This document shows positions 1 through 64,000 of a DNA stretch of 64,000 nt, piece after piece. The translations under genes were made by a program, and so were the position numbers. Position 1 is the first letter of the stretch. Each line of letters begins with the position of its first letter. The DNA lies in NCBI RefSeq assembly GCF_023238205.1, contig NZ_CP096659.1, forward strand, positions 1,612,001 through 1,676,000, given 5' to 3'. The stretch is from Halorussus limi (lineage in GTDB: Archaea > Halobacteriota > Halobacteria > Halobacteriales > Haladaptataceae). The notes beneath the pieces were generated by a model. That model made no database searches and was not told where the DNA came from. It saw only the letters and a list, made by a program, of their open reading frames with translations.

Positions 1-2
1 TC

Positions 3-797
3 CCCCGCGGCCCGGACGAGTTCGACGCGGTGGTTCGGCGGAACGCCGAGACCGCGTTCGCCGCGGCGAGCACCGTCAAACTCCCCGTCCTCTACGCGCT
101 CTACGACGAGTACGACGGCCGCCTCGACGACCTCGACCGGACCCGCGAAATCGCATCCGAGAACCGGGTCGCGGGGAGCGGTCTCTACCACCTGCTCTCG
201 GCGACCGACCCGTCGGTCGAGGACCTCGCTCGCGCGATGATAGCGGTCAGCGACAACGCCGCGACGAACGAACTCATCAACCTCCTCGGGACTGACCGAA
301 TCGAGGCCGCGGCGGCCGACCTCGGGATGGAGCGGACCCGCCTGCGCCGGAAGATGATGGCGACGCTCGGCGACAACGACCTCGAACCGACCCGCGACTG
401 GCCGGCGGACGAACCCGCGAACGCCACCTCGCCGGCCGACTGCGCGCGCTTCTTCGCCGACGTGGTCCACCGGGCGACCCTCTCGGCGGCGGCCTACGAC
501 CGGTTGCTGGTTCCGCTCCGCGAGCAGAAGCACACGATGCTGTTCCCGCGCTACCTCCCGATGGACGTCTCTCTGACGCACAAGACCGGCCGACTCCCGA
601 CCGCCGCGCTCGACGCCGGGTACGTCGAACCGCCGACCGAATCCGACGCGTCGGATTCGGCCCTTCCCGACCCCGACGACCCGCCGCTCGTCTTCGCGGT
701 GTTCGCCGACGGACTCGACACCGGGACCGACGGGGCCGACGCCATCGCAGAAATTGGGGACGCGGCGTTCTCGTGGCTGTCGAGTCGCTCGGCGTGA
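3..797 (+). CDS. Class A beta-lactamase-like serine hydrolase (5' end outside window)
   Basis: The reading frame is open back to the left edge, so the N-terminus is missing. The visible part carries all three marks of the serine beta-lactamase/penicillin-binding fold: STVK (SxxK, bases 69-80), SDN in SDNAATNEL about 60 residues later, and HKTG near the C-terminal third. Family members acylate on the SxxK serine and act on beta-lactams or related amides. Archaea have no murein, so the natural substrate here is unknown. The C-terminal part has an acidic, Pro/Asp-rich stretch (DSALPDPDDPP) typical of haloarchaeal loops. The next gene is a MATE exporter on the same strand, about 210 bases downstream; a functional link is only a guess. 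The fold is well supported; the activity is not. Confidence 0.8.
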   Translation, partial: PRGPDEFDAVVRRNAETAFAAASTVKLPVLYALYDEYDGRLDDLDRTREIASENRVAGSGLYHLLSATDPSVEDLARAMIAVSDNAATNELINLLGTDRIEAAAADLGMERTRLRRKMMATLGDNDLEPTRDWPADEPANATSPADCARFFADVVHRATLSAAAYDRLLVPLREQKHTMLFPRYLPMDVSLTHKTGRLPTAALDAGYVEPPTESDASDSALPDPDDPPLVFAVFADGLDTGTDGADAIAEIGDAAFSWLSSRSA

Positions 798-868
798 GGT
801 CTCGCGTCTTCGAACACGCCGCACGGTACGTGTCGTTACACAGTCCGCGTCGTTACACTGTGCGTATC

Positions 869-887
869 GTTACCGTTTATCGGTAAC
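869..887. promoter_or_regulatory. Inverted repeat upstream of the MATE gene
   Basis: Two perfect 7-base arms, GTTACCG (869-875) and CGGTAAC (881-887), flank TTTAT. Related CGTTACA words lie at about 833 and 851. The site sits about 120 bases before the MATE start and could be an operator or the end of the upstream transcript. A TATA-like CTACAAAA stretch lies about 30 bases before the MATE ATG. The function is inferred. Confidence 0.3.
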
Positions 888-1008
888 TCACTTGTAAGAA
901 GCCGCGAGTAGGAAGCGTACGACGGCCTCTCCCGCGACGGACCGAGCGCGGGACGAACCGACAACCGACCCGCAACCTACAAAAACACCCCCTTCGTTTC
1001 GAAACACC

Positions 1009-2517
1009 ATGGACCGCGCAGTCGACGACAGTATCACCGAGGGAGGCCTCCTCGGCCCGATGTTCAAGCTCGCGTGGCCCATCGTCGTCATCCAGCTGTT
1101 GCAGGTGACGTACAACATCGCCGACACGTTCTGGCTCGGACGGCTGTCGGCGGACGCGGTGGGCGCGCTGAGCCTCGCGTTCCCCCTCATCTTCCTGCTC
1201 ATCTCCATCGCCGGCGGGTTCACCACCGCGGGGTCGATTCTCGTCGCCCAGTACACCGGTGCCGACAGCGAGGGGTCGGCCGGCGAGGTGGCGGGCCAAA
1301 TCGTCTCGTTCGTCACCCTGTTGGCGCTCGCGCTGAGCGTCCTCGGCTACTTCGCCACCGAACCGATGCTCGGGGCGCTCCCGAGTCAGGCCCAGACGAC
1401 CGACCAGATCGTCCCGTTGGCCAGACAGTACATGGAGGTGTTCTTCCTCGGTCTCCCCTTCCTGTTCGGCTTCTTCGTGTTCACGTCGCTGATGCGCGGG
1501 TACGGCGACACGCGGACGCCGATGCGCGTGATGTTCGTCTCGGTCGCGCTCAACGTCGTGTTGGACCCGCTGCTCATCTTCGGCTACGGTCCGTTTCCCG
1601 CGATGGAGATAGAGGGCGCGGCGCTCGCGACCATCCTCTCGCGGGGCGTCGCCAGCGTGCTCGGCTTCTACGTCCTCTTCGTCGCGAAGGCCGGGCCGGA
1701 CGTGGAGGTCGCCGACCTCGTTCCCGACCTCGGATACATCTGGGACATCGTGCGCATCGGCGTCCCCTCGACCGTCGAACAGTCGATGAGCGCGCTGGCG
1801 ATGATAACCCTGACCGCGATGGTCGTCCAGTTCGCGCCGCCCGTGGTCTCGGCCTACGGTCTGGGCAACCGACTCGCGTCGCTGGTCTTCCTGCCCGCGA
1901 TGGGACTGGGCCGGGCGACCAACACGATGGTCGGCCAGAACCTCGGCGCGGGCAAGGCCGACCGGGCCGAGCGCGCGGTCTGGATAGCCGCCAAGGCGGG
2001 CGCGGCCGTGATGTTCGTGGTCGCGGTCGTCGCGGCGCTCGTCCCGGAACCCATCGTTTCGGTGTTCCTCGCGACCGGGAGCGAGGCCGCCCGCGCCACG
2101 GTCCGCCACGGGTCGACCTACCTCCGGATTCGCTCGGTCGAGTTCGTCTTCATGGCGGTCCTGCAGGTCATGCTCGGGGCCTACCGCGGCGCTGGCAACA
2201 CCAAGACCGCGATGGCGTTCTCGATGGTCGCGCTCTGGGTCGGCCGCGTGCCGACGGTGTACTACCTCGCGTTCGTCGCGGGCATCGGCGCGACCGGCAT
2301 CTGGGTCGGGATGGCGCTCGGGAGCATCCTCGGCGCTATCGCGGCCACGCTCTGGTTCACCCGGGGGACGTGGAAGGAGACGGTCATCGACGAGGACGAG
2401 GCGGTCGCGGACGGCGAGGAGACCGCCGAGCGCCCAGAAACGCCGGAGACGCCCGGCGCACCGGCCGCGGAGTCACCCGACCTGTCGGAGGCCTCGGGCC
2501 CGTCCGAGGGCAAGTAG
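1009..2517 (+). CDS. MATE family multidrug/cation exporter
   Basis: A 502-residue polytopic membrane protein with about twelve hydrophobic helices in two similar halves, as expected of the DinF/NorM/MATE superfamily. Early features fit the family: the LAWPIVVIQLLQVTYNIADTF start of helix 1, and GYGDTRTPM and YRGAGNTKTAM at equivalent places of the two halves. Such proteins export cationic drugs or metabolites using Na+ or H+ gradients. The last 45 residues are a soluble tail rich in Glu, Pro and Ala with no membrane segment, probably a haloarchaeal extension. The ATG at 1009 starts directly at the amphipathic leader before helix 1. The gene is probably monocistronic, since the next gene is convergent. 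The substrate cannot be read from the sequence. Confidence 0.92.
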   Translation: MDRAVDDSITEGGLLGPMFKLAWPIVVIQLLQVTYNIADTFWLGRLSADAVGALSLAFPLIFLLISIAGGFTTAGSILVAQYTGADSEGSAGEVAGQIVSFVTLLALALSVLGYFATEPMLGALPSQAQTTDQIVPLARQYMEVFFLGLPFLFGFFVFTSLMRGYGDTRTPMRVMFVSVALNVVLDPLLIFGYGPFPAMEIEGAALATILSRGVASVLGFYVLFVAKAGPDVEVADLVPDLGYIWDIVRIGVPSTVEQSMSALAMITLTAMVVQFAPPVVSAYGLGNRLASLVFLPAMGLGRATNTMVGQNLGAGKADRAERAVWIAAKAGAAVMFVVAVVAALVPEPIVSVFLATGSEAARATVRHGSTYLRIRSVEFVFMAVLQVMLGAYRGAGNTKTAMAFSMVALWVGRVPTVYYLAFVAGIGATGIWVGMALGSILGAIAATLWFTRGTWKETVIDEDEAVADGEETAERPETPETPGAPAAESPDLSEASGPSEGK

Positions 2518-2528
2518 CCGACCGCGGC

Positions 2529-3503
2529 TTACAGCGGAACTTCGGTCCCGATTCCCTGCCGCTCGGACTCCTCGAAGACGTGTTCGGCCGCCGCCGCGTC
2601 TAACACCGCGGACCCGACGCTCTCGACCACCAGAATCTCGTCCTCGGTCTCCCGCCCGGCGCGTTTCTCGAAGACCTCCGAGAGCGGAATCAGGTCGTCC
2701 TCCGCGAGGTTCGCCTCCAGCGCATCGCCGATTTCGGCGACCTCCTCGGGCACGTCGGCGAAGACTCGGGCCGCGCGCTCGAACACCGCGGGGGCCAGTT
2801 CCTGCGTCTCGGCGGTGTAGGCTCCGACCGCGACCACCAGCGCGCCGGGGTCGAGCGCGTCGGCCGGGAACACCGGTTCGGTCGCTGTCGTGGCCGTGAC
2901 GACCACGTTCGCGCCGGCGACCGCGTCCGCGGGCGAGTCGGCCGCTTCCGCCGGCACGTCGAGTTCCTCGCGGAGGTCCGCGGCGCACTCCTCCTTCGAG
3001 TCGCTCGGCGAGTAGACGCGCACCGATTCGAGGTCGGTCGCGGCCGCGACCGCTCGGGCCTGCCAGCGCGCCTGCGTGCCCGCGCCGACCAGCGCGAGCG
3101 TGACCGGGCCGATTGCGAGTTCGTCCGCCGCGAGACCGCCGATGCACCCCGTGCGGGCGTTGGTGATTCCGTTCCCCGCGAGGTATCCGGTCGGACGCCC
3201 GGTGTCGGCCTCGGTCAGCGCGATTTGAGCGTTGACGGTCGGGAGACCCCGCTCGGCGTTGCCCTCGTGGACGCCGACGAGTTTGGTCGCGTAGAAGCGC
3301 GCGCCGTGGAGGTACGCCGGCATGACGAGGCCGGTTCCGGCGGGGTCGGGACCGTCGAGGCCCGCGCCGACCGGAAAGTGCGGGCGGTCGGGGCGCTCTA
3401 CCTCCCCGCGGCCCTGCTTTCGGAAGGCCTCGCGGACGACCGGCAGGAGGCCGGTGAGGCCGAGGCAGTCGGCGGTTTCGGCGTCGGAGAGAACTCTGAC
3501 CAT
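2529..3503 (-). CDS. Ornithine cyclodeaminase / alanine dehydrogenase / mu-crystallin family protein
   Basis: This 324-residue protein has the family layout: an N-terminal substrate region with FPVGAG and MPAYLHG, then a Rossmann domain with the dinucleotide-binding loop LVGAGTQARWQARA, then NVVVTATTATEPVF, where the chain returns to the first domain. Members reduce or deaminate small amino acids with NAD(P) (ornithine to proline, pyruvate to alanine, ketimine reduction). The sequence does not tell which. The length is normal (300-340). The start MVRVLSDAE is the usual family start. It is convergent with the MATE gene (11 bases between stops) and stands alone. Confidence 0.88.
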   Translation of the reverse strand: MVRVLSDAETADCLGLTGLLPVVREAFRKQGRGEVERPDRPHFPVGAGLDGPDPAGTGLVMPAYLHGARFYATKLVGVHEGNAERGLPTVNAQIALTEADTGRPTGYLAGNGITNARTGCIGGLAADELAIGPVTLALVGAGTQARWQARAVAAATDLESVRVYSPSDSKEECAADLREELDVPAEAADSPADAVAGANVVVTATTATEPVFPADALDPGALVVAVGAYTAETQELAPAVFERAARVFADVPEEVAEIGDALEANLAEDDLIPLSEVFEKRAGRETEDEILVVESVGSAVLDAAAAEHVFEESERQGIGTEVPL

Positions 3504-3580
3504 ACCCGGCGGTTCGGCGTCCGAGGCGTTAGGCGTTCTCCCCGCCGGAGCGGTCGACGCGCGAGGAGACCGACGCTCGC

Positions 3581-3898
3581 TCAGAACGATTCGTCGGTGT
3601 TCTCGCCCTCGGTGTTACCGGCGCCCCGGTCGGAGTAGCCCTGCCGGCCCACCGCGTCGGCGCTGACCCGGTTGAGGATGGCCTGTTCGACCTCGTCGGC
3701 CGACTCGAATGTCTCGTCGCCGCCGGTGACCATGACCTCCCGAAAGCTCTCCTCGCCGTCCGAGAGGCCGATTTCGTAGTCGCCGAACTGCTCCATCAGT
3801 TCGTCGGCGTCCATCGGGTAGTCGGCGTCCCGAAGGTCGTCTTTCAGGTCGCCGAGTTCGAGACCCATCTCGCGGCTGTCGTCGCCAGATTCGCTCAT
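3581..3898 (-). CDS. Small acidic haloarchaeal protein, DUF5789-like
   Basis: A 105-residue, strongly acidic soluble protein. The central stretch with LKDDLRDADYPMDADEL and the following FGDYEIGLSDGEESF resembles the DUF2795/DUF5789 group, whose members pack small helical bundles of unknown function. A disordered Gly/Glu/Asn tail follows the segment ILNRVSADAVGRQGYSDR. There are no membrane segments or catalytic motifs. It lies 77 bases upstream of the OCD-family gene on the same strand and could be co-transcribed with it. The family name rests on recall of the motif pattern, not on a search. Confidence 0.6.
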   Translation of the reverse strand: MSESGDDSREMGLELGDLKDDLRDADYPMDADELMEQFGDYEIGLSDGEESFREVMVTGGDETFESADEVEQAILNRVSADAVGRQGYSDRGAGNTEGENTDESF

Positions 3899-4077
3899 GG
3901 CGGGGCTACGCTACGAACTCGAATAAGGCGTACGGCCCTGCCGGCGGGTCGCCGCCGTCCCACGGGCGTCCTCGCCGTTCCACAGGCCTCCCAACCGTCC
4001 CACGGTCATCCCGAATCCCCCGGACCGCACGGGCCGGAATCCCCCGGCTACAAGACCACACGCGCCGACCCACCGAC

Positions 4078-4815
4078 ATGGACCTCTTCGACTCGACGTG
4101 GACCGACGCCGATTCGGCCGCGACCGACCTCGCGCTCCTGCCGGTCGGGAGCGTCGAACAGCACGGTCCCCACGCGCCGCTCGGAACCGACGTGCTGACC
4201 GCGGAGGCGGTCGCGGAGGCGGGCGCGGCGGCCTACGACGGCGAGGTGGTCGTCGCGCCCGCGATTCCGGTCGGCGTCGCCGAGGAACACCGCCAGTTCA
4301 CCGGCACGCTGTGGGTCAGCGAGGACACCTTCCGGAGCTACGTCCGCGAGACCGTCGCCAGCCTCGCGCACCACGGCTGGGACCGGGTGGTACTCGTGAA
4401 CGGCCACGGCGGCAACGTGGGTGCGCTCCGAGAGGTCGCCGCGACCATCGTCCGCCACGACTCGGCCTACGCGGTCCCGTTCACGTGGTTCGAGGCGGTC
4501 GGCGACCACGCCGACGAGATGGGTCACGGCGGGCCGCTGGAGACCGCGATGCTCCGACACGTCGCGCCAGACCTCGTGCGCGAAGAGCGCGTCGAGCAAG
4601 CCCGCGAGGGGGCCAGCGACGGCTGGGGCGAGTGGGTCAGCTACGCGAATCTGGCGGTCGATTCGGCGGAGTTCACGGAGAACGGCGTCGTCGGCGACCC
4701 CGCTGCGGGACCGGAAGCGCGCGGCGAGGAACTGCTGGAACTGGCGGGCGAGGCGCTGGTGTCGCTGTTGGAAGCGGTCGAGTCGAGGAACGTGACGCTA
4801 CCGCCGCACAAGTAG
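4078..4815 (+). CDS. Creatininase family amidohydrolase
   Basis: This 245-residue protein has the creatininase signatures: LLPVGSVEQHGPHAPLGTD (metal ligands Glu, His and Asp), VGVAEEHRQF, VLVNGHGGN, and HGGPLETAML with a conserved Glu. The family uses a dinuclear metal centre to open cyclic amides. Archaeal relatives include the FAPy deformylase ArfB and the MftE-like peptidases, so creatinine itself is unlikely as substrate. The length is typical. It starts about 180 bases after the divergent DUF5789-like gene, with no obvious partner. The C-terminus ends 26 bases before the convergent DUF5790-like gene. Confidence 0.9.
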   Translation: MDLFDSTWTDADSAATDLALLPVGSVEQHGPHAPLGTDVLTAEAVAEAGAAAYDGEVVVAPAIPVGVAEEHRQFTGTLWVSEDTFRSYVRETVASLAHHGWDRVVLVNGHGGNVGALREVAATIVRHDSAYAVPFTWFEAVGDHADEMGHGGPLETAMLRHVAPDLVREERVEQAREGASDGWGEWVSYANLAVDSAEFTENGVVGDPAAGPEARGEELLELAGEALVSLLEAVESRNVTLPPHK

Positions 4816-4840
4816 GCGGGCGGACGAGGCGGGAACGCGG

Positions 4841-5359
4841 TCAGTCCGCGGCCTCGACTTCCTCGGCGTCTTCGTCGTCCGCTTCCGCCGCCTCGGACTC
4901 CTCTTCGGCGTCCGTCTCGTCGGATTCGTCGTCGGCCGTCTCCTCCTCCTCCTCGGCGTCTTCGTCGGCGGTCTGGAGGCTCTCGAGAGTGTTCTTCAGG
5001 CCGGGAATCGTGCTTGTGAGGTCGCCGACCTGCGCTTTGGCGTCCTCGATGTCCTCGATGGCCTCACCGACGCGCTCGATTTCGGCTTCGAGGTCGTCGG
5101 CGTCCTCGAAGGCGTCGGCGCGTTCGCCCATGGTGTACCACTTCTTGGCGTCTCGGAGATGGTCGGCGGCGTCGCCGGTGTCGAGCGCCGACCGGAGCGC
5201 GTTGAGCGCGCCAAGCGTGTTGTCGGCCTCGACGTTCCAGATTTCGTCGGTGTCGGGGAGCGCGTCGCCCGCCTGTTCGAGACTGGCCTCCACGTCCTCG
5301 CGGACCTCGTTGGCCGCCTCGCCGAACAACTCGTCCTCGTCGAGTGTCGATTGGCTCAT
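4841..5359 (-). CDS. Haloarchaeal DUF5790 family protein
   Basis: A 172-residue acidic protein, predicted to be nearly all helical. The first 130 residues contain conserved-looking segments (LFGEAANEVREDVEASL, DEIWNVEADNTLGALNAL, AKKWYTMGERADAF, then a heptad-like EIERVGEAIEDIEDAKAQV). The last 45 residues are almost only Asp, Glu, Ala and Thr. The pattern fits DUF5790, a haloarchaea-specific family of unknown role. A coiled-coil or bundle fold is likely. No neighbour suggests a function: the creatininase gene is convergent and the CBS gene divergent. Confidence 0.65.
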   Translation of the reverse strand: MSQSTLDEDELFGEAANEVREDVEASLEQAGDALPDTDEIWNVEADNTLGALNALRSALDTGDAADHLRDAKKWYTMGERADAFEDADDLEAEIERVGEAIEDIEDAKAQVGDLTSTIPGLKNTLESLQTADEDAEEEEETADDESDETDAEEESEAAEADDEDAEEVEAAD

Positions 5360-5519
5360 ACGTTACCATTCGCCGCGATTCCTTTTAAAACCACGCCCGA
5401 AACCGAAAGTGAAATCCCGCTACTCCCCGGGGGTCCCCCGCGCCGAACCGAAAGCGACGACCCGAAACGTCGGTCGGGTCGGTCCGACCGTCGATGGTTC
5501 TCTCGACCCCCGCCGACCG

Positions 5520-5529
5520 AATATTTATC
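5520..5529 (+). promoter_or_regulatory. TATA box of the CBS gene
   Basis: AATATTTATC is centred about 29 bases before the ATG at 5554, the spacing expected for an archaeal TATA box of a leaderless transcript. It supports 5554 rather than the in-frame GTG/ATG codons further upstream. Confidence 0.7.
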
Positions 5530-5553
5530 AGCGGTCGGAAGAAATGTAACCGT

Positions 5554-5958
5554 ATGGAAGATATTTTCGTCGGACGACTCATGTCGTCGCCGGTCGAAAC
5601 CGTCTCGCCGGACACCCCCGCTCACGTCGCCGCCGAGACGATGCTCGACGAGGGCATCGGGTCGGTCATCGTCACCGGCGACGACGGCCAGTTGCGGGGC
5701 ATCCTCACCGCCACCGACTTCGTCCACGTCGCGGCCGAACAGCGGTGGGCCACCGACGCGACGGTCGAGACGTACATGACGACCGACGTGACGACGACCG
5801 ACGCGAACGCGGAGGTCCGAGACATCGCGGACCTGATGATAACCGAAGGGTTCCACCACGTCCCGGTCGTGGACGAGTCGGAGGGCGTCGTCGGCATCAT
5901 CACGACCACCGACATCACGGCCTACATGTCCAACGTCCAGACGCCGAGTCCGGCGTAA
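5554..5958 (+). CDS. Two-CBS-domain protein
   Basis: A 134-residue stand-alone pair of CBS motifs. The first spans about residues 7-62 (VGRLMSSPVETVSPDTPAHV to GILTATDFVH) and the second residues 72-128 (MTTDVTTTDANAEVRDIAD to GIITTTDITAYM). Such pairs form a Bateman module that binds adenine nucleotides or related ligands and usually signals energy state to partners. No effector domain is attached. The start was chosen because of the TATA box at -29. A hairpin plus T-run terminator follows. The partner is unknown. Confidence 0.88.
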   Translation: MEDIFVGRLMSSPVETVSPDTPAHVAAETMLDEGIGSVIVTGDDGQLRGILTATDFVHVAAEQRWATDATVETYMTTDVTTTDANAEVRDIADLMITEGFHHVPVVDESEGVVGIITTTDITAYMSNVQTPSPA

Positions 5959-5973
5959 GCGGGCGAGTTTGCA

Positions 5974-5997
5974 GTCTCGGCGTTTCTTTTTCGAGAC
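5974..5997 (+). terminator. Hairpin/T-run terminator after the CBS gene
   Basis: GTCTCG (5974-5979) pairs with CGAGAC (5992-5997), and the loop holds a T-rich run (TTTCTTTTT) starting 25 bases after the CBS stop. Archaeal termination mainly needs the T-run; the stem may be incidental. Confidence 0.55.
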
Positions 5998-6358
5998 CGC
6001 TGGCCAGCCACTGCGTCGCGCGAATTTTCGCTCTGGGCCGCGAATCGACACTGACTACGCCGTTCCTCGAATCTTCACCGACCACAGGGATGCGCCGCGC
6101 GCTCGGCCGCGCTCGCGGTTCTGCGCGGCCGAGCGCGCAGGCGGGGAGGGTCGGGGCGCGGTCTGCGGTGCCGTGCGGTCTGACTGGAGTCGGCGATAGG
6201 TCGTTGTGCGTCCGCGATTGTGGTGCTAAGCGGTCGTGGTTGCAATGCCGAACGGCCGCGCTCGTAGTGCTGGACGGTTGCGAGTCCGGCGCGATTCGAC
6301 GGTAAGAAACCAAAATACGGTTGAAAAGTGGCTACACAATTCTGAAGGCAACACAAAC
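5998..6358. other. Gene-free stretch with one strong inverted repeat
   Basis: I see no coding region with haloarchaeal codon character here. A perfect 14-base inverted repeat lies at 6097-6110 and 6125-6138 (GCGCGCTCGGCCGC and its complement, 14-base loop). The right part (6300-6358) is A/T-richer and lies just beyond the stop of the minus-strand mptD gene, so it may hold its terminator. Confidence 0.4.
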
Positions 6359-6709
6359 CTATCTAACTGATTCGACTTTCATCAGCGGGTAGCCGTCTTC
6401 CATCTCCATTCGGGTGACGACCTCGCATCCCTCTCGGTCCACGACGATTTCGACCTCCATGAACCGCCCCGTCAGTTCCGTGTACTCGTGGTCCATCTCC
6501 GCGGCCAACTTCTCGGTCAGGATGTCGACGGTCACGGACTCGCAAAACGGCTGGTTCTCGATTGACTCCTCGATGGCGGTTTCGAGGCTCGGTGCGGAGT
6601 CTGGACTCACCGGCGTCCCGGCGAACTGGTGGTAGAGCGCGCCGAACTTGATGCCCGCCTCGAAGCAGGCCGCCTCGCCGTCGGTCGGGTCCGAATCGTT
6701 TCGGGTCAC
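6359..6709 (-). CDS. mptD: Archaeal dihydroneopterin aldolase (MptD family)
   Basis: A 116-residue protein matching the archaeal MptD family (formerly DUF381). It has EAGIKFGALYHQFAGTPV near the N-terminus, the segment SIENQPFCESVTVDI in the middle and EVVTRMEMEDGYPLMKV at the end. MptD cleaves 7,8-dihydroneopterin to 6-hydroxymethyl-7,8-dihydropterin and glycolaldehyde, a step toward folate or methanopterin-type cofactors. Haloarchaea would use it for folate. It is divergent from the aIF2-beta gene across 94 bases. The family assignment is firm. The in vivo role is inferred from the methanogen enzyme. Confidence 0.85.
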   Translation of the reverse strand: MTRNDSDPTDGEAACFEAGIKFGALYHQFAGTPVSPDSAPSLETAIEESIENQPFCESVTVDILTEKLAAEMDHEYTELTGRFMEVEIVVDREGCEVVTRMEMEDGYPLMKVESVR

Positions 6710-6803
6710 GCTCGGGGGTGACGGAGTCCGGCGGGAAAGGTCGATTGGTCCGTGCGCCGGCCCAACACAGAATACCTATCTGTGTCCGACACCTCCCGTA
6801 CCC

Positions 6804-7412
6804 ATGGACTACGCATCTAACCTCGACCGCGCGATGGACGCGACGCCCGACTTCGAGGGCCAGAGCGAGCGATTCAGTTACCCCGACGCCGACGCGCAGA
6901 AGGACGGCGCGTTCACCCGACTCACGAACCTGAGCGACATCGCCGACGCGCTCAGCCGTGACGTCGAGCACATCCACAGCGCGCTCCAGCGCGAACTGGG
7001 GACTAACGGGAAACTCGAAGACGGCCGCGCGCGCTACAACGGGACCTTCTCGGGGTCGGACTTCGACGCCGCCCTCGAAAGCTACGTGCAGGAGTTCGTC
7101 CTCTGCTCGGAGTGTGGCCTGCCGGACACCCGCCTCGTCCGCGAGAACCGCAACCTGATGCTTCGCTGTGACGCCTGTGGTGCGTTCCGACCCGTCACCA
7201 AGCGCTCGACTTCGACCCAGAACCAGAACCGCGACGCGGTCGAAGAGGGAAGCACCTACGAGGTCAAGATTACCGGAACCGGCCGCAAGGGCGACGGCGT
7301 CGCCGAGAAGGGCAAGTACACCATCTTCGTGCCCGGCGCTCAGGAGGGCGACGTGGTCCAGATTTACATCAAGAACATCAGCGGCAATCTGGCGTTCGCG
7401 CGACTGGCCTGA
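6804..7412 (+). CDS. Translation initiation factor aIF2, beta subunit, with C-terminal TRAM domain
   Basis: This 202-residue protein has an alpha/beta core with the eIF2-beta/eIF5 fold (DALSRDVEHIHSALQRELGT), then a zinc-binding C4 domain at about residues 93-125 (CSECGLPDTRLV and LRCDACGAFRP). From about residue 145 a TRAM domain follows (YEVKITGTGRKGDGVAEKGKYTIFVPGA to GNLAFARL), a nucleic-acid-binding beta barrel often fused to this factor in haloarchaea. aIF2 brings initiator tRNA to the small ribosomal subunit. ATG 6804 was preferred over upstream codons because the family start MDYASNLDRAM fits, and the A/T-rich AATACCTATC lies about 30 bases before it. Confidence 0.93.
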   Translation: MDYASNLDRAMDATPDFEGQSERFSYPDADAQKDGAFTRLTNLSDIADALSRDVEHIHSALQRELGTNGKLEDGRARYNGTFSGSDFDAALESYVQEFVLCSECGLPDTRLVRENRNLMLRCDACGAFRPVTKRSTSTQNQNRDAVEEGSTYEVKITGTGRKGDGVAEKGKYTIFVPGAQEGDVVQIYIKNISGNLAFARLA

Positions 7413-7487
7413 CGCTTCCCGCGACTCTACCGCTGTTTTCTACTGCCGTTCCTACTCTACTCGTCTCGTCCGTCTGCGTTACTCGTT

Positions 7488-7715
7488 CTACTCGGTCAGC
7501 GGCATGATGACACCGAACACCAGCGGGGAGAGCAACGCCCCGAGCGTGCCGAGTATCTCCATGTCCACGAACAGCGCGTTCTCCCACGCCGGGAGCGAGA
7601 GATGCATCGCGGCCGCCGCGATTTCGCCTCCCGCACCGACCGCGAACAGCGCGAGACTGAACAGGAACCCGGTCTTGGCCCACCGCCGATAATCGACGTC
7701 TCCGTATCGGCTCAT
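7488..7715 (-). CDS. Small membrane protein, unknown
   Basis: A 75-residue protein starting MSRYGDVDYRRWAKTGF, followed by two hydrophobic segments (about residues 15-35 and 47-73). Short haloarchaeal membrane proteins with an N-terminal RYGDxDY motif are common, but no function is known to me. The start was moved inside the longer open frame because the upstream residues have no membrane or family character. It is divergent from another small membrane protein at 7806; the two share the 90-base intergenic region. Confidence 0.6.
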   Translation of the reverse strand: MSRYGDVDYRRWAKTGFLFSLALFAVGAGGEIAAAAMHLSLPAWENALFVDMEILGTLGALLSPLVFGVIMPLTE

Positions 7716-7774
7716 GCCCGAAAATCCATCCCGACCGAGAAAAACGTTCCCGTTCTTGACTGGTTCACAAAACA

Positions 7775-7784
7775 CATTTATATA
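7775..7784 (+). promoter_or_regulatory. TATA box of the 7806 gene
   Basis: ATTTATATAT lies about 26 bases before the ATG at 7806, an almost ideal archaeal TATA element implying a leaderless transcript. Confidence 0.7.
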
Positions 7785-7805
7785 TCGAGTTCGTCCGTCG
7801 TGGTA

Positions 7806-8039
7806 ATGTACGAACTTCTGATGGAACTCGGGACCGAGGCGCTCGCGGTCGTCGCGTACGCTGTTGGGACGCTCGCGCTGTCACTTCTCGGACTCGTCGC
7901 GGAGTACAACAGCCTCCAGCACGGCGGCGGCGACGCCCTGCTCGCCGGTTGGTTCGCGGTCATGGGCGTCGTCGCGTTCGCGTTTGCGGTACAACTCGGC
8001 CGTCGGCGACTACTGCCGCGTATCGCCGCCGACAGCTAA
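7806..8039 (+). CDS. Small two-helix membrane protein, unknown
   Basis: A 77-residue protein with two membrane segments (about residues 11-31 and 44-66) and a basic C-terminus (LGRRRLLPRI) that should face the cytoplasm. Start 7806 is supported by the strong TATA box. I do not recognise a family. It is unlike the divergent gene at 7488 apart from size and topology. A long perfect palindrome follows its stop codon and precedes azf. Confidence 0.6.
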   Translation: MYELLMELGTEALAVVAYAVGTLALSLLGLVAEYNSLQHGGGDALLAGWFAVMGVVAFAFAVQLGRRRLLPRIAADS

Positions 8040-8049
8040 CGCCCGCACC

Positions 8050-8070
8050 GGTATCGATCGTATCGATACC
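8050..8070. promoter_or_regulatory. Perfect palindrome upstream of azf (putative operator)
   Basis: Two 9-base arms, GGTATCGAT (8050-8058) and ATCGATACC (8062-8070), are separated by CGT. The site ends about 19 bases before the azf TATA box (CTTACTTA, 8089-8096), itself centred about 30 bases before the ATG at 8123. This is the position of an activator or repressor site in haloarchaeal promoters. It lacks a T-run, so a terminator for the upstream gene is less likely. Confidence 0.5.
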
Positions 8071-8122
8071 GACCACACCGAATCGCACCTTACTTATCGT
8101 CCGATTCCTTCTCTCCACCTGA

Positions 8123-8878
8123 ATGGACGACCCAGTCCTGCTAACGGGCGCGGAAGGCCGCGTCGGGCAGGCCATCCTCTCGGACCTCGGCGAGGAGTAC
8201 GAGTGGCGACTCCTCGACCGCGACCCGCCGACGCACGACACCGACCACGAGTTCGTCGTCGCAGACATCACCGACGAGGAGGCCGTTCGCGAGGCCGTCG
8301 AGGGCGTCGGTGCCGTCATCCACCTCGCGGGCGACCCGCGGCCCGAAGCGCCGTGGAACAGCGTGCTGAACAACAACATCGACGGCACTCGGAACGTGCT
8401 GGAGGCCGCCGTCTCCGAGGGCGTCGAGAAGGTGGTGTTCGCATCGTCGAACCACGCCGTCGGCGCCTACGAGACCGACGAGCGCACCCCCGACCTCTAC
8501 CGTCCTCACGACGACTACCAACTCGACGGCACGGAACTCCCGCGTCCGAGCAACCTCTACGGGGTCAGCAAGGCGACCGGCGAGGTACTGGGTCGGTACT
8601 ACCACGACGAACACGGTCTCAGCGTGGTCTGCGTCCGCATCGGCAACCTGACCGAGAACCACCCGCCGAAGGACTACGAACGCGGACAGGCGATGTGGCT
8701 CTCCCACCGGGACTGCGCTCACCTCTTCGACCGGTGCATCCGGGCGGATTACGGCTACGAAATCGTCTACGGCATCTCGGACAACGACCGGAAGTACTAC
8801 TCCATCGAGCGCGCCCGCGAGGTGCTGGGCTACGACCCGCAGGACAACTCCGCCGAGTTCGCCAACGCCGAGTGTTAG
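8123..8878 (+). CDS. azf: NAD-dependent glucose-6-phosphate dehydrogenase (SDR/epimerase-type)
   Basis: A 251-residue extended-SDR protein with the Rossmann loop TGAEGRVG at the N-terminus, VIHLAGDPRPEAPW, and the catalytic YGVSK (YxxxK). Long stretches (SNHAVGAYET, LDGTELPRPSNLYG, YGISDNDRKYYS) match my memory of the Haloferax volcanii Azf enzyme, which starts the haloarchaeal oxidative pentose phosphate pathway by oxidising glucose 6-phosphate with NAD+. The length is slightly shorter than that enzyme. Uronate dehydrogenase is the closest alternative within the family. A TATA box at -30 and a palindrome just upstream suggest a regulated leaderless transcript. The downstream gene is convergent. 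Confidence 0.82.
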   Translation: MDDPVLLTGAEGRVGQAILSDLGEEYEWRLLDRDPPTHDTDHEFVVADITDEEAVREAVEGVGAVIHLAGDPRPEAPWNSVLNNNIDGTRNVLEAAVSEGVEKVVFASSNHAVGAYETDERTPDLYRPHDDYQLDGTELPRPSNLYGVSKATGEVLGRYYHDEHGLSVVCVRIGNLTENHPPKDYERGQAMWLSHRDCAHLFDRCIRADYGYEIVYGISDNDRKYYSIERAREVLGYDPQDNSAEFANAEC

Positions 8879-8884
8879 TCCGGT

Positions 8885-9505
8885 TCAGGCGTCGAACAGT
8901 CCGTCCACGTCCTCTTCTTTGTGTTTCCGCTTGCCCACCGCGCCCTCCATGCGCTGGAAGATGATTCCCCGGTTCGCGGCGTCACGTGCGAAGTCCATCA
9001 CGAACGTCACGAACTGACTGGTCGCTTTTCCGCCGTCGAGGTCGTCGCGGGCGTACCGAACGGCGTTCTCGACCACGTCCTCGTCGTAGCCGTACTCCTC
9101 GGCCAGCACGTCCGTGACGACCGCGCTGGCCTCGAAACGCAGGTCCTCGGGCCGGAGCGCGACGCTCTCGTGGGTCAGTTCGGGGAGCGCGACGCGCTCG
9201 ACGTGTTCCGGGTCGCTGGCGGCCGCCCGCAGGTACTCCCGGACCTCGCCGACGTTCACGTCCCGGTAGTCCGCCGGCAGGTCGGCGAGGTACTCCGCGC
9301 CGCTCTCGGCGAGGCCCCGGACGCCCGACCAGTTCGCGCCGTGGGCGTGGTGGACCGCCGCGGTGAACTGGATGAGTCCGTGGAGGAACCGCTCGTCGTC
9401 GGTGCTCGCGTCGAGGTTAAGCCAGCGGTCCTCCCACGCGTCGTGGGCCGCGTGGAACTCGCCGTCGTTGTAGATGGCGATGCCTGCACGCAGATGGTCG
9501 TCCAT
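8885..9505 (-). CDS. DUF309 family protein
   Basis: A 206-residue helical protein. The N-terminal part (GIAIYNDGEFHAAHDAWEDRWL, then FLHGLIQFTAAVHHAHGANWSGV) is the DUF309 signature, with the conserved HxxxE/W pattern and repeated His residues that may bind metal. Its function is unknown in all lineages. The C-terminal half is an extra helical region ending in a basic KRKHKEEDVDGLFDA tail. The start at MDDHLRAG was taken because it opens the DUF309 helix. It is convergent with azf (6 bases between stops). Confidence 0.8.
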   Translation of the reverse strand: MDDHLRAGIAIYNDGEFHAAHDAWEDRWLNLDASTDDERFLHGLIQFTAAVHHAHGANWSGVRGLAESGAEYLADLPADYRDVNVGEVREYLRAAASDPEHVERVALPELTHESVALRPEDLRFEASAVVTDVLAEEYGYDEDVVENAVRYARDDLDGGKATSQFVTFVMDFARDAANRGIIFQRMEGAVGKRKHKEEDVDGLFDA

Positions 9506-9584
9506 GCGACTCGCTTGGGCGTCGGCGAGCAAGTGCGTTCGGACTCGAAAGGTGTATTTCGGTCCCGCGATAGCGACCTGCGGC

Positions 9585-9924
9585 GGTTCCGGGCGTGCGA
9601 CTCGTCTGCTCGAGTCACCGTAGTTGGAGTTTCCGCGACGCGGACGACTCGCTTCGCTCGTCGTCGTTGCGTCGCGGCAAAAACATCCTGACGGAGTTTC
9701 ACGCGAGTGAAACGAGCGTGAAGCACGTCAGGTCGTGAACAAAGTGAACGTCCTGACGGAGATTTGAACTCGCCGAGACGGTCCGGGCGTGCGGCCTTCG
9801 GCCGTTCCGGGCGTGCGACTCGTCTGCTCAAATCTCCGTGGTTGGAGTTTCCGCGACGCGGACGACTCGCTTCGCTCGTCGTCGTTGCGTCGCGGCAGAA
9901 ACGTCCTGACGGAGATTTGAACTC
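9585..9924. repeat. Tandem array of partial tRNA-Arg 3' ends and palindromic spacers
   Basis: A direct repeat of about 117 bases occurs at 9585-9701 and 9803-9919 (offset 218). It contains GGGCGTGCGACTCGTCTGCT, then a palindrome-rich block (GACGACTCGCTTCGCTCGTC flanked by GCGACGC-type arms), then a tRNA-Arg 3' terminus. The first copy's terminus is degenerate, the second is the real tRNA. A third copy of the last 22 bases of the tRNA gene lies at 9750-9771. ACGGAGATTTGA (9757-9768) also recurs inverted at 9828-9839. This stretch (9506-9901) holds no gene. Confidence 0.85.
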
Positions 9925-9974
9925 CGGTCCCTGGCTCCGCAAGCCAAGAGGATAGTCCACTACCCTATCAGGAC
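9902..9974 (-). tRNA. tRNA-Arg (anticodon GCG)
   Basis: On the minus strand the sequence folds as a full cloverleaf. The acceptor is GTCCTGA/TCAGGAC (7 perfect pairs, discriminator G). The anticodon arm is TTGGC-TTGCGGA-GCCAG with anticodon GCG (reads CGC). The T arm is CGGAG-TTCAAAT-CTCCG. No CCA is encoded, as usual in haloarchaea, and no intron is seen. The 3' flank is the duplicated array described at 9585-9924. Confidence 0.93.
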
Positions 9975-10103
9975 TCATCTCTACGTAGGCCGGTTCTACT
10001 AATAGGGGTTACGGTCTGTCGGCGGAGTGGCACGGCCACGCACGCTCAAAGAGTTATTTTTCCATCCGTGAAGCATATGAAAGACCGTGCCGTGGCACTC
10101 GGT

Positions 10104-10688
10104 ATGAAACGACGGGAGATGCTCGCGGCGGTCGGCGGTTCGCTCGCTGCCGGGTCGCTCGGGGGTTGTCTCGGCCGGTACGAGGACGTCGCGGGGGAGG
10201 TCGGGGACACGACCAGCGACCGACCGACCGACGCGGTGACGACCGAGGACACCCGAACGCCGCCCGACGAGACGACGGGCGAAGCGACGACGACCGACGG
10301 CGCGCAGACGACCGAGGCGGGCCAGCAGGGGGCGCTGACCGGGAAGACGTTCGAGCTTCTCGACGTGGGGTGTGGCGCGCCGCGGGGCGAGGCCAGCGTG
10401 TCGTTCCGCGACGGCGGGTCGTCGGTCGTCGTCAGCGGCACGATTCCGGGGTCGAACGACTGCTACATCGCCCGACTGGCGGACGTAAGCTACGACCCCG
10501 CGACGCGCGCGCTCGACCTGACCGTCGCCTCGATGGCGAAGGAGGGGGCCGAGATGTGCGCCCAGTGCATCGTCGAAATCGAGTACGAGGCCACTCTCTC
10601 GTTCGCAGACGGCGGCCCGGCGAGCGTGACGGTGACTCACGCGGCGATGGGCGAGTCGAAGACCGTCGCCACCGCCGAGTCGCCGTGA
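10104..10688 (+). CDS. Secreted Tat lipoprotein, unknown
   Basis: With the ATG at 10104 the protein (194 residues) begins with KRREML, a hydrophobic stretch and the lipobox LGGC (Cys22), a classic haloarchaeal Tat lipoprotein signal. Two upstream in-frame starts exist (GTG 10068, ATG 10077), but an A/T-rich GTTATTTT at about 10053-10060 would place transcription start after both. The mature part has a Thr/Asp-rich linker (about residues 25-75), typical of surface proteins, then a beta-rich domain of about 110 residues with a CxxC (MCAQC) and two more Cys, possibly disulphides. The function is unknown. Confidence 0.75.
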   Translation: MKRREMLAAVGGSLAAGSLGGCLGRYEDVAGEVGDTTSDRPTDAVTTEDTRTPPDETTGEATTTDGAQTTEAGQQGALTGKTFELLDVGCGAPRGEASVSFRDGGSSVVVSGTIPGSNDCYIARLADVSYDPATRALDLTVASMAKEGAEMCAQCIVEIEYEATLSFADGGPASVTVTHAAMGESKTVATAESP

Positions 10689-10721
10689 GGCCGGTCGGTC
10701 GCGGGCGTCGGCCGGGCGAAA

Positions 10722-10730
10722 GTTTATAAC
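10722..10730 (+). promoter_or_regulatory. Strong TATA element without a clear gene
   Basis: GTTTATAAC preceded by GCGAAA looks like a full BRE/TATA pair. Transcription would start near 10755, about 130 bases before the RPA gene. A short open frame (36 codons from 10791) overlaps the RPA start but has no supporting features. It could be a distal promoter of the RPA gene or of a small RNA. Confidence 0.4.
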
Positions 10731-10849
10731 CGGGAACGGGACCAGTTCGGTCCGTGACTCACCGACCGTCGCGAGGAGACGCCGGACCGATGAACGCGCG
10801 AAAACCGCCCGACGGAACCGGTGCGTTCTCGCGCTCTCTGCAAAGACAA

Positions 10850-10857
10850 TACTTAAG
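10850..10857 (+). promoter_or_regulatory. TATA box of the RPA-like gene
   Basis: TACTTAAG lies about 34 bases before the ATG at 10888, giving a leader of a few bases. Confidence 0.55.
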
Positions 10858-10887
10858 CGCGGGCCACCCCTTCCGTGGAATACGATT

Positions 10888-12330
10888 ATGGGCGCGATAG
10901 AGGACGTTTACGCCGACCTCGACGCCGACGTATCTCTGGAGGAGTTCCGCGAGGCGGTCGAGGAGAAGGTCGAGCAGATGGGCGGTCTCGCCGACGAGGA
11001 GACGGCCGCGATGCTCATCGCCCACGAGTTGGACGAGGAGGGCGGGGAGGTCGAGACCGTCGCCGACATCGAACCGGGCATGGAGGAAGTGAAGTTCGTC
11101 GCCAAGGTCGTCGGCGTCGGCGACGTGCGCACCTTCGAACGCGACGACGAGGACCGTGAGGACGGCCGGGTCCTGAACGTCGAAGTCGCCGACGAGACCG
11201 GGTCGATACGCATCACATTCTGGGACAAGCAGGCCGACGCTGGCGAGGAGGAACTCGAAGTCGGCGACACCCTCCGCATCGCCGGCCGACCCAAGGAGGG
11301 GTACAACGGCGTCGAGGTCAACGTCAACGACGCAGAACCCGACGACGAGACCGACATCGACGTGCAAGTTCAGGACACCTACCGCGTCGAGGACCTCTCG
11401 CTCGGCCTCTCGGACGTAAACCTCCGCGGGAAAGTGCTGGACACCGACGAGGTCCGCACCTTCGACCGCGACGACGGGTCGGAGGGGAAGGTCGCCAACC
11501 TCAAACTCGGCGACTCGACCGGCCGCATCCGGGTGACGCTCTGGGACGAGCGCACCGAGGCCGCCGAGCGACTCGACCCCGGCGTCTCGGTCGAGGTCGT
11601 GGACGGCTACGTCCGGGAGCGCGACGGGAGTCTGGAACTCCACGTCGGCAACCGCGGCGCGGTCGAGGAGATAGACGAGGACGTGGCCTACGAACCCGAA
11701 ACCGCCGACATCGCCGACCTCGAAATCGGCGACGAGGCCGACATCGGCGGCGTCGTGCGCGAGACCCAAGAGAAGCGGACCTTCGACCGCGACGACGGTT
11801 CCGAAGGACAGGTCCGGAACGTCCGCGTACAGGACGAGACGGGCGACCTCCGGGTGGCGCTCTGGGGTGAGAAAGCCGACGTGGACGTGGCACCGGGCGA
11901 CGAAATCCAACTCGCCGACGTGGAGATTCAGGACGGGTGGCAGGACGACATCGAAGGTTCGGCCGGGTGGCAGTCCACCGTCACCGTCCTCGGCGAGGCC
12001 GACCCCGGTGCGGGGTCGGCCGGAAGCGGCGGTGGCGACGAGCCTGAGAGCGACGGTACGGGTCTCGACGCCTTCAGCGGCGACGACGGCGCGAGTGCAT
12101 CCGGTTCCGATTCGGGGTCGGCGGACGCGGCGAGCGACGACGCGGGAAGCGACGGCGAGTTCGTGGAGTTCACCGGGACCGTCGTACAGGCGGGCGACCC
12201 GATAATTCTGGACGACGGCGAGGAGACGGTCAGCGTCGAGTCGAGCAGCGCCGACGTGACCCTCGGCGAGAAAGTGACCGCGCGCGGGGAACTGCGCGAC
12301 GGCACGCTCGACGCCGAGGACGTGTTCTGA
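10888..12330 (+). CDS. rpa2: RPA-type single-stranded DNA-binding protein (multiple OB folds)
   Basis: A 480-residue acidic protein. Residues 1-60 are a helical domain (DVSLEEFREAVEEKVEQMGG). Three OB folds follow (about 68-155, 170-265 and 285-375), each with a core of the form VRTFxRDDGSEGxVxNxxxxDxTGxIRVTLWDE. The linker at 390-430 is Gly/Ser/Asp-rich, and the last 50 residues look like a further small OB-type strand set. No zinc finger is visible. It should coat ssDNA in replication and repair. It is followed by the histone and deacetylase genes, an order I also recall from Haloferax volcanii (rpa2, hstA, hdaI). The symbol is by that analogy. Confidence 0.87.
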   Translation: MGAIEDVYADLDADVSLEEFREAVEEKVEQMGGLADEETAAMLIAHELDEEGGEVETVADIEPGMEEVKFVAKVVGVGDVRTFERDDEDREDGRVLNVEVADETGSIRITFWDKQADAGEEELEVGDTLRIAGRPKEGYNGVEVNVNDAEPDDETDIDVQVQDTYRVEDLSLGLSDVNLRGKVLDTDEVRTFDRDDGSEGKVANLKLGDSTGRIRVTLWDERTEAAERLDPGVSVEVVDGYVRERDGSLELHVGNRGAVEEIDEDVAYEPETADIADLEIGDEADIGGVVRETQEKRTFDRDDGSEGQVRNVRVQDETGDLRVALWGEKADVDVAPGDEIQLADVEIQDGWQDDIEGSAGWQSTVTVLGEADPGAGSAGSGGGDEPESDGTGLDAFSGDDGASASGSDSGSADAASDDAGSDGEFVEFTGTVVQAGDPIILDDGEETVSVESSSADVTLGEKVTARGELRDGTLDAEDVF

Positions 12331-12592
12331 ACGCCGGAGAGACGGCCCTCCATCGCCGTATCTGCTTCGAACTATTACGCGGTCTTAATCTGGGAAGAGA
12401 GTGAGAAAGGAGAGGGACTACCGACGCCGCAGCGTCACCGCTCGCTACTCACGCCGCGCCGGGGGACCGGCGCTGAGACGCCGAGCGCGGCGGACTACTC
12501 CACCGACCGTCGCGGTCGAAAGTGAAACGCCCGCAGGTCCCTCGAAATACGCTTTGGAAAGAACTAAGGGAGCGAGATGCCCGGATTTGGAC

Positions 12593-13024
12593 ATGAGCGT
12601 CGAGTTGCCGTTCGCACCGGTGGACACGATTATCAGACGGAACGCTGGCGACCTCCGCGTCAGCGCGGACGCCGCCGAGGAGTTGGCGCGTCGGATTCAG
12701 ATTCACGGAGCCGAACTCGCCATCGGCGCCGCCGAGGAGGCGACCGCCGACGGCCGGAAGACCCTGATGAGCGACGACTTCGGCGTCGAGCAGGTCGTGG
12801 ACAAGGAGGACCTCGAACTCCCGGTCGCGCCCGTCGACCGCATCGCGCGCCTCGAAATCGACGACAGCTATCGGGTCGCCATGGACGCCCGCATCGCGCT
12901 GGCGGACATCCTCGAAGACTACGCCGACAACGTCGCCAAGGCCGCCGCCGTCCTCGCGCGCCACGCCGACCGGCGCACCGTCAAGGCCGAGGACATCGAC
13001 ACCTACTTCGAGTTGTTCGAGTGA
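12593..13024 (+). CDS. hstA: Doublet histone (two fused histone folds)
   Basis: A 143-residue protein made of two archaeal histone folds in one chain. The first spans about residues 1-70 (ELPFAPVDTIIRRNAGDLRVS, AAEELARRIQIHGAELA). The second spans 75-143 (ELPVAPVDRIARLEIDDSYRV, ADNVAKAAAVLARHADRRTV, EDIDTYFELF). Haloarchaeal histones are of this acidic doublet type. Their role may be more regulatory than packaging. The start MSVELPFAPVD is the family start; the long open frame upstream is basic and out of character. It lies about 260 bases after the RPA gene, within the RPA-histone-deacetylase cluster. Confidence 0.93.
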   Translation: MSVELPFAPVDTIIRRNAGDLRVSADAAEELARRIQIHGAELAIGAAEEATADGRKTLMSDDFGVEQVVDKEDLELPVAPVDRIARLEIDDSYRVAMDARIALADILEDYADNVAKAAAVLARHADRRTVKAEDIDTYFELFE

Positions 13025-13184
13025 CCGTCCCGCACGCGACCGCGAAATCGCTCGCTTCCCCCTTCGAGCGCGGTCGAAATCGCCGCCGGGAGCGAAGCGG
13101 TTAAATTCCGGAGCGTTCGATTGGAACACGTGCTACCAACTACCGAGTGCCGTGCGCTGGTAGGAGCGACCGACCTATAGACTC

Positions 13185-14204
13185 ATGAACTTCGGCTACA
13201 GCGAGGAGTGTCTGGCCCACGACACGGGCGAGCGCCACCCCGAGACCCCCGACCGACTCCGCGCCATCAAGGAGCGACTGACCCGGAAACACGGCGTCGA
13301 GTACGTCGATTCGACTCCCGCGACCAGCGACCGCATCGAGGCGGTCCACGACGCCGACTACGTCGCGGAGTTCCGGGAGTTCTGCGAGTCGGGCGGCGGC
13401 AACTGGGACCCCGACACCGTGGCGGTCGAGGCGACGTGGGACGCCGCGCTCCAGTCGGCCGGGTTGGCCTGCTGGTCGGCCGAGACCGCCCTCGACGGCA
13501 GCAATGGCCGTGACACGCCCTTCTCGCTCGGGCGGCCGCCGGGCCACCACGCGGTCGAAGACGACGCCATGGGCTTTTGCTTCTTCAACAACGCCGCGGT
13601 CGCGGCCCGCCACGTCATCGACGCCGAGGGGACGGACGCCTCGCGGGTCGCCGTCTTCGACTGGGACGTCCACCACGGCAACGGGACCCAAGACATCTTC
13701 TACGACGCGGGCGACGTGTTCTACGCCTCGCTCCACGAGGAGGGTCTCTACCCCGGCACGGGCGAAATCGACGAGACCGGCGGGGGCGCGGGCGCGGGCA
13801 CGACGCTCAACGTCCCGCTCCCCGCGGGCGCTGGCGACCCGGAGTACCGCGACGCGTTCGACGACCTCGTCGCGCCCGCCATCCGCGACTTCGACCCGGA
13901 CCTGCTCGTCGTGAGCGCGGGGTTCGACGCCCACCGCCACGACCCCATCTCTCGCATGCGAGTCTCGACCGAGGGGTACGGCATGCTGACCGGCCGCGTC
14001 CGGGACCTCACCGACGAGGCGGGCGCGGCGCTCGCGTTCGTCCTCGAAGGCGGCTACGGTCTCGACACCCTCTCGGACAGCGTGGCCGAGGTCCACGAGA
14101 CCTTCGACGGGAAGCGACCCCTGACGCCCGACGAGGAGGTAAACGACGACGTGCGGGCGTTGATCGCGGATATTCGGGACTCTCATCCGGCGTTCGAGGA
14201 GTGA
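13185..14204 (+). CDS. hdaI: Histone deacetylase family protein (class II-like, zinc-dependent)
   Basis: This 339-residue protein contains the complete arginase/deacetylase active site: RPPGHHA with the His121-His122 charge-relay pair, DWDVHHGNG with zinc ligands Asp161 and His163, SAGFDAH with zinc ligand Asp248, and GGY with catalytic Tyr291. Members remove acetyl groups from lysines or polyamines. Position next to the histone suggests chromatin or another acetylated DNA-bound protein as substrate, which is inference. A TATA-like GGTTAAATTCC lies about 85 bases upstream, with a CTACCA/TGGTAG stem between, so the leader may be structured. Confidence 0.9.
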   Translation: MNFGYSEECLAHDTGERHPETPDRLRAIKERLTRKHGVEYVDSTPATSDRIEAVHDADYVAEFREFCESGGGNWDPDTVAVEATWDAALQSAGLACWSAETALDGSNGRDTPFSLGRPPGHHAVEDDAMGFCFFNNAAVAARHVIDAEGTDASRVAVFDWDVHHGNGTQDIFYDAGDVFYASLHEEGLYPGTGEIDETGGGAGAGTTLNVPLPAGAGDPEYRDAFDDLVAPAIRDFDPDLLVVSAGFDAHRHDPISRMRVSTEGYGMLTGRVRDLTDEAGAALAFVLEGGYGLDTLSDSVAEVHETFDGKRPLTPDEEVNDDVRALIADIRDSHPAFEE

Positions 14205-14255
14205 CGTAACCGACCGCTCGCTAGGTCGGGGACGACCCTACTGCGAAAGTTCTCC

Positions 14256-16811
14256 TTACTCGTCGGGGTCGACCCGCGCCAGTCGCATCGCGTTACCCGT
14301 CACGCCCAGACTCATCCCCATGTCGCCGACGACTATCGCCACCGCCACCGAGACCAGTCCGAGCGGTGCGCCCACGGCCAGCACGGCCTTGACCGCGAGA
14401 CTGGCCCAGATGTTCTGGCGGATGACGGCGTTGGCCTTCCGCGAGAGGCGGTAGAGGTACGGCACCTTCCGCAGGTCGTCGCCCAGCAGGGCGATGTCGG
14501 CCGTCTCGATGGCGGTGTCGGTCCCGGCCGCGCCCATCGCCACGCCGACCGTCGCGGCGGCCAGCGCGGGCGCGTCGTTGACGCCGTCGCCGACCATCGC
14601 CACCGACTCGTACCGGTCGGTCAGTTCCTCGACGGCTTCGACCTTCCCCTCGGGCAGGAGTTCGGCCCGGAACTCGTCGACGCCGACCTCCTCGGCCACC
14701 GCGCGGGCGGTCCCCTCGTTGTCGCCCGTGAGCATGACCGTCTCGATGCCGAACGCCTGCAAGCGCGCGACCGTCTCCTTGGCCGCCGGGCGAACCTCGT
14801 CGGCGACGGCGAGGACGCCCTCCAACTCGTCTTCCGTGCCGACGAGGACGACCGTCTTGCCCTCGCGCTGGAACCGGGGCACCACGTCGGCGAGCAGGTC
14901 GAGGCAGTCGTCGCGGTCCTCGCACTTGCTGTCGGGGTCCTTCGTGATTACTTCACCGCCGTCGGACCGGGAGTCCGACGAGGCTCGCAAACCGGTGGTT
15001 CGCTCACCGCCGTCGGTGCTGAGGTGGACGTGCCCCAAATCGAATCCGAGTTCCTCGAAGAGCGCGGGCTTTCCCGCGTAGTGGGTCACGCCGCCGAGGT
15101 CGGCGCGGACGCCCTTGCCCGTCAGACTCTCGAAGTTCTCGACGGGCCGGTCCCCGCCCGACTCGTCGTGAGGGTCTCCGGCGGCGTGGGCGTGTTCCAC
15201 GATGGCCTCCGCGATGGGGTGTTCGCTCCGGCGTTCGAGGTCGTGGGCGCACCGCAGGAGGTCGGTCTCGTCGGTACCGTCGAGCGGAACCACGTCAGTG
15301 ACCGCGAGGTTCCCCTCGGTCAGCGTCCCGGTCTTGTCGAAGGCGACGGCCTCGACCGCCCCCATCGATTCGAGGTGCGGGCCGCCCTTCACGAGGACGC
15401 CGTTCCGGGCCGCGCTGGTGACGCCCGAGACGACCGAGACCGGCGTCGAGATGACGAACGCGCACGGGCAGGCGACCACCAGCAGGGTCAGACCGCGGAC
15501 GAACCACTCGCGGAAGGGACCGCCGAGCAGGAGCGGCGGGCCGAAGGCGGTCAGGAGCGCCCCGACCACGATGAGCGGAGTGTAGTAGGCCGCGAACCGC
15601 TCGATGAACTGCTCGCGGTCGGTCCGGTCGCGCTGAGCGTCGCCGACCAACTCGATGACCTGCGAGAGGGTGGTCTCGTCGGCCTCGGCGGTGGCCTCGA
15701 CTTCGAGGTAGCCCTCCTCGTTGACCGTCCCGGCGTACACCTCCGCGCCGGGCGACTTGTCCACGGGGACGCTCTCGCCCGTGATGGGGGCCTGATTCAC
15801 CGCGCTCGCGCCCTCGACTACCTCGCCGTCCACAGGAATCTTCTCGCCGGGCCGGACCGCGACTATCTCGCCGACCGCCACTTCCTCGACGGGCACAGTC
15901 TCCTCTCGCTCCCCGTTCGCGCCGCGCTTGACCGTCGCGGTGTCGGGCGAGAGGTCCATCAGTTCCCGAACCGAGTTGCGCGCCCGGTCCATCGAGAACC
16001 GTTCGAGCAGTTCCGCGACGCTGTACAGCACGGCGAGGGTCGCGGCCTCGAAGTAGAGACCGACTCCGACCGCGGCGAGGACGCCGACCCCCATCAGGAG
16101 GTCGATGTCGAGGCTCAGGGTCTTCGCGGAGTAGTAACCGTTCCGGAGAATCTCTTGGCCCGCGACCCCGGCCGCGAGCAGGAGGAGGACCGAGGAGAGG
16201 TGGAACTCGCGGCCGACGGCGGAGAACAGCAGACCGTCGAGGCCCGTGAGCAGGAATTCGAGGACGAGACCGGCGACCATGAGGGCGGCCCCGGCCCACG
16301 TCTTGAGAGCGCGCGGACTCGTCCACACGTCGCTCGACGCGGCCACGTCGGGGCCGCCGCCGTCGCTCGTCGCGTTCTCGACCTCGTAGCCCGCGCCCGC
16401 TATCGCCGAGACGACGCGCTCGCGGTCGGCGTCGCCGGTCACGAGGACCTCGCCGGTCGCCGGTCGCGTCTCGTACGTCTCGACGCCGGCCACGCCGTCG
16501 AGCGCGTTCTCGACCTTGCCCGCGCACGACGGACAGTCCATCTCGGGGACCGAGAGGCGGAGTCGGCCGTCCGCCGCTCCGTCGTCGCCTTCGACCGCGT
16601 ATCCGGCGGACTCGACCCGCTCGCGGATGTCCTCGGGATCGGTCGCGTCCGCGTCGTAGGCAACTCGGAGCGTCCCCGTCGTCGGTGCCGGGTCGGTCTC
16701 GCGCACCCCGTCGAGTCGCTCGACGCTCGCGGTCACCTTGCCGGCGCAGGACGGGCAGTCCATCTCGGGGACAGAGAGACGGACCGTCCGTTCGCGCTCG
16801 TCGGTAGTCAT
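14256..16811 (-). CDS. Zn/Cd/Pb-type P1B ATPase with two N-terminal metal-binding domains
   Basis: An 851-residue metal exporter. Two HMA domains carry CPSC (Cys19/22 and Cys93/96). TGES is at 344-347, the membrane CPC motif at 448-450, and the phosphorylated Asp492 lies in DKTGT. The HP motif is at 531-532 and GDGVND at 741-746. The helix 7 pattern NxxxSLxxK and the Asp830-x-Gly in helix 8 are the P1B-2 signature, pointing to Zn2+, Cd2+ or Pb2+ rather than Cu+. Residues 603-640 form an insert in the nucleotide domain with CEDRDDC, which could be an extra metal or redox site. The promoter carries a TATA box and a palindrome. Confidence 0.9.
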   Translation of the reverse strand: MTTDERERTVRLSVPEMDCPSCAGKVTASVERLDGVRETDPAPTTGTLRVAYDADATDPEDIRERVESAGYAVEGDDGAADGRLRLSVPEMDCPSCAGKVENALDGVAGVETYETRPATGEVLVTGDADRERVVSAIAGAGYEVENATSDGGGPDVAASSDVWTSPRALKTWAGAALMVAGLVLEFLLTGLDGLLFSAVGREFHLSSVLLLLAAGVAGQEILRNGYYSAKTLSLDIDLLMGVGVLAAVGVGLYFEAATLAVLYSVAELLERFSMDRARNSVRELMDLSPDTATVKRGANGEREETVPVEEVAVGEIVAVRPGEKIPVDGEVVEGASAVNQAPITGESVPVDKSPGAEVYAGTVNEEGYLEVEATAEADETTLSQVIELVGDAQRDRTDREQFIERFAAYYTPLIVVGALLTAFGPPLLLGGPFREWFVRGLTLLVVACPCAFVISTPVSVVSGVTSAARNGVLVKGGPHLESMGAVEAVAFDKTGTLTEGNLAVTDVVPLDGTDETDLLRCAHDLERRSEHPIAEAIVEHAHAAGDPHDESGGDRPVENFESLTGKGVRADLGGVTHYAGKPALFEELGFDLGHVHLSTDGGERTTGLRASSDSRSDGGEVITKDPDSKCEDRDDCLDLLADVVPRFQREGKTVVLVGTEDELEGVLAVADEVRPAAKETVARLQAFGIETVMLTGDNEGTARAVAEEVGVDEFRAELLPEGKVEAVEELTDRYESVAMVGDGVNDAPALAAATVGVAMGAAGTDTAIETADIALLGDDLRKVPYLYRLSRKANAVIRQNIWASLAVKAVLAVGAPLGLVSVAVAIVVGDMGMSLGVTGNAMRLARVDPDE

Positions 16812-16835
16812 TGGTCGAGAGTAGTCGCCGAGGAG

Positions 16836-16859
16836 TTATTAATTGCTCTGTCAAAGAGC
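16836..16859 (-). promoter_or_regulatory. TATA box and palindromic operator candidate of the P1B ATPase gene
   Basis: Read on the minus strand, ATTAATAA (16836-16844) sits about 28 bases before the ATG. Immediately upstream of it lies GCTCT-N5-AGAGC (16845-16859), a perfect 5-base inverted repeat in the position of a metal-responsive regulator site. The regulator is not in the window. Confidence 0.5.
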
Positions 16860-17063
16860 CGGCCTCAGATGGGTGTCCTTAACAACTCGACCGGCTTGAT
16901 TTATTATCTCTCCAGTAGGCTCCGACTCTTCTCACCGTAAGCTCACGTTTCGCCCGGGAGGGAACCGTTCACGAGCGTTCATTGCGTTACGGACCGGTCG
17001 TAACCGCGAACAATTCCCAACCGTGTGTCCACCTTATTGTGAATCGTCCACAAATACAGGTCG

Positions 17064-17180
17064 ATGAGCGCCACCGAATCGGGACTAGGCACGAACGCCC
17101 TGAAAATCGGGGCCGCGGTCACGGTACTCGCGGCCGAGATCGTCGCAGCGCTCGCGCTACTGGTGGTCGCCTTCGGGTAG
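17064..17180 (+). CDS. 38-residue single-span membrane microprotein
   Basis: A short open frame starting MSATESGLGTNALKIGAA, then a continuous hydrophobic helix of about 22 residues ending VVAFG. CTTATTGTG at about 17031-17039 lies 28-30 bases before the ATG, so a leaderless transcript is plausible. Codon choice is mixed but leans to GC-ending codons. It has no homologue that I recognise and stands between the ATPase promoter and the 3' end of the RNase P RNA gene, convergent with the latter. Small single-span proteins are often missed in haloarchaeal annotation. Confidence 0.5.
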   Translation: MSATESGLGTNALKIGAAVTVLAAEIVAALALLVVAFG

Positions 17181-17228
17181 GTAGGGAGAACAGCCTCCGG
17201 GGACGGCACGCTCCGAGTCGTACGAAAA

Positions 17229-17637
17229 CGGCTGAGGGGAGTAAGCCCCCTTCTGTTCGTCCGAGTATTCGGCTGAGCGTCCGCGCCGTCGTCCGGGCTA
17301 CCTTGACGATGCACGGCGTCGAAACGCCGCGCATCGCGGCGTGGACTTGCACCGGCGAGGATTCGCCGTTCCATCCGTTCTCTCCCGTCCGCGTGCCGGC
17401 AATGCCGGGACGCTGTCCCTCGGTGGGTCAACTCTCCGTTCCTTTCCTCGGCGTGAGCCGTCTCGGGTCGGGATTCGCGCACCTCATCGGTCGGGGAGAG
17501 GGGTCTCGTTTCTGTTCCAGAGCCAGCGGTCTCCCGCTCCGGACTTGCGTCCGGTCGCCTGCCCGAACGGTGGGGGGACTTTCCTCACGGGGGCGCGGCG
17601 AGGCCGCGCCCTCGCGGGAACTCGGCTCCCTCTGCCG
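17229..17637 (-). ncRNA. rnpB: RNase P RNA
   Basis: Read on the minus strand this is an archaeal type A RNase P RNA, the catalytic subunit that trims tRNA 5' leaders. The hallmark CR-I GAGGAAAGTCC lies at 17576-17586 and the CR-V ACAGAAGGGGGCTTAC near the 3' end. The ends pair as P1: CGGCAGAGGG at 17628-17637 with CCCTCAGCCG at 17229-17238, with one A/A mismatch. The length of about 409 nt is in the archaeal range; both ends are set by the P1 pairing and are approximate. A TATA element lies 27 bases upstream and a T4 run directly follows the 3' end. Confidence 0.92.
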
Positions 17638-17659
17638 GTCGAGAGTAGCGCCTCGCCGG

Positions 17660-17667
17660 GTTTAAGC
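17660..17667 (-). promoter_or_regulatory. TATA box of rnpB
   Basis: On the minus strand GCTTAAAC lies about 25-27 bases upstream of the predicted RNase P RNA 5' end, which supports the end assignment. Confidence 0.6.
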
Positions 17668-17822
17668 AGTTCGGTGCGAACTCCGGCGAAACACGGCGTT
17701 ACCGGGCCAGTAGGCCGGTGTTACCCCGTGATAACGGTGCCCACATGAAACGTAGCGGGAGATTTCTGCGTTTAGTATTGAAGGGAAGACTTGAAGGTGC
17801 TACCTGCCCTATCGGTTTCTGT

Positions 17823-18425
17823 ATGGCACAGGCTCAGGCAGTAACTCTCTCCTACGAGGACGGCACGCGGGCCGTCGAACTCGCACGGGAATCGGTCGAA
17901 TCCTACGTCATCAACGGGCAGCGCGAACAGCCCGGTAGCATGCGCGAAGCGTTCTACGCCCGAACCGGCGTGTTCGTCCGGCTCGCCTCCACGCGAGGAC
18001 GCGGTCGACTCCGGGGATGCGACGGGGCCTACGAAGGCACCGACCAACTCGGCCACCTCATCGTGGACTCGGCCATCAGCGCGGCGAGCGACACCTCGTG
18101 CGGCTCTGAAGTCGAGGAAGCGGAGCTTCCGAACCTGAAGATATCGGTCTGCGTCGTCCGCGACACCCAGTTCACGGAGGACGCGGTGGAGGACATCGAA
18201 CTCGGAACCCACGGCGTCGCCATCGAGGGACGAGGCAAGCAGGCGTGGATGTACCCGACGCTCCCCATCGAGAACGAGTGGAGCGTCTTCGAGTATCTCG
18301 ACCGGACCTGCCGGAAGGCCGGACTCCCCAAGGGCGCGTGGGAGGACGACGACGTGATGGTGACCCTGTTCGACGGACAGGTGTTCAGCGAGCGCGAACC
18401 CGAAGGAACCGTCGAAGAACTCTAA
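17823..18425 (+). CDS. AMMECR1 domain protein (TIGR00296 family)
   Basis: A 200-residue protein with the AMMECR1 fold. Family positions seen are GVFVRLASTRGRGRLRGCDG (the conserved LRGCxG), SAISAASDTSC, the stretch from ELPNLKISVCVV, GVAIEGRGKQAWMYPTLPIE and the C-terminal region DDVMVTLFDGQVF. The family is universal in archaea and its human relative is a scaffold or redox-linked protein. No enzymatic role is settled for the archaeal forms. The start MAQAQAVTLSYEDG was chosen over upstream codons that add a basic, unrelated leader. TTTAGTATTG lies about 45 bases upstream as a possible TATA. Confidence 0.87.
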   Translation: MAQAQAVTLSYEDGTRAVELARESVESYVINGQREQPGSMREAFYARTGVFVRLASTRGRGRLRGCDGAYEGTDQLGHLIVDSAISAASDTSCGSEVEEAELPNLKISVCVVRDTQFTEDAVEDIELGTHGVAIEGRGKQAWMYPTLPIENEWSVFEYLDRTCRKAGLPKGAWEDDDVMVTLFDGQVFSEREPEGTVEEL

Positions 18426-18520
18426 CACTCGACCGTTTACTGTACTTGTTCGCGTCTGACTCGGAGATTCAGACGCTCTCTCGCTGGTAACACGTCGACG
18501 AAAAGCGCAGCGTCAACTCC

Positions 18521-19672
18521 TCACTCGCCCTCGCGGAACCCGACCGCTTCGGCGTCGGCCAGTGCGCGCTCGGCCGCGGCGTCCACGTCGAACTCCCGGA
18601 CGATTTCGCCGTCCCGAATCAGCGGTTCGAGCAGCGCCTCGCCGCCCTCGGGGTCCGCGCGGTCGGCGAGACCGACGTGGTGGCCGCCGTCCGGCGTCCG
18701 GAACGCCTCCTTCTTCCCGGAGAGTTTGCCGCGCTTGGCGACCAGTTCGCCGTCGAGTTCCACGATGTCGAGCGCGAAGTCCAGCGGGTCGGCGTTGCTG
18801 ACGTGACCGCCGACGCCGAACCCGTCTGCGACGTCCCGGAGGTTCCGGAGGTCCGCGGGGCCGAGTCCGCCGCTGACGAAGATTTCCACGTCGTCGTGAC
18901 CGCGGGCGTCGAGTTCCCACCGGACCTCCCGGACGATGTGCCGGAAGTCGCCGCGTCGGGAACTCGTCGTGTCGAGGCGCACGCCGTCCAAGGCGTCGCC
19001 CAGCGCCTCGGCGGCGCGGATACTCTCGTCTTTCTCGTCGCAGTACGTGTCGCAGATGGCGATGCGCGGGACTTCGGCGTCGACCGTCTCGTCGAAGGCC
19101 TCCCACGCCGTCTCCTGGTCGCCGAAGGCGATGACCAGCGCGTGGGGCATCGTGCCGCTGGCCTCGCGGCCGAGAACCTCGCCCGCCGCGACGTGCGAGA
19201 AACCGTCGAACCCCGCGACGAGCGCGCCCCGCTCTATCATCGGCGCGATGGCGGGGTGGACGTGGCGCGCGCCGAAACTCAGCACCGACGAGTCGGGCGC
19301 GGCCCGCCGGGCCTCCAGCGCCGCGGTGGCGACGCCGCTCTGGTGAGAGAGAAAGCCCAACAGCGAGGTCTCGTACCGCGCGAAGTCGAGGTAGTCGCCC
19401 TCGATTCGCATCACAGGGCCGCCGTCGAACAGTTGTCCTTCGCGCATCGCGTCCACGTCGACCGGAAGTCCTTCGAGCAGGCGGGCGGCGTCCTTCATGC
19501 CCGCCAGCAGGTCGAACTCACCGGTCGGGAACTGGTCCTGCGTGACCTCTGCCACGACGCGGGGGTTGCGGTCGGCCGCCGCCAGCGTCTCCTCGGTCCG
19601 GAGGAAGTAGGCGTCGGTCGCCGTCCCGTCGCCGATGGCCGCCTCGGACACCACGTCGAACCCGTCGCTCAT
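18521..19672 (-). CDS. Nicotinate phosphoribosyltransferase
   Basis: This 383-residue protein has the NAPRTase family features: ATDAYFLRTEETLA near the start, QLFDGGPVMRIEG, YETSLLGFLSHQSGVATAA, SFGARHVHPAIAPM, LDTTSSRRGDFRHIVREV and FVSGGLGPADLRNL, where the phosphate is bound. The enzyme makes nicotinate mononucleotide from nicotinate and PRPP (Preiss-Handler salvage of NAD). The start at MSDGFDVV was taken over a codon three residues earlier. A nicotinamidase-like gene lies 1.9 kb away on the other strand. A quinolinate phosphoribosyltransferase (NadC) is the nearest alternative, but the arrangement fits the NAPRTase group of thermophiles and haloarchaea. Confidence 0.85.
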   Translation of the reverse strand: MSDGFDVVSEAAIGDGTATDAYFLRTEETLAAADRNPRVVAEVTQDQFPTGEFDLLAGMKDAARLLEGLPVDVDAMREGQLFDGGPVMRIEGDYLDFARYETSLLGFLSHQSGVATAALEARRAAPDSSVLSFGARHVHPAIAPMIERGALVAGFDGFSHVAAGEVLGREASGTMPHALVIAFGDQETAWEAFDETVDAEVPRIAICDTYCDEKDESIRAAEALGDALDGVRLDTTSSRRGDFRHIVREVRWELDARGHDDVEIFVSGGLGPADLRNLRDVADGFGVGGHVSNADPLDFALDIVELDGELVAKRGKLSGKKEAFRTPDGGHHVGLADRADPEGGEALLEPLIRDGEIVREFDVDAAAERALADAEAVGFREGE

Positions 19673-19745
19673 CGCCGCCACCTCGGGAGATTCATGCTGG
19701 CACGTACCTTCGCCGGAGCGAAAAAGGTCCCGCTTACCCGCCGTC

Positions 19746-19892
19746 GCTGGAGGCGGAGCGACAGGGAAGACGGAGGGACGACGAGAGGGTCCGGAGACGG
19801 TGAGAGGTAGGGGAGGCGGAAGACAGTGAGAGAGGAGCGAAAAGAGGAGGAGAAGAAAGAGACGGAGAGAAAAGAGAGAAACGGAGCGACTC
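19746..19892. repeat. Long purine-biased tract
   Basis: About 150 bases between the two minus-strand genes are overwhelmingly A and G on the plus strand, with nearly pure stretches such as AAAAGAGGAGGAGAAGAAAG. On the minus strand it is a C/T tract with several T3-T4 runs directly after the surface lipoprotein gene, so it can serve as a terminator region. It also meets the compositional demands for triplex formation. No gene is seen in it. Confidence 0.55.
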
Positions 19893-19894
19893 GG

Positions 19895-21403
19895 TTACGC
19901 CGCAGGTGCCGCGCCCTTCCGGACGTTCGAGAGTTCCGAGACGGACGGGGCGTTCACGACGACGACGGTGTCGCCGGTGCGCTTGACGTAGAAGGCGTCG
20001 GAGAACCCGTTCCCGTCGGGGATGCGCCACGTGTTCGCGCGGCCGTCGACCTTCTTCGCGCCGTTGTACTTCAGGACCTTCCGGTAGCCCGTGAGGAACT
20101 CCGAGGCGTCCTGCTCGGAGTCCCAGACGGACTTCCAGACGTAGCCGGTCTCGTTGGCCTTCGCGCGGTCGTTGGTGAAGACCGCGAGTTTGTCACCGTC
20201 CCATCCGGCAGAGTAGGTGCTGTTGTAGTTCAACGGGTCGACGGCGCGCAGTTGGCTCGACCCCTTCTTCCGGTTGAAGAAGTCCCGTGCGGGGATTATC
20301 TGGGTCTGCTGGTTGCTGTCGTAGAACGGGTACATGAACATCGAGAAGATGCCCGCTTCGCCGACGCTCCCGTAACTCGGTCGGTTCTCCAACGTCACCC
20401 GCTCCCAGCCACCGCTGGTCCGGTTCTCGATGGAGAACTCGGCGGGCGAGTCGGTGCCGTACTTTTCGGGGTGGATTATCTGCTCGGTGCTCTCGGGCGT
20501 GTTATTGTAGAGGTCGTTGACCGCCTCCCAGCCGCCCTTCTTCTTGACTCCCCGGACGAACGCCGGACCGTCGCTGTAGGGCTGGAACTTGATGAGGTAC
20601 GCCCCCATGTTGGCGATGCCGCCGCCCGACCCCGACGAGGAACTCGGGGTGAGACAGGTGCCGTTCCACGTCGACTTACAGCGCTGGGAGTAGCGGTGCT
20701 GGACGTAGTTCGCGCTCCCCTCGATGAGGCCGTCTTTGGCGTTGTGGAGTTCGCGGGTAGACTGGTTCAGACCGCCCAGACCGAACTGCTGGTCCTGTAG
20801 CGCGTGGGTCAACTCGTGAGCGAGCGTCAGTTCGGGAAGCTTCGGCGCGTCGGTGCTTCCACTGTCGGCGATGACCACGATGGAGTCCTTCGAGGGACTG
20901 TAGTAGCCACCGACGGACGACCCGGAGTTGCGGTTCTGGACCGCGATGGAGTCGGCCGACTCGTTTATCATGAACAGCGATTCGTACTTCGCGTTGTCGA
21001 ACACCCGACGGTCCGCGGGGGTCGCCCCGTTGGATTGATTCGAGCGGAACTCCTCGCGAGTCATGATTTCGACGGGAACCTGTTGGTCGAACTCGAGTTG
21101 ACGGATGCGTTCGACGCGAGCCATCGAGCGGGCGACCGTCTTATTGAGTTCGGTCTCGTTCAACCCGTCGTCGGGGGTCACGTCGACGGTTTCGTTGTAC
21201 CAGAGCCCCGCCTCCCACCCGAGAACGTCGGACTCGGGGTCGTCCGGCTTGACGACCGCGTCCTGTCGAACGGTCTGCGTGTCGGAACCGGGCTGGGTCG
21301 TCGGTGCCCCCGTCGTATCTGTCGTCGTCCCCGCGCCGGGGGCCTGCGAGCAGCCCGCGACCACGAGCATGAGAACAACCGCGATTGCGATTTTCGTACG
21401 CAT
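19895..21403 (-). CDS. Surface lipoprotein, Hvo_1808-like, with HELTH motif
   Basis: A 502-residue exported protein. It has a Sec-type lipoprotein signal with lipobox VAGC (Cys18), a Thr-rich spacer (residues 22-55), then a large domain. Around two fifths of the way in lies LTLAHELTHALQDQQFG, an HExxH zinc-metallopeptidase motif, followed by Glu-containing IEGSANYVQHRY at the distance expected of a third ligand in gluzincin-like enzymes. It resembles the haloarchaeal Hvo_1808 surface protein family. I infer a membrane-anchored metalloprotease or a protein derived from one. Several Asn-x-Ser/Thr sequons suggest glycosylation. Confidence 0.75.
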   Translation of the reverse strand: MRTKIAIAVVLMLVVAGCSQAPGAGTTTDTTGAPTTQPGSDTQTVRQDAVVKPDDPESDVLGWEAGLWYNETVDVTPDDGLNETELNKTVARSMARVERIRQLEFDQQVPVEIMTREEFRSNQSNGATPADRRVFDNAKYESLFMINESADSIAVQNRNSGSSVGGYYSPSKDSIVVIADSGSTDAPKLPELTLAHELTHALQDQQFGLGGLNQSTRELHNAKDGLIEGSANYVQHRYSQRCKSTWNGTCLTPSSSSGSGGGIANMGAYLIKFQPYSDGPAFVRGVKKKGGWEAVNDLYNNTPESTEQIIHPEKYGTDSPAEFSIENRTSGGWERVTLENRPSYGSVGEAGIFSMFMYPFYDSNQQTQIIPARDFFNRKKGSSQLRAVDPLNYNSTYSAGWDGDKLAVFTNDRAKANETGYVWKSVWDSEQDASEFLTGYRKVLKYNGAKKVDGRANTWRIPDGNGFSDAFYVKRTGDTVVVVNAPSVSELSNVRKGAAPAA

Positions 21404-21549
21404 TTCCTGTACTCCAGTGGTCGGGCTACACAGGCAAAAACCTCCTGACTGGTGGCTGAAAAAATCCGAACGACGTTTCGACTCGGCTCGAACGGTGTCG
21501 GGCCGCAGCCTCGGAAAACGTTTTCGGCGGCGAGCGACTACGTTCGACC

Positions 21550-22125
21550 ATGAGCTTCGACCCCGATTCGACCGCGGTCGTCGTCGTGGACATGCAGAAC
21601 GGATTCTGTCACCCTGACGGAAGCCTCTACGCGCCCGCCAGCGAGGACGCTCTCGCCGACGTGTCGGAGGTCGTCGCGGCCGCCCGAGATGCGGGCGCGT
21701 CGGTCGTCTACACCCGCGACGTGCACCCGCCCGAGCAGTTCGAGGGCAACCACTACTACGACGAGTTCGAGCGGTGGGGCGAACACGTCCTCGAAGGGTC
21801 GTGGGAGGCCCGACTCCACGACGACCTCGACGTGCGCGAGACCGACCACGTGGTGGACAAGCACACCTACGACGCGTTCTACCGGACCGACTTGGAGGGG
21901 TATCTCGACGCCCACAAGATAGACGACCTGCTGCTCTGCGGGACGCTGGCGAACGTCTGCGTCCTCCACACCGCCGGGAGCGCGGGGTTGCGAGACTACC
22001 GGCCCGTACTGGTCGAGGACGCCCTCGGTTACATCGAAGAGGACCACAAGGAGTACGCCGTGGACCACTCGGACTTCCTGTTCGGCGAGGTGACGACGAA
22101 AGCCGAAATCGAGTTCGAGTCCTGA
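21550..22125 (+). CDS. Isochorismatase-family cysteine hydrolase, probably nicotinamidase
   Basis: A 191-residue protein with the full nicotinamidase triad: Asp14 in VVVVDMQNGF, Lys104 in VVDKHTYDAFY and Cys137 in GTLANVCVLHTA, preceded by the cis-peptide GT. Asp57-x-His59 in TRDVHP is the metal-site pattern of nicotinamidases rather than of true isochorismatases. The enzyme would release nicotinate and ammonia from nicotinamide. This fits with the nicotinate phosphoribosyltransferase gene nearby, although a surface protein gene lies between and the strands differ. Length and start are typical. Substrate assignment is inference from motif and context. Confidence 0.82.
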   Translation: MSFDPDSTAVVVVDMQNGFCHPDGSLYAPASEDALADVSEVVAAARDAGASVVYTRDVHPPEQFEGNHYYDEFERWGEHVLEGSWEARLHDDLDVRETDHVVDKHTYDAFYRTDLEGYLDAHKIDDLLLCGTLANVCVLHTAGSAGLRDYRPVLVEDALGYIEEDHKEYAVDHSDFLFGEVTTKAEIEFES

Positions 22126-22192
22126 CCGGCGACGCCGAATGTAAGAGCTGTGCGGCGAATAGAACACGAACAGGAGGCGAAACGGGCGTGCG

Positions 22193-22696
22193 CTACTCGT
22201 GGCTCTCGAAGTGGACGTACTGGAGCGCCTGCCGGATGCGGTAGTCCTTCTCTGCGGGGTCGTCGGTCGCGAGCGCGTCCGAGAGGTGGTCGAGCGCGCC
22301 GGGACCGGCGGTCGTCGGACCCCGACCGCGGTCTCTCTCCGCCCGGTCGAGCAGTTCCGCGACGAACGGCGGACCGACGTACTCGACGGTCTCGGTTCGC
22401 AGGTCGTACTCGACGATGCCCGCCTCGGCCAGTTTCGACACGTCCTTGTGGTGGAGGGCGACCACGACCGACTCGAAGCCGTCCTCGACCCTGTCGCTCA
22501 CGTAGCGAGCGAGGTCAGTGACCGTCGCGACGTCGTCGGAGGTGTTCAGAAAGTACTGCACGACGACCCTGCGTCGGGGGTCGGACAGCGCGGTGAAGAT
22601 GCGGTCGAGTCCCGACTCGCTCACCGGGTTCTCCGTCGTCGGTCCTCCGTCCTCCCCCTCACCGCTCAGTACGTGGGCGGAACCTTCTCCTTCCAT
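22193..22696 (-). CDS. Winged-helix protein, haloarchaeal DUF7344-like
   Basis: A 167-residue protein. After a disordered 25-residue leader comes a winged-helix domain (about residues 28-110): LDRIFTALSDPRRRVVVQYF, TDLARYVSDR, VVVALHHKDVSKLAEAGIVEYD and the wing ETVEYVG. This is the DUF7344 pattern, a very numerous ArsR/MarR-like group in haloarchaea thought to regulate transcription. The C-terminal 50 residues are acidic and end FESHE. The neighbours give no clue to targets. Confidence 0.75.
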   Translation of the reverse strand: MEGEGSAHVLSGEGEDGGPTTENPVSESGLDRIFTALSDPRRRVVVQYFLNTSDDVATVTDLARYVSDRVEDGFESVVVALHHKDVSKLAEAGIVEYDLRTETVEYVGPPFVAELLDRAERDRGRGPTTAGPGALDHLSDALATDDPAEKDYRIRQALQYVHFESHE

Positions 22697-22872
22697 GCCC
22701 GAGTAGACGAACAGTCACCGGATGAGCTTTCGCCCTCGAAACGCAGGTTCTAGCCGGTGATACGTCACCGAAGCGAAACCGGTGTCACCGTCCGCACGGC
22801 CCGCGTCCCGGCGGTCGGTCGCGGCCGGGCGCGTCGTTTCCGTCGACGGAAAACCGGTCACGGGTGGAGTCG

Positions 22873-23751
22873 TCAGCGGGTCGGCCGGACTTCGACCGAC
22901 TCGCCGACCTCGAAGTCGGCATCTGGGCAGACGAGTTTCGCGCCGAGCGTCTCGCGCGCGAGGACAAACGAGAGGCCCGTGACGGGCGTCCCGTTCGCGA
23001 CCACTGTCACGTCGTCCCACGCGACGGTCCGAGTATCGGCGGTCCCGACCCGGCGACCCGCGAGCGAGACCGGCCCGGTTGTCTCGTCCGTGCCCAGAAT
23101 CCCGCCGCCCTCGTAGTGCGGGAGTCCCCCGTCCAACGGCCGAGCGGTCCCGTCGGCGGCGATGCCCGCGAATCGCTCGCCCGGCGCGGGGTGGTCGGGC
23201 GCGTCGAGAATCGCGTAGGTGTCGCCCGTCGCAACGACCTCGCCGCGGCCGTCCCACGGCACGGCCGCGAGTTCGACGCCGGGGTCGAGTTCGAGGGGGA
23301 GCGACCCCGAGGCCCGGAAGGGGTTCGCGTCGCCGTCGCGGAAGCCGAGGTGGACGTGGTTGTCCACCCACGGCGCGAAGAACCCCGAGCGCACCATCTC
23401 GCCGAGCGAATCGCCGCGTGCGACCACGTCGCCGGGTTCGACCGCGGGGTCGACGTGGAGTATCCGAGCGAGGCGGTCGCCGGTGTCCACCACGACGAGG
23501 TGGTCGTGGTCCGCGGCGTAGGGTTTCGGCGGCGCGGACACCGTCCGGGCGGCGACTACTTCGCCCGCGACGGGACTCGGCGCGGCGGTCTCGCGTCCCT
23601 CGTTCGCCTCCCTCCCTTCGCTCCCCTCGCGCCAGTCTCCCTCGTGGGGGTACAGGTCTATCGCGCACCCCTCGTCGTGGGCGGCGTACGGCGAGTTGTA
23701 CAGCGAGAATCGCGGAAAGTCCTCCAGTAACTCCGGTCCGACCGTGACCAT
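22873..23751 (-). CDS. M23-like (LytM fold) domain protein, intracellular
   Basis: A 292-residue protein with no signal peptide. The first 165 residues contain the LytM/M23 metal-site pattern: HDEGCAIDLYP (HxxxxxD variant), SPVAGEVVAARTV (beta hairpin of the fold), HVDPAVEPGDVVARGDSLG and NHVHLGF (HxH). The second half (about residues 170-292) is a separate beta-rich region without known motifs. M23 enzymes cut murein in bacteria; archaea have none, so the substrate must differ or the protein may bind rather than cut. The start MVTVGPELLEDF was set by the shared TATA element at 23774-23782. It is divergent from the lipoate ligase-like gene. Confidence 0.65.
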   Translation of the reverse strand: MVTVGPELLEDFPRFSLYNSPYAAHDEGCAIDLYPHEGDWREGSEGREANEGRETAAPSPVAGEVVAARTVSAPPKPYAADHDHLVVVDTGDRLARILHVDPAVEPGDVVARGDSLGEMVRSGFFAPWVDNHVHLGFRDGDANPFRASGSLPLELDPGVELAAVPWDGRGEVVATGDTYAILDAPDHPAPGERFAGIAADGTARPLDGGLPHYEGGGILGTDETTGPVSLAGRRVGTADTRTVAWDDVTVVANGTPVTGLSFVLARETLGAKLVCPDADFEVGESVEVRPTR

Positions 23752-23773
23752 CGACCCCACCTCGGAGACGCGA

Positions 23774-23782
23774 GGGTTTAGG
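23774..23782. promoter_or_regulatory. Shared bidirectional TATA element
   Basis: GGTTTAGGT reads as a TATA box on the plus strand (TTTAGG) and as CCTAAACC on the minus strand. It is centred about 27 bases from the minus-strand ATG (23751) and about 29 bases from the plus-strand ATG (23807), so one element appears to serve two leaderless transcripts. Confidence 0.5.
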
Positions 23783-23806
23783 TACTCCGAATGCCAAGCC
23801 CCCGGC

Positions 23807-24511
23807 ATGCGCGTACTCCGCGGCCGGGCGGCGGGTCGGGACGCCGACCGCGAGGTCGTCTCGGCGATGCTCGAACGGGCGGCCGAGACCGGCGAGGCGT
23901 CGGTCCGGGCGTGGCGACCCCACCGCCAACTCGCCTTCGGGCGGCGCGACGCCCGGGCCGACGACTACGAAGTGGCCAAGCGGGTCGCCGACGCCTCCGG
24001 GTTCACGCCGGTCGAGCGGTCGGTCGGCGGCCGGGCGGTCGCCTACACCGGCAACACCGTCGCGTTCGCCAAGGTGGTTCCGCTGGAGGACATGCGGGTC
24101 GGCATGGACGAGCGATACGAGGCGACGACGCGGGCGGTCCAGCGGGCCCTCTGGCGACTCGGCGTGCCCGCCTCCCGGGGCGAACCCGAGGCGAGTTTCT
24201 GCCCCGGCGACTACTCGCTCCGGAGCGGCGGGAAACTCGTCGGAATCGCCCAGCGCGTCCGGAAGAACGCCGCGCTGGTCTCTGGTGTCGTCGTGGTCCG
24301 CGACCACGAGGAAATCGCGGCGGTCCTCGACCCCGTCTACGTCGCGCTGGACCTGCCGTTCGACCGGGATTCGGTCGGGAGCATCGCGGCGGCCGGCGGG
24401 GCGAGCGACCCCGAGAAAGTCGCCCGGACCGTCGAGGAGTTGCTGGTTGGCGACGAGGAGACCACGGTCGAGACGCTCGACGACGCCGCGGACGCCGGAA
24501 CCGCCGACTGA
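23807..24511 (+). CDS. Lipoate-protein ligase A-like protein
   Basis: A 234-residue protein of the BirA/LplA/LipB catalytic fold. It has VRAWRPHRQLAFGRRDA, the substrate loop VERSVGGRAVAYTGNTVAF (equivalent to RRxSGGGAVxHDxGN) and the lysine-bearing GKLVGIAQRVRKNAAL. Members attach lipoate or octanoate to acyltransferase subunits and the glycine cleavage H protein. Some haloarchaeal paralogues have unknown targets. The length is short for bacterial LplA because the C-terminal accessory domain is missing, as in the archaeal two-part enzymes. No second subunit is seen in the window. Confidence 0.8.
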   Translation: MRVLRGRAAGRDADREVVSAMLERAAETGEASVRAWRPHRQLAFGRRDARADDYEVAKRVADASGFTPVERSVGGRAVAYTGNTVAFAKVVPLEDMRVGMDERYEATTRAVQRALWRLGVPASRGEPEASFCPGDYSLRSGGKLVGIAQRVRKNAALVSGVVVVRDHEEIAAVLDPVYVALDLPFDRDSVGSIAAAGGASDPEKVARTVEELLVGDEETTVETLDDAADAGTAD

Positions 24512-24612
24512 CGCGGTTCCCCGGCGCAGTTCTCCGCGCGATTCTCCGACCCGCTCCGTGGACTCGCAATCGGGACGCTTAGGACGCCCACCCCCGAACT
24601 GCCCGACGACCA

Positions 24613-25923
24613 ATGCTCACTATTCGGAACGCGACGCTCGCGGACGGCCGACAGGTGGACGTGCGCATCGACACGTCCGCGGGCCGCATCGCGGGCGTCG
24701 GGTCGACGCTGACCGAGTCCGGCGACTCCATCGACGCCACCGGGAAACTCCTCCTGCCGGGGATGATAGACGCACACGTCCACTTCCGCCAACCCGGGTT
24801 CGACCACAAGGAGACGTGGGAGACGGGGAGCAGGTCGGCCGCGGCGGGCGGCGTGACCACCGTAGTGGACCAACCGAACACCGACCCGCCGACCGTGGAC
24901 GGCGACGCCTTCGACCGGAAGGCCGACCTCGCGGCCGACTCCTACGTCGATTACGGTATCAACGGCGGCGTGACGCCCGACTGGAACCCCGACGAACTGT
25001 TCGACCGGCCGGTGCTGGCGCTCGGCGAGGTGTTCCTCGCGGACTCGACCGGCGAGATGGGCATCGAGGAGGACCTGTTCCGGGAGGCCGTCGAGCGCGC
25101 GACCGACGAGTACCGGGTCGTCACGGTCCACGCCGAGGACGCCGACCTGTTCTCGGCGGAGGCCCGCGAGCGCGACGGCGACGACTACGACGCGTGGAGC
25201 GCCTACCGGACCGCGGAGGCCGAGGCCGCCGCGGTCGAGCGTGCGGTCGAAATCGGCGCGGAGGCCGACGCACAGGTCCACATCGCCCACACCAGCACGC
25301 CAGAGGGCGTGGACGCTGCCACAGCGGGCGGCGCGACCTGCGAGGTCACGCCCCACCACCTCTTCCTCTCTCGCGGGGACTACGACGAGTTGGGCACGTT
25401 CGGTCGCATGAACCCGCCGCTCCGGAGCGAGGACCGCCGGGAGGCGCTGTTCGAACGCGTCGCCGACGGCACGGTCGACATGGTCGCCACCGACCACGCG
25501 CCTCACACCCGCGAGGAGAAGGACGCGAGCATCTGGGACGCCCCGAGCGGCGTGCCGGGAGTCGAAACCGCCCTGCCGCTCCTGCTCGAAGAGGCCCGGA
25601 AGGACAACCTGACCTACGAGCGCGTCCGGGACCTGACCGCGGCCAACCCCGCCGACGTGTTCGGTCTGACCCGGCGAGGGACGGTCGAACAGGGTCTGAT
25701 GGCCGACCTCGTGCTGGTCGACCCCGACGAGTCCCGCGAGATTCGCGGCGATGACCTCCACTCGAAGTGCGACTGGACGCCGTTCGAGGGGATGGCCGGC
25801 GTGTTCCCCGAACTGACGATGGTCCGGGGGAACGTGGTGTATCGGAGCGAGTCGGCCGAGTTCGAGAGCATCGACGCCGACGGCGAGTTCGGCGAGGCGG
25901 TCGGACGGAACGTTCGGAAGTAA
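24613..25923 (+). CDS. pyrC: Dihydroorotase
   Basis: A 436-residue amidohydrolase-superfamily protein with the dihydroorotase signatures: GMIDAHVHFRQPGFDHKETW (metal His-x-His and substrate Arg), QPNTDPPT, VHAED, HIAHTSTPEGVD, EVTPHHLFLS, MNPPLR and ATDHAPHTREEK (catalytic Asp). It closes N-carbamoyl-aspartate to dihydroorotate, the third step of pyrimidine synthesis. The length fits class I enzymes. The substrate loop NPPLR separates it from allantoinase and hydantoinase. It stands alone; no other pyrimidine gene is in the window. Confidence 0.94.
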   Translation: MLTIRNATLADGRQVDVRIDTSAGRIAGVGSTLTESGDSIDATGKLLLPGMIDAHVHFRQPGFDHKETWETGSRSAAAGGVTTVVDQPNTDPPTVDGDAFDRKADLAADSYVDYGINGGVTPDWNPDELFDRPVLALGEVFLADSTGEMGIEEDLFREAVERATDEYRVVTVHAEDADLFSAEARERDGDDYDAWSAYRTAEAEAAAVERAVEIGAEADAQVHIAHTSTPEGVDAATAGGATCEVTPHHLFLSRGDYDELGTFGRMNPPLRSEDRREALFERVADGTVDMVATDHAPHTREEKDASIWDAPSGVPGVETALPLLLEEARKDNLTYERVRDLTAANPADVFGLTRRGTVEQGLMADLVLVDPDESREIRGDDLHSKCDWTPFEGMAGVFPELTMVRGNVVYRSESAEFESIDADGEFGEAVGRNVRK

Positions 25924-26369
25924 CGGTTCGGTCGAGGAGTCGCCGAGGCTCCGCCCGGAGACCGGAACTCGACAAATCTCAATCTGACGCGTACTCCCGT
26001 CGGCAGTTTCGATACGTTTGGCTGGAATTTAACGAACTCACAAAACGCACGTCCGCTTCTTACGTGGTGAGTTGAAAGAGTTGCGCAAAAGAGCGCAGTT
26101 ATGTGTAAATCCACCGTATCAGCCATCGTCGGCGCGCTCCCGCCGACTGATGCACTGTCAACCAACTGCCAACCAGAAGGGTACTCGTCCGCCGACGGAA
26201 CCTTCGACGGGGTGCCTGCTCGGACCGCCCCGTCGTTTCCTTTTGACTGCCACCGGCTAGCGATACGAGGACCACCCGGCACGAGGTGCGTCGTGAGTGC
26301 TATCGACGTTCGCCGAGCGCCGCGGGGAGATTGAACGCAACCGGATTCGACGAGTTCGACCGGTCCGAT
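25924..26369. other. Gene-free intergenic region
   Basis: No convincing gene is seen. The part 26030-26110 is A/T-richer and holds two inverted repeats: AACTCAC (26035-26041) with GTGAGTT (26067-26073), and TGCGC (26082-26086) with GCGCA (26093-26097). A 77-codon frame from 26101 lacks haloarchaeal character (low acidity, Cys- and Pro-rich) and is not called. Confidence 0.35.
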
Positions 26370-26531
26370 TCAGCTAGCGATGCCGTCGCGAATCACCGGC
26401 GCGAACGCGTAGCCGACGGCGACGACGGCCAGTATCGCGGCGAACAGCCGACCGGGTTCCTGTCTGGCCTGCCAGACGACGAACACGAGTCCGAGTCCGA
26501 TTGCGGCGGCGAGGCGCGTGGTTTCGTTCAT
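26370..26531 (-). CDS. Small two-helix membrane protein, unknown
   Basis: A 53-residue protein starting MNETTRLAAAIGLGLVFVV, with two hydrophobic segments (about residues 5-22 and 30-47) joined by WQARQEPGR. It lies 48 bases downstream of another small membrane protein on the same strand and may be co-transcribed with it and with the transporter operon. No family is recognised. Confidence 0.5.
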   Translation of the reverse strand: MNETTRLAAAIGLGLVFVVWQARQEPGRLFAAILAVVAVGYAFAPVIRDGIAS

Positions 26532-26579
26532 ACCCAGAGGTACGAATCCCACGACTTAAAACGTCTCACTCTCCGGGTG

Positions 26580-26942
26580 TCACGTCACGCCCGCGACGAC
26601 CCACGTCGCCAGCACCGTGCCGACCATCCCGCCGAGACCGACGCTCCCGAGGACCGCCATCGCCTGCCGGGAGTCGGCCTCCGACCAGTCGGACCGACCG
26701 CCGAGGTGTCGCTGGAAGTTCTCGATGCCACGTCCCGCGAACACCGACCCCGACCAGCCCAGAATCGAGAACCCGAACACGAGCGCGCCGACCGCGAAGA
26801 TTTTCTCGCTGGCGAACCCGACCGACTCGCCCGAGAGGACGAGAACGGGTACCGCGACGGCCGCCAGCGCCGCGCCGAGCGCGAGTGCGCGTCCGAGGCG
26901 CCGGACGCGTTCGCGGAGCGTCGGTTCGACGTCCGAACTCAT
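26580..26942 (-). CDS. Membrane protein, unknown, next to the ABC permeases
   Basis: A 120-residue protein with about three hydrophobic segments (residues 19-38, 48-68 and 94-117) and a short basic amphipathic start (RERVRRLGRAL). The loop GRGIENFQRHLGGRSDWSEADSRQAM is polar. It begins 3 bases after the dppC-type permease stop, so it is very probably the last or next-to-last gene of the ABC transporter transcript. The function is unknown. Nothing links it to the core ABC machinery except position. Confidence 0.65.
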   Translation of the reverse strand: MSSDVEPTLRERVRRLGRALALGAALAAVAVPVLVLSGESVGFASEKIFAVGALVFGFSILGWSGSVFAGRGIENFQRHLGGRSDWSEADSRQAMAVLGSVGLGGMVGTVLATWVVAGVT

Positions 26943-26945
26943 CGG

Positions 26946-27902
26946 TCAGTCCACGGTCTCGCGCATCCGTGGGTCGAGCGCGTCGCGCATCCCGTCGCCG
27001 AGCAGGTTGAACCCGAGGACGGTGATGGCGAGGAACAGACCGGGGAAGAACGACCACCACCAGTCGCCGGTCAGCAGTCCCTGATTCACGCCGTTCGACA
27101 GCATCAGTCCCCACGACGGCGTCCCGGCCTCGGCGCCGAACCCGAGGAACGACAGCGCCGCGATGTCGATGATGGCGAGTCCGAAGTTGAGCGTGGACTG
27201 GACCGTGATGGGCGCGAGGCAGTTGGGCATGATGTGGCGGACGATGACCCGAGCATCTCTCGCCCCGAGCGCCTCCGTCGCCTCGATGTACTCGTCTTCC
27301 AGCACCTTCAGGGCGGCGCCGCGGACGACGCGGGCGAACCGCGGAGTGTACACCAGCGTCAGGGCGATGACCACCTTCCAGAGGCCCGCGCCGAAGATGG
27401 CGACCAGCGCCAGCGCGAGCAGGAGACTCGGGAACGCGAGCAGCACGTCCATCGTCCGCATGATGACGTTGTCGGTAATGTCGCCGTAGTAGGCCGCGAG
27501 GATGCCGAGACCGACGCCCAGCACCGTCGAGGCCCCGACCGTGATGGTGCCGTACTTCATCGCAAGCCACGCGCCGTACAGCACGCGACGGAAGATGTCG
27601 CGCGACTGGATGTCGGTGCCGAACGGGTACGCGAACGCGCCGTACTCGCCGACGATGGCGGTCTTCTTGCTCAGCCAACTCGGCGGCGCGAGGTTGGGGT
27701 TGGTCCCGATTTGGCTCTGGGTTACCGACGCGAGGTCGATGAAGAGTCGCGCGTAGAGCGCGATGGCCACCATCGCGAAGATGATGGTGAGACCCGCGAC
27801 GGCGAGGCGGTTCGACAGCAGTTCGGAGAGGAACGGGGACGCGCGGAGTCGCTCGACGACGCCGCGCTTGCCCACGTCCTCGCGTTGGGTTTCCGTGCTC
27901 AT
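26946..27902 (-). CDS. ABC transporter permease, DppC/OppC type
   Basis: A 318-residue permease of the peptide/nickel family. It has an N-terminal TM helix, an extracytoplasmic loop with FGTDIQSRDIFRRVLYGAW (the DppC FGTDxxGRDxxSR region), then five helices with the cytoplasmic coupling loop EALGARDARVIVRHIMPNCLAPI (EAA motif). It forms a heterodimer with the adjacent DppB-type permease, whose stop lies 2 bases upstream, so the two are translationally coupled. Together they make the membrane channel of the importer encoded by this cluster. Confidence 0.92.
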   Translation of the reverse strand: MSTETQREDVGKRGVVERLRASPFLSELLSNRLAVAGLTIIFAMVAIALYARLFIDLASVTQSQIGTNPNLAPPSWLSKKTAIVGEYGAFAYPFGTDIQSRDIFRRVLYGAWLAMKYGTITVGASTVLGVGLGILAAYYGDITDNVIMRTMDVLLAFPSLLLALALVAIFGAGLWKVVIALTLVYTPRFARVVRGAALKVLEDEYIEATEALGARDARVIVRHIMPNCLAPITVQSTLNFGLAIIDIAALSFLGFGAEAGTPSWGLMLSNGVNQGLLTGDWWWSFFPGLFLAITVLGFNLLGDGMRDALDPRMRETVD

Positions 27903-27904
27903 TC

Positions 27905-28918
27905 TTATTGTTCGATCCGCGGGTCGAGGTAGGAGTAGGTCACGTCCACGAGCAGGTTCACCAGCGTGAACAGGAACGCGAACATCAGGACGGTACCCTG
28001 CACGACCGGGTAGTCACCGACCTGAATCGCGCTCACCAGCAGGGTGCCGATGCCCGCGATGCCGAAGATGGTCTCGGTCAGGACCGCGCCGCCCAGCAGA
28101 GTGCCGAACTGGATGCCGATGACGGTCACCACCGGGATGAGCGCGTTCTGGAAGCCGTGTTTCATAACCGTGATCTTCGAGCCTTGGCCCTTCGCGCGGG
28201 CGGTCCGCATGTAGTCCTGCCGGATGACCTCCAGCATCGACGACCGCATCATGCGGGAGATGAGCGCCATCGAGTAGATGCCGATGACGACCGAGGGCAG
28301 GAACAGGTGCATCGCGGCCGACTGGAACGCCGCGAAGTTCCCGCGGACGAGCGTGTCGAGCGTGATGATTCCCGTGATGGGGTTGATGTCGAACTCGGAG
28401 GCGACGCGACCGCTCGCGGGGAACCAGTTCAGAATCTGGGCGAACAGCAGGATGAGGAGCGGACCGCTCCAGTAAATCGGGACGCTGATTCCGCTCAGCG
28501 CGCCGATTCGCGTCACGTGGTCGCTCAGAGCGTCCTGTTTTATCGCCCCGAGCAGACCGATGGGGATACCGAACAAGATGCCGAGAAACTGGCCGAACAG
28601 CGCCATCTCCAGCGTGACCGGGAGCTTGTACCGCAGAATCTGCTTGACCGGCGTGCCCTTCTGAATCTGGTAGGAGTTGCCGAAGTCCAACTGGACCGCG
28701 TCGACCAGGAACCGGCCGTACTGTACCCAGATGGGGTCGTTGAGTCCGAGTTCCGCACGGACCTGCTGGACGAACTGCTCGGACGCCCGCTGGCCCGCGA
28801 TGACTCTCGCGGGGTCGCCCGGAGCGAGGTGCAGGATGGCGAACACGAACGTCGCCACCCCGAACAACACCGGGACCAGCAGCAGGAGTCGTTTGATAAC
28901 GAACCGCTTGGAAATCAT
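27905..28918 (-). CDS. ABC transporter permease, DppB/OppB type
   Basis: A 337-residue permease. It has an N-terminal helix KRLLLLVPVLFGVATFVFAI, the large loop with FGNSYQIQKGTPV, and five further helices. The EAA coupling loop is TARAKGQGSKITVMKHGFQNALIPVV, and the ETIFGIAGIGTLLVSAI segment is typical of DppB. It is the partner of the DppC-type protein. A T6 run on the minus strand at 28946-28951 lies 28 bases before its ATG: it could act as this gene's TATA-like element, or as a partial terminator after the binding protein gene upstream. Confidence 0.92.
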   Translation of the reverse strand: MISKRFVIKRLLLLVPVLFGVATFVFAILHLAPGDPARVIAGQRASEQFVQQVRAELGLNDPIWVQYGRFLVDAVQLDFGNSYQIQKGTPVKQILRYKLPVTLEMALFGQFLGILFGIPIGLLGAIKQDALSDHVTRIGALSGISVPIYWSGPLLILLFAQILNWFPASGRVASEFDINPITGIITLDTLVRGNFAAFQSAAMHLFLPSVVIGIYSMALISRMMRSSMLEVIRQDYMRTARAKGQGSKITVMKHGFQNALIPVVTVIGIQFGTLLGGAVLTETIFGIAGIGTLLVSAIQVGDYPVVQGTVLMFAFLFTLVNLLVDVTYSYLDPRIEQ

Positions 28919-29010
28919 TCACTCGCAGAATCGACCGCGGGGGTGAAAAAAGACTCGCTACCGCCGCGCCGTCGGGGAGTGTCGAGGGACGGCGGCGGGG
29001 CGGACCGCGA

Positions 29011-30711
29011 CTACTGCTTCAGCGAGACTCGGTTGAGGAACGGGCCGCCGATGGGCGCGATGGTGAAGCCCTCGACTTCCTTGCGGAGGCCGCGCATCGT
29101 CTTGGCGTGGTCGAGCGCGACCCACGGCTGTTCCTCGTGGAAGATTTTCCCGGCCTTCTGGTACTTGGACTTGCGCTTGCTCGTCTCGTAGGTCTGCTGG
29201 GCTTCTTCGGTCAGCTTCATGAACTCGGTGTTCGCCCACGCGGCGGTGTCGAGCGTGCTGAAGTTGTCGAAGTCGTTCGGGTTGACCCAGTCCTGTCCGT
29301 CGGGGACTTCGCTCCGGTCGATCTGGGGGTGAAGGAGCGCGTAGTAGAAGTTGTCCGGGTCGCCGTTGTCGGTCATCCATCCGAGGAAACAGGCGTCGTG
29401 CTTGAAGGAGTCGGTGTACGAGAGGAACGACTTCCACGGCTTCGTCGTGATGTTGACCGTGACGCCGATCTCCTCGAGGTTCGACTGGACGAGCGTGGCC
29501 GCCTGCCGCGGCGACGGGATGTACGGCCGCGGGTTCTTCATGATGGCGAGTTCGAATTCGAGGCCGGTCTCGCCCGCCTCTTCGAGTAGCTTCTTGGCCT
29601 TCTCCGGCTTGTGGCCGTACGGGTCGAGGTTGGGGTTGTACCCCATCACGCTCTCGGGGATGGGTTGGCTGGCCTGCGACGCGATGCCCTTGAAGATGGT
29701 GTTGACGAGGTCCTCGGTGTTGATGGCGTAGCTGATGGCCTGCCGGACCTTCTTCTTGCGGAACGCCTCCTTTCGCCACATGTTGAACGCCATGTAGCCG
29801 ACGTTGATGCCGGGAATGGAGGCGAGGTCGGCCTTGTCCGAGTTGTCGATGAGCTTCGAGGACTGGGCGCCGAGACCGTCGACGATGTCCGCGCCGCCCG
29901 AGAGCAGCGTCTGGGCACGAGAGGTGTTCGAAGTGACCGCCGTGAACACGACTTCGTCGACCTGCGCCTTCTGGTCGCCCCAGTAGTCGTCGTTCTTCTT
30001 GAGGCGGATGCGCTGGTTGCTCGTGTCCCAGTTGTCGAACTCGAACGGACCGGTCCCGACCGGTTTACTGGCGAGGTCCGTCCCGTGTTCCTTGATGGCC
30101 TTCAGCGAGTGGACCTTCGAGCAGAACATCGCGAGATTCTTCAGAATCGGGGCGTACGGCTGTTTGAGGGTGATGTCCACCGCGTGCTTGCCCGTCTTCT
30201 CGACGCTGTCGATCCAGCCACCGAGCGCGTAGGGACCGTACGACGAGACGTAGTCCTGTCCGGGGTAGTGTTCGTACTCCTTGTCGACGAAGCGACGATA
30301 GGTCGCCACGAAGTCCTCGGCGGTGAACTTGTCGCCGTTGTGGAACGTGACTCCCTTCCGGAGCGTGAGACTGACCGACTTGCCGTCGACGCTCCAGTCG
30401 GTCGCCAGTCCGGCCTTGAGCGAGGTCTTACCCGGCTTGAACTCGATGAGACTGTCGTAAATCTGGTTCGTGACCTTGGCGTCCTCGCCGCTCTTGGTGT
30501 TCTGGAAGTCGAGCGACTTGGAGTCGGCGCCCCGCGCGTAGGTGAGGGTCGTACCCGAACTACCGGACTCCTCGGTCGTCTCGGTCGTGTCGGTGGTGGT
30601 GCCGTTACCGTCACCGGTGTTGCCGGTACACCCGGCGAGGGTCGCCGCCGCCGTCGCACCGCCTGCCGCCTTCAGGAAACTACGCCGCTTGAGACTGTCA
30701 TCTGTCGCCAT
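29011..30711 (-). CDS. Peptide/nickel-type ABC substrate-binding lipoprotein (copy 1)
   Basis: A 566-residue SBP_bac_5 protein. The Tat signal is KRRSFLKAAGG and the lipobox LAGC (Cys28), followed by a Thr/Ser-rich linker. The body has the cluster C marks GLATDWSVDGKSVSLTLRKGVTFHNG, PVGTGPFEFDNW and RQAISYAINTEDLVNTIFKG. It should be anchored outside the membrane and deliver peptides or another oligomeric solute to the DppBC permeases. It is a close paralogue of the next gene upstream and has its own TATA box, so it may be expressed above the level of the permeases. The ligand cannot be predicted. Confidence 0.92.
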   Translation of the reverse strand: MATDDSLKRRSFLKAAGGATAAATLAGCTGNTGDGNGTTTDTTETTEESGSSGTTLTYARGADSKSLDFQNTKSGEDAKVTNQIYDSLIEFKPGKTSLKAGLATDWSVDGKSVSLTLRKGVTFHNGDKFTAEDFVATYRRFVDKEYEHYPGQDYVSSYGPYALGGWIDSVEKTGKHAVDITLKQPYAPILKNLAMFCSKVHSLKAIKEHGTDLASKPVGTGPFEFDNWDTSNQRIRLKKNDDYWGDQKAQVDEVVFTAVTSNTSRAQTLLSGGADIVDGLGAQSSKLIDNSDKADLASIPGINVGYMAFNMWRKEAFRKKKVRQAISYAINTEDLVNTIFKGIASQASQPIPESVMGYNPNLDPYGHKPEKAKKLLEEAGETGLEFELAIMKNPRPYIPSPRQAATLVQSNLEEIGVTVNITTKPWKSFLSYTDSFKHDACFLGWMTDNGDPDNFYYALLHPQIDRSEVPDGQDWVNPNDFDNFSTLDTAAWANTEFMKLTEEAQQTYETSKRKSKYQKAGKIFHEEQPWVALDHAKTMRGLRKEVEGFTIAPIGGPFLNRVSLKQ

Positions 30712-30735
30712 GCACCACCATGCTCACACCGCCCA

Positions 30736-30744
30736 CATAAATAT
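30736..30744 (-). promoter_or_regulatory. TATA box of SBP copy 1
   Basis: On the minus strand ATATTTATG lies 25-33 bases before the ATG at 30711, a strong leaderless promoter inside the transporter cluster. Confidence 0.65.
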
Positions 30745-30825
30745 GCCGAACCTGTATGAAGTGAAAATAAAACGACTACTCGGGGGTGAGTCCATTTTTC
30801 GTCGGCCGAACGAAAAGAAGGTCGG

Positions 30826-32493
30826 TCAGTTCGACAGGCTGACCTGCTTGAGGAACGGCCCGCCGATGGGCGCGACCACGAAGTTCTGGACGTTCGTGCC
30901 GACGCCTCGGAGTTCCTTCGCGTGGTCGATGAACACCCACGGGGCCTCGTCGTGGGCTATCTGGGCCGCCTGCTTGTACAGGTTGGCCCGCTCCTGCTGG
31001 TTGTACGTCTTCTGGGCCCGTTCGGTGAGGTCCATGAACTCGGTGTTCGCCCACGCCGCTACGTCGAGCGTGTTGAACCCCTCGGTGTCCCAACTGACCC
31101 AGTCCTGTCCGTTCGGCACTTTGTCCTGCGAGACGCCGGGGTGCAACAGCGCGTAGTAGAAGTTGTCCGGGTCGGCGTTGTCGGTCATCCACCCGAGGAA
31201 ACAGGCGTCGTGCTTCCCGGAACTGGTGTAGTTCAGGAAGGGGTTGAACGGCTGTTGGTTGATGTTGACCGTGATGCCGACTTCGTTGAGGTTCGACTTG
31301 ACGGTCTGGGCCGCCTGAATCGGCGACGGGTTGTACGCCCGCGGGTTCTGGAACGTCGCCAACTCGAACGTGAAACCGTCGCCGTACCCCGCCTCGTTCA
31401 GCAACTGCTGGGCCCGCTGCGGGTCGTGCGGGTAGGGGTCCAACTCCTCGTTGTAGCCGAAGACGTTCGACGGGATAGGCTGACTCGCCGGCACCGCGAT
31501 GCCCCGGAAGATGGTGTTGACGATGGCCTCGGTGTTGATGGCGTAGCTGATGGCCTGTCGGACCCGCTTGTCCCGGAACGCCTCGACCCGCGCCATGTTG
31601 AACGCCAGATAGCCGATGTTGATGCCCTGTTTCTCCAGCAACTCGGCGTTCTGTGATTGGTCGACGATTTGGGCCGACTGCGCGCCGAGACCGTCGATGA
31701 TGTCCGCGCCGCCCGACACCAGCGTCTGAGCGCGGGTGGTGTTCCTCCCGATGGCGGTGAACACGACTTCGCTCACGTTCGGTCCCTCCCCCCAGTAGTT
31801 CTGGTTGGCCGAGAGTCGGATGCGCTGGTTGCCCTGGTCCCAGTTCTCGAACACGAACGGACCGGTTCCCATCGGGTTCGTGCTGAGGTCAGTTCCCCGC
31901 TCCTGTATTGCCTGCTCGGACAGCACGCTGGAGGCGAACATCGCGAGGTTCCGGAGAAACGGCGCGTATCGCTGCTCCAACTGGATGGTCATCTCGTAAT
32001 CGCCGTTCTTCTGGATGCCGCTAATCCAGTTGCCGAGCGTGAACGGCCCGTACGACGAGACGTACTCGTCGCCCGGATAGTACTCGTAGTTAGAGTCGGT
32101 GAACCGCCGATAGGTGGCGATGAAGTCGTCGACGGTACACTCGTTGCCGTTGTGGAACGTGACGCCCTCCCGCATGGTGACGGTGGCCTTCTGGCCTTGG
32201 AGGTTCCACTCGGTCGCCAGTCCCGCGACCAGCGAGGACTCGCCGGGTTTGAACTCGATGAGTCGGTCGTAAATCTGGTTCGTGACCTTCACGTCCTCGC
32301 CGCTGGTCGTGTTCTGCGGGTCGAGCGTCCCCGAGTCGTTCCCGCGCGCGTACGTGAGCGTCCCACCACCCTGTTGCTGTGCGTCCTCGGCGCTCCCGGT
32401 GTCGACGTAGCCCGCGACCGAGGCCGACGCCGCCGCCCCACCGGCCGCCTTCAACAAGTTCCGCCTCGAAACGGATGTGTCGTTTGAAGTCAT
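30826..32493 (-). CDS. Peptide/nickel-type ABC substrate-binding protein (copy 2, lipobox Cys lost)
   Basis: A 555-residue paralogue of the following binding protein, alignable nearly end to end (TLTYARGNDSGTLDPQNTTS, PMGTGPFVFENW, RQAISYAINTEAIVNTIFRG). The Tat signal SRRNLLKAAGG is intact, but where copy 1 has LAGC this one has SVAGYVDTG: the lipobox cysteine is Tyr29. It is therefore not lipidated by the normal route. Either the signal is cut and the protein is soluble or loosely held, or it stays as a membrane anchor. It has its own TATA box. Duplication followed by divergence of localisation is inferred. Confidence 0.9.
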   Translation of the reverse strand: MTSNDTSVSRRNLLKAAGGAAASASVAGYVDTGSAEDAQQQGGGTLTYARGNDSGTLDPQNTTSGEDVKVTNQIYDRLIEFKPGESSLVAGLATEWNLQGQKATVTMREGVTFHNGNECTVDDFIATYRRFTDSNYEYYPGDEYVSSYGPFTLGNWISGIQKNGDYEMTIQLEQRYAPFLRNLAMFASSVLSEQAIQERGTDLSTNPMGTGPFVFENWDQGNQRIRLSANQNYWGEGPNVSEVVFTAIGRNTTRAQTLVSGGADIIDGLGAQSAQIVDQSQNAELLEKQGINIGYLAFNMARVEAFRDKRVRQAISYAINTEAIVNTIFRGIAVPASQPIPSNVFGYNEELDPYPHDPQRAQQLLNEAGYGDGFTFELATFQNPRAYNPSPIQAAQTVKSNLNEVGITVNINQQPFNPFLNYTSSGKHDACFLGWMTDNADPDNFYYALLHPGVSQDKVPNGQDWVSWDTEGFNTLDVAAWANTEFMDLTERAQKTYNQQERANLYKQAAQIAHDEAPWVFIDHAKELRGVGTNVQNFVVAPIGGPFLKQVSLSN

Positions 32494-32517
32494 CCAACGC
32501 TATCAATCAATCATTTT

Positions 32518-32526
32518 GGATAAAAG
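32518..32526 (-). promoter_or_regulatory. TATA box of SBP copy 2
   Basis: On the minus strand CTTTTATCC is centred about 29 bases before the ATG at 32493. Confidence 0.6.
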
Positions 32527-32644
32527 CGTACGGGAGGGGATTGACGGTCGGTTTAGTTAGTTCAAATCTCGTAGTAGTCCGGAAGCATCGATTCGCGCGG
32601 CGAAATCGGCGGGCGACGGAGAACCGGAGAGCGGACGGCGAGGT

Positions 32645-35146
32645 CTACGTCGAGTCGGGTTGGTCGTAGAGGTGGCAGGCCGCCGGGTGGGCCTCGTCCT
32701 GTAAGACCGGGTCCTTGCGCTCGCAGACGCTCTCGAAGTGGTCGCGGAGGAGCGACTCGGCGGCCGCCCAGTCGCCCGACGCGAGGTGGTCGAACGACTC
32801 CGCGACGATTTCCCGAGGTCGCCCCGAGGGTTCGGCGTCGAAGAGGCGGTCCCAGAGGACCGCCTTGAACGCCGCGTGCGAGGCGTCGGGGCGTCCTCCG
32901 TCCGCGGCCGTGGCGGTCTCGGTCTGCGCGGCGTCGCCGCCCGCGGCCTCCTCCCACGTCGCGTCGAGGTCGATGGCGCGACTCTCGACGCGCTCGCGGT
33001 AGTTCATTATCTGGCGGTAGGCGTCCTGTTCGACGTCGAGTCCCTCCGGCGGGATGATTTGGGGGCATCGCGTCCGGAAGTGACACCCCGACGGCGGGTC
33101 GATGGGCGAGGGCACGTCGCCTTCGAGGATGACGCGGTCGTCGGTGTCGACCCGCGGGTCGGGTTCCGGAATCGCCGACAGCAGCGCCTGCGTGTAGGGG
33201 TGTTTCGGGTCGCTGAACAGTTCGTCGGTGTCGGCGACCTCCACGATTTCGCCCAGATACATCACCGCGATGCGGTCGGCGATGTGCCGGACCACGCTCA
33301 GGTCGTGGGCGATGAAGAGGTACGTGAGACCGAACTCGTCCTGCAAGTCCTCCAGCAGGTTGAGAATCTGGGCCTGCACCGACACGTCGAGCGCCGACAC
33401 CGGTTCGTCGGCCACGATGAAGTCGGGGTCGACCGCCAGCGCGCGGGCGATGCCCACCCGCTGGCGCTGGCCGCCCGAAATCTCGTGGGGGTAGCGGTCG
33501 TACTGGCCCGGTTCGAGACCGACCGCCTCCATCAGTTCGGCGACCCGGTCACGGCGCTGTTGCTTCTTGGACATGTCACCCTCGGGGTTCTCCTCGGGCA
33601 GACTGTGGATTTTGAGGGGTTCGGCGATTATCTGGCCCACCGTCATGCGGGGGTCGAGGCTGGACAGCGGGTCCTGGAATATCATCTGCATGTCCTTGCG
33701 CTTGTCGCGCAACTCCTCGCGGTCCAGTTCCGAGAGGTCGGTGCCTTGGAAGACGATGCGGCCGTCTGTCGGGTCTTCGAGGTGGAGTAGGGTCCGGCCC
33801 GCGGTCGACTTCCCGCACCCCGACTCGCCGACGAGGCCGACCGTCTCGCCCTCGTAGATGTCGAAGCTCACGCCGTCGACGGCTTTGACGCTCTCTACCT
33901 CGTCGGAGAGCCACTCGTCGAGCATGCCGTCGGCCCGCGAGAAGTGCTTCTTCATCCCGTCGACTTCGAGGAGTCGCTCGCCCACGTCGTGGTCGCCGGT
34001 CGTGATGCTCTCGAACTCCTCGCCGTACTGGCTCTTGTCGAACTCTTCGAGGACGCACTTCGCGCGGTGGTCAACGTCCTCGGGACCGTGCTGGAGGTTC
34101 GGAATCTCGCCCTCGGTGCACTCGGGTTGCTCCCACGGGCACCGGTCGGCGAAGTGGCACCCAGTGGGCATGTCGATGAGGTCGGGGACGTTGCCCTCGA
34201 TGGGCGTGAGTCGCTGTTTGTCCTCCCGCGGGATGGATTCGAGCAGCGCGTAGGTGTAGGGGTGGCTCGGATTGTGGAAGATTTCGTCCACGGGGCCGAC
34301 CTCCACGATGTCGCCCGCGTACATCACGGCCACGCGGTCGCAAGTCTCGGCGACGACGCCGAGGTCGTGGGTGATGAACAGGACCGACATGCCGAGTTCG
34401 TCCTGCAGGTCGTTGATGAGGTCGAGAATCTGGGCCTGAATCGTCACGTCGAGCGCGGTGGTCGGCTCGTCGGCGACCAGCAGTTTCGGCTGACACGCCA
34501 GCGCGATGGCGATGAGGACGCGCTGGCGCATCCCGCCCGAGAACTCGTGGGGGTACTCCTCGACGCGCTCTGTGGGTTCGGGGATGCCGACCTCTTCGAG
34601 CATGTGGATGGTGTCCTGTAGAATCTCCTCGTCAATGTCCTTCCCGCCGAGACTCGGCGCGATTTCCCGGACCGCGTTCCACCACGAGTCCTTCCGGCGG
34701 CCGCCGTACTGGTGGAGGCGAAGGCTCTCGGCGACCTGCTCGCCCACGGTCAGCGCGGGGTTGAGCGAGGTCATCGGGTCTTGGAAAATCATGCTCATCT
34801 CCCCGCCCCGAATCTCGCGCATCGCGTCCTCGGGCGCGGCCAGCAGGTCCACGTACCCCTCGTCGGGGAAGACGAACTCGCCGACGCCCGACGGGTATCG
34901 CTCGGCGAAGTCTGCGGTCAGTTCCTCGTGGCGGAACGCCGCCTCGCCGTCCACGATTCGGCCGGGGTCGTCCACGAGTTGCATCAGCGAGAGCGCGCTG
35001 ACGCTCTTTCCGGACCCCGACTCGCCCACGAGACCGACCGTCTCGCCCTCCCGAATCGTGAGGTCGAAGTCGTCCACCGCCTCGACCACACCTCGTTCGG
35101 TGTTGAACTGCGTCCGCAGATTCGAGATTGACAGTAAGTCACTCAC
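32645..35146 (-). CDS. Dipeptide/oligopeptide ABC transporter ATPase, DppD-DppF fusion
   Basis: An 833-residue protein with two complete ABC ATPase domains. Domain 1 (about residues 1-350) has Walker A GESGSGKS, signature FSGGMRQRV, Walker [13 protein letters not shown] and the family C-terminal [14 protein letters not shown]. Domain 2 (about 385-715) has [29 protein letters not shown] and CHFRTRCP. A helical tail of about 100 residues follows. Most bacteria encode the two halves separately. The start is the GTG at 35146 ([14 protein letters not shown]); upstream codons would add a basic leader unlike the family. The promoter CAAATACC (minus strand GGTATTTG) lies about 32 bases upstream. First gene of the importer cluster. 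Confidence 0.92.
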
Positions 35147-35330
35147 AATTACGCGAAAGTGGTGCGTCCGCGGGCAAATACCTTTCCACTTTTCCACCCG
35201 AAACTCGGCCCGGAACGCCGTACGGGCCCTAACTCGTGTCTCGCAAAAATGGCCGTAACAGCCATCCTCATCCCTTGCTCCGGGGGCGCGCTGGCGCGAC
35301 GCCCGCGGTATCGGGAATCGACCCACCGAA

Positions 35331-35338
35331 GTTTAAGA
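35331..35338 (+). promoter_or_regulatory. TATA box of the UspA gene at 35362
   Basis: GTTTAAGA is centred about 28 bases before the ATG at 35362. It supports this start and a leaderless message. Confidence 0.6.
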
Positions 35339-35361
35339 GGCGTCCGACAGTAGGTCTCGCC

Positions 35362-35793
35362 ATGATAGACACCGTCGTCGTCGCCACGGACGGGTCCGAG
35401 AGCGTCACCCGCGCGGTTCGGGTCGCGCTCGACCTCGCCGAGCGGTTCGACGCCTCGGTCCACGCGCTCTACGTCGTGGACACCGGCGAAGTCGAGTCCT
35501 CGCCCGAGGAGTTGCGCGACGAACTCCGCGAGGCGCTGGAGTCGCAGGGGTCGGACGCGCTCGAGGCCGTGCGCGAACACGCCGACAGGGAGTTGACGAC
35601 CGCGGTCCGCGAGGGTCGCCCGGCCGCCGAGATTACCGAGTACGCCCGCGAGCGAGACGCCGACGTGGTGGCGACGGGCACGCGGGGCCGCCACGGCGAG
35701 AACCGCTTTCTCATCGGGAGCGTGGCCGAACGCGTCGTCCGGTCGTGTCCCGTCCCCGTGCTGACCGTCCGACAACTGGAGAACGGTGAGTAA
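35362..35793 (+). CDS. Universal stress protein, UspA family
   Basis: A 143-residue single-domain Usp. It starts MIDTVVVATDGSESVTRAV and has the ATP-binding motif G-2x-G-9x-GS in GTRGRHGENRFLIGSVAE near the C-terminus, ending CPVPVLTV. The motif is complete, so ATP binding is likely. It probably acts as a cytoplasmic signalling or chaperone-like dimer. The following DHH gene starts 74 bases later on the same strand and could share the transcript. A second Usp (54772-55236) sits in the acetate transporter operon. Confidence 0.9.
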   Translation: MIDTVVVATDGSESVTRAVRVALDLAERFDASVHALYVVDTGEVESSPEELRDELREALESQGSDALEAVREHADRELTTAVREGRPAAEITEYARERDADVVATGTRGRHGENRFLIGSVAERVVRSCPVPVLTVRQLENGE

Positions 35794-35867
35794 CCCGGCG
35801 ACGCTCGCTCTCTCCGCCCTCGCGTGACAACCGAGGATTCTTCCCCGGCGCGCCCCGACGGGAGTGT

Positions 35868-37016
35868 ATGAAAGACTGGGTCATCGACGACGACAATCTC
35901 TCCGTAGAGCGAAAATCTATTCTGCCCGGCGAGGGCTTTTTCGTCCCGGATTCGGTCGAGGAGGCCAAGGAGGAGGCCGAGGCCGAGGCGGCCCTGACCG
36001 GCGCGGAGGTGGCGGTCGTGGCCGACCCCGACGCCGACGGTCTGGCCTGCACCGCGCTCGTTCGTGAGGTCTACGGCGAGGCCGCGCTCATCGACGCCGG
36101 ACCCCACGACTTGGAGGAGGCGCTGGAGCGAGTCGCCGACTACAGCGAACCCGGCGCGCAAATCTTCGTCTGTGACCTCTGTCCCGACAGCTACGACGAG
36201 GTCGGCGAGTCGCTGGAGGCGCTGGTCGAGCAGGCCGGCGAGGTCCGCTGGTTCGACCACCACCAGTGGACCGACCCCGTGGCCGAGGCGGTCCGCGACG
36301 CGGGCGTCGAACTCGTCGTCGGCGACAGCGACGAGGAGTGTACCGCCGACGTGGCTGTCCGGTCGCTCGACTACGACTTCCCGGACTACCTCGTGGAACT
36401 CGCGGCGGTCACGCGCGACCACGACCTCTGGATTCGCGACGACGAGCGCAGCGACGACCTCGCGGACTTCTCCTACTGGGCCGACCCCGAGGAGTACATC
36501 GAGGCGGTCGCCGAACACGGCGCGGACCTCCCCGAGGACGTGCGGGAGTTCCTCGCCGAGATGCGCGTCGAGAAGGACGCCCTCATCGAGAAGGCGGTCG
36601 CCCGCGCCGACATCGAGGAGGTCGGCCCGTGGACCGTCGGCGTGACCTACGGCCGGTGTTCGCAGAACGAGGTCGCCGAGCAGTTGCGCCAGCAGGGCAC
36701 CGACGCCGCGGTGGTCGTCAAGCCCTCGGGGAGCGCCTCGATTCGCGGCACCGACGACTTCGAGCGCGCCCACGAGGTCGCCCGGCAGGTCAACGGCGGC
36801 GGCCACCCGAAGGCCGCGGGATGCAAGCCCCGTATCTACGACGACATGCTCGACTACGCCCACCACTGGACGACCCGCGGCGCGGTCGCCAAGCAGGTGA
36901 TTCTGGAGGCGTTCTGGCACGTCGCCCGTGACGTGGAGGCGGAGACGGCGGCGGCCGAAGGCGAACCCGAGGAGACCGAACCGGACGAGACCGAACCGTC
37001 CGAGAGCGACGAATGA
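35868..37016 (+). CDS. DHH/DHHA1 family phosphoesterase
   Basis: A 382-residue protein. The N-terminal DHH domain has VVADPDADGLA, FVCDLCPDS and the signature WFDHHQ, with a further Asp in VTRDHDLW, together giving a dinuclear metal site. The C-terminal DHHA1 domain ends in NGGGHPKAAGCKP, the substrate-binding GGGH loop. Relatives include RecJ-like exonucleases, nanoRNases and cyclic-dinucleotide phosphodiesterases. The archaeal form here is usually listed as RecJ-like or unspecified. A disordered acidic tail (about 25 residues) follows. Its stop overlaps the BtpA start by 4 bases (ATGA), so the two are translationally coupled. Confidence 0.88.
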   Translation: MKDWVIDDDNLSVERKSILPGEGFFVPDSVEEAKEEAEAEAALTGAEVAVVADPDADGLACTALVREVYGEAALIDAGPHDLEEALERVADYSEPGAQIFVCDLCPDSYDEVGESLEALVEQAGEVRWFDHHQWTDPVAEAVRDAGVELVVGDSDEECTADVAVRSLDYDFPDYLVELAAVTRDHDLWIRDDERSDDLADFSYWADPEEYIEAVAEHGADLPEDVREFLAEMRVEKDALIEKAVARADIEEVGPWTVGVTYGRCSQNEVAEQLRQQGTDAAVVVKPSGSASIRGTDDFERAHEVARQVNGGGHPKAAGCKPRIYDDMLDYAHHWTTRGAVAKQVILEAFWHVARDVEAETAAAEGEPEETEPDETEPSESDE

Positions 37017-37828
37017 CGACCGCGGGACTCCCCGACGCCGAGAAACCGCTCGTCGGCATGGTCCACCTCCCGGCGCTTCCGGGCGCGCCGAAGTTCTCCG
37101 GGGACTTCGACCGGGTCCGCGAGACCGCCCTGCGGGACGCCAGACGGCTCGAAGCCGGGGGCGTGGACGCGCTGATGCTCGAAAACTTCGGCGACGCGCC
37201 GTTCTACCCCGAGGACGTGCCCAAGCACGTCGTCGCGTCGATGACCCGGGTCGCGGCCGAGATTCGAGACGAGGTCGACCTCCCGATGGGAATCAACGTC
37301 CTCCGGAACGACGCCGAGGCCGCGCTCTCGGTCGCGGCCGCGGTCGGAGCGGCGTTCGTCCGCGTGAACGTCCACGTCGGGGCGCGGGTGACCGACCAAG
37401 GCGTCATCGAGGGTCGGGCACACGAGACGGTCCGCCTGCGCGAGCGCCTCGATTCGGACGCCGCCGTCCTCGCCGATTTGGACGTGAAACACTCCGCGGC
37501 GCTCGCCGAGCGTCCGGTCGACGCCGAGGCGGTCGCCGAACCGGTCGAGCGCGGCCTCGCCGAGGGAATCGTCGTCTCGGGCGCCGGAACCGGCCACGAG
37601 GTCGGCGGCGACCACCTCCGGGCGGTCGCGTCGGCCCGCGACGAGGCCGGACTCGACGCGCCCGTCTTCGTCGGGAGCGGCGTGACAGCCGAGAACGCCG
37701 CCGAGATACTCGAAGTCGCGGACGGAGCCATCGTCGGCACCGCGCTCAAGGAGGGCGGCGAGACGACGAACCCGGTCTCCGTCGAACGCGTCGAGGCGGT
37801 CGTCGAGGCCGTCGAGCGCGTCCGGTAG
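37013..37828 (+). CDS. BtpA/SgcQ family protein
   Basis: A 271-residue TIM-barrel protein of the BtpA family: LVGMVHLPALPGAPKF at the start, GVDALMLENFGDAPFY, MGINVLRNDAEAALSVAAAVGA, FVRVNVHVGARVTDQG, ADLDVKHSA and FVGSGVTAENAAEIL near the phosphate-binding end. BtpA in cyanobacteria affects photosystem I stability, but the archaeal proteins are probably metabolic enzymes acting on a phosphorylated sugar or nucleoside fragment (inference from the fold). It is coupled to the DHH gene and convergent with a PfkB-type sugar kinase 10 bases away, a context that supports a carbohydrate role. Confidence 0.87.
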   Translation: MTTAGLPDAEKPLVGMVHLPALPGAPKFSGDFDRVRETALRDARRLEAGGVDALMLENFGDAPFYPEDVPKHVVASMTRVAAEIRDEVDLPMGINVLRNDAEAALSVAAAVGAAFVRVNVHVGARVTDQGVIEGRAHETVRLRERLDSDAAVLADLDVKHSAALAERPVDAEAVAEPVERGLAEGIVVSGAGTGHEVGGDHLRAVASARDEAGLDAPVFVGSGVTAENAAEILEVADGAIVGTALKEGGETTNPVSVERVEAVVEAVERVR

Positions 37829-37837
37829 CCCGGTTCG

Positions 37838-38809
37838 CTACCGCGAGTCGAGGAAGGCTCGGACCTCCGACTCGGTCGGAAGGCCGCCCCTCGCGGTCTC
37901 GGCGGTGCAGTTGAGCGCCGCGGCCGCCGCCGCGAAGCGCCCGGCCTCGCGCGGCGGTCGCTCGCCGAGCAGCCACTCGTGGAGCAAGCCCGCGGTAAAG
38001 GCGTCGCCCGCGCCGGTCGTGTCGGCGGTCTCGACGGCGAACGCGGGTATTTCGAGGATTTCGTCGTCCTCGGTCAGCAGGAGCGCGCCCTCGGTCCCGC
38101 GGGTGACCGCGGCCCGGCGGACGCTTCGCTCGCGGAGCGTCTCGATTGCGCCGCGGGGGCCTTCGCCGAGGTACGACCGCGCGGAGACCGCGTTGGCGAC
38201 GAAGCAGTCGCAGACCGGCAGGAGCGCGTCGAGCGTCTCGGGCCGGGTGGCCCGGTCTTCCAGTTCCGAGAGAGGGCCCGAGAGGTCGAAGACCAGCGGC
38301 GGGAAACGCTCGCCGCGCTTCTTCGCGTTCACGAGGTCTGAGACCACCGGGTCGGGCGCGTACGCGCTGGTGAACGCGAGACCGGCCCGCCGAACGTAGT
38401 CGCGGTCGTCCGCGGAGAGGCGGAGGTTCGGAACGGCCTCGCCCCCGTTGACTATCATGCGCTCGCCGTCGGGGTCGCGTAGAATCATCGAGTAGGTGGT
38501 GCGCTCGCCGGGGTCGCCCCGCCGGACGCGCCGGGCGTCGATGCCCCGTTCGCGGAGGTCGGCCAGAATCCGGTCGGCCGCCTCGTCGTCGCCGACGCGC
38601 GAGACGACGCCGGTCTCCCGGCCCAGTTCGGCGAGCGCGGCCGCGACGTTCGCCGCGACCCCGCCCGTCGCGGTCGCCTCGTCGCGGACGAACGCACCGC
38701 CGTCGGGTTCCGGCAGGTTGGTCAGACCGTAGATTCGGTCTTCGACCGCGCTCCCGACCGCCACCGCGTCGAGGCGCGCCGAGTCCGCTCGGGCGTCGAA
38801 GTCACTCAT
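37838..38809 (-). CDS. PfkB (ribokinase-like) family carbohydrate kinase
   Basis: A 323-residue kinase with the two PfkB signatures: ATGGVAANVAAALAELG near the N-terminus and ADTTGAGDAFTAGLL near the C-terminus, where Asp in GAGD is the catalytic base. Sugar or nucleoside kinases of this family phosphorylate a hydroxymethyl group with ATP. The substrate is not set by the motifs; ribose, ribose-1-phosphate, fructose-1-phosphate or a nucleoside are all possible in haloarchaea. The start MSDFDARADSARLD was chosen because upstream codons belong to a shadow frame. It is convergent with BtpA. Confidence 0.9.
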   Translation of the reverse strand: MSDFDARADSARLDAVAVGSAVEDRIYGLTNLPEPDGGAFVRDEATATGGVAANVAAALAELGRETGVVSRVGDDEAADRILADLRERGIDARRVRRGDPGERTTYSMILRDPDGERMIVNGGEAVPNLRLSADDRDYVRRAGLAFTSAYAPDPVVSDLVNAKKRGERFPPLVFDLSGPLSELEDRATRPETLDALLPVCDCFVANAVSARSYLGEGPRGAIETLRERSVRRAAVTRGTEGALLLTEDDEILEIPAFAVETADTTGAGDAFTAGLLHEWLLGERPPREAGRFAAAAAALNCTAETARGGLPTESEVRAFLDSR

Positions 38810-38867
38810 CGCCGTGACCGAGGTACTGCGGGGTGAAACCGCTTGCGACGCGGGTCCCGCGGCGCTG

Positions 38868-39149
38868 TTACGCCGGCGCTCGGAACTCGTAGGAGCGGTC
38901 GCCGTCCTCGACGCGCACGGCCCCGCGGTCGTGGTCGAAGTAGAGCACCTCGACCTCTCCGTCCTCGAAGTCGTGGAGCGGCATCTCCGCCGAGACGCGG
39001 CCGTCCCTCGTGACGAGGAAGGTCGCGTTCCCCACCGTGATTTCGATGCCCTCGTCGCTCTCGGACGCCTCGCCGTCCCCCGCGAGTTCGCGGAGGTGTT
39101 CGGTGACGTCGGACCAGTCCCCGACGGGGACGCGCTCGTAGTCGTCCAT
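38868..39149 (-). CDS. Small acidic protein, unknown
   Basis: A 93-residue soluble protein. Two beta-hairpin-like stretches (IEITVGNATFLVTRDGRVSAEM and EVEVLYFDHDRGAVRVEDGDRSY) follow an N-terminal helix WSDVTEHLREL. It lies 58 bases upstream of the PfkB gene on the same strand. There are no motifs. Its codon usage and acidity fit a real haloarchaeal gene. The family is not recognised. Confidence 0.65.
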   Translation of the reverse strand: MDDYERVPVGDWSDVTEHLRELAGDGEASESDEGIEITVGNATFLVTRDGRVSAEMPLHDFEDGEVEVLYFDHDRGAVRVEDGDRSYEFRAPA

Positions 39150-39255
39150 GGCGGGCCTGCGATACTGAGCGGCAAAACGGCTTGGGCCGGCGAACGCCCC
39201 CGACTGGTTCCCCTCGGCCTCGAAACCGAACGCCGGCCAGAAGAGCAGTCTGCGT

Positions 39256-39678
39256 CTACTCGGCCTCGCCGGCGACCCACTTGTCGGAGTACGCCGTCCC
39301 GCAGTCGCAGTACGAGTAGGCGTGAATCACGTCGCCCTCGCCGTAGACGCCGCCGACCTCCTCGTTTTGCTCCTCGGCGAAGGCGAAGACGAACTCCGCG
39401 TCGCCGTCGCACTCGGGGCACTCGCCGCCCGAGAGGTCCCGCGCGATGCGGCCCTCGGTGCCCATCGCCCGCTTGGCGAACCCCATCGCGTCCATGCCGG
39501 TCGCGGTCTTGAACACGCTCCGGCCCTGGTCGCCCTCGACCACCAGTATCACGCCGCTCTCGACCTGTTCGCCGTGCTTAGCCAGTCCGTCGCCCTCGCC
39601 CTCCACGAACGAGTCCGAGAGGAACAGCGCCACGTCCTCGGGTCGCTCGCCGGCGAGGAACTGCTCGCGTTTGCTCAT
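39256..39678 (-). CDS. Haloarchaeal DUF5807-like protein with Cys clusters
   Basis: A 140-residue protein. The start MSKREQFLAGERPEDVALFL matches the DUF5807 family as I remember it. A CPEC and a later CDC (ECPECDGDAEFVF, SYCDCGTAYSDKW) form a probable zinc ribbon at about residues 94-133. A zinc-stabilised soluble fold is likely. The function is unknown. The start was placed at this Met because the preceding residues are basic and out of character. Confidence 0.65.
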   Translation of the reverse strand: MSKREQFLAGERPEDVALFLSDSFVEGEGDGLAKHGEQVESGVILVVEGDQGRSVFKTATGMDAMGFAKRAMGTEGRIARDLSGGECPECDGDAEFVFAFAEEQNEEVGGVYGEGDVIHAYSYCDCGTAYSDKWVAGEAE

Positions 39679-39826
39679 ACCGCTGGTAGGGAACAGGACG
39701 GGAAAAGGCCCGCGTTCTCGGCGGACGGCGAGGCCGCCGCTCCGACCGACTCGCTTCCGACCCGGCCACCGACCTCGACCACCGGCGATGAGAAGCGTTA
39801 CCCGGCGCGAACGACTACGCCCGGCC

Positions 39827-40402
39827 ATGACCGAGACAACGCCCGAAGACGACTTCGACGCCGAGGAGTGGCGCGAGCAACTCCGGTCTCACCGCGCCGA
39901 GAAGGACGAGTTCTTCGCCGACCACCCCCAGTCGCCGATTCCGCCCGAGGAGCGCGACGACTTCGAGAGCCTCGACTACTTCGACCCCGACCCCGACTAC
40001 CGCGTCACCGCCACCGTCGAGGTCCACGAGCGCCCCGACCCCGTCGAGATGGAGGTCAGCGCGGGCCCGGCCCAGCGATACCTCCGTGTCGCTACGCTCC
40101 GCTTCGAACTCGGCGACGGGAGCGACGCCGACTCCTACGAACTCGCGGGCTACCGCCAGCAGGAAGACGACGACGGCCTGTTCGTCCCGTTCCGCGACAA
40201 GACGACCGGCCAGCAGACCTACCGAGACGGCCGGTACATGGAGTTCGAGACCGAGGGCGGTCTCGAAGACGGGAGCGAGATAGTGCTGGACTTCAACCTC
40301 GCGTACTCGCCGTTCTGCGCCTACAGCGAGACGTTCGCCTGCCCGCTCCCGCCCGAGGAGAACTGGCTCGACGCGGAGATTCGCGCCGGCGAGAAGGCGT
40401 AG
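39827..40402 (+). CDS. DUF1684 family protein
   Basis: A 191-residue protein with the DUF1684 landmarks: WREQLRSHRAEKDEFFADHPQSPIP at the N-terminus, FDPDPDYRV, FVPFRDKTTGQQTYRDGRYME in the middle and LDFNLAYSPFCAYSETFACPLPPEENWL at the end. This last part is strongly conserved, and its Cys and Tyr residues suggest a ligand site. The family is found in bacteria and haloarchaea. Its function is unknown. It is divergent from the DUF5807-like gene across about 150 bases. Confidence 0.85.
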   Translation: MTETTPEDDFDAEEWREQLRSHRAEKDEFFADHPQSPIPPEERDDFESLDYFDPDPDYRVTATVEVHERPDPVEMEVSAGPAQRYLRVATLRFELGDGSDADSYELAGYRQQEDDDGLFVPFRDKTTGQQTYRDGRYMEFETEGGLEDGSEIVLDFNLAYSPFCAYSETFACPLPPEENWLDAEIRAGEKA

Positions 40403-40529
40403 CGACGGCCCGACGGGCGGCGCGGAGACGACCCGAGAACGAAACGGAGCGCGACGGACGGGCGAGAGCGCGACGAGCGACCGAGAGGCGGGCAGATTCT
40501 GTGGAGGGTTCGGCGGGGGTTACGCCGAG

Positions 40530-41612
40530 TCAGTGGACGTTCCGCTTCTCGGTCGTGACGAAGTCTACGTTCGTGAACTCGAAGCGCGCGCCACCCGCGT
40601 CGCTCTCGGTGAGGGTACAGTCCCACCCGTACGTCTCGACCAGTTGCGAGATGAACGTCAATCCGAGACCGATGCCGTCGGCGTCCGTGGTGTGGCCCGC
40701 CTCGAACACCGCCTCGCGCTCCTCGGCGGGGATGCCCGGTCCGTCGTCCGCGACGTAGAAGCCGTCGGGAAGCGGGCCGACGGTTATCTCCACCGCCGAC
40801 CCGGTGTGTTCGACCGCGTTCTCGAACATGTTTTCGAGCAGGTGCCGGAGGTGAATCGGGTCGGCCATCACCGTCCGGTCGGTCTCGACGACGAGTTTTG
40901 CGTGCTGGAGGTCGAGACTATCCCACGTCTCCGCGGCGACGTCGGAGAGCGAGACGGGTTCGGCGTGGATTGTCGCGTCCTCCCCGCGTGCGGTGACCAG
41001 AACGACCTCTATCATCTCCTCGATGCGGTCGAGCGCGGTCTCGACCTCCTCGACCGCCTGCGCGTCGCCGTCCGTGGCCGGTCCGAGGTAAATCTTCGCG
41101 ATGGTCAGCGGGTTCTTGAGTTCGTGAGCGACCATTCGGGCGAAGTTCTCCAACTGGCCGTTCTGGCGCTGGAGTTCCCGGTTGTGTCGCTCTGCTTCCC
41201 GCCTCTGGGTGACGGCGCGGGCGTCGTTCACGCCGATGCCGAAACCGGCGGCGGTCCCGATGGCCGCCCCGAGCGTGAACGACCAGCGCGGGTAGGCGAT
41301 AGTGACGCCGGGTTCGAGGTTGAGGAGTTCGATGACCCCGAGCGTGACGACGAATCCGGCGAGACACCACGTCACGACGCGCGGATACGTGTCGGTGTCG
41401 AGGTCGGTTCGGGGGAGTCGAACCCCGCCGTACAACAGCACGGCTCCCGGAGCACCGACGAGAACGAAATCGACGACGGCGGCGAGAATCGGTCTTCCCG
41501 TGGCGACGACGAACCCCGCGCGAGCGACGGCGACCGCGACGTACAGTCCACCCAGACCGGCGACAATGCGTCCGCCACCGACCGTGGAGACGAAACGCGA
41601 CCAGTGACCCAT
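40530..41612 (-). CDS. Membrane-bound sensor histidine kinase
   Basis: A 360-residue kinase. The N-terminal 130 residues hold four or so hydrophobic helices (GGGRIVAGLGGLYVAVAVAR, ILAAVVDFVLVGAPGAVLLY, VVTWCLAGFVVTLGVIEL, TLGAAIGTAAGFGIGV) with no large outer domain. A coiled coil (QRREAERHNRELQRQNGQLENF) leads to the H-box MVAHELKNPLTI (phospho-His), then the N-box LENMFENAVEHTG, G1 DDGPGIP and G2 DADGIGLGLTF. It probably senses a membrane or intramembrane cue. No response regulator lies next to it. The start was taken at MGHWSRF before the first helix. Confidence 0.9.
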   Translation of the reverse strand: MGHWSRFVSTVGGGRIVAGLGGLYVAVAVARAGFVVATGRPILAAVVDFVLVGAPGAVLLYGGVRLPRTDLDTDTYPRVVTWCLAGFVVTLGVIELLNLEPGVTIAYPRWSFTLGAAIGTAAGFGIGVNDARAVTQRREAERHNRELQRQNGQLENFARMVAHELKNPLTIAKIYLGPATDGDAQAVEEVETALDRIEEMIEVVLVTARGEDATIHAEPVSLSDVAAETWDSLDLQHAKLVVETDRTVMADPIHLRHLLENMFENAVEHTGSAVEITVGPLPDGFYVADDGPGIPAEEREAVFEAGHTTDADGIGLGLTFISQLVETYGWDCTLTESDAGGARFEFTNVDFVTTEKRNVH

Positions 41613-41711
41613 TACTGACCGTCTGTCGATATGGCAAGATAGGCATTTCGCCTGCTTAACGGTTGACAGTCGCGATAGCGCCACCGGACTGCGCGGACTC
41701 GTCCCGGTCGG

Positions 41712-42392
41712 CTACGGCGCGACGCCGACGGTCAGCAGCGTCCCGAACTCCCGGTAGCGTTCCACCATGTCGGCCCGCGAGTTCCAGTCGTCGGTCGGGA
41801 ACTCGCTCGCGTCGGGAATCTCGGTCTCGCGGTCGGGCACGTTGTCCTGTTCGGCGACGTGGAGGCCCGCGTCGCGGAACGCCTCGCGGTACTCCCGGGC
41901 GGACCACCGGGTCATCTCCACGTCGATGTTCTCCTGCCACGAGTGGGAGTGGACGTTCTCCTCGTAGTAGTTCACGGCACAGAAGAACGTGCCGCCGGGC
42001 CGGAGGACGCGGGCTATCTCCCGGAGCGTCTCGTGGGGGTCGTTGGCGTAGTAGAACGCCTCCATCGTGAAGACGTGGTCCACGCTGTCGTCGGCGAACG
42101 GGAGGTGGTCGAAGTCGCCGACCAGAAAGCCGACCCGCGGGTCGTCGGTGTACTCGGTGGCGTTGCGCGCCATCTCCGGCGACCCGTCGAGTCCGTAGGC
42201 CCGGCCCGCGCCCTTGGTGTCCCGGAGCGCGCGGACCGCGTACCCGCTCCCGGTGCCCAAGTCCAGCACGGTGTCGCCCTCCTCGACCGGCATGCGGGCC
42301 AGCGCGTACTTCGCGGTGTTCCAGTGGCGGTCCTCCATCCCCTTGTCGCGGCCGTCGGCCGCCCAGTCGTCGAACTCCTCGCGGACGCTCAT
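41712..42392 (-). CDS. SAM-dependent methyltransferase, class I
   Basis: A 226-residue protein with the class I methyltransferase motifs: motif I VLDLGTGSGYAVRAL, the acidic loop YGLDGSPEMARNA, motif II DHLPFADDSVDHVFTMEAFYY and motif III EIARVLRPGGTFF. It is of the UbiE/Methyltransf_11 type; the acceptor is not predictable. The start MSVREEFDDWAADGRDKGME gives the common haloarchaeal N-terminus. It is divergent from a DUF2391 membrane protein. Confidence 0.87.
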   Translation of the reverse strand: MSVREEFDDWAADGRDKGMEDRHWNTAKYALARMPVEEGDTVLDLGTGSGYAVRALRDTKGAGRAYGLDGSPEMARNATEYTDDPRVGFLVGDFDHLPFADDSVDHVFTMEAFYYANDPHETLREIARVLRPGGTFFCAVNYYEENVHSHSWQENIDVEMTRWSAREYREAFRDAGLHVAEQDNVPDRETEIPDASEFPTDDWNSRADMVERYREFGTLLTVGVAP

Positions 42393-42574
42393 GGTGAGAG
42401 CGAGCGGTGCCAGCGACAAAACCGATTCGGAACGGTCGAGCGGATTCAGCACGGTGGAGTCGGTCCGGAACAGTCGAACCGGCCTCAGGCCGGTCGCTTT
42501 CGCTCCGCGGACGCGGCCGAGGCGTCCGACTCGCGGGCACGGTGCTTTTACCCCCTCGGTGTATCACGTCGCGT

Positions 42575-43015
42575 ATGGTCGGACGAAAGAAGCGGTACGC
42601 GCTGGCCGACTCCGCCCAGCAGATAGTCGGCGGGTTCCTGCTGGCCGGACCGTTCGTCGTGACCGAGGAAGTGTGGGTGCTGGCACGTGACATGACGACC
42701 CCGGAAGCGCTGCTCACCGTTCTCATCGTCTTCCTGATCGGGTACGGCGCGCTCTACAAGGCCGACGACGACCGCGACCCCGACCGCGAGTCGGAGGTCG
42801 CGGGGATTCCGACGCGGTTCGTCTCGCTGATGCTCGTCTCGTTCGGGTCGGTCGCCATCCTCTCGGTGGCGTTCGGCGCCCCCGACACGTTCCTCAGCGA
42901 CACGTTCACGGACGGTCGTCCGTCGATGGAGACGGTCAAAATCACGCTCCGGGCCGTCAGCGTCGGCGCGGTGTTCAGCGTGGTCGGCGCGGCCACCGCC
43001 GACAGCGTGTTCTGA
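42575..43015 (+). CDS. DUF2391 family membrane protein
   Basis: A 146-residue protein with four membrane segments (about residues 17-37, 50-68, 88-108 and 124-144). It starts MVGRKKRYALADSAQQIVGGFLLAGPFVVTEEVW, which fits DUF2391/TIGR02587 integral membrane proteins. The start is supported by GCTTTTACC about 27-33 bases upstream. Its role is unknown. The long hydrophobic frame with charged loop DDDRDPDRESE supports a real gene. Confidence 0.75.
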   Translation: MVGRKKRYALADSAQQIVGGFLLAGPFVVTEEVWVLARDMTTPEALLTVLIVFLIGYGALYKADDDRDPDRESEVAGIPTRFVSLMLVSFGSVAILSVAFGAPDTFLSDTFTDGRPSMETVKITLRAVSVGAVFSVVGAATADSVF

Positions 43016-43075
43016 CGGCACTCCGGCCGGCGTTTCACCCCGCGGGCCGATTGCCGAATCGACAGTTCACCCGCA

Positions 43076-43083
43076 TTCTTAAG
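43076..43083 (+). promoter_or_regulatory. TATA box of the 43109 gene
   Basis: TTCTTAAG is centred about 29 bases before the ATG at 43109, and favours that ATG over the GTG six bases upstream. Confidence 0.55.
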
Positions 43084-43108
43084 TCGCCTGCACGTATTAT
43101 CCGTGGAT

Positions 43109-43696
43109 ATGGATTATCAACTCGCCATCGAAAACACCCCCGAGACGATACCCGGTGGCACTGGCGTCCTCCTCCTCCATCCGAGCACTGGCGAAACGGA
43201 CCGCATCGACACCGACTTCCTGAAGACCGACACCGACCACTTCCTCGTCATCTCGACGCGAACCACCGCCCGCGAGGTCAAGCAGAAACTCGACCACTAC
43301 GACGTAGACGAGAGCAAGGCCGAGATTCTCGACACTCTGAGCATCGAACGCGGCTACTCGCGGCGAAGTACGGAAAACGTCCACTACGTCTCCTCGCCCG
43401 ACGACCTCGAAGGCGTCCTCGACATCACCCGGCGGTTCCTCGAAGAGACCGACGGCAAGCGCCGCATCAGCCTCGACTCCATCACCGAGATGGCCTACTA
43501 CGCCGACGAGTCGCGGGTCCGCGACGTGATTCGCCAGATTCTGGGCCTCCTGCGCGAACACGACGCGGTCGGCCTGTTCCACCTCTCGAAGGGCGTCCAC
43601 GACGAGGAACACGTCGAGAAGTTCATGGGTCTGTTCGACGCCATCATCGACCTCGACCGCGACGGCGAGGTCAACAGCGACTTCGAGAACGTCTGA
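43109..43696 (+). CDS. RecA-like superfamily protein lacking a Walker A loop, haloarchaeal
   Basis: A 195-residue protein. The first 115 residues look like a degenerate KaiC/RadA-type core: YQLAIENTPETIPGGTGVLLLHPSTG where the P-loop would be, HFLVISTRTTAREVKQKLDHY, then AEILDTLSIERGYSRRS. There is no GxxxxGK[ST]. The second half (DSITEMAYYADESRVRDVIRQILGLLREHDAVGLFHLSKGVHDEEHVEKFMGLFD) resembles the haloarchaeal transducer-like RecA relatives (DUF7090 type). ATP binding is doubtful and a regulatory role is possible. Confidence in the gene is high and in the family moderate. Confidence 0.65.
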   Translation: MDYQLAIENTPETIPGGTGVLLLHPSTGETDRIDTDFLKTDTDHFLVISTRTTAREVKQKLDHYDVDESKAEILDTLSIERGYSRRSTENVHYVSSPDDLEGVLDITRRFLEETDGKRRISLDSITEMAYYADESRVRDVIRQILGLLREHDAVGLFHLSKGVHDEEHVEKFMGLFDAIIDLDRDGEVNSDFENV

Positions 43697-44052
43697 AGTT
43701 TCTGTTCGGTCGGATTTTCGTAGGCGACTGCGAGACGCTCGTCTCGACTTACGTTTCGTACTGGCTCTTTCTGGACTGATGCGTGCTGGCACGACCTCCA
43801 GTGGTCGCCCCGTTCCGCGCGGTCGTTTCGAGTAGGGCGGACGACTGCTCGGAGGACGCTGTTCTCCGGTCGACGAGCATCGAAGGGAGGAACGACCGAC
43901 AAGCGCTGAACAGTGAGCGGCCAGGAGTGCTGTTGTGGTCTAATTAATGACAGAATATATAACTATTTCTCTGACTTCCACTGGACTACGAAGGCAGTGA
44001 GTCTCTTATTCCACTTACCGCGAACAAGTATACCTTGAGAGAAGTATCAGCA
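43697..44052. other. Gene-free stretch leading into an AT-richer patch
   Basis: From about 43930 rightward the composition shifts toward A/T (TAATTAATG, GAATATATAAC near 43945-43965) and stays so to about 44600. No convincing gene is seen before the nuclease stop at 44053. The ATATATAAC element could be a plus-strand TATA box, but no start with a useful frame follows it. Confidence 0.4.
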
Positions 44053-44496
44053 CTACTCCGATTCTGACCGAATAGCGTTCACCCAGTTTTCTAGGGCGTA
44101 ATCCGCTGCCCAATTGACATTCGGAGACGTTTTCTCGGATTCTTCTACTCGTATTCCCATCGAAGTCTTCGGTGCGTCTGCTATCGGTACGACGAACGAC
44201 CGCTCGATTTCTGGTGAATAAACCGCGAAGACATCGATTTCTCCTTCATATCCTTCCTTCTCGACTTTTCTGGTCAGTGTTCCTGAGCTTCTGGTTTCGA
44301 ACTGAACGCGTCCGTTTTCTATTCGTCCTGTTTTAATCTGAACTCGATAAAAATGTCCAGATTCTTCCACTACGACATCGTATCTCTCGTTATCGCCAAA
44401 GGGTTCTAAGGCAGTCAGACCATTCCGGATAAATTCGAAAATAATTGCCGCCTCGGTCTGCTGGCCGCGTTCTTTAGGGTGCACTATCTCACTCAT
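44053..44496 (-). CDS. PD-(D/E)XK nuclease, homing-endonuclease-like (PDDEXK_5 type)
   Basis: A 147-residue protein. It begins SEIVHPKERGQQTEAAIIFEFIRNG, as in the group I intron-associated PD-(D/E)XK family. The catalytic strands are NERYDVVVEESGHFYRVQIKTG, giving Asp ... Gln-x-Lys (a QxK variant of ExK) plus an upstream Glu in RGQQTEA. It may cut or bind structured DNA. The gene is markedly AT-richer than its neighbours and uses codons they avoid (TCT, AGA, ATA), which points to recent transfer. It lies 240 bases from the intron-bearing tRNA-Lys. No other mobile-element gene survives next to it. Confidence 0.75.
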   Translation of the reverse strand: MSEIVHPKERGQQTEAAIIFEFIRNGLTALEPFGDNERYDVVVEESGHFYRVQIKTGRIENGRVQFETRSSGTLTRKVEKEGYEGEIDVFAVYSPEIERSFVVPIADAPKTSMGIRVEESEKTSPNVNWAADYALENWVNAIRSESE

Positions 44497-44615
44497 ACTC
44501 GCTATTTAGTCGATATTGACTAAAATGTAGCCCTTCCGTCTTAGGTGGAAGAGCAAGCAGGTCGCTGAGAAGAGACTGATTCATGATTACAATTTTGCTC
44601 ACCACAGTCAGACCG

Positions 44616-44735
44616 GGCTAGAAGGGATTGAACCACGCCGAGAGGTTCCTGCTCACTGCGTTGCGCGGGCGTGCGACTCGTCTACCCTCGAATCTTTTCT
44701 AACGGCTTCGCTCTTCACTTCGTTCGTCGCAGAAG
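44616..44735. repeat. Partial tRNA-Lys 3' copy and palindromic spacer
   Basis: GGGCTAGAAGGGATTGAACC at 44616-44635 is a diverged copy of the tRNA-Lys 3' end (44737 onward). Between the two lie GGGCGTGCGACTCGTCT, an inverted T-arm-like CTCGAATCTTTTCT and a GCTTCGCTC-rich block. The same order of parts occurs beside tRNA-Arg at 9.6-9.9 kb. No gene lies in this segment. Confidence 0.7.
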
Positions 44736-44848
44736 CGGGCTGGAAGGGATTTGAACCCCTGGCCGTCTGGTGTCTTCCACGACCATCCGGAAGACCCGGG
44801 TGCGTCGTGCTAAAAGCCAGACGCTCTGCCTAACTGAGCTACCAGCCC
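44736..44848 (-). tRNA. tRNA-Lys (anticodon TTT) with a 39-nt intron
   Basis: The minus strand folds as a tRNA with acceptor GGGCTGG/CCAGCCC (discriminator G), D arm GCTC/GAGC, anticodon stem TCTGG/CCAGA with anticodon TTT in CTTTTA, and T arm with GGTTCAAATC. A 39-nt intron interrupts the loop after A37, the canonical archaeal 37/38 site. The intron can fold by CACGAC/GTCGTG and CCGG/CCGG pairing, consistent with a bulge-helix-bulge for the splicing endonuclease. Exons are 38 and 36 nt. CCA is not encoded. Confidence 0.92.
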
Positions 44849-44931
44849 TCACTTGGTCGATTGCACCGGGCGAAGTTAAACGTTTACAATTTCCCGGAAG
44901 CTTTACCACCTCGTCGTCGGTCGAAACGCGC

Positions 44932-46263
44932 ATGAACGATTTCGCCCGCGAGTGGGACACGGACCTCCGGGAGTTCGCCGAGGAGTTACTCCGATTCGAC
45001 ACGACCGACGGCCACGAGGCGCCCGCCCAAGCGTTCGTCCGCGAGCGTCTCGACGCCCTCGGATTCGAGACCTACGAGTGGACCGCGGACGCCGAGCAGT
45101 TGGCCGGTCACGACTCGTTCCCGGACGACCCCGACGAGATTCCGGTCGAAGGACGGCCGAGCGTCGGCGGCGTCCTCGAGTTCGGCGACCCGGAGGCGGG
45201 CCGGACGCTCGTCCTGAACGGGCACGTCGACGTGGTACCGGTCGCCCGCGACTCGTGGTCGAGCGACCCCTTCGACCCGACGTGGCGCCAGGGCGGGGGA
45301 GCGTCGGGAAGCGACGAGGGCGACGTCGGAGACGGGACCGAAACCGACGCCCGGACCCTGACCGCCCGCGGCGCGGCCGACATGAAGTGCGGTCTCGCGA
45401 CCTGCGTCTTCGCGGCGAAGCACCTCCACGAGCGCGCCACGGGCGACTCGGCCACCGCCTCCCTCGACGGTCGAGTCGTGGTCGAGAGCGTCGTCGGCGA
45501 GGAGGAGGGCGGCATCGGCGCGGCCGCGGCCGCGCTCTCGAACCCTTACCCCTTCGAGCGCGACGCCGCGATCATCGCCGAACCGACCGACCTCCGCCCC
45601 GTCACGGCCTCCGAGGGAAGCCTGATGAAGCGCCTCCGCCTCGAAGGGCGGTCGGCCCACGCCGCGACGCGGTGGCGCGGCGTGGACGTGCTCCCCTACT
45701 TCGAGGAGATTCGCCGGGCGTTCCGGGACCTCGAAACCGAGCGCGGCGAGTCGGTGACCCACCCGCTCTACGACCGCTTCCCGGTGCCGTGGCCCGTGGT
45801 CGTGGGTCGCGTCGAGGCGGGCGACTGGGCCTCGTCGGTCCCCGCCGAACTGACCGCAGAGCTACGCATCGGCGTCGCGCCGGGCGAGACAGTCGCGGAG
45901 GTAGAGGACGTTTTCGACCGCCGCCTCGCCGAGTTGGTCGCCGACGACGAGTGGTTGGCCGAGCATCCGCCCCGATTCGAGCGGTTCTCGGTCCAGTTCG
46001 AACCGTCGGAAATCGACGCCGACGAACCGGTCGTCGGCGCGGTCCAGCGCGCGATGGAGGGCCGCGGTCTCGACGACACCGACCCCCGGGGCGCGACCTA
46101 CGGCGCGGACGCCCGCTGGTACATCGAGGCCGGAGTCCCGACCGTGATGTTCGGACCGGGGAACATCGAGCAGGCCCACTTCCCCGACGAGACGATTCGG
46201 TGGGCGGACGTGCTGACCGCTGGCGGGGTGCTGGCGGACGCGGCGGAATCGTTCCTCGATTGA
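44932..46263 (+). CDS. M20 family metallopeptidase (ArgE/DapE/carboxypeptidase G2 type)
   Basis: A 443-residue dinuclear zinc enzyme. VLNGHVDVVP supplies His and Asp, RGAADMKCGLA the bridging Asp, and VVGEEEGGIGA the catalytic Glu with a metal Glu. Later ligands lie in AEPTDL and FGPGNIEQAHFPDE. The dimerisation lid spans about residues 220-340 (RSAHAATRWRGVDVL). Substrates in the family are N-acyl amino acids, succinyl-diaminopimelate or small peptides; none can be chosen. The charged insert GASGSDEGDVGDGTETD at about 120-140 is a haloarchaeal loop. Start MNDFAREWDTDL fits the family. Confidence 0.9.
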   Translation: MNDFAREWDTDLREFAEELLRFDTTDGHEAPAQAFVRERLDALGFETYEWTADAEQLAGHDSFPDDPDEIPVEGRPSVGGVLEFGDPEAGRTLVLNGHVDVVPVARDSWSSDPFDPTWRQGGGASGSDEGDVGDGTETDARTLTARGAADMKCGLATCVFAAKHLHERATGDSATASLDGRVVVESVVGEEEGGIGAAAAALSNPYPFERDAAIIAEPTDLRPVTASEGSLMKRLRLEGRSAHAATRWRGVDVLPYFEEIRRAFRDLETERGESVTHPLYDRFPVPWPVVVGRVEAGDWASSVPAELTAELRIGVAPGETVAEVEDVFDRRLAELVADDEWLAEHPPRFERFSVQFEPSEIDADEPVVGAVQRAMEGRGLDDTDPRGATYGADARWYIEAGVPTVMFGPGNIEQAHFPDETIRWADVLTAGGVLADAAESFLD

Positions 46264-46264
46264 G

Positions 46265-46999
46265 TCAGGAGAACTTCTCGTCGAGCGCCTCGGCGACGAC
46301 TTCCTCCGGGGGCTTGCCCTCCATCGCCGCTGTGCGGCGGAGTTCCCGGTAGGTCTCGGTCGGGAGCGAGAGGGTGAGGCGGCCGGGTCGCACGCCGTGG
46401 TCCGCGAGGGCGTCTTCGACCGGGGTCCCGGCGTTGACCGCGCTGGCGACCGACCGGACCTCTCGGACCGTCAGATCGCCGTCGAGGACGGCCCACGCGA
46501 GTTGGAATCGGTCCTCGCCGCCCACCCGGGCGATGTGCTTGGCCGCGGTCGGCGCGACGTGACCCATCGCGACGTACCGCCGGATGGACTGGGGCAGGTC
46601 GTGGACCCGCGCCCACTTCCGGATGAACGCGACCGTCACGCCGTCGCCCGCGCGCTCGGCCGCCGCCTTGTACGACCCCTCGCCGCGAACCAGCGCGGCG
46701 CAGGCGGCCGCGCCCCGGAGCATGAACACGTTGTCCTCGGCCCCGGCGGTGTTCTCGGCGAAGCGCGCGACCGTCTCGGCCGCCTCCGCGACGCTCTCGG
46801 GGTCCGTCGGGTCGAACGCCTTGGCCTGCGCGGCGCTCTGTCCGGTGACGGCCGCGTCGCCCCGGACGACCGGTTGGCCGACCGGCGACTCGCGGTCGGT
46901 CGGCGGCGGTTCGCGGTCGCCCGGCGAGGATTCGCGGTCGCCGGTCGGCGACTCGCGGTCGGGCGTGCGCCCGGCGTCGCTTCCTCCGTCTTCGCTCAT
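46265..46999 (-). CDS. ParB-like helix-turn-helix protein with C-terminal ribbon-helix-helix-like segment (DUF7119-like)
   Basis: A 244-residue protein. The N-terminal 55 residues are a low-complexity repeat of (T/S)xDRESP units. The segment from about residue 85 to 210 resembles the HTH of ParB/KorB: YKAAAERAGDGVTVAFIRKW, LPQSIRRYVAMGHVAPTAAKHIARV and LAWAVLDGDLTVREVRSVASAV. The last 35 residues (RPGRLTLSLPTETYRELRRT) look like a ribbon-helix-helix unit. No ParB N-terminal CTPase motif (GxxRxR) is present. DNA binding is likely. Partition or regulatory function is open. The assignment to DUF7119 is from memory. Confidence 0.7.
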   Translation of the reverse strand: MSEDGGSDAGRTPDRESPTGDRESSPGDREPPPTDRESPVGQPVVRGDAAVTGQSAAQAKAFDPTDPESVAEAAETVARFAENTAGAEDNVFMLRGAAACAALVRGEGSYKAAAERAGDGVTVAFIRKWARVHDLPQSIRRYVAMGHVAPTAAKHIARVGGEDRFQLAWAVLDGDLTVREVRSVASAVNAGTPVEDALADHGVRPGRLTLSLPTETYRELRRTAAMEGKPPEEVVAEALDEKFS

Positions 47000-47134
47000 C
47001 GGACGAACGGTGGGACTCGGCGGGCAAAAGTCCGCGGTTCGGGACAATGGTCGCCTGAGACTCGACCCGCCAGCGGACGGACAGGTCAACGACCGCCGAA
47101 AACCGCTTTTCCCGTTGGGCGCGTCAGTTACGGG

Positions 47135-47281
47135 ATGGGAATCTTTCGCCGACTCGCAGAGCGACGTCGGAAGGGCAACGGGGGACGGTACGTCTGCACG
47201 CTCTGCGGGGCCACGTTCGAGGAGCGCGCGGTGGTCGTCTGCCCGAAGTGTCGCGGGTTCGTCGTGGAGCGCCGGAAGTAG
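47135..47281 (+). CDS. 48-residue zinc-ribbon microprotein
   Basis: The frame starts MGIFRRLAERRRKGNGG and holds two CxxC pairs, CTLCGATF and CPKCRGF, nine residues apart: a rubredoxin-like zinc ribbon. It ends VVERRK. An A/T-rich AACCGCTTTT lies about 25-35 bases before the ATG. The tail is basic, so nucleic acid or protein binding is plausible. Many haloarchaeal microproteins of this two-CPxC class are real and matter for stress responses. It abuts the stop of the next gene, which lies on the other strand. Confidence 0.75.
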   Translation: MGIFRRLAERRRKGNGGRYVCTLCGATFEERAVVVCPKCRGFVVERRK

Positions 47282-47749
47282 TCAGTCCTCGCGCCACGCT
47301 TCGCCGTCGGTCCGGTCGCGCCACTCTCGCTGGCACTCCCGCTCGGTAACGTGTTTCTCCCCGTCGGCCAATCGCTCGCGGGCCGACGCCTCGAACTCGG
47401 CGATGGGCGAGAGGAAGTCCCGCTCGAACGCCTCGACCAGTTCGTAGGTCCAGCGGTCGCCGACCGCACCCGCGGGGAGGTGGCGGTCCCGGAGTTCGTC
47501 GGCCAAATCGTCGTGACCGGCCTCCCGGAGTTTCTCCCTCGCGGCGTCGAACCGGTCCATCCCCCGGCCGACCTGATGGTGGCAGTCGAGCAGGCGGCCG
47601 TACCCCCGACGGACGTGCTCGATGCCGACCTGCATCTCGTGGAGGGCGTCGCGTTCGGCGTCCGTGAGGTCCGGGTCGGTCGAATCGGTGTCGGTCGAAC
47701 CGTCGTCCGCCGCGTCGCGTTCGCTCGCCTCGAAGTCGTCGTCCGACAT
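47282..47749 (-). CDS. Conserved-looking acidic protein, unknown
   Basis: A 155-residue soluble, largely helical protein. The N-terminal 35 residues are Asp/Ser/Thr-rich. The core (MQVGIEHVRRGYGRLLDCHHQVGRGMDRFDAAREKLREAG, then HLPAGAVGDRWTYELVEAFERDFL) has regularly placed His, Arg and Trp and looks like a helical bundle. It ends QREWRDRTDGEAWRED. The start MSDDDFEASERD was taken; an earlier Met adds 7 residues. The stop touches that of the convergent zinc-ribbon gene. The function is unknown. Confidence 0.7.
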   Translation of the reverse strand: MSDDDFEASERDAADDGSTDTDSTDPDLTDAERDALHEMQVGIEHVRRGYGRLLDCHHQVGRGMDRFDAAREKLREAGHDDLADELRDRHLPAGAVGDRWTYELVEAFERDFLSPIAEFEASARERLADGEKHVTERECQREWRDRTDGEAWRED

Positions 47750-47879
47750 GCGTGATTCGGGGGACTGCATCGTCAAAGGCGTTCTTGCCGCGGTGGCGAC
47801 GGGCGGCGATTGCCTCGCCGTCCCCCTGACCTGCCCGAGCGGCGATGCCTTTCAGTGACTCCCCACCGTACGCTGGTGC

Positions 47880-48854
47880 ATGGCACAGAACCGCGGCGGA
47901 TGGTCGACGGCCCGGATGCCCGAGATGGACGAGCGCGTCGTGGTCGTCACGGGCGCGAACAGCGGCCTCGGCTACGAGGCGACCCGCGCGTTCGCCCGGA
48001 AGGGCGCGCACGTCGTCATGGCTTGCCGGAGCGAGGAGCGCGGCGAGGCGGCCAAGCGCCGTATCCGCACCGAGGACGCCGAGGGAACCGCACGCGGGTC
48101 GCTGGAGGTGGCGTCGCTCGACCTCGCGAACCTCGACTCGGTCCGGTCGTTCGCCGACGGGTTCCGCGAGGCCCACGACGAACTCCACGTCCTCTGCAAC
48201 AACGCGGGCGTGATGGCGATTCCCCGCGACGAGACCGAGGACGGCTTCGAGATGCAGTTCGGCGTGAACCACCTCGGTCACTTCGCGCTGACCGGCCACC
48301 TGCTCGACGCCCTGCTCGACACGCCCGGCGAGACGCGGGTCGTGACCCAGAGCAGCGGCGTCCACGAGCGCGGGGACATCGACTTCGAGGACCTCCACCA
48401 CGAGGAGTCCTACGACGAGTGGGACGCCTACGCCCAGAGCAAACTCGCGAACGTGCTGTTCGCCTACGAACTCCAGCGCCGACTCGACGACGCGGACGCC
48501 GACGTGGCGAGCGTCGCCTGTCACCCCGGATACGCCGCCACGAACCTCCAGCGCCGCGGGCCCGAGATGCGCGGGTCGACCGCCCGACTCTGGGCGATGA
48601 AGGCCATGAACGCCGTCCTCGCCCAGTCGGCCGAGCAGGGCGCGCTCCCGATGCTCTACGCCGCGACCGCGCCCGGAATCGAGGGCGGGGAGTACGTCGG
48701 TCCCGGCGGCCTGCTCGACATGCGCGGCCCGCCCGAGATTCAGCGGTCGAGCGAGGTCTCCTACGACCGCCACCGCGCCGAGCGACTCTGGGCGGTCTCC
48801 GAGGAGTCGACCGGCGTGACCTACGACCTCGAACGCCCGGCGACCGCGGACTGA
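47880..48854 (+). CDS. Short-chain dehydrogenase/reductase, retinol dehydrogenase-like
   Basis: A 324-residue SDR with TGANSGLG (NAD(P) loop), NNAGVM, the catalytic YAQSKLANVLFAYEL (YxxxK) and a Ser in TQSSGVH. The CHPGYAATNLQRR segment is typical of the protochlorophyllide/retinol dehydrogenase subgroup. The Arg in ACRSEER suggests NADPH preference (inference). The substrate is unknown. Sir2 follows 57 bases downstream on the same strand and may share the message. Confidence 0.9.
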   Translation: MAQNRGGWSTARMPEMDERVVVVTGANSGLGYEATRAFARKGAHVVMACRSEERGEAAKRRIRTEDAEGTARGSLEVASLDLANLDSVRSFADGFREAHDELHVLCNNAGVMAIPRDETEDGFEMQFGVNHLGHFALTGHLLDALLDTPGETRVVTQSSGVHERGDIDFEDLHHEESYDEWDAYAQSKLANVLFAYELQRRLDDADADVASVACHPGYAATNLQRRGPEMRGSTARLWAMKAMNAVLAQSAEQGALPMLYAATAPGIEGGEYVGPGGLLDMRGPPEIQRSSEVSYDRHRAERLWAVSEESTGVTYDLERPATAD

Positions 48855-48911
48855 CCGAGTCCCGAACGCGCCGTCGGGCAGTTTTTCCCCGCCCGACCGT
48901 AACCCTCGGTC

Positions 48912-49661
48912 ATGGACCGAATCCGGGCCGCCGCCCGCGACCTCCGGGACGCCGACGCCGCGGTCGCGCTGACCGGCGCGGGCGTGAGCGCGCCCTCCGG
49001 CGTCCCGCCGTTCCGCGGCGAGGACGGAATCTGGAACGAGTACGACCCCGACGCCCTCGACGTGTGGCGCTTCCGCAGGGAACCGGGCGCGTTCTGGGCC
49101 GACTGGTTGGACCTCCGCGCGGACCTGCTCGACGCCGACCCCGAACCGAACCCCGCCCACGAGGCGCTCGCCGACCTCTCGGCCGCGGGCCGCCTCGACG
49201 CCCTCGTCACCCAGAACATCGACGGTCTGCACCGGGACGCGGGGTCCGAGGAGGTCGTCGAACTCCACGGCAACGCTCGGCGCGCCGTCTGCCGGAACTG
49301 CGGGTGGACCACCTCGGCGGACGACGCCGTCGCGCGGGCGGAGTCGGGCGACCTGCCGCCGCGGTGCGACGCCTGCGACGGCGCGCTCAAACCCGACGCG
49401 GTGCTGTTCGGCGAGCAACTGCCCCGAGACGCGCTGGTCCGCGCGCGGGAACTCGCCGCCGACAGCGAGGCGTTTCTCGTCGCCGGGTCGTCGCTCACGG
49501 TCGAACCCGCCGCGTCGCTGCCCGCGAGGGCGGCGGAGTCGGGGGCGACCCTGATTGTCGTCAATCTGGACGAGACGCCGCTGGACGCGCGGGCCGACTA
49601 CGTCTTCCGCGGGGACGTGACCGAGGTGCTACCTGCGCTCCGCGAGGCGGTCGGCGAGTGA
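48912..49661 (+). CDS. Sir2 family NAD-dependent protein deacylase
   Basis: A 249-residue sirtuin. The NAD pocket is ALTGAGVSAPSGVPPFRG (canonical GAGxSxxSGIPxFR with Pro replacing Glu). TQNIDGLHRDAG and the catalytic HGN in ELHGNARR are present. The zinc site is CRNC ... CDAC, and the chain ends with GSSLTVEPAASLP and VNLDETP. It removes acyl groups from lysines and makes nicotinamide. In many organisms the target is acetyl-CoA synthetase; two Acs genes lie 8-15 kb downstream, and salvage enzymes for nicotinamide lie in the same window. These links are inference. Confidence 0.92.
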   Translation: MDRIRAAARDLRDADAAVALTGAGVSAPSGVPPFRGEDGIWNEYDPDALDVWRFRREPGAFWADWLDLRADLLDADPEPNPAHEALADLSAAGRLDALVTQNIDGLHRDAGSEEVVELHGNARRAVCRNCGWTTSADDAVARAESGDLPPRCDACDGALKPDAVLFGEQLPRDALVRARELAADSEAFLVAGSSLTVEPAASLPARAAESGATLIVVNLDETPLDARADYVFRGDVTEVLPALREAVGE

Positions 49662-49776
49662 CCCTCGCGCCGCGCGAATCGGTCGGCGGGTAGAAATTGC
49701 CTGCGTCGCGTCGCCTGCGCAGAACTTGCGACCACCCGCCGACATAAGCCGTTGGCCTCCGTCGGTGGGGACGACC

Positions 49777-51069
49777 ATGACAGACGACGACACCCCCGAC
49801 CGCGGCGTCCACACCGACAGCGTCCACGCGGGCCAGACGCCCGACTCCGCGACCGGGTCGCGCGCACCGCCGATTTACCAGACCACCTCCTACGTCTTCG
49901 ACGACGCCGAACACGCCGCCTCGCTGTTCGCGCTCGAAGAACCGGGCAACATCTACAGCAGACTGACCAACCCGACGAACGCCACGCTCGAAGAGCGACT
50001 CGCCACGCTCGAAGGCGGCGTCGCGGGACTCGCCACCGCCAGCGGGATGGCGGCGCTCGACCTCGCGACCTTCGTGCTGGCCGACGAGGGCGACAACGTC
50101 GTCACCGCCTCCTCGCTGTACGGCGGCACCTACACCTACTTCACCCACACCGCGCCGCGGCGCGGCGTCGAAGCGACGTTCGTGGACACGCTCGACTACG
50201 AGGCCTACGACGAGGCCATCGACGAGGACACCGCGTACGTCCACCTCGAAACGGTCGGCAACCCCGCGCTGGTCACGCCCGACATCGAGCGCATCGCCGA
50301 CATCGCCCACGACCACGACGTGCCGCTGTTCGTGGACAACACGTTCGCCACGCCCTACCTCTGCAACCCCATCGACCACGGCGCGGACCTCGTCTGGCAC
50401 TCCACGACCAAGTGGATTCACGGGAGCGGTTCGACCGTCGGCGGCGTACTCGTCGACGGGGGCACGTTCCCGTGGGAGGAGGGCGACTACCCCGAAATCA
50501 CCGCGGAGAACCCGGCCTACCACGGCGTCAACTTCCGCGAGCGGTTCGGCGACGCCGCCTTCGCCTACGCCGCCCGCGCCCGGGGCCTCCGGGACCTCGG
50601 CAACCAGCAGTCGCCCTTCGACGCGTGGGTCACGCTCCAGAAGTTGGAGTCGATGCCGCTCCGGGTCGAGCGCCACTCCGAGAACGCGCTGGAAGTCGCC
50701 GAGTACCTCGACGACCACGACGACGTGGCGTGGGTCAACTACCCCGGACTGGAGAGCCACGAGACCCACGAGAACGCCAGCGAGTACCTCGACGGCGGCT
50801 ACGGCGGGATGATAACGTTCGGACTGGAAGGCGGTTACGAGGCCGGGCGCGCCGTCACCGAGGAGACCGAACTCGCCAGTCTGCTCGCCAACGTCGGCGA
50901 CGCCAAGACGCTCATCATCCACCCGGCCAGCACGACCCACCAGCAACTCACCGAAGAAGAGCAGTTGGCCAGCGGGACGACGCCGGACTTGGTTCGGCTC
51001 TCGGTGGGCATCGAGGACGTAGACGATATTCTCGCCGACTTGGAGCAGGCCATCGAGACCGTGAGTTAG
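49777..51069 (+). CDS. metY: O-acetylhomoserine sulfhydrylase (PLP-dependent, MetY type)
   Basis: A 430-residue member of the Cys/Met metabolism PLP family. Landmarks are HAGQTPDSATGSRAPPIYQT, YSRLTNPTNATLEERLA, ATASGMAALDLA, the PLP lysine in WHSTTKWIHGSG and DAKTLIIHPASTTHQQL with the C-terminal Arg site VRLSVGIED. The long form (about 430 residues) favours O-acetylhomoserine sulfhydrylase over cystathionine gamma-synthase (about 390). It makes homocysteine from O-acetylhomoserine and sulfide. The usual partner metX is not next to it. ATAAGCC about 30 bases before the ATG is a weak TATA. Confidence 0.9.
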   Translation: MTDDDTPDRGVHTDSVHAGQTPDSATGSRAPPIYQTTSYVFDDAEHAASLFALEEPGNIYSRLTNPTNATLEERLATLEGGVAGLATASGMAALDLATFVLADEGDNVVTASSLYGGTYTYFTHTAPRRGVEATFVDTLDYEAYDEAIDEDTAYVHLETVGNPALVTPDIERIADIAHDHDVPLFVDNTFATPYLCNPIDHGADLVWHSTTKWIHGSGSTVGGVLVDGGTFPWEEGDYPEITAENPAYHGVNFRERFGDAAFAYAARARGLRDLGNQQSPFDAWVTLQKLESMPLRVERHSENALEVAEYLDDHDDVAWVNYPGLESHETHENASEYLDGGYGGMITFGLEGGYEAGRAVTEETELASLLANVGDAKTLIIHPASTTHQQLTEEEQLASGTTPDLVRLSVGIEDVDDILADLEQAIETVS

Positions 51070-51085
51070 TCGGCGAACCGTCCCG

Positions 51086-53416
51086 CTACTCCCCGCGTCG
51101 CCCGGCGTGACCGGGGTAGTCGCGCTCGAACCGGTCCTCTATCTCCTCCTCGCCGAACTCGATAATCACCGGGCGACCGTGCGGGCAGGCGTAGGGGTTC
51201 TGGCAGTCGTCCAGCGCCGAGAGGAGTTCCACGACCGACCCCTCACGGAGCGACGTGTTGCCCGTAATCGAGGGGTAGCACGCGAGGTCCGCCAGCAGGT
51301 CGTCTGCGACCGACTCCACCGTGTCGCCCCGGTCGTCGGGGTCGGTCGAGACGAACTCGCCGAGCGCGTCTCGGAGGAGCGAGGGGTCCAGCGTCTCGTC
51401 TAACACGGTCGGCGCTGTCCGGACGACGACGGTGCGCCGGCCTCCGCCGTCGGACTCGTCGCCGCTCTCCGCGCGACTCGCGGTTTCACCGTCTTCTCGC
51501 GGGCTCTGCCCGCTCGAATGGTTCGAGGGACTCCGTCCCTCGCTACTCGTTCCGTCCGCGGAGCGTTGCTCCGAGCGCTCTGCCCGGAAGCCGAGTCGCG
51601 AAAGCGCCTCGCGGTACTCCTCGAACACTGCGGCCTCGCCCGCGGTGAGTTCTAACTCGACGGGTTGGGCGAGCATCTGGGTGGTCGCGTCGTCGGCGAA
51701 CTCCGCCTGCAGTCGCTCGTAGTTGACTCGCTCGTCGGCGGCGTGCTGGTCCACCAGCACCAGTCCCTCGGGCGTCTCGGCCACCACGTAGGTGTCGTGG
51801 AGTTGGCCCAGAACCCGCATCCGGGGCAGGGTCTCGAACTCGGGGGCGTCGGTCGTCTCGCCCGAGAGCGTCTCGGACTCCGTGGGGGCCGAGAACTTGC
51901 GCGTGGCCCCCGAGTCGGCGGACAGCGAACTCTCGGGCGCCGCCTTCGTCTCCCGAGACTCGCGTTCGGGTGCGGACGAACTCGTGTCACGTCCGACTGT
52001 CGCCCCGTCGCTCGCGTCGCTCGCCCGTGGTTTCGCCTCCCCGCTCTCGCGCTCGCTCGGGGTCGAACTCGTCCGCTCGCTGGCGGTCGAACTGCGTTCT
52101 CCGGTCTCCGGCGACCCCGCGTCGGTTCCGGCGGTCTCCGGGTCCGCCTCGGCGGTTTCGGACGTGGCCCCCGCGGCGTCGGAGGCGTCGAGCGTCGATT
52201 GTTCGCGCTCTCCATCGTCGGCCTCCGGGGTCAGTTCGGCCTGCTCGACTCCGGTGTTGTTCTCTCGGTCGCTCCCCGTCTCGGGGCCGGTCCGGCGCTC
52301 GGTCGCGCCGCCGTCGTCACGCTCGGGTTCGACGCGGGCCTCGTCGGGCGCGCTCCGGCCTCGGGGGGCAGACGAGCGGACGAGTCCGTGGTCGAGCAGA
52401 GCGTCCTCGACCGCGGTCTCGACCGTCTCCTTCACGGCGCTCTCGTCGCCCCACCTGACCTCCATCTTTCTGGGGTGGACGTTGACGTCTACTTCGTCAG
52501 GAGCCACGTCGAGGAACAGGACTGCGAAGGGGTAGCGCTCGGCCGAGAGTTGGCCGCCGTAGGCCGAGAGGACCGCCTCGCGGACGACCGGCGAACTCAC
52601 GTACCGGCCGTTGACGTAGGTGGACACGTACTCGCGGGTGCTTCGGGTGGTCTCGGGGTCGCTGACGTAGCCCGAAATCTCGACGCCGCGGTCGGCGTCG
52701 GTCCCGTCGACCGCTATCATCGACGTGGCGACCTCCCGGCCGTAGACCGAGAGGAGCGCCGACTGGAGGTCGCCCCGGCCGGTCGTGGCGAACACCTCGC
52801 GGCCGTCGTGGGTCAGCGACACCGCCACGTCGGGGTTGGCCAGCGCGTAGCGCGTGACGACCGTGTTGACGTGCGAGAACTCGGTGGTCGTCGTCTTGAG
52901 GTACTTCCGGCGCGCGGGGGTGTTGTAGAACAGGTCCGCGACTTCGACGGTGGTCCCCTCGGGGCACCCCGCGGGACCGACCGACTCGACCTCGCCGTCC
53001 TCCAGTCGGAGTTCGGTGCCTCGCTCGCCGCCTCGCGGTTTCGAGGTGATGGTCACCCGCGAGACTGCGCCGATGGTGTGGAGCGCCTCACCCCGGAAGC
53101 CGAGCGTCGTCACGCCCGCTTCGAGGTCGTCGGCGTCCTCGATTTTGCTCGTGGTGTGTTCTCGGACCGCGGCCCGGAGGTCGGCCTCGCTCATGCCGAT
53201 GCCGTCGTCGCTGACCGCGATTCGATCCGTGCCGCCCTCCTCGACAGTCACGTCGATGCGGTCGGCGTCGGCGTCGAGACTGTTCTCGACGAGTTCCTTG
53301 ACGACCGAGGCGGGTCGCTCGACGACTTCGCCCGCGGCTATCTGGCGGATGGTGGCGTCGTCCAACTGGGTGATTCGGTCGCTCACGCTCTTTCCCCTCC
53401 CGGCGGCGACTGCCAT
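51086..53416 (-). CDS. mutL: DNA mismatch repair protein MutL (endonuclease type)
   Basis: A 776-residue MutL. The GHKL ATPase occupies the N-terminal 330 residues: IRQIAAGEVVERPASVVKEL, DDGIGM, TLGFRGEAL. A low-complexity Ser/Glu/Thr linker (about residues 350-540) follows, then the C-terminal dimer domain with DQHAADERVNYE, exactly the DQHAxxExxxxE metal-binding endonuclease motif, and CPHGRP. So this MutL should nick DNA itself, as in organisms without MutH. ATG 53416 was chosen; a GTG at 53386 giving SDRITQLD is an alternative. A likely MutS fragment lies at the right edge of the window. Confidence 0.93.
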   Translation of the reverse strand: MAVAAGRGKSVSDRITQLDDATIRQIAAGEVVERPASVVKELVENSLDADADRIDVTVEEGGTDRIAVSDDGIGMSEADLRAAVREHTTSKIEDADDLEAGVTTLGFRGEALHTIGAVSRVTITSKPRGGERGTELRLEDGEVESVGPAGCPEGTTVEVADLFYNTPARRKYLKTTTTEFSHVNTVVTRYALANPDVAVSLTHDGREVFATTGRGDLQSALLSVYGREVATSMIAVDGTDADRGVEISGYVSDPETTRSTREYVSTYVNGRYVSSPVVREAVLSAYGGQLSAERYPFAVLFLDVAPDEVDVNVHPRKMEVRWGDESAVKETVETAVEDALLDHGLVRSSAPRGRSAPDEARVEPERDDGGATERRTGPETGSDRENNTGVEQAELTPEADDGEREQSTLDASDAAGATSETAEADPETAGTDAGSPETGERSSTASERTSSTPSERESGEAKPRASDASDGATVGRDTSSSAPERESRETKAAPESSLSADSGATRKFSAPTESETLSGETTDAPEFETLPRMRVLGQLHDTYVVAETPEGLVLVDQHAADERVNYERLQAEFADDATTQMLAQPVELELTAGEAAVFEEYREALSRLGFRAERSEQRSADGTSSEGRSPSNHSSGQSPREDGETASRAESGDESDGGGRRTVVVRTAPTVLDETLDPSLLRDALGEFVSTDPDDRGDTVESVADDLLADLACYPSITGNTSLREGSVVELLSALDDCQNPYACPHGRPVIIEFGEEEIEDRFERDYPGHAGRRGE

Positions 53417-53574
53417 TTCGTCTGCATCGTCACTGCTCGTAACTGTCACAGCGGTTCGTAAAAAGCATCCGTAGTTGACGGCTGGGGACCCTCCGCAAAC
53501 GCCGGCCGTTGCTCGCCCGCCGGTATCGGGGGACCGAGGCAACATTGAAACCGACGGCGCGAGCAGCGAACGGT

Positions 53575-53868
53575 ATGTTCGACGCCGACGACCCCGGAAC
53601 GATAATCAACGAGTTCCTCGTGAGCATTTTCGTCCCCGGCATCACCCTGCTCGTGGCAGTGTGGGCGTCCTTCCGACTCGTTTTCAACGACCTGCTGCTC
53701 TCCGTCGGTCTCGACCCGATTACACCGGCCTACGGCGCGCGTACCTTCGCCGGAGGCTTCGGTCGATTCCTGTTACTGGTCGCGGTCACGGCGGTCCTGC
53801 TAGCGCCCTACTTCGCCGTGTACGCTCGGTTCCTCCGCGGACCGCTCCGGAAGCGCGGACTGGTCTGA
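53575..53868 (+). CDS. Two-helix membrane protein, tandem paralogue A
   Basis: A 97-residue protein starting MFDADDPGTIINEFLVSIFVPG. It has two hydrophobic segments (about residues 16-35 and 62-84) and ends ARFLRGPLRKRGLV. Its length equals that of the gene at 54072, and the first 8 and last 14 residues are nearly or fully the same. An ATTGAAAC element lies about 28 bases before the ATG, as in the paralogue. The basic C-terminus should face the cytoplasm. The family and function are unknown. Confidence 0.7.
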   Translation: MFDADDPGTIINEFLVSIFVPGITLLVAVWASFRLVFNDLLLSVGLDPITPAYGARTFAGGFGRFLLLVAVTAVLLAPYFAVYARFLRGPLRKRGLV

Positions 53869-54071
53869 GGCGGCCCAACCGCTCGCGGAGTTCCTCGGCC
53901 GAGACCGAATTGTGTACACTGGTGTCGCTGCTCTGATTTTCGACTTCAAACTCCTTTCTCCGCTATCTTCACCGTATCAATGTCGAAGACCATCTGCTTC
54001 GTACTGTCTCGCCTGCCGCAATCGGCGCGACCGAAGAAAAATTGAAACTCCTCGGTCGAGCAACGAACGGT

Positions 54072-54365
54072 ATGTTCGACGCCGACGACCCCGGCGCGAT
54101 TATGAACGAGTTGCTAGTCGTCCTGTTCGCTCCTGGATTCGTCCTCATCGGCCTCGTCTGGGCGTCCTTCCGATTCGTGTTCGACGAGTCGCTCGCCTCG
54201 ATAGGTCTCGAACCGATTACCGTGCCGTATCAAGCGGGTGAAATCGGCGAGGGAGGCGGCCAACTGCTGCTAATAATCCTCGTCTCGACGGCGTTACTGG
54301 TTCCGTACGTCGCGTTCTACGCCCGGTTCCTCCGCGGACCGCTCCGGAAGCGCGGACTGGTCTGA
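54072..54365 (+). CDS. Two-helix membrane protein, tandem paralogue B
   Basis: A 97-residue paralogue of the preceding gene, about 200 bases after its stop. Shared residues include FDADDPG, WASFR, VF, GLxPIT and the whole C-terminus YARFLRGPLRKRGLV. The middle has diverged (EIGEGGGQLLLIILVSTALLVPY against FAGGFGRFLLLVAVTAVLLAPY). The upstream ATTGAAAC at -28 and GAACGGT before the ATG are shared, so the promoter was copied with the gene. Each copy probably has its own leaderless transcript. Confidence 0.7.
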   Translation: MFDADDPGAIMNELLVVLFAPGFVLIGLVWASFRFVFDESLASIGLEPITVPYQAGEIGEGGGQLLLIILVSTALLVPYVAFYARFLRGPLRKRGLV

Positions 54366-54529
54366 CGCTCCTCTCCCCGGTCGGCCGCACATCGACGGCT
54401 GGCGGTAGCGCGAGGTGCAGGGCCTGCGAGGGCGGCGCTCTCCCTGTGACAATATAGACTCGCCTAATAGAAACAAGGATGCACGCGAAAGAACGGAAAA
54501 TAATTCCCTCTACTCGTCCGGGACTCCGC

Positions 54530-54775
54530 TCACGCCGTCTCCTTCGCCAGTTCCAGCGAGGCGAAGAAGCCGAAGTAGGCGAGCACGCCGCAGGCCAGCG
54601 TCAGGTGGTAGGCCCACCGCGGCCCCTGCAACACGTCGAACAGCATCGACACGGCGGCGACCCAGACGACGGCGAACATCAGGTCGGCGACCATGCCCGA
54701 GCGATGCTCGCGGACGTGGTTTCGGACGTTCTCGCGTACCGTCGCCGCGACGGTCCCGACTCGACTCGCCGTCAC
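54530..54775 (-). CDS. Small membrane protein, last gene of the acetate transporter operon
   Basis: An 81-residue protein. A basic amphipathic N-terminus (TVRENVRNHVREHRSG) is followed by two membrane segments (about residues 28-48 and 57-77). Its start overlaps the UspA stop by 4 bases, so it is translated with the UspA/symporter operon. It has no family that I recognise. The conserved placement suggests an accessory role in the symporter or Usp response (inference). Confidence 0.65.
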   Translation of the reverse strand: MTASRVGTVAATVRENVRNHVREHRSGMVADLMFAVVWVAAVSMLFDVLQGPRWAYHLTLACGVLAYFGFFASLELAKETA

Positions 54776-55236
54776 GACTCGACCTCCCGTTCGTCCACGA
54801 CCAGCACCGACCGGTGGGTCGAGCGCAGGACGCGCTCGGTGACGCTCCCCAGCAACATCCGCCGGATGCCCGTCCGGCCGTGGCTTCCCATCGCTATCAG
54901 GTCGACGTCGTAGTCCTCCGCGAAGTCGGCGATGACCGCGTGCGGGCGGCCGCCTCGGAAGTGTTCCTCGACGGCGACGCCCCGGTCGCGGCCGCGTTCG
55001 GTGACGTACCCGGTCGCCTCGCGGGCGCGGGCCTCCAGTTCGTCCATCTCGCCGAAGCGCCCCGACCGGATGCGGTCGACCTGCTCGGTGCCGAGGCTCA
55101 TCTCGACGGCGTCGGTGTCCACGACGTAGAGGGTGTGGACTTCGGCGTCGAACTTCTCGGCGACGTCCAGCGCCTCTTCGACCGCCAGTTCCGCGGCGTC
55201 GCTGCCGTCCGTGGGGACGAGAACGCGCTCGTACAT
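54772..55236 (-). CDS. Universal stress protein, UspA family, coupled to the symporter
   Basis: A 154-residue Usp starting MYERVLVPTDGSDAAELAVEEA, with the ATP motif G-2x-G-9x-GS in GSHGRTGIRRMLLGSVTERV. It starts 1 base after the symporter stop and overlaps the next small membrane protein gene by 4 bases. Usp genes directly after sodium/solute symporters are frequent in haloarchaea, where they are thought to tune the transporter by ATP-dependent binding. This is established as a genomic pattern but not proven here. Confidence 0.9.
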   Translation of the reverse strand: MYERVLVPTDGSDAAELAVEEALDVAEKFDAEVHTLYVVDTDAVEMSLGTEQVDRIRSGRFGEMDELEARAREATGYVTERGRDRGVAVEEHFRGGRPHAVIADFAEDYDVDLIAMGSHGRTGIRRMLLGSVTERVLRSTHRSVLVVDEREVES

Positions 55237-55237
55237 C

Positions 55238-56881
55238 TCAGTCGTCCCCCGAAACCGGGCCGCCGTCGTTCGAGACGACGTCCTCGGCGCTCTGCTGTTG
55301 GCCCATCGGTTCCGGACTGTGACACTGCCGGACGATGCGCTTGATGCGCTCGGGCGGTTCGTCGGTCGCCAGCGAGACCCCGATGGTCACGGCGAAGACG
55401 ATGGGCGTCCCGGCGAGCGCGGCCCCGACCGCGGGGAAGATGTCGGCGTAAATCGGCACGACCGGCCCGGCGTCGGTGGCGAGGATGAGTTCGTTGAACA
55501 CCGCGGCGGTCCAGATGAGCAGTCCCGTGGTCATCCCGGCGAGCGCGCCCGGACGGTTGGCGTTCTCCCACCAGAGACCGAGGAAGAACATCGGGAACAG
55601 CACGAGGCCCGCCAGCGAGAACGCGAGCGCGACCAGTTCGCCGACCAGCGCGGGCGGGTTGAGCGCGGTGAGCGTCACGATAGCGCCCAGCACGACGATG
55701 GTCGCGCGACCGATGAGGAGTTGCTGGCGCTGGGTCGCGTCGGAGTTGATGATGTTCGTGTAGATGTCGTGGGCGGCCGCCGACGACGCGGCGATGAACA
55801 GGCCCGCAGTCGTGGCGATGGCCGCGGCGATGCCGCCCGCCGCGACGAGGCCGACGAACCACGTCGGGAGGTTCGCCAGTTGCGAGGCCAGCACGACGAT
55901 GACGTCGCCTTCCGCGCCGCTCATGCCGCTCGCGCCGTACACGTCGCCGACCTTCTTCGCGTAGAGGTCGGTACCGAACGCCGCGAACGCCGGGGCGCTC
56001 AGGTAGAGCAGGCAGATGAAGAACAGGCCCCAGACGGTGGACCAGCGCGCGGTCCGCTCGCTCTCGACCGTGTAGAACCGGACCAGCACGTGGGGAAGCC
56101 CGCAGGTGCCGACGATGAGCGAGAACGCCGTGGCGACCCAGAGGTAGAAGCCGCCGTTCGTGAACGGCTGGGTGAACTCGGTGTTGAGTTGGCTCAGGAG
56201 CGCGCCGTACTCGACCTGCGGCAGGAACGTCGAGTAGCCCTGCGTCCAACCGACCGCGTACAGTCCCGCGAGGAACGCCACGATGAGGATGACGTACTGG
56301 ACGGCCATGTTCTTGGTCGCGCCCAGCATCCCCGACAGCGCGAGGTAGCCGACCGTGATGCCCATCATCAGGACGACCATGGTGGTGTAGTCGCCGCCGA
56401 AGACGTAGATGCCGACCAGTCCCATCCCGCGGGCCTGTCCGACCGAGTAGACGAACCCGATGAGGATGGTCGTCAGCGCGGCGATGGCTCGCGCGGTGTC
56501 GGAGTCGAACCGGTCGCCCACGAAGTCGGGCGCGGTGTACTTCCCGAACCGGCGCATCTGGGCCGCGAGGAAGATGAGCAGGATGAAGTAGCCCGTCGAC
56601 CAGCCGACGACGAACGCCAGCCCGTAGTAGCCCGACAGCGCGATGAGCGCGGCCATCCCCAGATAGGACGCGGCCGACATCCAGTTGGCCCCGATGGCCA
56701 TCCCGTTCTCGACGTTCCCGATGGAGCGCCCGGCGACCCAGAGGTCCTCGGTGTCGGCCACGCGGAAGGCGTAGCCGATGCCGAGGAACAGCAGCAGCAT
56801 CGCGGAGACCATGATGGCCGGAATCAGCTTGAACGAGGCGTTGAGCGCGTCCGGCAGGAGGTCCAGCGGCGTCAGCATCAT
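55238..56881 (-). CDS. Sodium/solute symporter, acetate-type (VC_2705 / ActP-like)
   Basis: A 547-residue SSS-family transporter with about 13 helices. Family features are GIGYAFRVADTEDLWVAGRSIGNVENGMAIGANWMSAASYLGMAAL (helix 1-2 substrate/Na+ site), KYTAPDFVGDRFDSDTARAIAAL, GTCGLPHVLVRFYTV and GIAAAIATTAGLFIAASSAAAHDIY. These match the VC_2705/ActP subgroup, whose best-known substrates are acetate and other short carboxylates. The adjoining Acs gene supports acetate. The start overlaps the DUF4212 stop by 4 bases. Charged C-terminal tail. A different small carboxylate remains possible. Confidence 0.9.
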   Translation of the reverse strand: MMLTPLDLLPDALNASFKLIPAIMVSAMLLLFLGIGYAFRVADTEDLWVAGRSIGNVENGMAIGANWMSAASYLGMAALIALSGYYGLAFVVGWSTGYFILLIFLAAQMRRFGKYTAPDFVGDRFDSDTARAIAALTTILIGFVYSVGQARGMGLVGIYVFGGDYTTMVVLMMGITVGYLALSGMLGATKNMAVQYVILIVAFLAGLYAVGWTQGYSTFLPQVEYGALLSQLNTEFTQPFTNGGFYLWVATAFSLIVGTCGLPHVLVRFYTVESERTARWSTVWGLFFICLLYLSAPAFAAFGTDLYAKKVGDVYGASGMSGAEGDVIVVLASQLANLPTWFVGLVAAGGIAAAIATTAGLFIAASSAAAHDIYTNIINSDATQRQQLLIGRATIVVLGAIVTLTALNPPALVGELVALAFSLAGLVLFPMFFLGLWWENANRPGALAGMTTGLLIWTAAVFNELILATDAGPVVPIYADIFPAVGAALAGTPIVFAVTIGVSLATDEPPERIKRIVRQCHSPEPMGQQQSAEDVVSNDGGPVSGDD

Positions 56882-57405
56882 CGTTCGGTCCCTCCGTCGG
56901 CCGCGGCGGGTTCGGCGTCAGCACTCGTCGCCCCGGACGAGTGGTCGATGCCGTACTTCTCGTCCAGCGCGTCGCGCTTGCGAGCGTAGACGAACGACAG
57001 CACGAGCGCGCCCAGCGGCGCCCCCATCGAGGTCAGCAGGTAGTGGAGCGGGAACCCGCCCACCGTGGTGCTCGTCATGAAGTCGGTGGCGAGGTAGGTC
57101 GCCGTCACGGGGCCGAAGACGAACACCGCCCACGCGGCGAACATCGTCCAGACGATTCTGAGGTGGTCGCGCATGAACGGTGTCGAGGGTTTGAAGATGT
57201 TGACCCGCGCGTCGAGGTAGTCGGTGTCGGCGGTTCGGCCCCCGGTCGCGACGCCGCCGTCGGTCCGCTTCGCTCCCCGACGGGGTTCGCCCGGTTCGGA
57301 CTCGCCGCCGCCGGTCTCGACCGCGGTGTTCGATTCGTCTCCCCGCGAGGCGTCGTCGGACTCCCGCGAGGGATTCTCTGACTTCCGTGAGTTATTATCT
57401 GACAT
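56878..57405 (-). CDS. DUF4212 protein, small subunit of the symporter
   Basis: A 175-residue protein. About 60 disordered N-terminal residues (Ser/Arg/Glu/Gly repeats) precede a conserved core with two helices: DHLRIVWTMFAAWAVFVFGPVTATYLA and GGFPLHYLLTSMGAPLGALVLSFVYARKRDALDEKYGI. This is the DUF4212 domain, found directly before sodium/solute symporters of the acetate group as a putative small subunit. The core fits; the extended acidic ends are haloarchaeal. Start MSDNNSRKS is favoured; MPDKLTRR nine residues earlier is possible. It overlaps the symporter start. Confidence 0.88.
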   Translation of the reverse strand: MSDNNSRKSENPSRESDDASRGDESNTAVETGGGESEPGEPRRGAKRTDGGVATGGRTADTDYLDARVNIFKPSTPFMRDHLRIVWTMFAAWAVFVFGPVTATYLATDFMTSTTVGGFPLHYLLTSMGAPLGALVLSFVYARKRDALDEKYGIDHSSGATSADAEPAAADGGTER

Positions 57406-57490
57406 AGTTCGTCGTGTGAGTTTGTCTGGCATACAGTTCGTCGCGCGTTCGTCCGTGTTCGGTTTCGAACGTCGAAGGATGGGGTCGCTC

Positions 57491-59482
57491 TCAGTCGTCG
57501 GCGACCTTCGTCTCTATCTCGCGGACGACTTCGGGGTTGCGGAGCGTCGAAGTGTCGCCGAGGTCCTCACCGTTGGCGACGTCCTCCAGCAGTCGACGCA
57601 TGATTTTGCCCGAGCGAGTCTTGGGGAGTTCGGGAGTGAACACGACCTGTTCGGGACGCGCGATGGGACCGATGGCGTCCTCGACGCCTTCGACGATTCG
57701 GTCGCGCATCTCCTCGTCCTCGCCGTAGCCGTCTTCGGTGATGACGTAGGCGTACACCGCCTCGCCCTTCATCTCGTGGTCGCCGCCGACGACGGCGGCC
57801 TCGGCGACGCCTTCGACGCCGACGATTGCGCTCTCGATTTCCATCGTGCCGAGGCGGTGGCCCGAGACGTTCAGCACGTCGTCCACGCGACCCAACACGG
57901 TGATGTAGCCGTCCTCGTCTATCTTCGCGCCGTCCTCGGGGAAGTAGACCCAGTCGTCCGGGTCGTCCGAATCGGTGTCGGAGTACTCCGCCCAGTACTC
58001 GTCGATGTACCGCTCGTCGTTGTTGTACAGCGTCCGGAGCATCCCCGGCCACGGTTTCTGGACAGTCAGGTAGCCCGCTTCGCCCGGTTCGACCTCGTCG
58101 CCCTGCGCGTTCACGATTTGGGCGTCCACGCCCGGGAGGGGCGGGCCCGCGCTCCCCGGTTTCATGTCTTTCACGCCGGGCAGCGTCGTGACCATCATCC
58201 CGCCGGTCTCGGTCTGCCACCACGTGTCGATGATGGGGCAGGACTCGTCGCCGATGTGCTTGTAGTACCACTTCCACGCCTTCGGGTTGATTGGTTCGCC
58301 GACCGTACCCAGCAGGCGCAGACTCGACAGGTCGTGCTGGTCGGGGTACTCCGAACCCCACTTCATGAACGCCCGGATTGCGGTCGGCGCGGTGTAGAGT
58401 TGGGTCGCCTCGTACTCCTCGACTATCTCCCAGAGCCGGTCTTTCTCCGGGTAGTCCGGCGTGCCTTCGTACATCATCGTAGTGGTCCCCAGCGCGAGCG
58501 GACCGTAGACGATGTAGGAGTGGCCGGTAATCCAGCCGATGTCCGCGGAACAGAAGTACGTGTCATCGGGCTTGATGTCGAGGACTGCTCGCGAAGTCCA
58601 CGCGCTCCACGAGAGGTAGCCCCCGGTGGTGTGCTTGACGCCCTTGGGTTCGCCAGTCGTGCCCGAGGTGTACATCAGGAACAGCATGTCCTCGGCGTCC
58701 CGCGACACCGGGTCGACCTCCGCGCCTGCCTGCTCTTCCACGAGGTCGGCGTAGGCGGTGTGGTTCTCGCCCATCGGGTGGTCGTAGTCGTCGCCGAGTC
58801 GGTCCACCACCACCACGTCGCTGACCTCGTGTTCGACGCCCGCCAGTCCCTCGTCGGCCTTGGCCTTGTGTTCGAGGGGGTCGCCGCGCCGGTAGTAGCC
58901 GTCGCACGTCACCAGATACTCCGAGTCGGCCGCGTTCATCCGCGTGGCGAGCGCGTCGGCCGAGAAACCGGCGAACACGACGCTGTGGGGCGCGCCGATG
59001 CGGGCGCACGCCAGCATCGCGATGGGTAGCTCCGGTACCATCGGCATGTAGAGCGTCACGATGTCGTCCTCGCCGACGCCCATTTCGCGGAGTGCGGCCG
59101 CGAACTCGTTGACCTCGCGGTGCAACTCCTCGTAGGTGTAGGTCCGGTTCTCCTCGTCGGTGGGTTCGCCGACCCACTCGATGGCGGCCTCGTCGCCGCG
59201 CTCGTCCAGATGCCGGTCGAGACAGTTCGCCGAGGCGTTCAGCTCTCCGCCCGTGAACCACTCGTAGAACGGCGGGTTCGAGTCGTCCAGCACCTCGTCG
59301 TACGATTCGTTCCAATCGAGCAGGTCGGCCGCCTGCTCCCAGCACTCGGGCCACTCCTCCTCGAACGTCTCGTAGACGGACGGGTCGGAGACGTTCGCCT
59401 GCGAGACGAACGATTCGGGCGGTGCGAATCGCTCTTGGTCTTCGAGTCGGGCTTCGAGTTCGACGTCTTGTTCTTCCGGCAT
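57491..59482 (-). CDS. acs: Acetyl-CoA synthetase (acetate-CoA ligase, AMP-forming), copy 1
   Basis: A 663-residue canonical Acs. ATP loop A3 YTSGTTGEPKGVKHT, acetate-pocket Trp in DTWWQTETGG (A5), A7 FPEDGAKIDEDGY, A8 GRVDDVLNVSGHRLGTMEIE and the acetylatable/catalytic lysine in LPKTRSGKIMRR (A10) are all intact. It converts acetate, ATP and CoA to acetyl-CoA via acetyl-AMP. It lies upstream of the DUF4212/symporter operon (gap of about 85 bases), so uptake and activation are likely co-expressed. The promoter has a TATA box (59508-59519) and a small palindrome. Confidence 0.95.
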   Translation of the reverse strand: MPEEQDVELEARLEDQERFAPPESFVSQANVSDPSVYETFEEEWPECWEQAADLLDWNESYDEVLDDSNPPFYEWFTGGELNASANCLDRHLDERGDEAAIEWVGEPTDEENRTYTYEELHREVNEFAAALREMGVGEDDIVTLYMPMVPELPIAMLACARIGAPHSVVFAGFSADALATRMNAADSEYLVTCDGYYRRGDPLEHKAKADEGLAGVEHEVSDVVVVDRLGDDYDHPMGENHTAYADLVEEQAGAEVDPVSRDAEDMLFLMYTSGTTGEPKGVKHTTGGYLSWSAWTSRAVLDIKPDDTYFCSADIGWITGHSYIVYGPLALGTTTMMYEGTPDYPEKDRLWEIVEEYEATQLYTAPTAIRAFMKWGSEYPDQHDLSSLRLLGTVGEPINPKAWKWYYKHIGDESCPIIDTWWQTETGGMMVTTLPGVKDMKPGSAGPPLPGVDAQIVNAQGDEVEPGEAGYLTVQKPWPGMLRTLYNNDERYIDEYWAEYSDTDSDDPDDWVYFPEDGAKIDEDGYITVLGRVDDVLNVSGHRLGTMEIESAIVGVEGVAEAAVVGGDHEMKGEAVYAYVITEDGYGEDEEMRDRIVEGVEDAIGPIARPEQVVFTPELPKTRSGKIMRRLLEDVANGEDLGDTSTLRNPEVVREIETKVADD

Positions 59483-59487
59483 GGGCC

Positions 59488-59519
59488 GTGTTCACAACAC
59501 CATGATAGATACATAAGTA
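59488..59519 (-). promoter_or_regulatory. Promoter of acs copy 1: TATA box and small palindrome
   Basis: On the minus strand TACTTATGTATC (59508-59519) is centred about 31 bases before the ATG. GTGTT-CAC-AACAC (59488-59500) is a perfect inverted repeat lying between the TATA box and the start codon, a position suited to a repressor. It may be a site for the Bat-type regulator encoded next door (inference). Confidence 0.45.
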
Positions 59520-59643
59520 CTGGAACTAACTATCTCAACCCGCTAATTTCGCTCCGTATGGCTTTCATAAGTGGGTTTTAGGACATATAATGTCTCGAAG
59601 TTCACGTGTTTACTGAACCGCGTTCCCGAGTGAGGTTAAATAG

Positions 59644-61458
59644 TTAGTGTCGGTCCTCGGTGGTCGCGTCGCTGTCGCCGGTCGCTCGGCCGTCACCGAG
59701 TCGACCCATCGCACTCGCGTCGAACTCGTCGGCCGTGTGCGGGTCGGGGTCGTCGAAGACGGCGTCCAGAACCTTCTGCTGGGCCTTCCGGAGGTGGTTG
59801 TGGAGGGTCGGCGACGAGACGCCCATCGAGGCCGCGAGTTCCTCGGCGGTGCTGCCGCGGGGCCACTCGAAGTAGCCCGCGAGGTAGGCCGCCCGGAGGA
59901 CGGTCCGCTGGCGCTCGGTGACGCGGTCGCGGACCGTCTGGCGGACCGTGGCCGCGCTCCGGACCGGTTCCTCGACCTCGCGCTTCGAGCGCAGGTCGGT
60001 CTCGGGGAACGCCGCCTCGACGGCCTCCACGACGCGGCGCACGTCCACGTGCCGGGAGAAGACGCCGGACGCGTCGGCGACCCCGCTCTCGACCGAAAGC
60101 TCTCGGACGGTGCCGCCGCGCTCGACCAGCATCGGCGCGAGCGACTCGCCGGAGACACCGAACTCGAAGAGCGCGCCGTCGCCGTAATCTCGGATGAGTC
60201 GCGCGTCGTCCACGGCGTCCGCGTCCGTGACTCGTTCCAGCACGTCGCCGACCGCGGCACCGCTCGCGGTCACGAAGTACAGCAGCGAGTGGTCCTCGAC
60301 CGGGACGACGCCTTCGAGTTCGAACCGGCACCCGAGGTCGGCCGAGGCGGCCACGAGGAAGACGCCCCGGTCGGTCGTCCGGAGCGAGAGTTCGACGCCC
60401 GTGTCGGCCAACAGCAACTGCTTGCGCGCGATGGCCGTGACGGTCCGACCGACCCGCCGTCCGGCGTCCGCGAGGAACGTCCGGTCGGCCGACGAGAACG
60501 AGTCGCTGGCGACGCAGAGCAGGCCGTGGACGGTCTCGCTCGACCGGAGCGGCGCGACGGCGACCGAACACTCCGCCAGCGGACCGCCGCCCGTCGCGGC
60601 CTCGACTACGGTCACGTCGGCGATGCCTTCGCCGTCGCGGTCCGCCGCGTCCAGCGCGTCGGCGGGTACGCCGTCGGTACCCTCCGGCGCGGCGCCGGTC
60701 CGGACCGCGCCGCCCTCGTCGCAGACCCAGACCGCGCGGTAGGCGTCGGCGAGCCGCTCGCAGGCCACGCGCTCGGCGTCCTCGGTCGTGGACGCGTCCG
60801 CGAGCGCCTCGCCGAGCGACCCGGCGCAGGCGAGGAGGTCGTCGCTCCGCGAGTCGGCAGTTCGCGCGTCGGGCCGGCGCGGGAAGCCGTTCCGGGGCGC
60901 CGCACTTCGCGAGTCGTCGGCGAAGGCGTCCACGACCTCCGCGGCGGTCGGGTCGTCGAGGTACGGCGCGAGGCTCTGGAGGCTCTGCCACCCGCCGACG
61001 GCTTGGACCACGCGCGGCGCGACGCCCTCCTCGGCGAGCAGTCGCCACGCGAAGTGCTGGCGGAGGTCCCGGCAGGTCACGTCCCGAAGGTCGGCGGTCC
61101 GGTCGGCCACGTCGCCGACGAGCATCTGGACGCGCCGGGCCGACACGCCAACGAGCGGGTCGTGCCGGGCGACGTCGTTGGCGTTGGCGAACTTCCGGAG
61201 GTCGCGGGCGACCGCTCGTGGAACGTACACGTCGCGGGTCTCGCCGTCGCCCTCGGGCACCGCGAGCAGGTGGTGGACCTCGCTTCCGCGCTCGAACTCG
61301 CGCAGGTCCGCCGGACGGACTCGGGTCATCTCGGAGGGACGGAGACCGACGCGCCCGGCGAGCGCCACCACGAGGTCCTCGCGGTACGTCTCAGCCCGCC
61401 GCCGGAGGCGCTCGAACTCCGCGGTCGTCAGGTACTCGTCGCGCGACTCGGCGGCCAT
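59644..61458 (-). CDS. Bat-type transcription regulator with degenerate tyrosine-recombinase-like N-terminus
   Basis: A 604-residue regulator. Residues 1-170 follow the tyrosine recombinase pattern: GLRPSEMTRV (Arg40), the box CRDLRQHFAWRLL, where the usual His of HxxR is Arg130 while Arg133 is kept, GGW (Trp157 in the His/Trp place) and APY (Tyr166). Residues about 215-375 form a GAF-like sensor, about 380-540 the Bat/bacterio-opsin-activator domain, and 545-600 the HTH_10 (LTERQRTVLRAAYLAGYFEWPRGSTAEELA). It probably controls the flanking acetate genes. The recombinase domain is likely a DNA-binding relic. TATA element at 61484-61493. Confidence 0.85.
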   Translation of the reverse strand: MAAESRDEYLTTAEFERLRRRAETYREDLVVALAGRVGLRPSEMTRVRPADLREFERGSEVHHLLAVPEGDGETRDVYVPRAVARDLRKFANANDVARHDPLVGVSARRVQMLVGDVADRTADLRDVTCRDLRQHFAWRLLAEEGVAPRVVQAVGGWQSLQSLAPYLDDPTAAEVVDAFADDSRSAAPRNGFPRRPDARTADSRSDDLLACAGSLGEALADASTTEDAERVACERLADAYRAVWVCDEGGAVRTGAAPEGTDGVPADALDAADRDGEGIADVTVVEAATGGGPLAECSVAVAPLRSSETVHGLLCVASDSFSSADRTFLADAGRRVGRTVTAIARKQLLLADTGVELSLRTTDRGVFLVAASADLGCRFELEGVVPVEDHSLLYFVTASGAAVGDVLERVTDADAVDDARLIRDYGDGALFEFGVSGESLAPMLVERGGTVRELSVESGVADASGVFSRHVDVRRVVEAVEAAFPETDLRSKREVEEPVRSAATVRQTVRDRVTERQRTVLRAAYLAGYFEWPRGSTAEELAASMGVSSPTLHNHLRKAQQKVLDAVFDDPDPHTADEFDASAMGRLGDGRATGDSDATTEDRH

Positions 61459-61483
61459 TCTGTTTCGTCTTTTCGAAGGAGTA

Positions 61484-61493
61484 CGAATAAAAC
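61484..61493 (-). promoter_or_regulatory. TATA box of the Bat-type regulator gene
   Basis: On the minus strand GTTTTATTCG is centred about 30 bases before the ATG at 61458, which supports the start at MAAESRDEYL. Confidence 0.55.
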
Positions 61494-61696
61494 TTCGGTA
61501 AATTGGTCTCCGAGAGCAACCGTCGGCGTCTCTCGTCCGGTCGCTCCGAATCGGCGTCACCGCACAATCGGCTGGCTAGAAATAATATTGTTTCCCCAAG
61601 GTGGGTATAGGAATGTCATGAGTGGCTCTATCGTTCTAATACTCCCACCAGCATCTCGTTTCGTATTTCCACAGAACAGCGAAACACCGCCGGAAG

Positions 61697-63643
61697 CTAC
61701 CTGTCCAACAGCGACTCCAGTTCGCCGACGACCTCCGGGTTCCGGAGCGCGCTGGTGTCGCCGAGGTCCTCGCCGTTCGCGATGGCCGCCAGATACCGCC
61801 GGACCACCTTCCCCGACCGGGTCTTCGGGAGCGACGGCGCGAACGTCACCGCGTCGGGGACCGCGATGGGGCCGATGGCCTCCTCGACGGCCGCCCCGAC
61901 GCTCTCGCGAAGCGCGTCGTCGCCCGCGACGTTCGACTCGGGGCTGACGAAGGCGTGAATCTCCGAGCGGTGGGCGGCGTCGTCGTCCGCGCCGACGACC
62001 ACCGCCGCCTCCGCGACGCCGTCGACGCCGACGATGGCGCGCTCTATCTCGGCGGTGCTGAGTCGCCGGTCGGAGACCTTCAGCACGTCGTCGGCCCGGC
62101 CGAGCAGGTGGAGGTAGCCGTCCTCGTCGCGGACCGCGTTGTCGCCGGTGGCGTACTGCCACTCGCCCTCGACCGTTCGGGTCCGGCGCGCGCCCCACCC
62201 GCTCCCCTCGCAGAGCGACCGGGCCATCCCCGGCCACGGGCGCGTGACGACGAGTTGGCCCGCCTCTCCGGCGGCGACCCGGCGGCCCGTCTCGTCCACC
62301 ACCGCGGTCTCGATACCGGGGAGGCTCTTGCCCACCGCGCCGGGGCGCATCCGGTCCACGCCGGGGAGCGTCGAGAGGACGATGCCGCCGGTCTCGGTCT
62401 GCCACCACGTGTCCACGACCGGGCACTCGCCGTCGCCGACGTGGTCGCGGTACCAGTGCCACGCCGTCGCGTCGATGGGTTCGCCGACCGTGCCCAGCAG
62501 GCGCAGCGACGAGAGGTCGTGACGCTCGGGATGCTCCTCGCCCCACTTCATGAACGCCCGGATGGAGGTGGGCGCGGTGTAGAACACGTCGACGCCGTTG
62601 CGCTCGATTATCTCCCAGAGGCGGTCGGTCTCGGGGTGGTCCGGCGTCCCCTCGTACAGCACGGTCGTCGCCCCGAGCGCGAGCGGCCCGTACACCGCGT
62701 AGGAGTGGCCGGTAATCCACCCCACGTCGGCCGAACACCAGTGGGTGTCGTCGGGACCCAAGTCGAGGACCGCGTGGCCGGTCCACGCGACGTGAGTGAG
62801 GTAGCCGCCGGTGGTGTGGCGGACCAGCGTCGGTTCGCCGGTCGTTCCGGAGGTGTAGATGAGAAAGAGCAGGTCGTCGGCCTCGCGGGCGACCGGTTCG
62901 ACCGTCGCGCCCTCGTGGTCGGCGACGAGGTCGGCGTAGACGTGGTGGTCGCCGGCCGCGCGCTCGTCGTCGAGGCGGTTGACCACGACCTGTTCGACCG
63001 CGTGGTCGACCGAGACGCAGGCGTTGTCGGCCCGCCGCTTCAGGTCGAGCGCGGCCCCGCGCCGGTAGTAGCCGTCGCACGTCACCAGAAACTGCGAGTC
63101 GGCCCCGGAGAGCCGAGTCGCCAGCGCGTCGGCCGAGAAGCCCGCGAACACGACCGAGTGGGGTGCGCCGATGCGAGCGCAGGCGAGCATCGCGACGGGC
63201 AACTCGGGAATCATCGGCAGGTAGAGCGTCACCACGTCGCCCGCTTCGACGCCCAACTCGCGCAGCGCCGCCGCGAAGGCGTTCACCTCGTCGGCGAGTT
63301 CGCCGTAGGTGTACGTCCGACTCTCGCCGAGTTTCCCCTCCCACGCGACCGCCGTCTCGTCGCCGCGCCCGGCCGCGACGTGCCGGTCCACGCAGTTGTG
63401 CGCCGCGTTGAGTCGCCCGCCGGGGAACCAGCGGGTCGGCCCCTCCTCGGAGTCGTCCAGCACCGCGTCGAATCCGCGGTCCCAGTCCAGCAGGTCCGCG
63501 GGCCGTCGCCAGCACTCGGGCCACCCCGCCTCCCGGAACGCGTCGCGGTCGGCCGCCGTCACGTTCGCGTTCGCGACGAACGACTCGGGCGGGTCCACCC
63601 ACTCGCGTTCGGGGGTCGTCTCGTCCGGACTGCCGTCTGCCAT
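61697..63643 (-). CDS. Acyl-CoA synthetase, Acs paralogue (copy 2) with altered motifs
   Basis: A 648-residue paralogue alignable with copy 1 over its length. The A5 motif DTWWQTETGG and A10 LPKTRSGKVVRR with the catalytic Lys are kept. Two core motifs differ: A3 is YTSGTTGEPTLVRHT, where the Lys-Gly of the ATP loop is Thr-Leu, and A8 is RADDVLKVSDRRLSTAEIE, where Gly-His and Gly of VSGHRLGT became Asp-Arg and Ser. The pocket Trp argues for a short acid such as acetate. Lower activity or altered regulation is likely. It sits upstream of the Bat-type gene, with a gap of about 240 bases. Confidence 0.88.
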   Translation of the reverse strand: MADGSPDETTPEREWVDPPESFVANANVTAADRDAFREAGWPECWRRPADLLDWDRGFDAVLDDSEEGPTRWFPGGRLNAAHNCVDRHVAAGRGDETAVAWEGKLGESRTYTYGELADEVNAFAAALRELGVEAGDVVTLYLPMIPELPVAMLACARIGAPHSVVFAGFSADALATRLSGADSQFLVTCDGYYRRGAALDLKRRADNACVSVDHAVEQVVVNRLDDERAAGDHHVYADLVADHEGATVEPVAREADDLLFLIYTSGTTGEPTLVRHTTGGYLTHVAWTGHAVLDLGPDDTHWCSADVGWITGHSYAVYGPLALGATTVLYEGTPDHPETDRLWEIIERNGVDVFYTAPTSIRAFMKWGEEHPERHDLSSLRLLGTVGEPIDATAWHWYRDHVGDGECPVVDTWWQTETGGIVLSTLPGVDRMRPGAVGKSLPGIETAVVDETGRRVAAGEAGQLVVTRPWPGMARSLCEGSGWGARRTRTVEGEWQYATGDNAVRDEDGYLHLLGRADDVLKVSDRRLSTAEIERAIVGVDGVAEAAVVVGADDDAAHRSEIHAFVSPESNVAGDDALRESVGAAVEEAIGPIAVPDAVTFAPSLPKTRSGKVVRRYLAAIANGEDLGDTSALRNPEVVGELESLLDR

Positions 63644-63734
63644 TCGATTCGAGTTTCGCGGAAACAGGGGAAAAATGGTTCGCCTCGCCAGACGCCGCAG
63701 GTCAATCCGGTGACGCTCGCGTCCGCCGCGGCGC

Positions 63735-64000
63735 TCACTCGCCGTCCAGTCGCTCCTGCCACTCCTGCGCTCGGTTCAGGAGTTCCACCGGCGCGGTGTC
63801 GCTGACCGAGAGGTCGGCGATTTCCGCCAACACGTCCTCGGCGTCCTCGCCGAACTTCTCGCGGACGGCGTCGGCGTTGGCCCCCGCCTCGGGACATCCG
63901 CCGGTTCCGCGCTGCTCGGACCCGAATCCGTCGCTTCCCCGTTCGCCGGTCTGGCGCTCGCCAGTTCCGCGCTCCTCGGGTCCTCCGGACTTCAACTCGC
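63735..64000 (-). CDS. mutS: Probable C-terminus of DNA mismatch repair protein MutS (5' part outside window)
   Basis: The frame is open to the right edge. The visible end has a variable Gly/Glu/Arg/Thr linker, then DAVREKFGEDAEDVLAEIADLSVSDTAPVELLNRAQEWQERL. This matches the C-terminal pattern of MutS (VL.EI..LD....TP.EAL..L.EW...L), which follows the ATPase domain in bacteria and archaea. The linker carries one Cys and is very hydrophilic. No ATPase part is visible here, so the call rests on about 40 residues. mutL lies 10 kb to the left. Confidence 0.65.
   Translation of the reverse strand, partial: ELKSGGPEERGTGERQTGERGSDGFGSEQRGTGGCPEAGANADAVREKFGEDAEDVLAEIADLSVSDTAPVELLNRAQEWQERLDGE

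Follow-up and report, generated by a model that had tools for sequence, protein, structure and literature searches.

Structured repeats carrying copies of the tRNA 3' end lie directly downstream of tRNA genes in Halobacteriales

The window analysed here, a stretch of 64,000 nucleotides from the 4.62-Mb genome of Halorussus limi, carries an intron-bearing tRNA-Lys(UUU) gene on its minus strand (44736–44848), which was missed by ARAGORN in a default run but found by the Rfam tRNA model (RF00005, 57.8 bits). This gene hosts a unit, in degenerate form, of a family of structured repeats. The unit (44614–44848 including the tRNA) lies entirely on the minus strand, that is the strand of the tRNA, and reads in the order tRNA, HP1, an inverted T arm (the anti), a core with an inner hairpin and a copy of tRNA positions 53–73. 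HP1 (44703–44735) is a GC-rich hairpin block of type B, CTTCTGCGACGAACGAAGTGA...GCGAAGCCG, which is likewise found at the orthologous loci of genomes G015, G008 and G007; it is the block that a preliminary description of this DNA had recognised as a GCTTCGCTC palindrome. Next come the anti, an inverted and diverged T-arm copy (TTAGAAAAGATTCGAGGG; about 44685–44702, as delimited by alignment with other units), an exact match to the conserved core 5' arm AGACGAGTCGCACGCCC (44667–44683), an inner hairpin of the short type (44648–44666; R1 match C1:1656624-1656695, 59.2 bits) and the core 3' arm (ACCTCTCGGCGTG; 44634–44648), which pairs with the 5' arm as judged from the unit alignment and stem covariation. 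Hence, the direct copy, the core, the inverted T-arm-like stretch and the palindromic block that had been named beside tRNA-Lys are all there, the only correction being that the diverged direct copy, which lacks one T-loop A, occupies 44614–44633, two bases to the left of the position given earlier (44616–44635). The orthologous Lys locus carries intact units in other Halorussus. The tRNA-Lys(UUU) gene itself contains the intron at nine of 16 Halorussus loci and lacks it at seven.

The order of parts at tRNA-Lys equals that at tRNA-Arg, as had been proposed, and the same order is observed behind 29 isoacceptor types in ~30 genomes. In the window, the tRNA-Arg(GCG) gene (9902–9974, minus strand, called by ARAGORN) hosts an array of two units (9591–9974), whose parts again all lie on the minus strand. 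The first consists of a strong HP1 hairpin (9848–9901; z -3.9), an anti (ACGGAGATTTGAGC; 9826–9839) that is complementary to the Arg T arm and forms a perfect 12-nt inverted repeat with the tRNA as well as with the copy, the core 5' arm (9809–9825; exact core, R1 89.7 bits), the inner hairpin with the core 3' arm (9771–9808) and a perfect copy of tRNA-Arg positions 53–73 (9749–9769). A partial copy of the acceptor end (CTCCGTCAGGATG; 9684–9696) precedes the second unit (9591–9683, minus strand; HP1 9630–9683, anti 9608–9623, core 9591–9607), which gives a weak R1 match and is incomplete, its own copy being missing. In general, arrays read tRNA-HP1-HP2-copy-HP1-HP2-copy and so forth, where HP2 denotes the hairpin of anti, core and copy. 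Folding energy is a poor test for single units, as the Arg unit reaches a z of -2.8 and the Lys unit folds no better than shuffled sequences (z +0.8).

The exact core occurs three times in the window and four times in the genome, each time 3' of a tRNA gene, namely twice at Arg-GCG, once at Lys-UUU and once at the tRNA at C1:3544419, which has a UGA anticodon (Ser). Weaker matches follow Lys-CUU, Tyr and the tRNA at 3494566. Of the 49 tRNA genes, ten have their own 3' end duplicated within 170 nt, with scores of 15–24 as compared to a best score of 12 for shuffled sequences. Three of these ten (Val, the tRNA at 3323126 and Gly) display the same anatomy with a different core, so that membership extends beyond this core. 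The unit-bearing tRNAs of this genome are not set apart by HP1-like folding (mean z -1.06 versus -1.03). A degenerate unit at G000 C1:3349431-3349484 (L091) has no tRNA gene nearby.

A covariance model built from six units matched 82 of 99 relatives, with up to about 23 matches per genome. In a draw across the phylum, matches were obtained in 47 of ~53 genomes of the same order and in none of ~240 others, and the family is so far confined to Halobacteriales. We fetched 120 loci from ~30 genomes, which were picked by score so that weak matches are under-sampled. In the first 40, every unit is located directly 3' of a tRNA gene and on the same strand (a few tRNAs missed by ARAGORN were identified by eye), and across the 120 loci a called tRNA precedes 152 of 161 matches. 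These numbers, together with the four exact cores of this genome, support the earlier suggestion of a tRNA-linked repeat family. A core that is equally spread away from tRNA genes is excluded for exact and strong matches, the degenerate unit at C1:3349431 being the one without a tRNA. Units are ~110–190 bp in size and non-coding, and none of the 145 that were measured in detail has cargo or a gene between tRNA and copy. The 3' ends of essential genes are occupied by these units, which apparently are unannotated, in most haloarchaea examined.

The boundaries of the copy are sharp. Identity between copy and own tRNA is 0.92–1.00 at positions 53–73, as compared to 0.58 at position 52, 0.35 at position 51 and 0.66 at position 74 (130 units), showing that the copy begins at G53 and stops at 73; the slow drop beyond position 74 is explained by the resemblance of HP1s to each other. 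In agreement with the view that the flanking copies follow the local tRNA, the direct copy is identical to its own tRNA in 20 of 20 positions in 99 of 145 units. Among these 145 units, CCA is present in no gene and in one copy, which indicates that the copies derive from the gene or the precursor, and which makes their origin by reverse transcription of mature tRNA unlikely. Elements of tyrosine integrases display a direct repeat of the tRNA 3' end whose sharp edge falls in the anticodon or T loop, and the copy of positions 53–73 is such a repeat. Its left edge is located in the T loop, one of three tRNA regions used by these enzymes (PMC8371274; for phage Ms6, PMC1762012). An altered T loop (GTTCACAATCC or GTTCGCAATCC) recurs in copies behind unrelated tRNAs (L143, L145, L160 and the units C1:3102769 and C1:2307857 of the present genome).

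The anti follows the T loop as well, with TTCAAAT answered by ATTTGAA, TTCGAAT by ATTCGAA, TTCGACT by AGTCGAA and TTCAATT by AATTGAA. On average, it matches its own tRNA with 10.3 as compared to 7.84 (sd 0.13) after permutation, a value as high being reached in none of 2000 permutations (z 18.7), which bears out that the inverted copy tracks the T arm of each tRNA. Nevertheless, the match is imperfect in that another tRNA type fits better in 81 of 138 units, and a few antis look foreign (L191, L134). Such imperfect and foreign antis would fit units that pass between tRNAs and adapt thereafter, but they provide no proof. A chance repeat can be dismissed given the 4/4 exact cores at tRNAs, the scores of shuffled copies, the permuted antis and the linkage of 152/161 matches.

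Between the anti and copy arms there is a stem of the form CGAG-T-CG / CG-T-CTCG, which contains a T.T mismatch; to this are added an asymmetric loop and an inner hairpin that varies. Among 78 distinct units, 95.8% of cells are paired as compared to 86.4% in shuffled data, and 88 cells are double-changed versus 24.7 upon shuffling (0/500 shuffles), with double changes in 11 of 15 stem pairs. Shifting the stem partners abolished this covariation signal, and the estimate is conservative because the alignment had been fitted to another register. The units contain covarying helices on one strand, as structured RNAs do. An Rfam search returned only tRNA above the cut-off and thus gave no match to a known RNA family such as RtT. 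In ten stem pairs, G.T outnumbers A.C by 22 to 5 (154 units; p 0.0015, the cells not being independent), suggesting that the folding strand is probably the tRNA-sense one. The anti arm, if position 54 is set aside, shows no such excess of G.T over A.C (26 versus 31).

Units are gained and lost as wholes. At the Lys-UUU locus of 16 Halorussus, zero, one or two units are observed, G010 having none, and before a common flank G014 has one unit and G004 HP1 alone, with the junction inside HP1. Copy number also varies at Arg-GCG, where G006 has five matches. Overall, zero to five units are found at one tRNA, and they are absent in some close relatives and in some whole genomes. Units at different tRNAs (Arg/Val, Arg/Ala) can be near-identical in HP1 and core and differ in the anti flank. 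Core similarity is hardly tied to tRNA or genome, and neighbours from the same tRNA are enriched within the genus. Interspecies conservation amounts to 0.94 for the copy, 0.89 for the anti and 0.96 for the tRNA as compared to 0.59 for HP1 and 0.69 for the upstream flank, which means constraint, homogenisation or both.

Adjoining the Lys unit, a gene encoding a PDDEXK_5 endonuclease-like protein of 147 aa is present on the minus strand (44053–44496; Pfam PF11645, E 3e-34). In Halorussus, 22 of 24 PDDEXK_5 genes are located 3' of a tRNA gene (L342-L361, L081, L082), mostly between two complete tRNA-Asp genes and in the remaining cases downstream of tRNA-Lys or flanked by tRNA-Asn and tRNA-Met. 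The gene is tied to tRNA genes but probably not a part of the unit; possibly, it represents a tRNA-linked homing cassette. G010 has the gene without a unit, most unit-bearing tRNAs have no such gene, and in G007 a unit is interrupted by it. As a mover of the units PDDEXK_5 was rejected, since it is linked to tRNAs but dissociable from units (G010). Both integrase-adjacent tRNAs of this genome (Gly 853051, Glu 3072495) are devoid of a unit. The 145 measured units are all situated within a few hundred bp of the tRNA, and the integrase gene or cargo between repeats that marks a tyrosine-integrase element is absent from them. Phage and plasmid records contained no unit, one weak 36-nt match in a Streptomyces phage being taken as chance. 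Likewise, none of 35 IMG/VR stretches with ACGCCCGGACCGTCT matched the model, and a second viral pattern yielded nothing. The sole viral match is L249 1900-2700 (IMG/VR UViG_3300010222_000002), where a tRNA-Gly gene on a 73-kb viral contig is followed by one complete unit; this tRNA gene is 5'-truncated, its 5' acceptor strand having been replaced. The contig is a possible vehicle for unit transfer.

In view of the boundaries, of the changes by whole units and of the parts that different tRNAs have in common, we favour, tentatively and with somewhat less than even confidence, a non-coding cassette whose point of entry into tRNA genes is the T loop, which leaves the tRNA restored and which is recognised via its folded hairpin. 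The cassette would comprise, in this order, tRNA positions 53–73, HP1, the anti and the core hairpin. Recombination would insert a new cassette at the T-loop junction G53/T54, and tRNA function would be kept as the old 3' end is either shifted downstream or duplicated. The structure that a putative recombinase recognises may be HP2 in its fold on the tRNA-sense strand; complementarity of anti and copy would then be maintained because the hairpin is needed, and units could be deleted by homologous recombination between HP1 copies. The sharp 53–73 edges, with the left edge in the T loop, and the gain and loss of units, as exemplified by their differing numbers at Lys-UUU and Arg-GCG, favour a recombination element. 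The HP1 and core sequences common to different tRNAs, the foreign-looking antis, the complete unit on a viral contig, the stem covariation and the CCA-less genes and copies, which speak against mature tRNA as the origin, point in the same direction. On the other hand, no recombinase is linked to the units, nor was an excised form observed, and the conservation of copy and anti resembles that of the tRNA, beyond what is expected for passive insertions. Moreover, a cassette inserted from another tRNA would leave the recipient with the wrong acceptor end, so that simple cassette insertion leaves the spread with local copies unexplained, and the G004/G014 junction within HP1 looks like a homologous deletion. 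The G.T excess, which speaks for folding of the sense strand as RNA or as single-stranded DNA, suits an RNA at least equally.

As the main alternative, in which we place rather low confidence, the units could be the trailer of the tRNA transcript, a putative structured RNA with HP2 as an RNA hairpin serving as protein site or switch. The anti would pair with its own T arm or with the copy, the copy could protect the tRNA or offer an alternative 3' end, and maturation could switch between states. The location of all units on the tRNA strand directly 3' of the tRNA, the 22:5 ratio (p 0.0015, with the dependence between cells noted above), the strong covariation, the tRNA-like conservation of copy and anti and an anti that follows the local tRNA favour such a trailer. 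This reading has to contend with the range of zero to five units per tRNA, their absence from some close relatives or whole genomes, the missing G.T excess in the anti arm (position 54 apart) and the T-rich stretches after the tRNA end, which make read-through putative. A cassette and a co-transcribed RNA are compatible, and both can hold. Both are more likely than two further explanations. In the first, the units are functionless by-products of DNA repair: breaks at or near the T loop would be mended with tandem duplications and with switches of template among arrays that have HP1 and T-loop sequence in common, and quasi-palindrome correction would preserve arm complementarity. This would account for arrays that are mosaics of HP1 types, for the HP1-internal junction of G004/G014 and for units with foreign antis. 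It is improbable, as correction of double-stranded DNA is not expected to make G.T commoner than A.C on one strand and as the core, including unpaired conserved bases, is kept order-wide. Even less credence is given to scars from attachment sites of larger tRNA-targeting elements, such as proviruses or homing PDDEXK_5 cassettes, that have since lost their cargo. The PDDEXK_5 genes 3' of tRNAs (22/24 Halorussus cases), the gene inside a unit in G007 and the unit on a viral contig fit this idea, but it is opposed by 0/145 units with cargo between tRNA and copy, by the PDDEXK_5 gene without a unit in G010 and the many unit-bearing tRNAs without the gene, and by one core at 29 tRNA types, which would call for a single element family with every specificity.

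At the tyrT locus of E. coli, tandem 178-bp repeats (RtT RNA) follow a tRNA gene, each with a copy of its 3' end, and they are known from one enterobacterial tRNA locus. The haloarchaeal units are similarly tandem, 3' of a tRNA and equipped with 3'-end copies, but they differ in giving no Rfam match. An 18-bp archaeal palindrome also lies directly 3' of the tRNA gene, at about half of the tRNA genes; it is known from one species and has neither a tRNA copy nor an inverted arm. The attC sites of integrons form imperfect hairpins with the order R''-L''-variable end-L'-R', of which the bottom strand folds. The units resemble them in having outer arms, short spacers, inner arms and a variable end, in being repeated at one anchor, and in a G|TT in the 3' arm, and their hairpin order and covariation are similar. 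However, their arms are tRNA sequence, the outer one being the T loop, and the wobble excess points to the sense strand as the one that appears to fold (for integron cassette arrays and attC as background, see PMC8946536). With attL/attR of tyrosine integrases in genomic islands and proviruses (PMC8371274, PMC4383910) the units share the direct repeat of the tRNA 3' end from the T loop, the restored tRNA and possible tandem accretion, but they are without integrase or cargo, measure ~110–190 bp and combine a covarying hairpin with one core at 29 tRNA types. The MITE, PATE and SMR repeats of Haloquadratum are comparable as transposase-free haloarchaeal repeats with palindromes; the part of PMC3119063 drawn on here describes neither tRNA anchoring nor tRNA-end copies for them, and the units have no terminal inverted repeats in common, as MITEs or insertion sequences would, their ends being the HP1 start and the core 3' arm.

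No description of the family was found in the open-access papers searched, and earlier work may exist elsewhere. The family seems undescribed. We consider the chances evenly balanced that these are order-wide, minimal, tRNA-attached cassettes which enter almost any haloarchaeal tRNA gene by targeting the universal T loop, leave the tRNA restored and have their inverted arm re-matched to each tRNA, and which represent a new type of mobile element or a tRNA-linked regulatory RNA outside the families tested. If the units move, few known site-specific cassettes would be smaller, and their target rule would span T loops generally. If they are RNAs, tRNA transcripts across the order would have a structured trailer that is so far uncharacterised and could govern maturation. 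In both cases, the units blur the annotation of attachment sites and tRNA fragments, and they offer a natural test system for the duplication and identity upkeep of tRNA 3' ends. About a dozen tRNA genes are clustered at G000 C4:132598-135401 on a secondary contig of 169 kb, an arrangement reminiscent of some plasmids or viruses.
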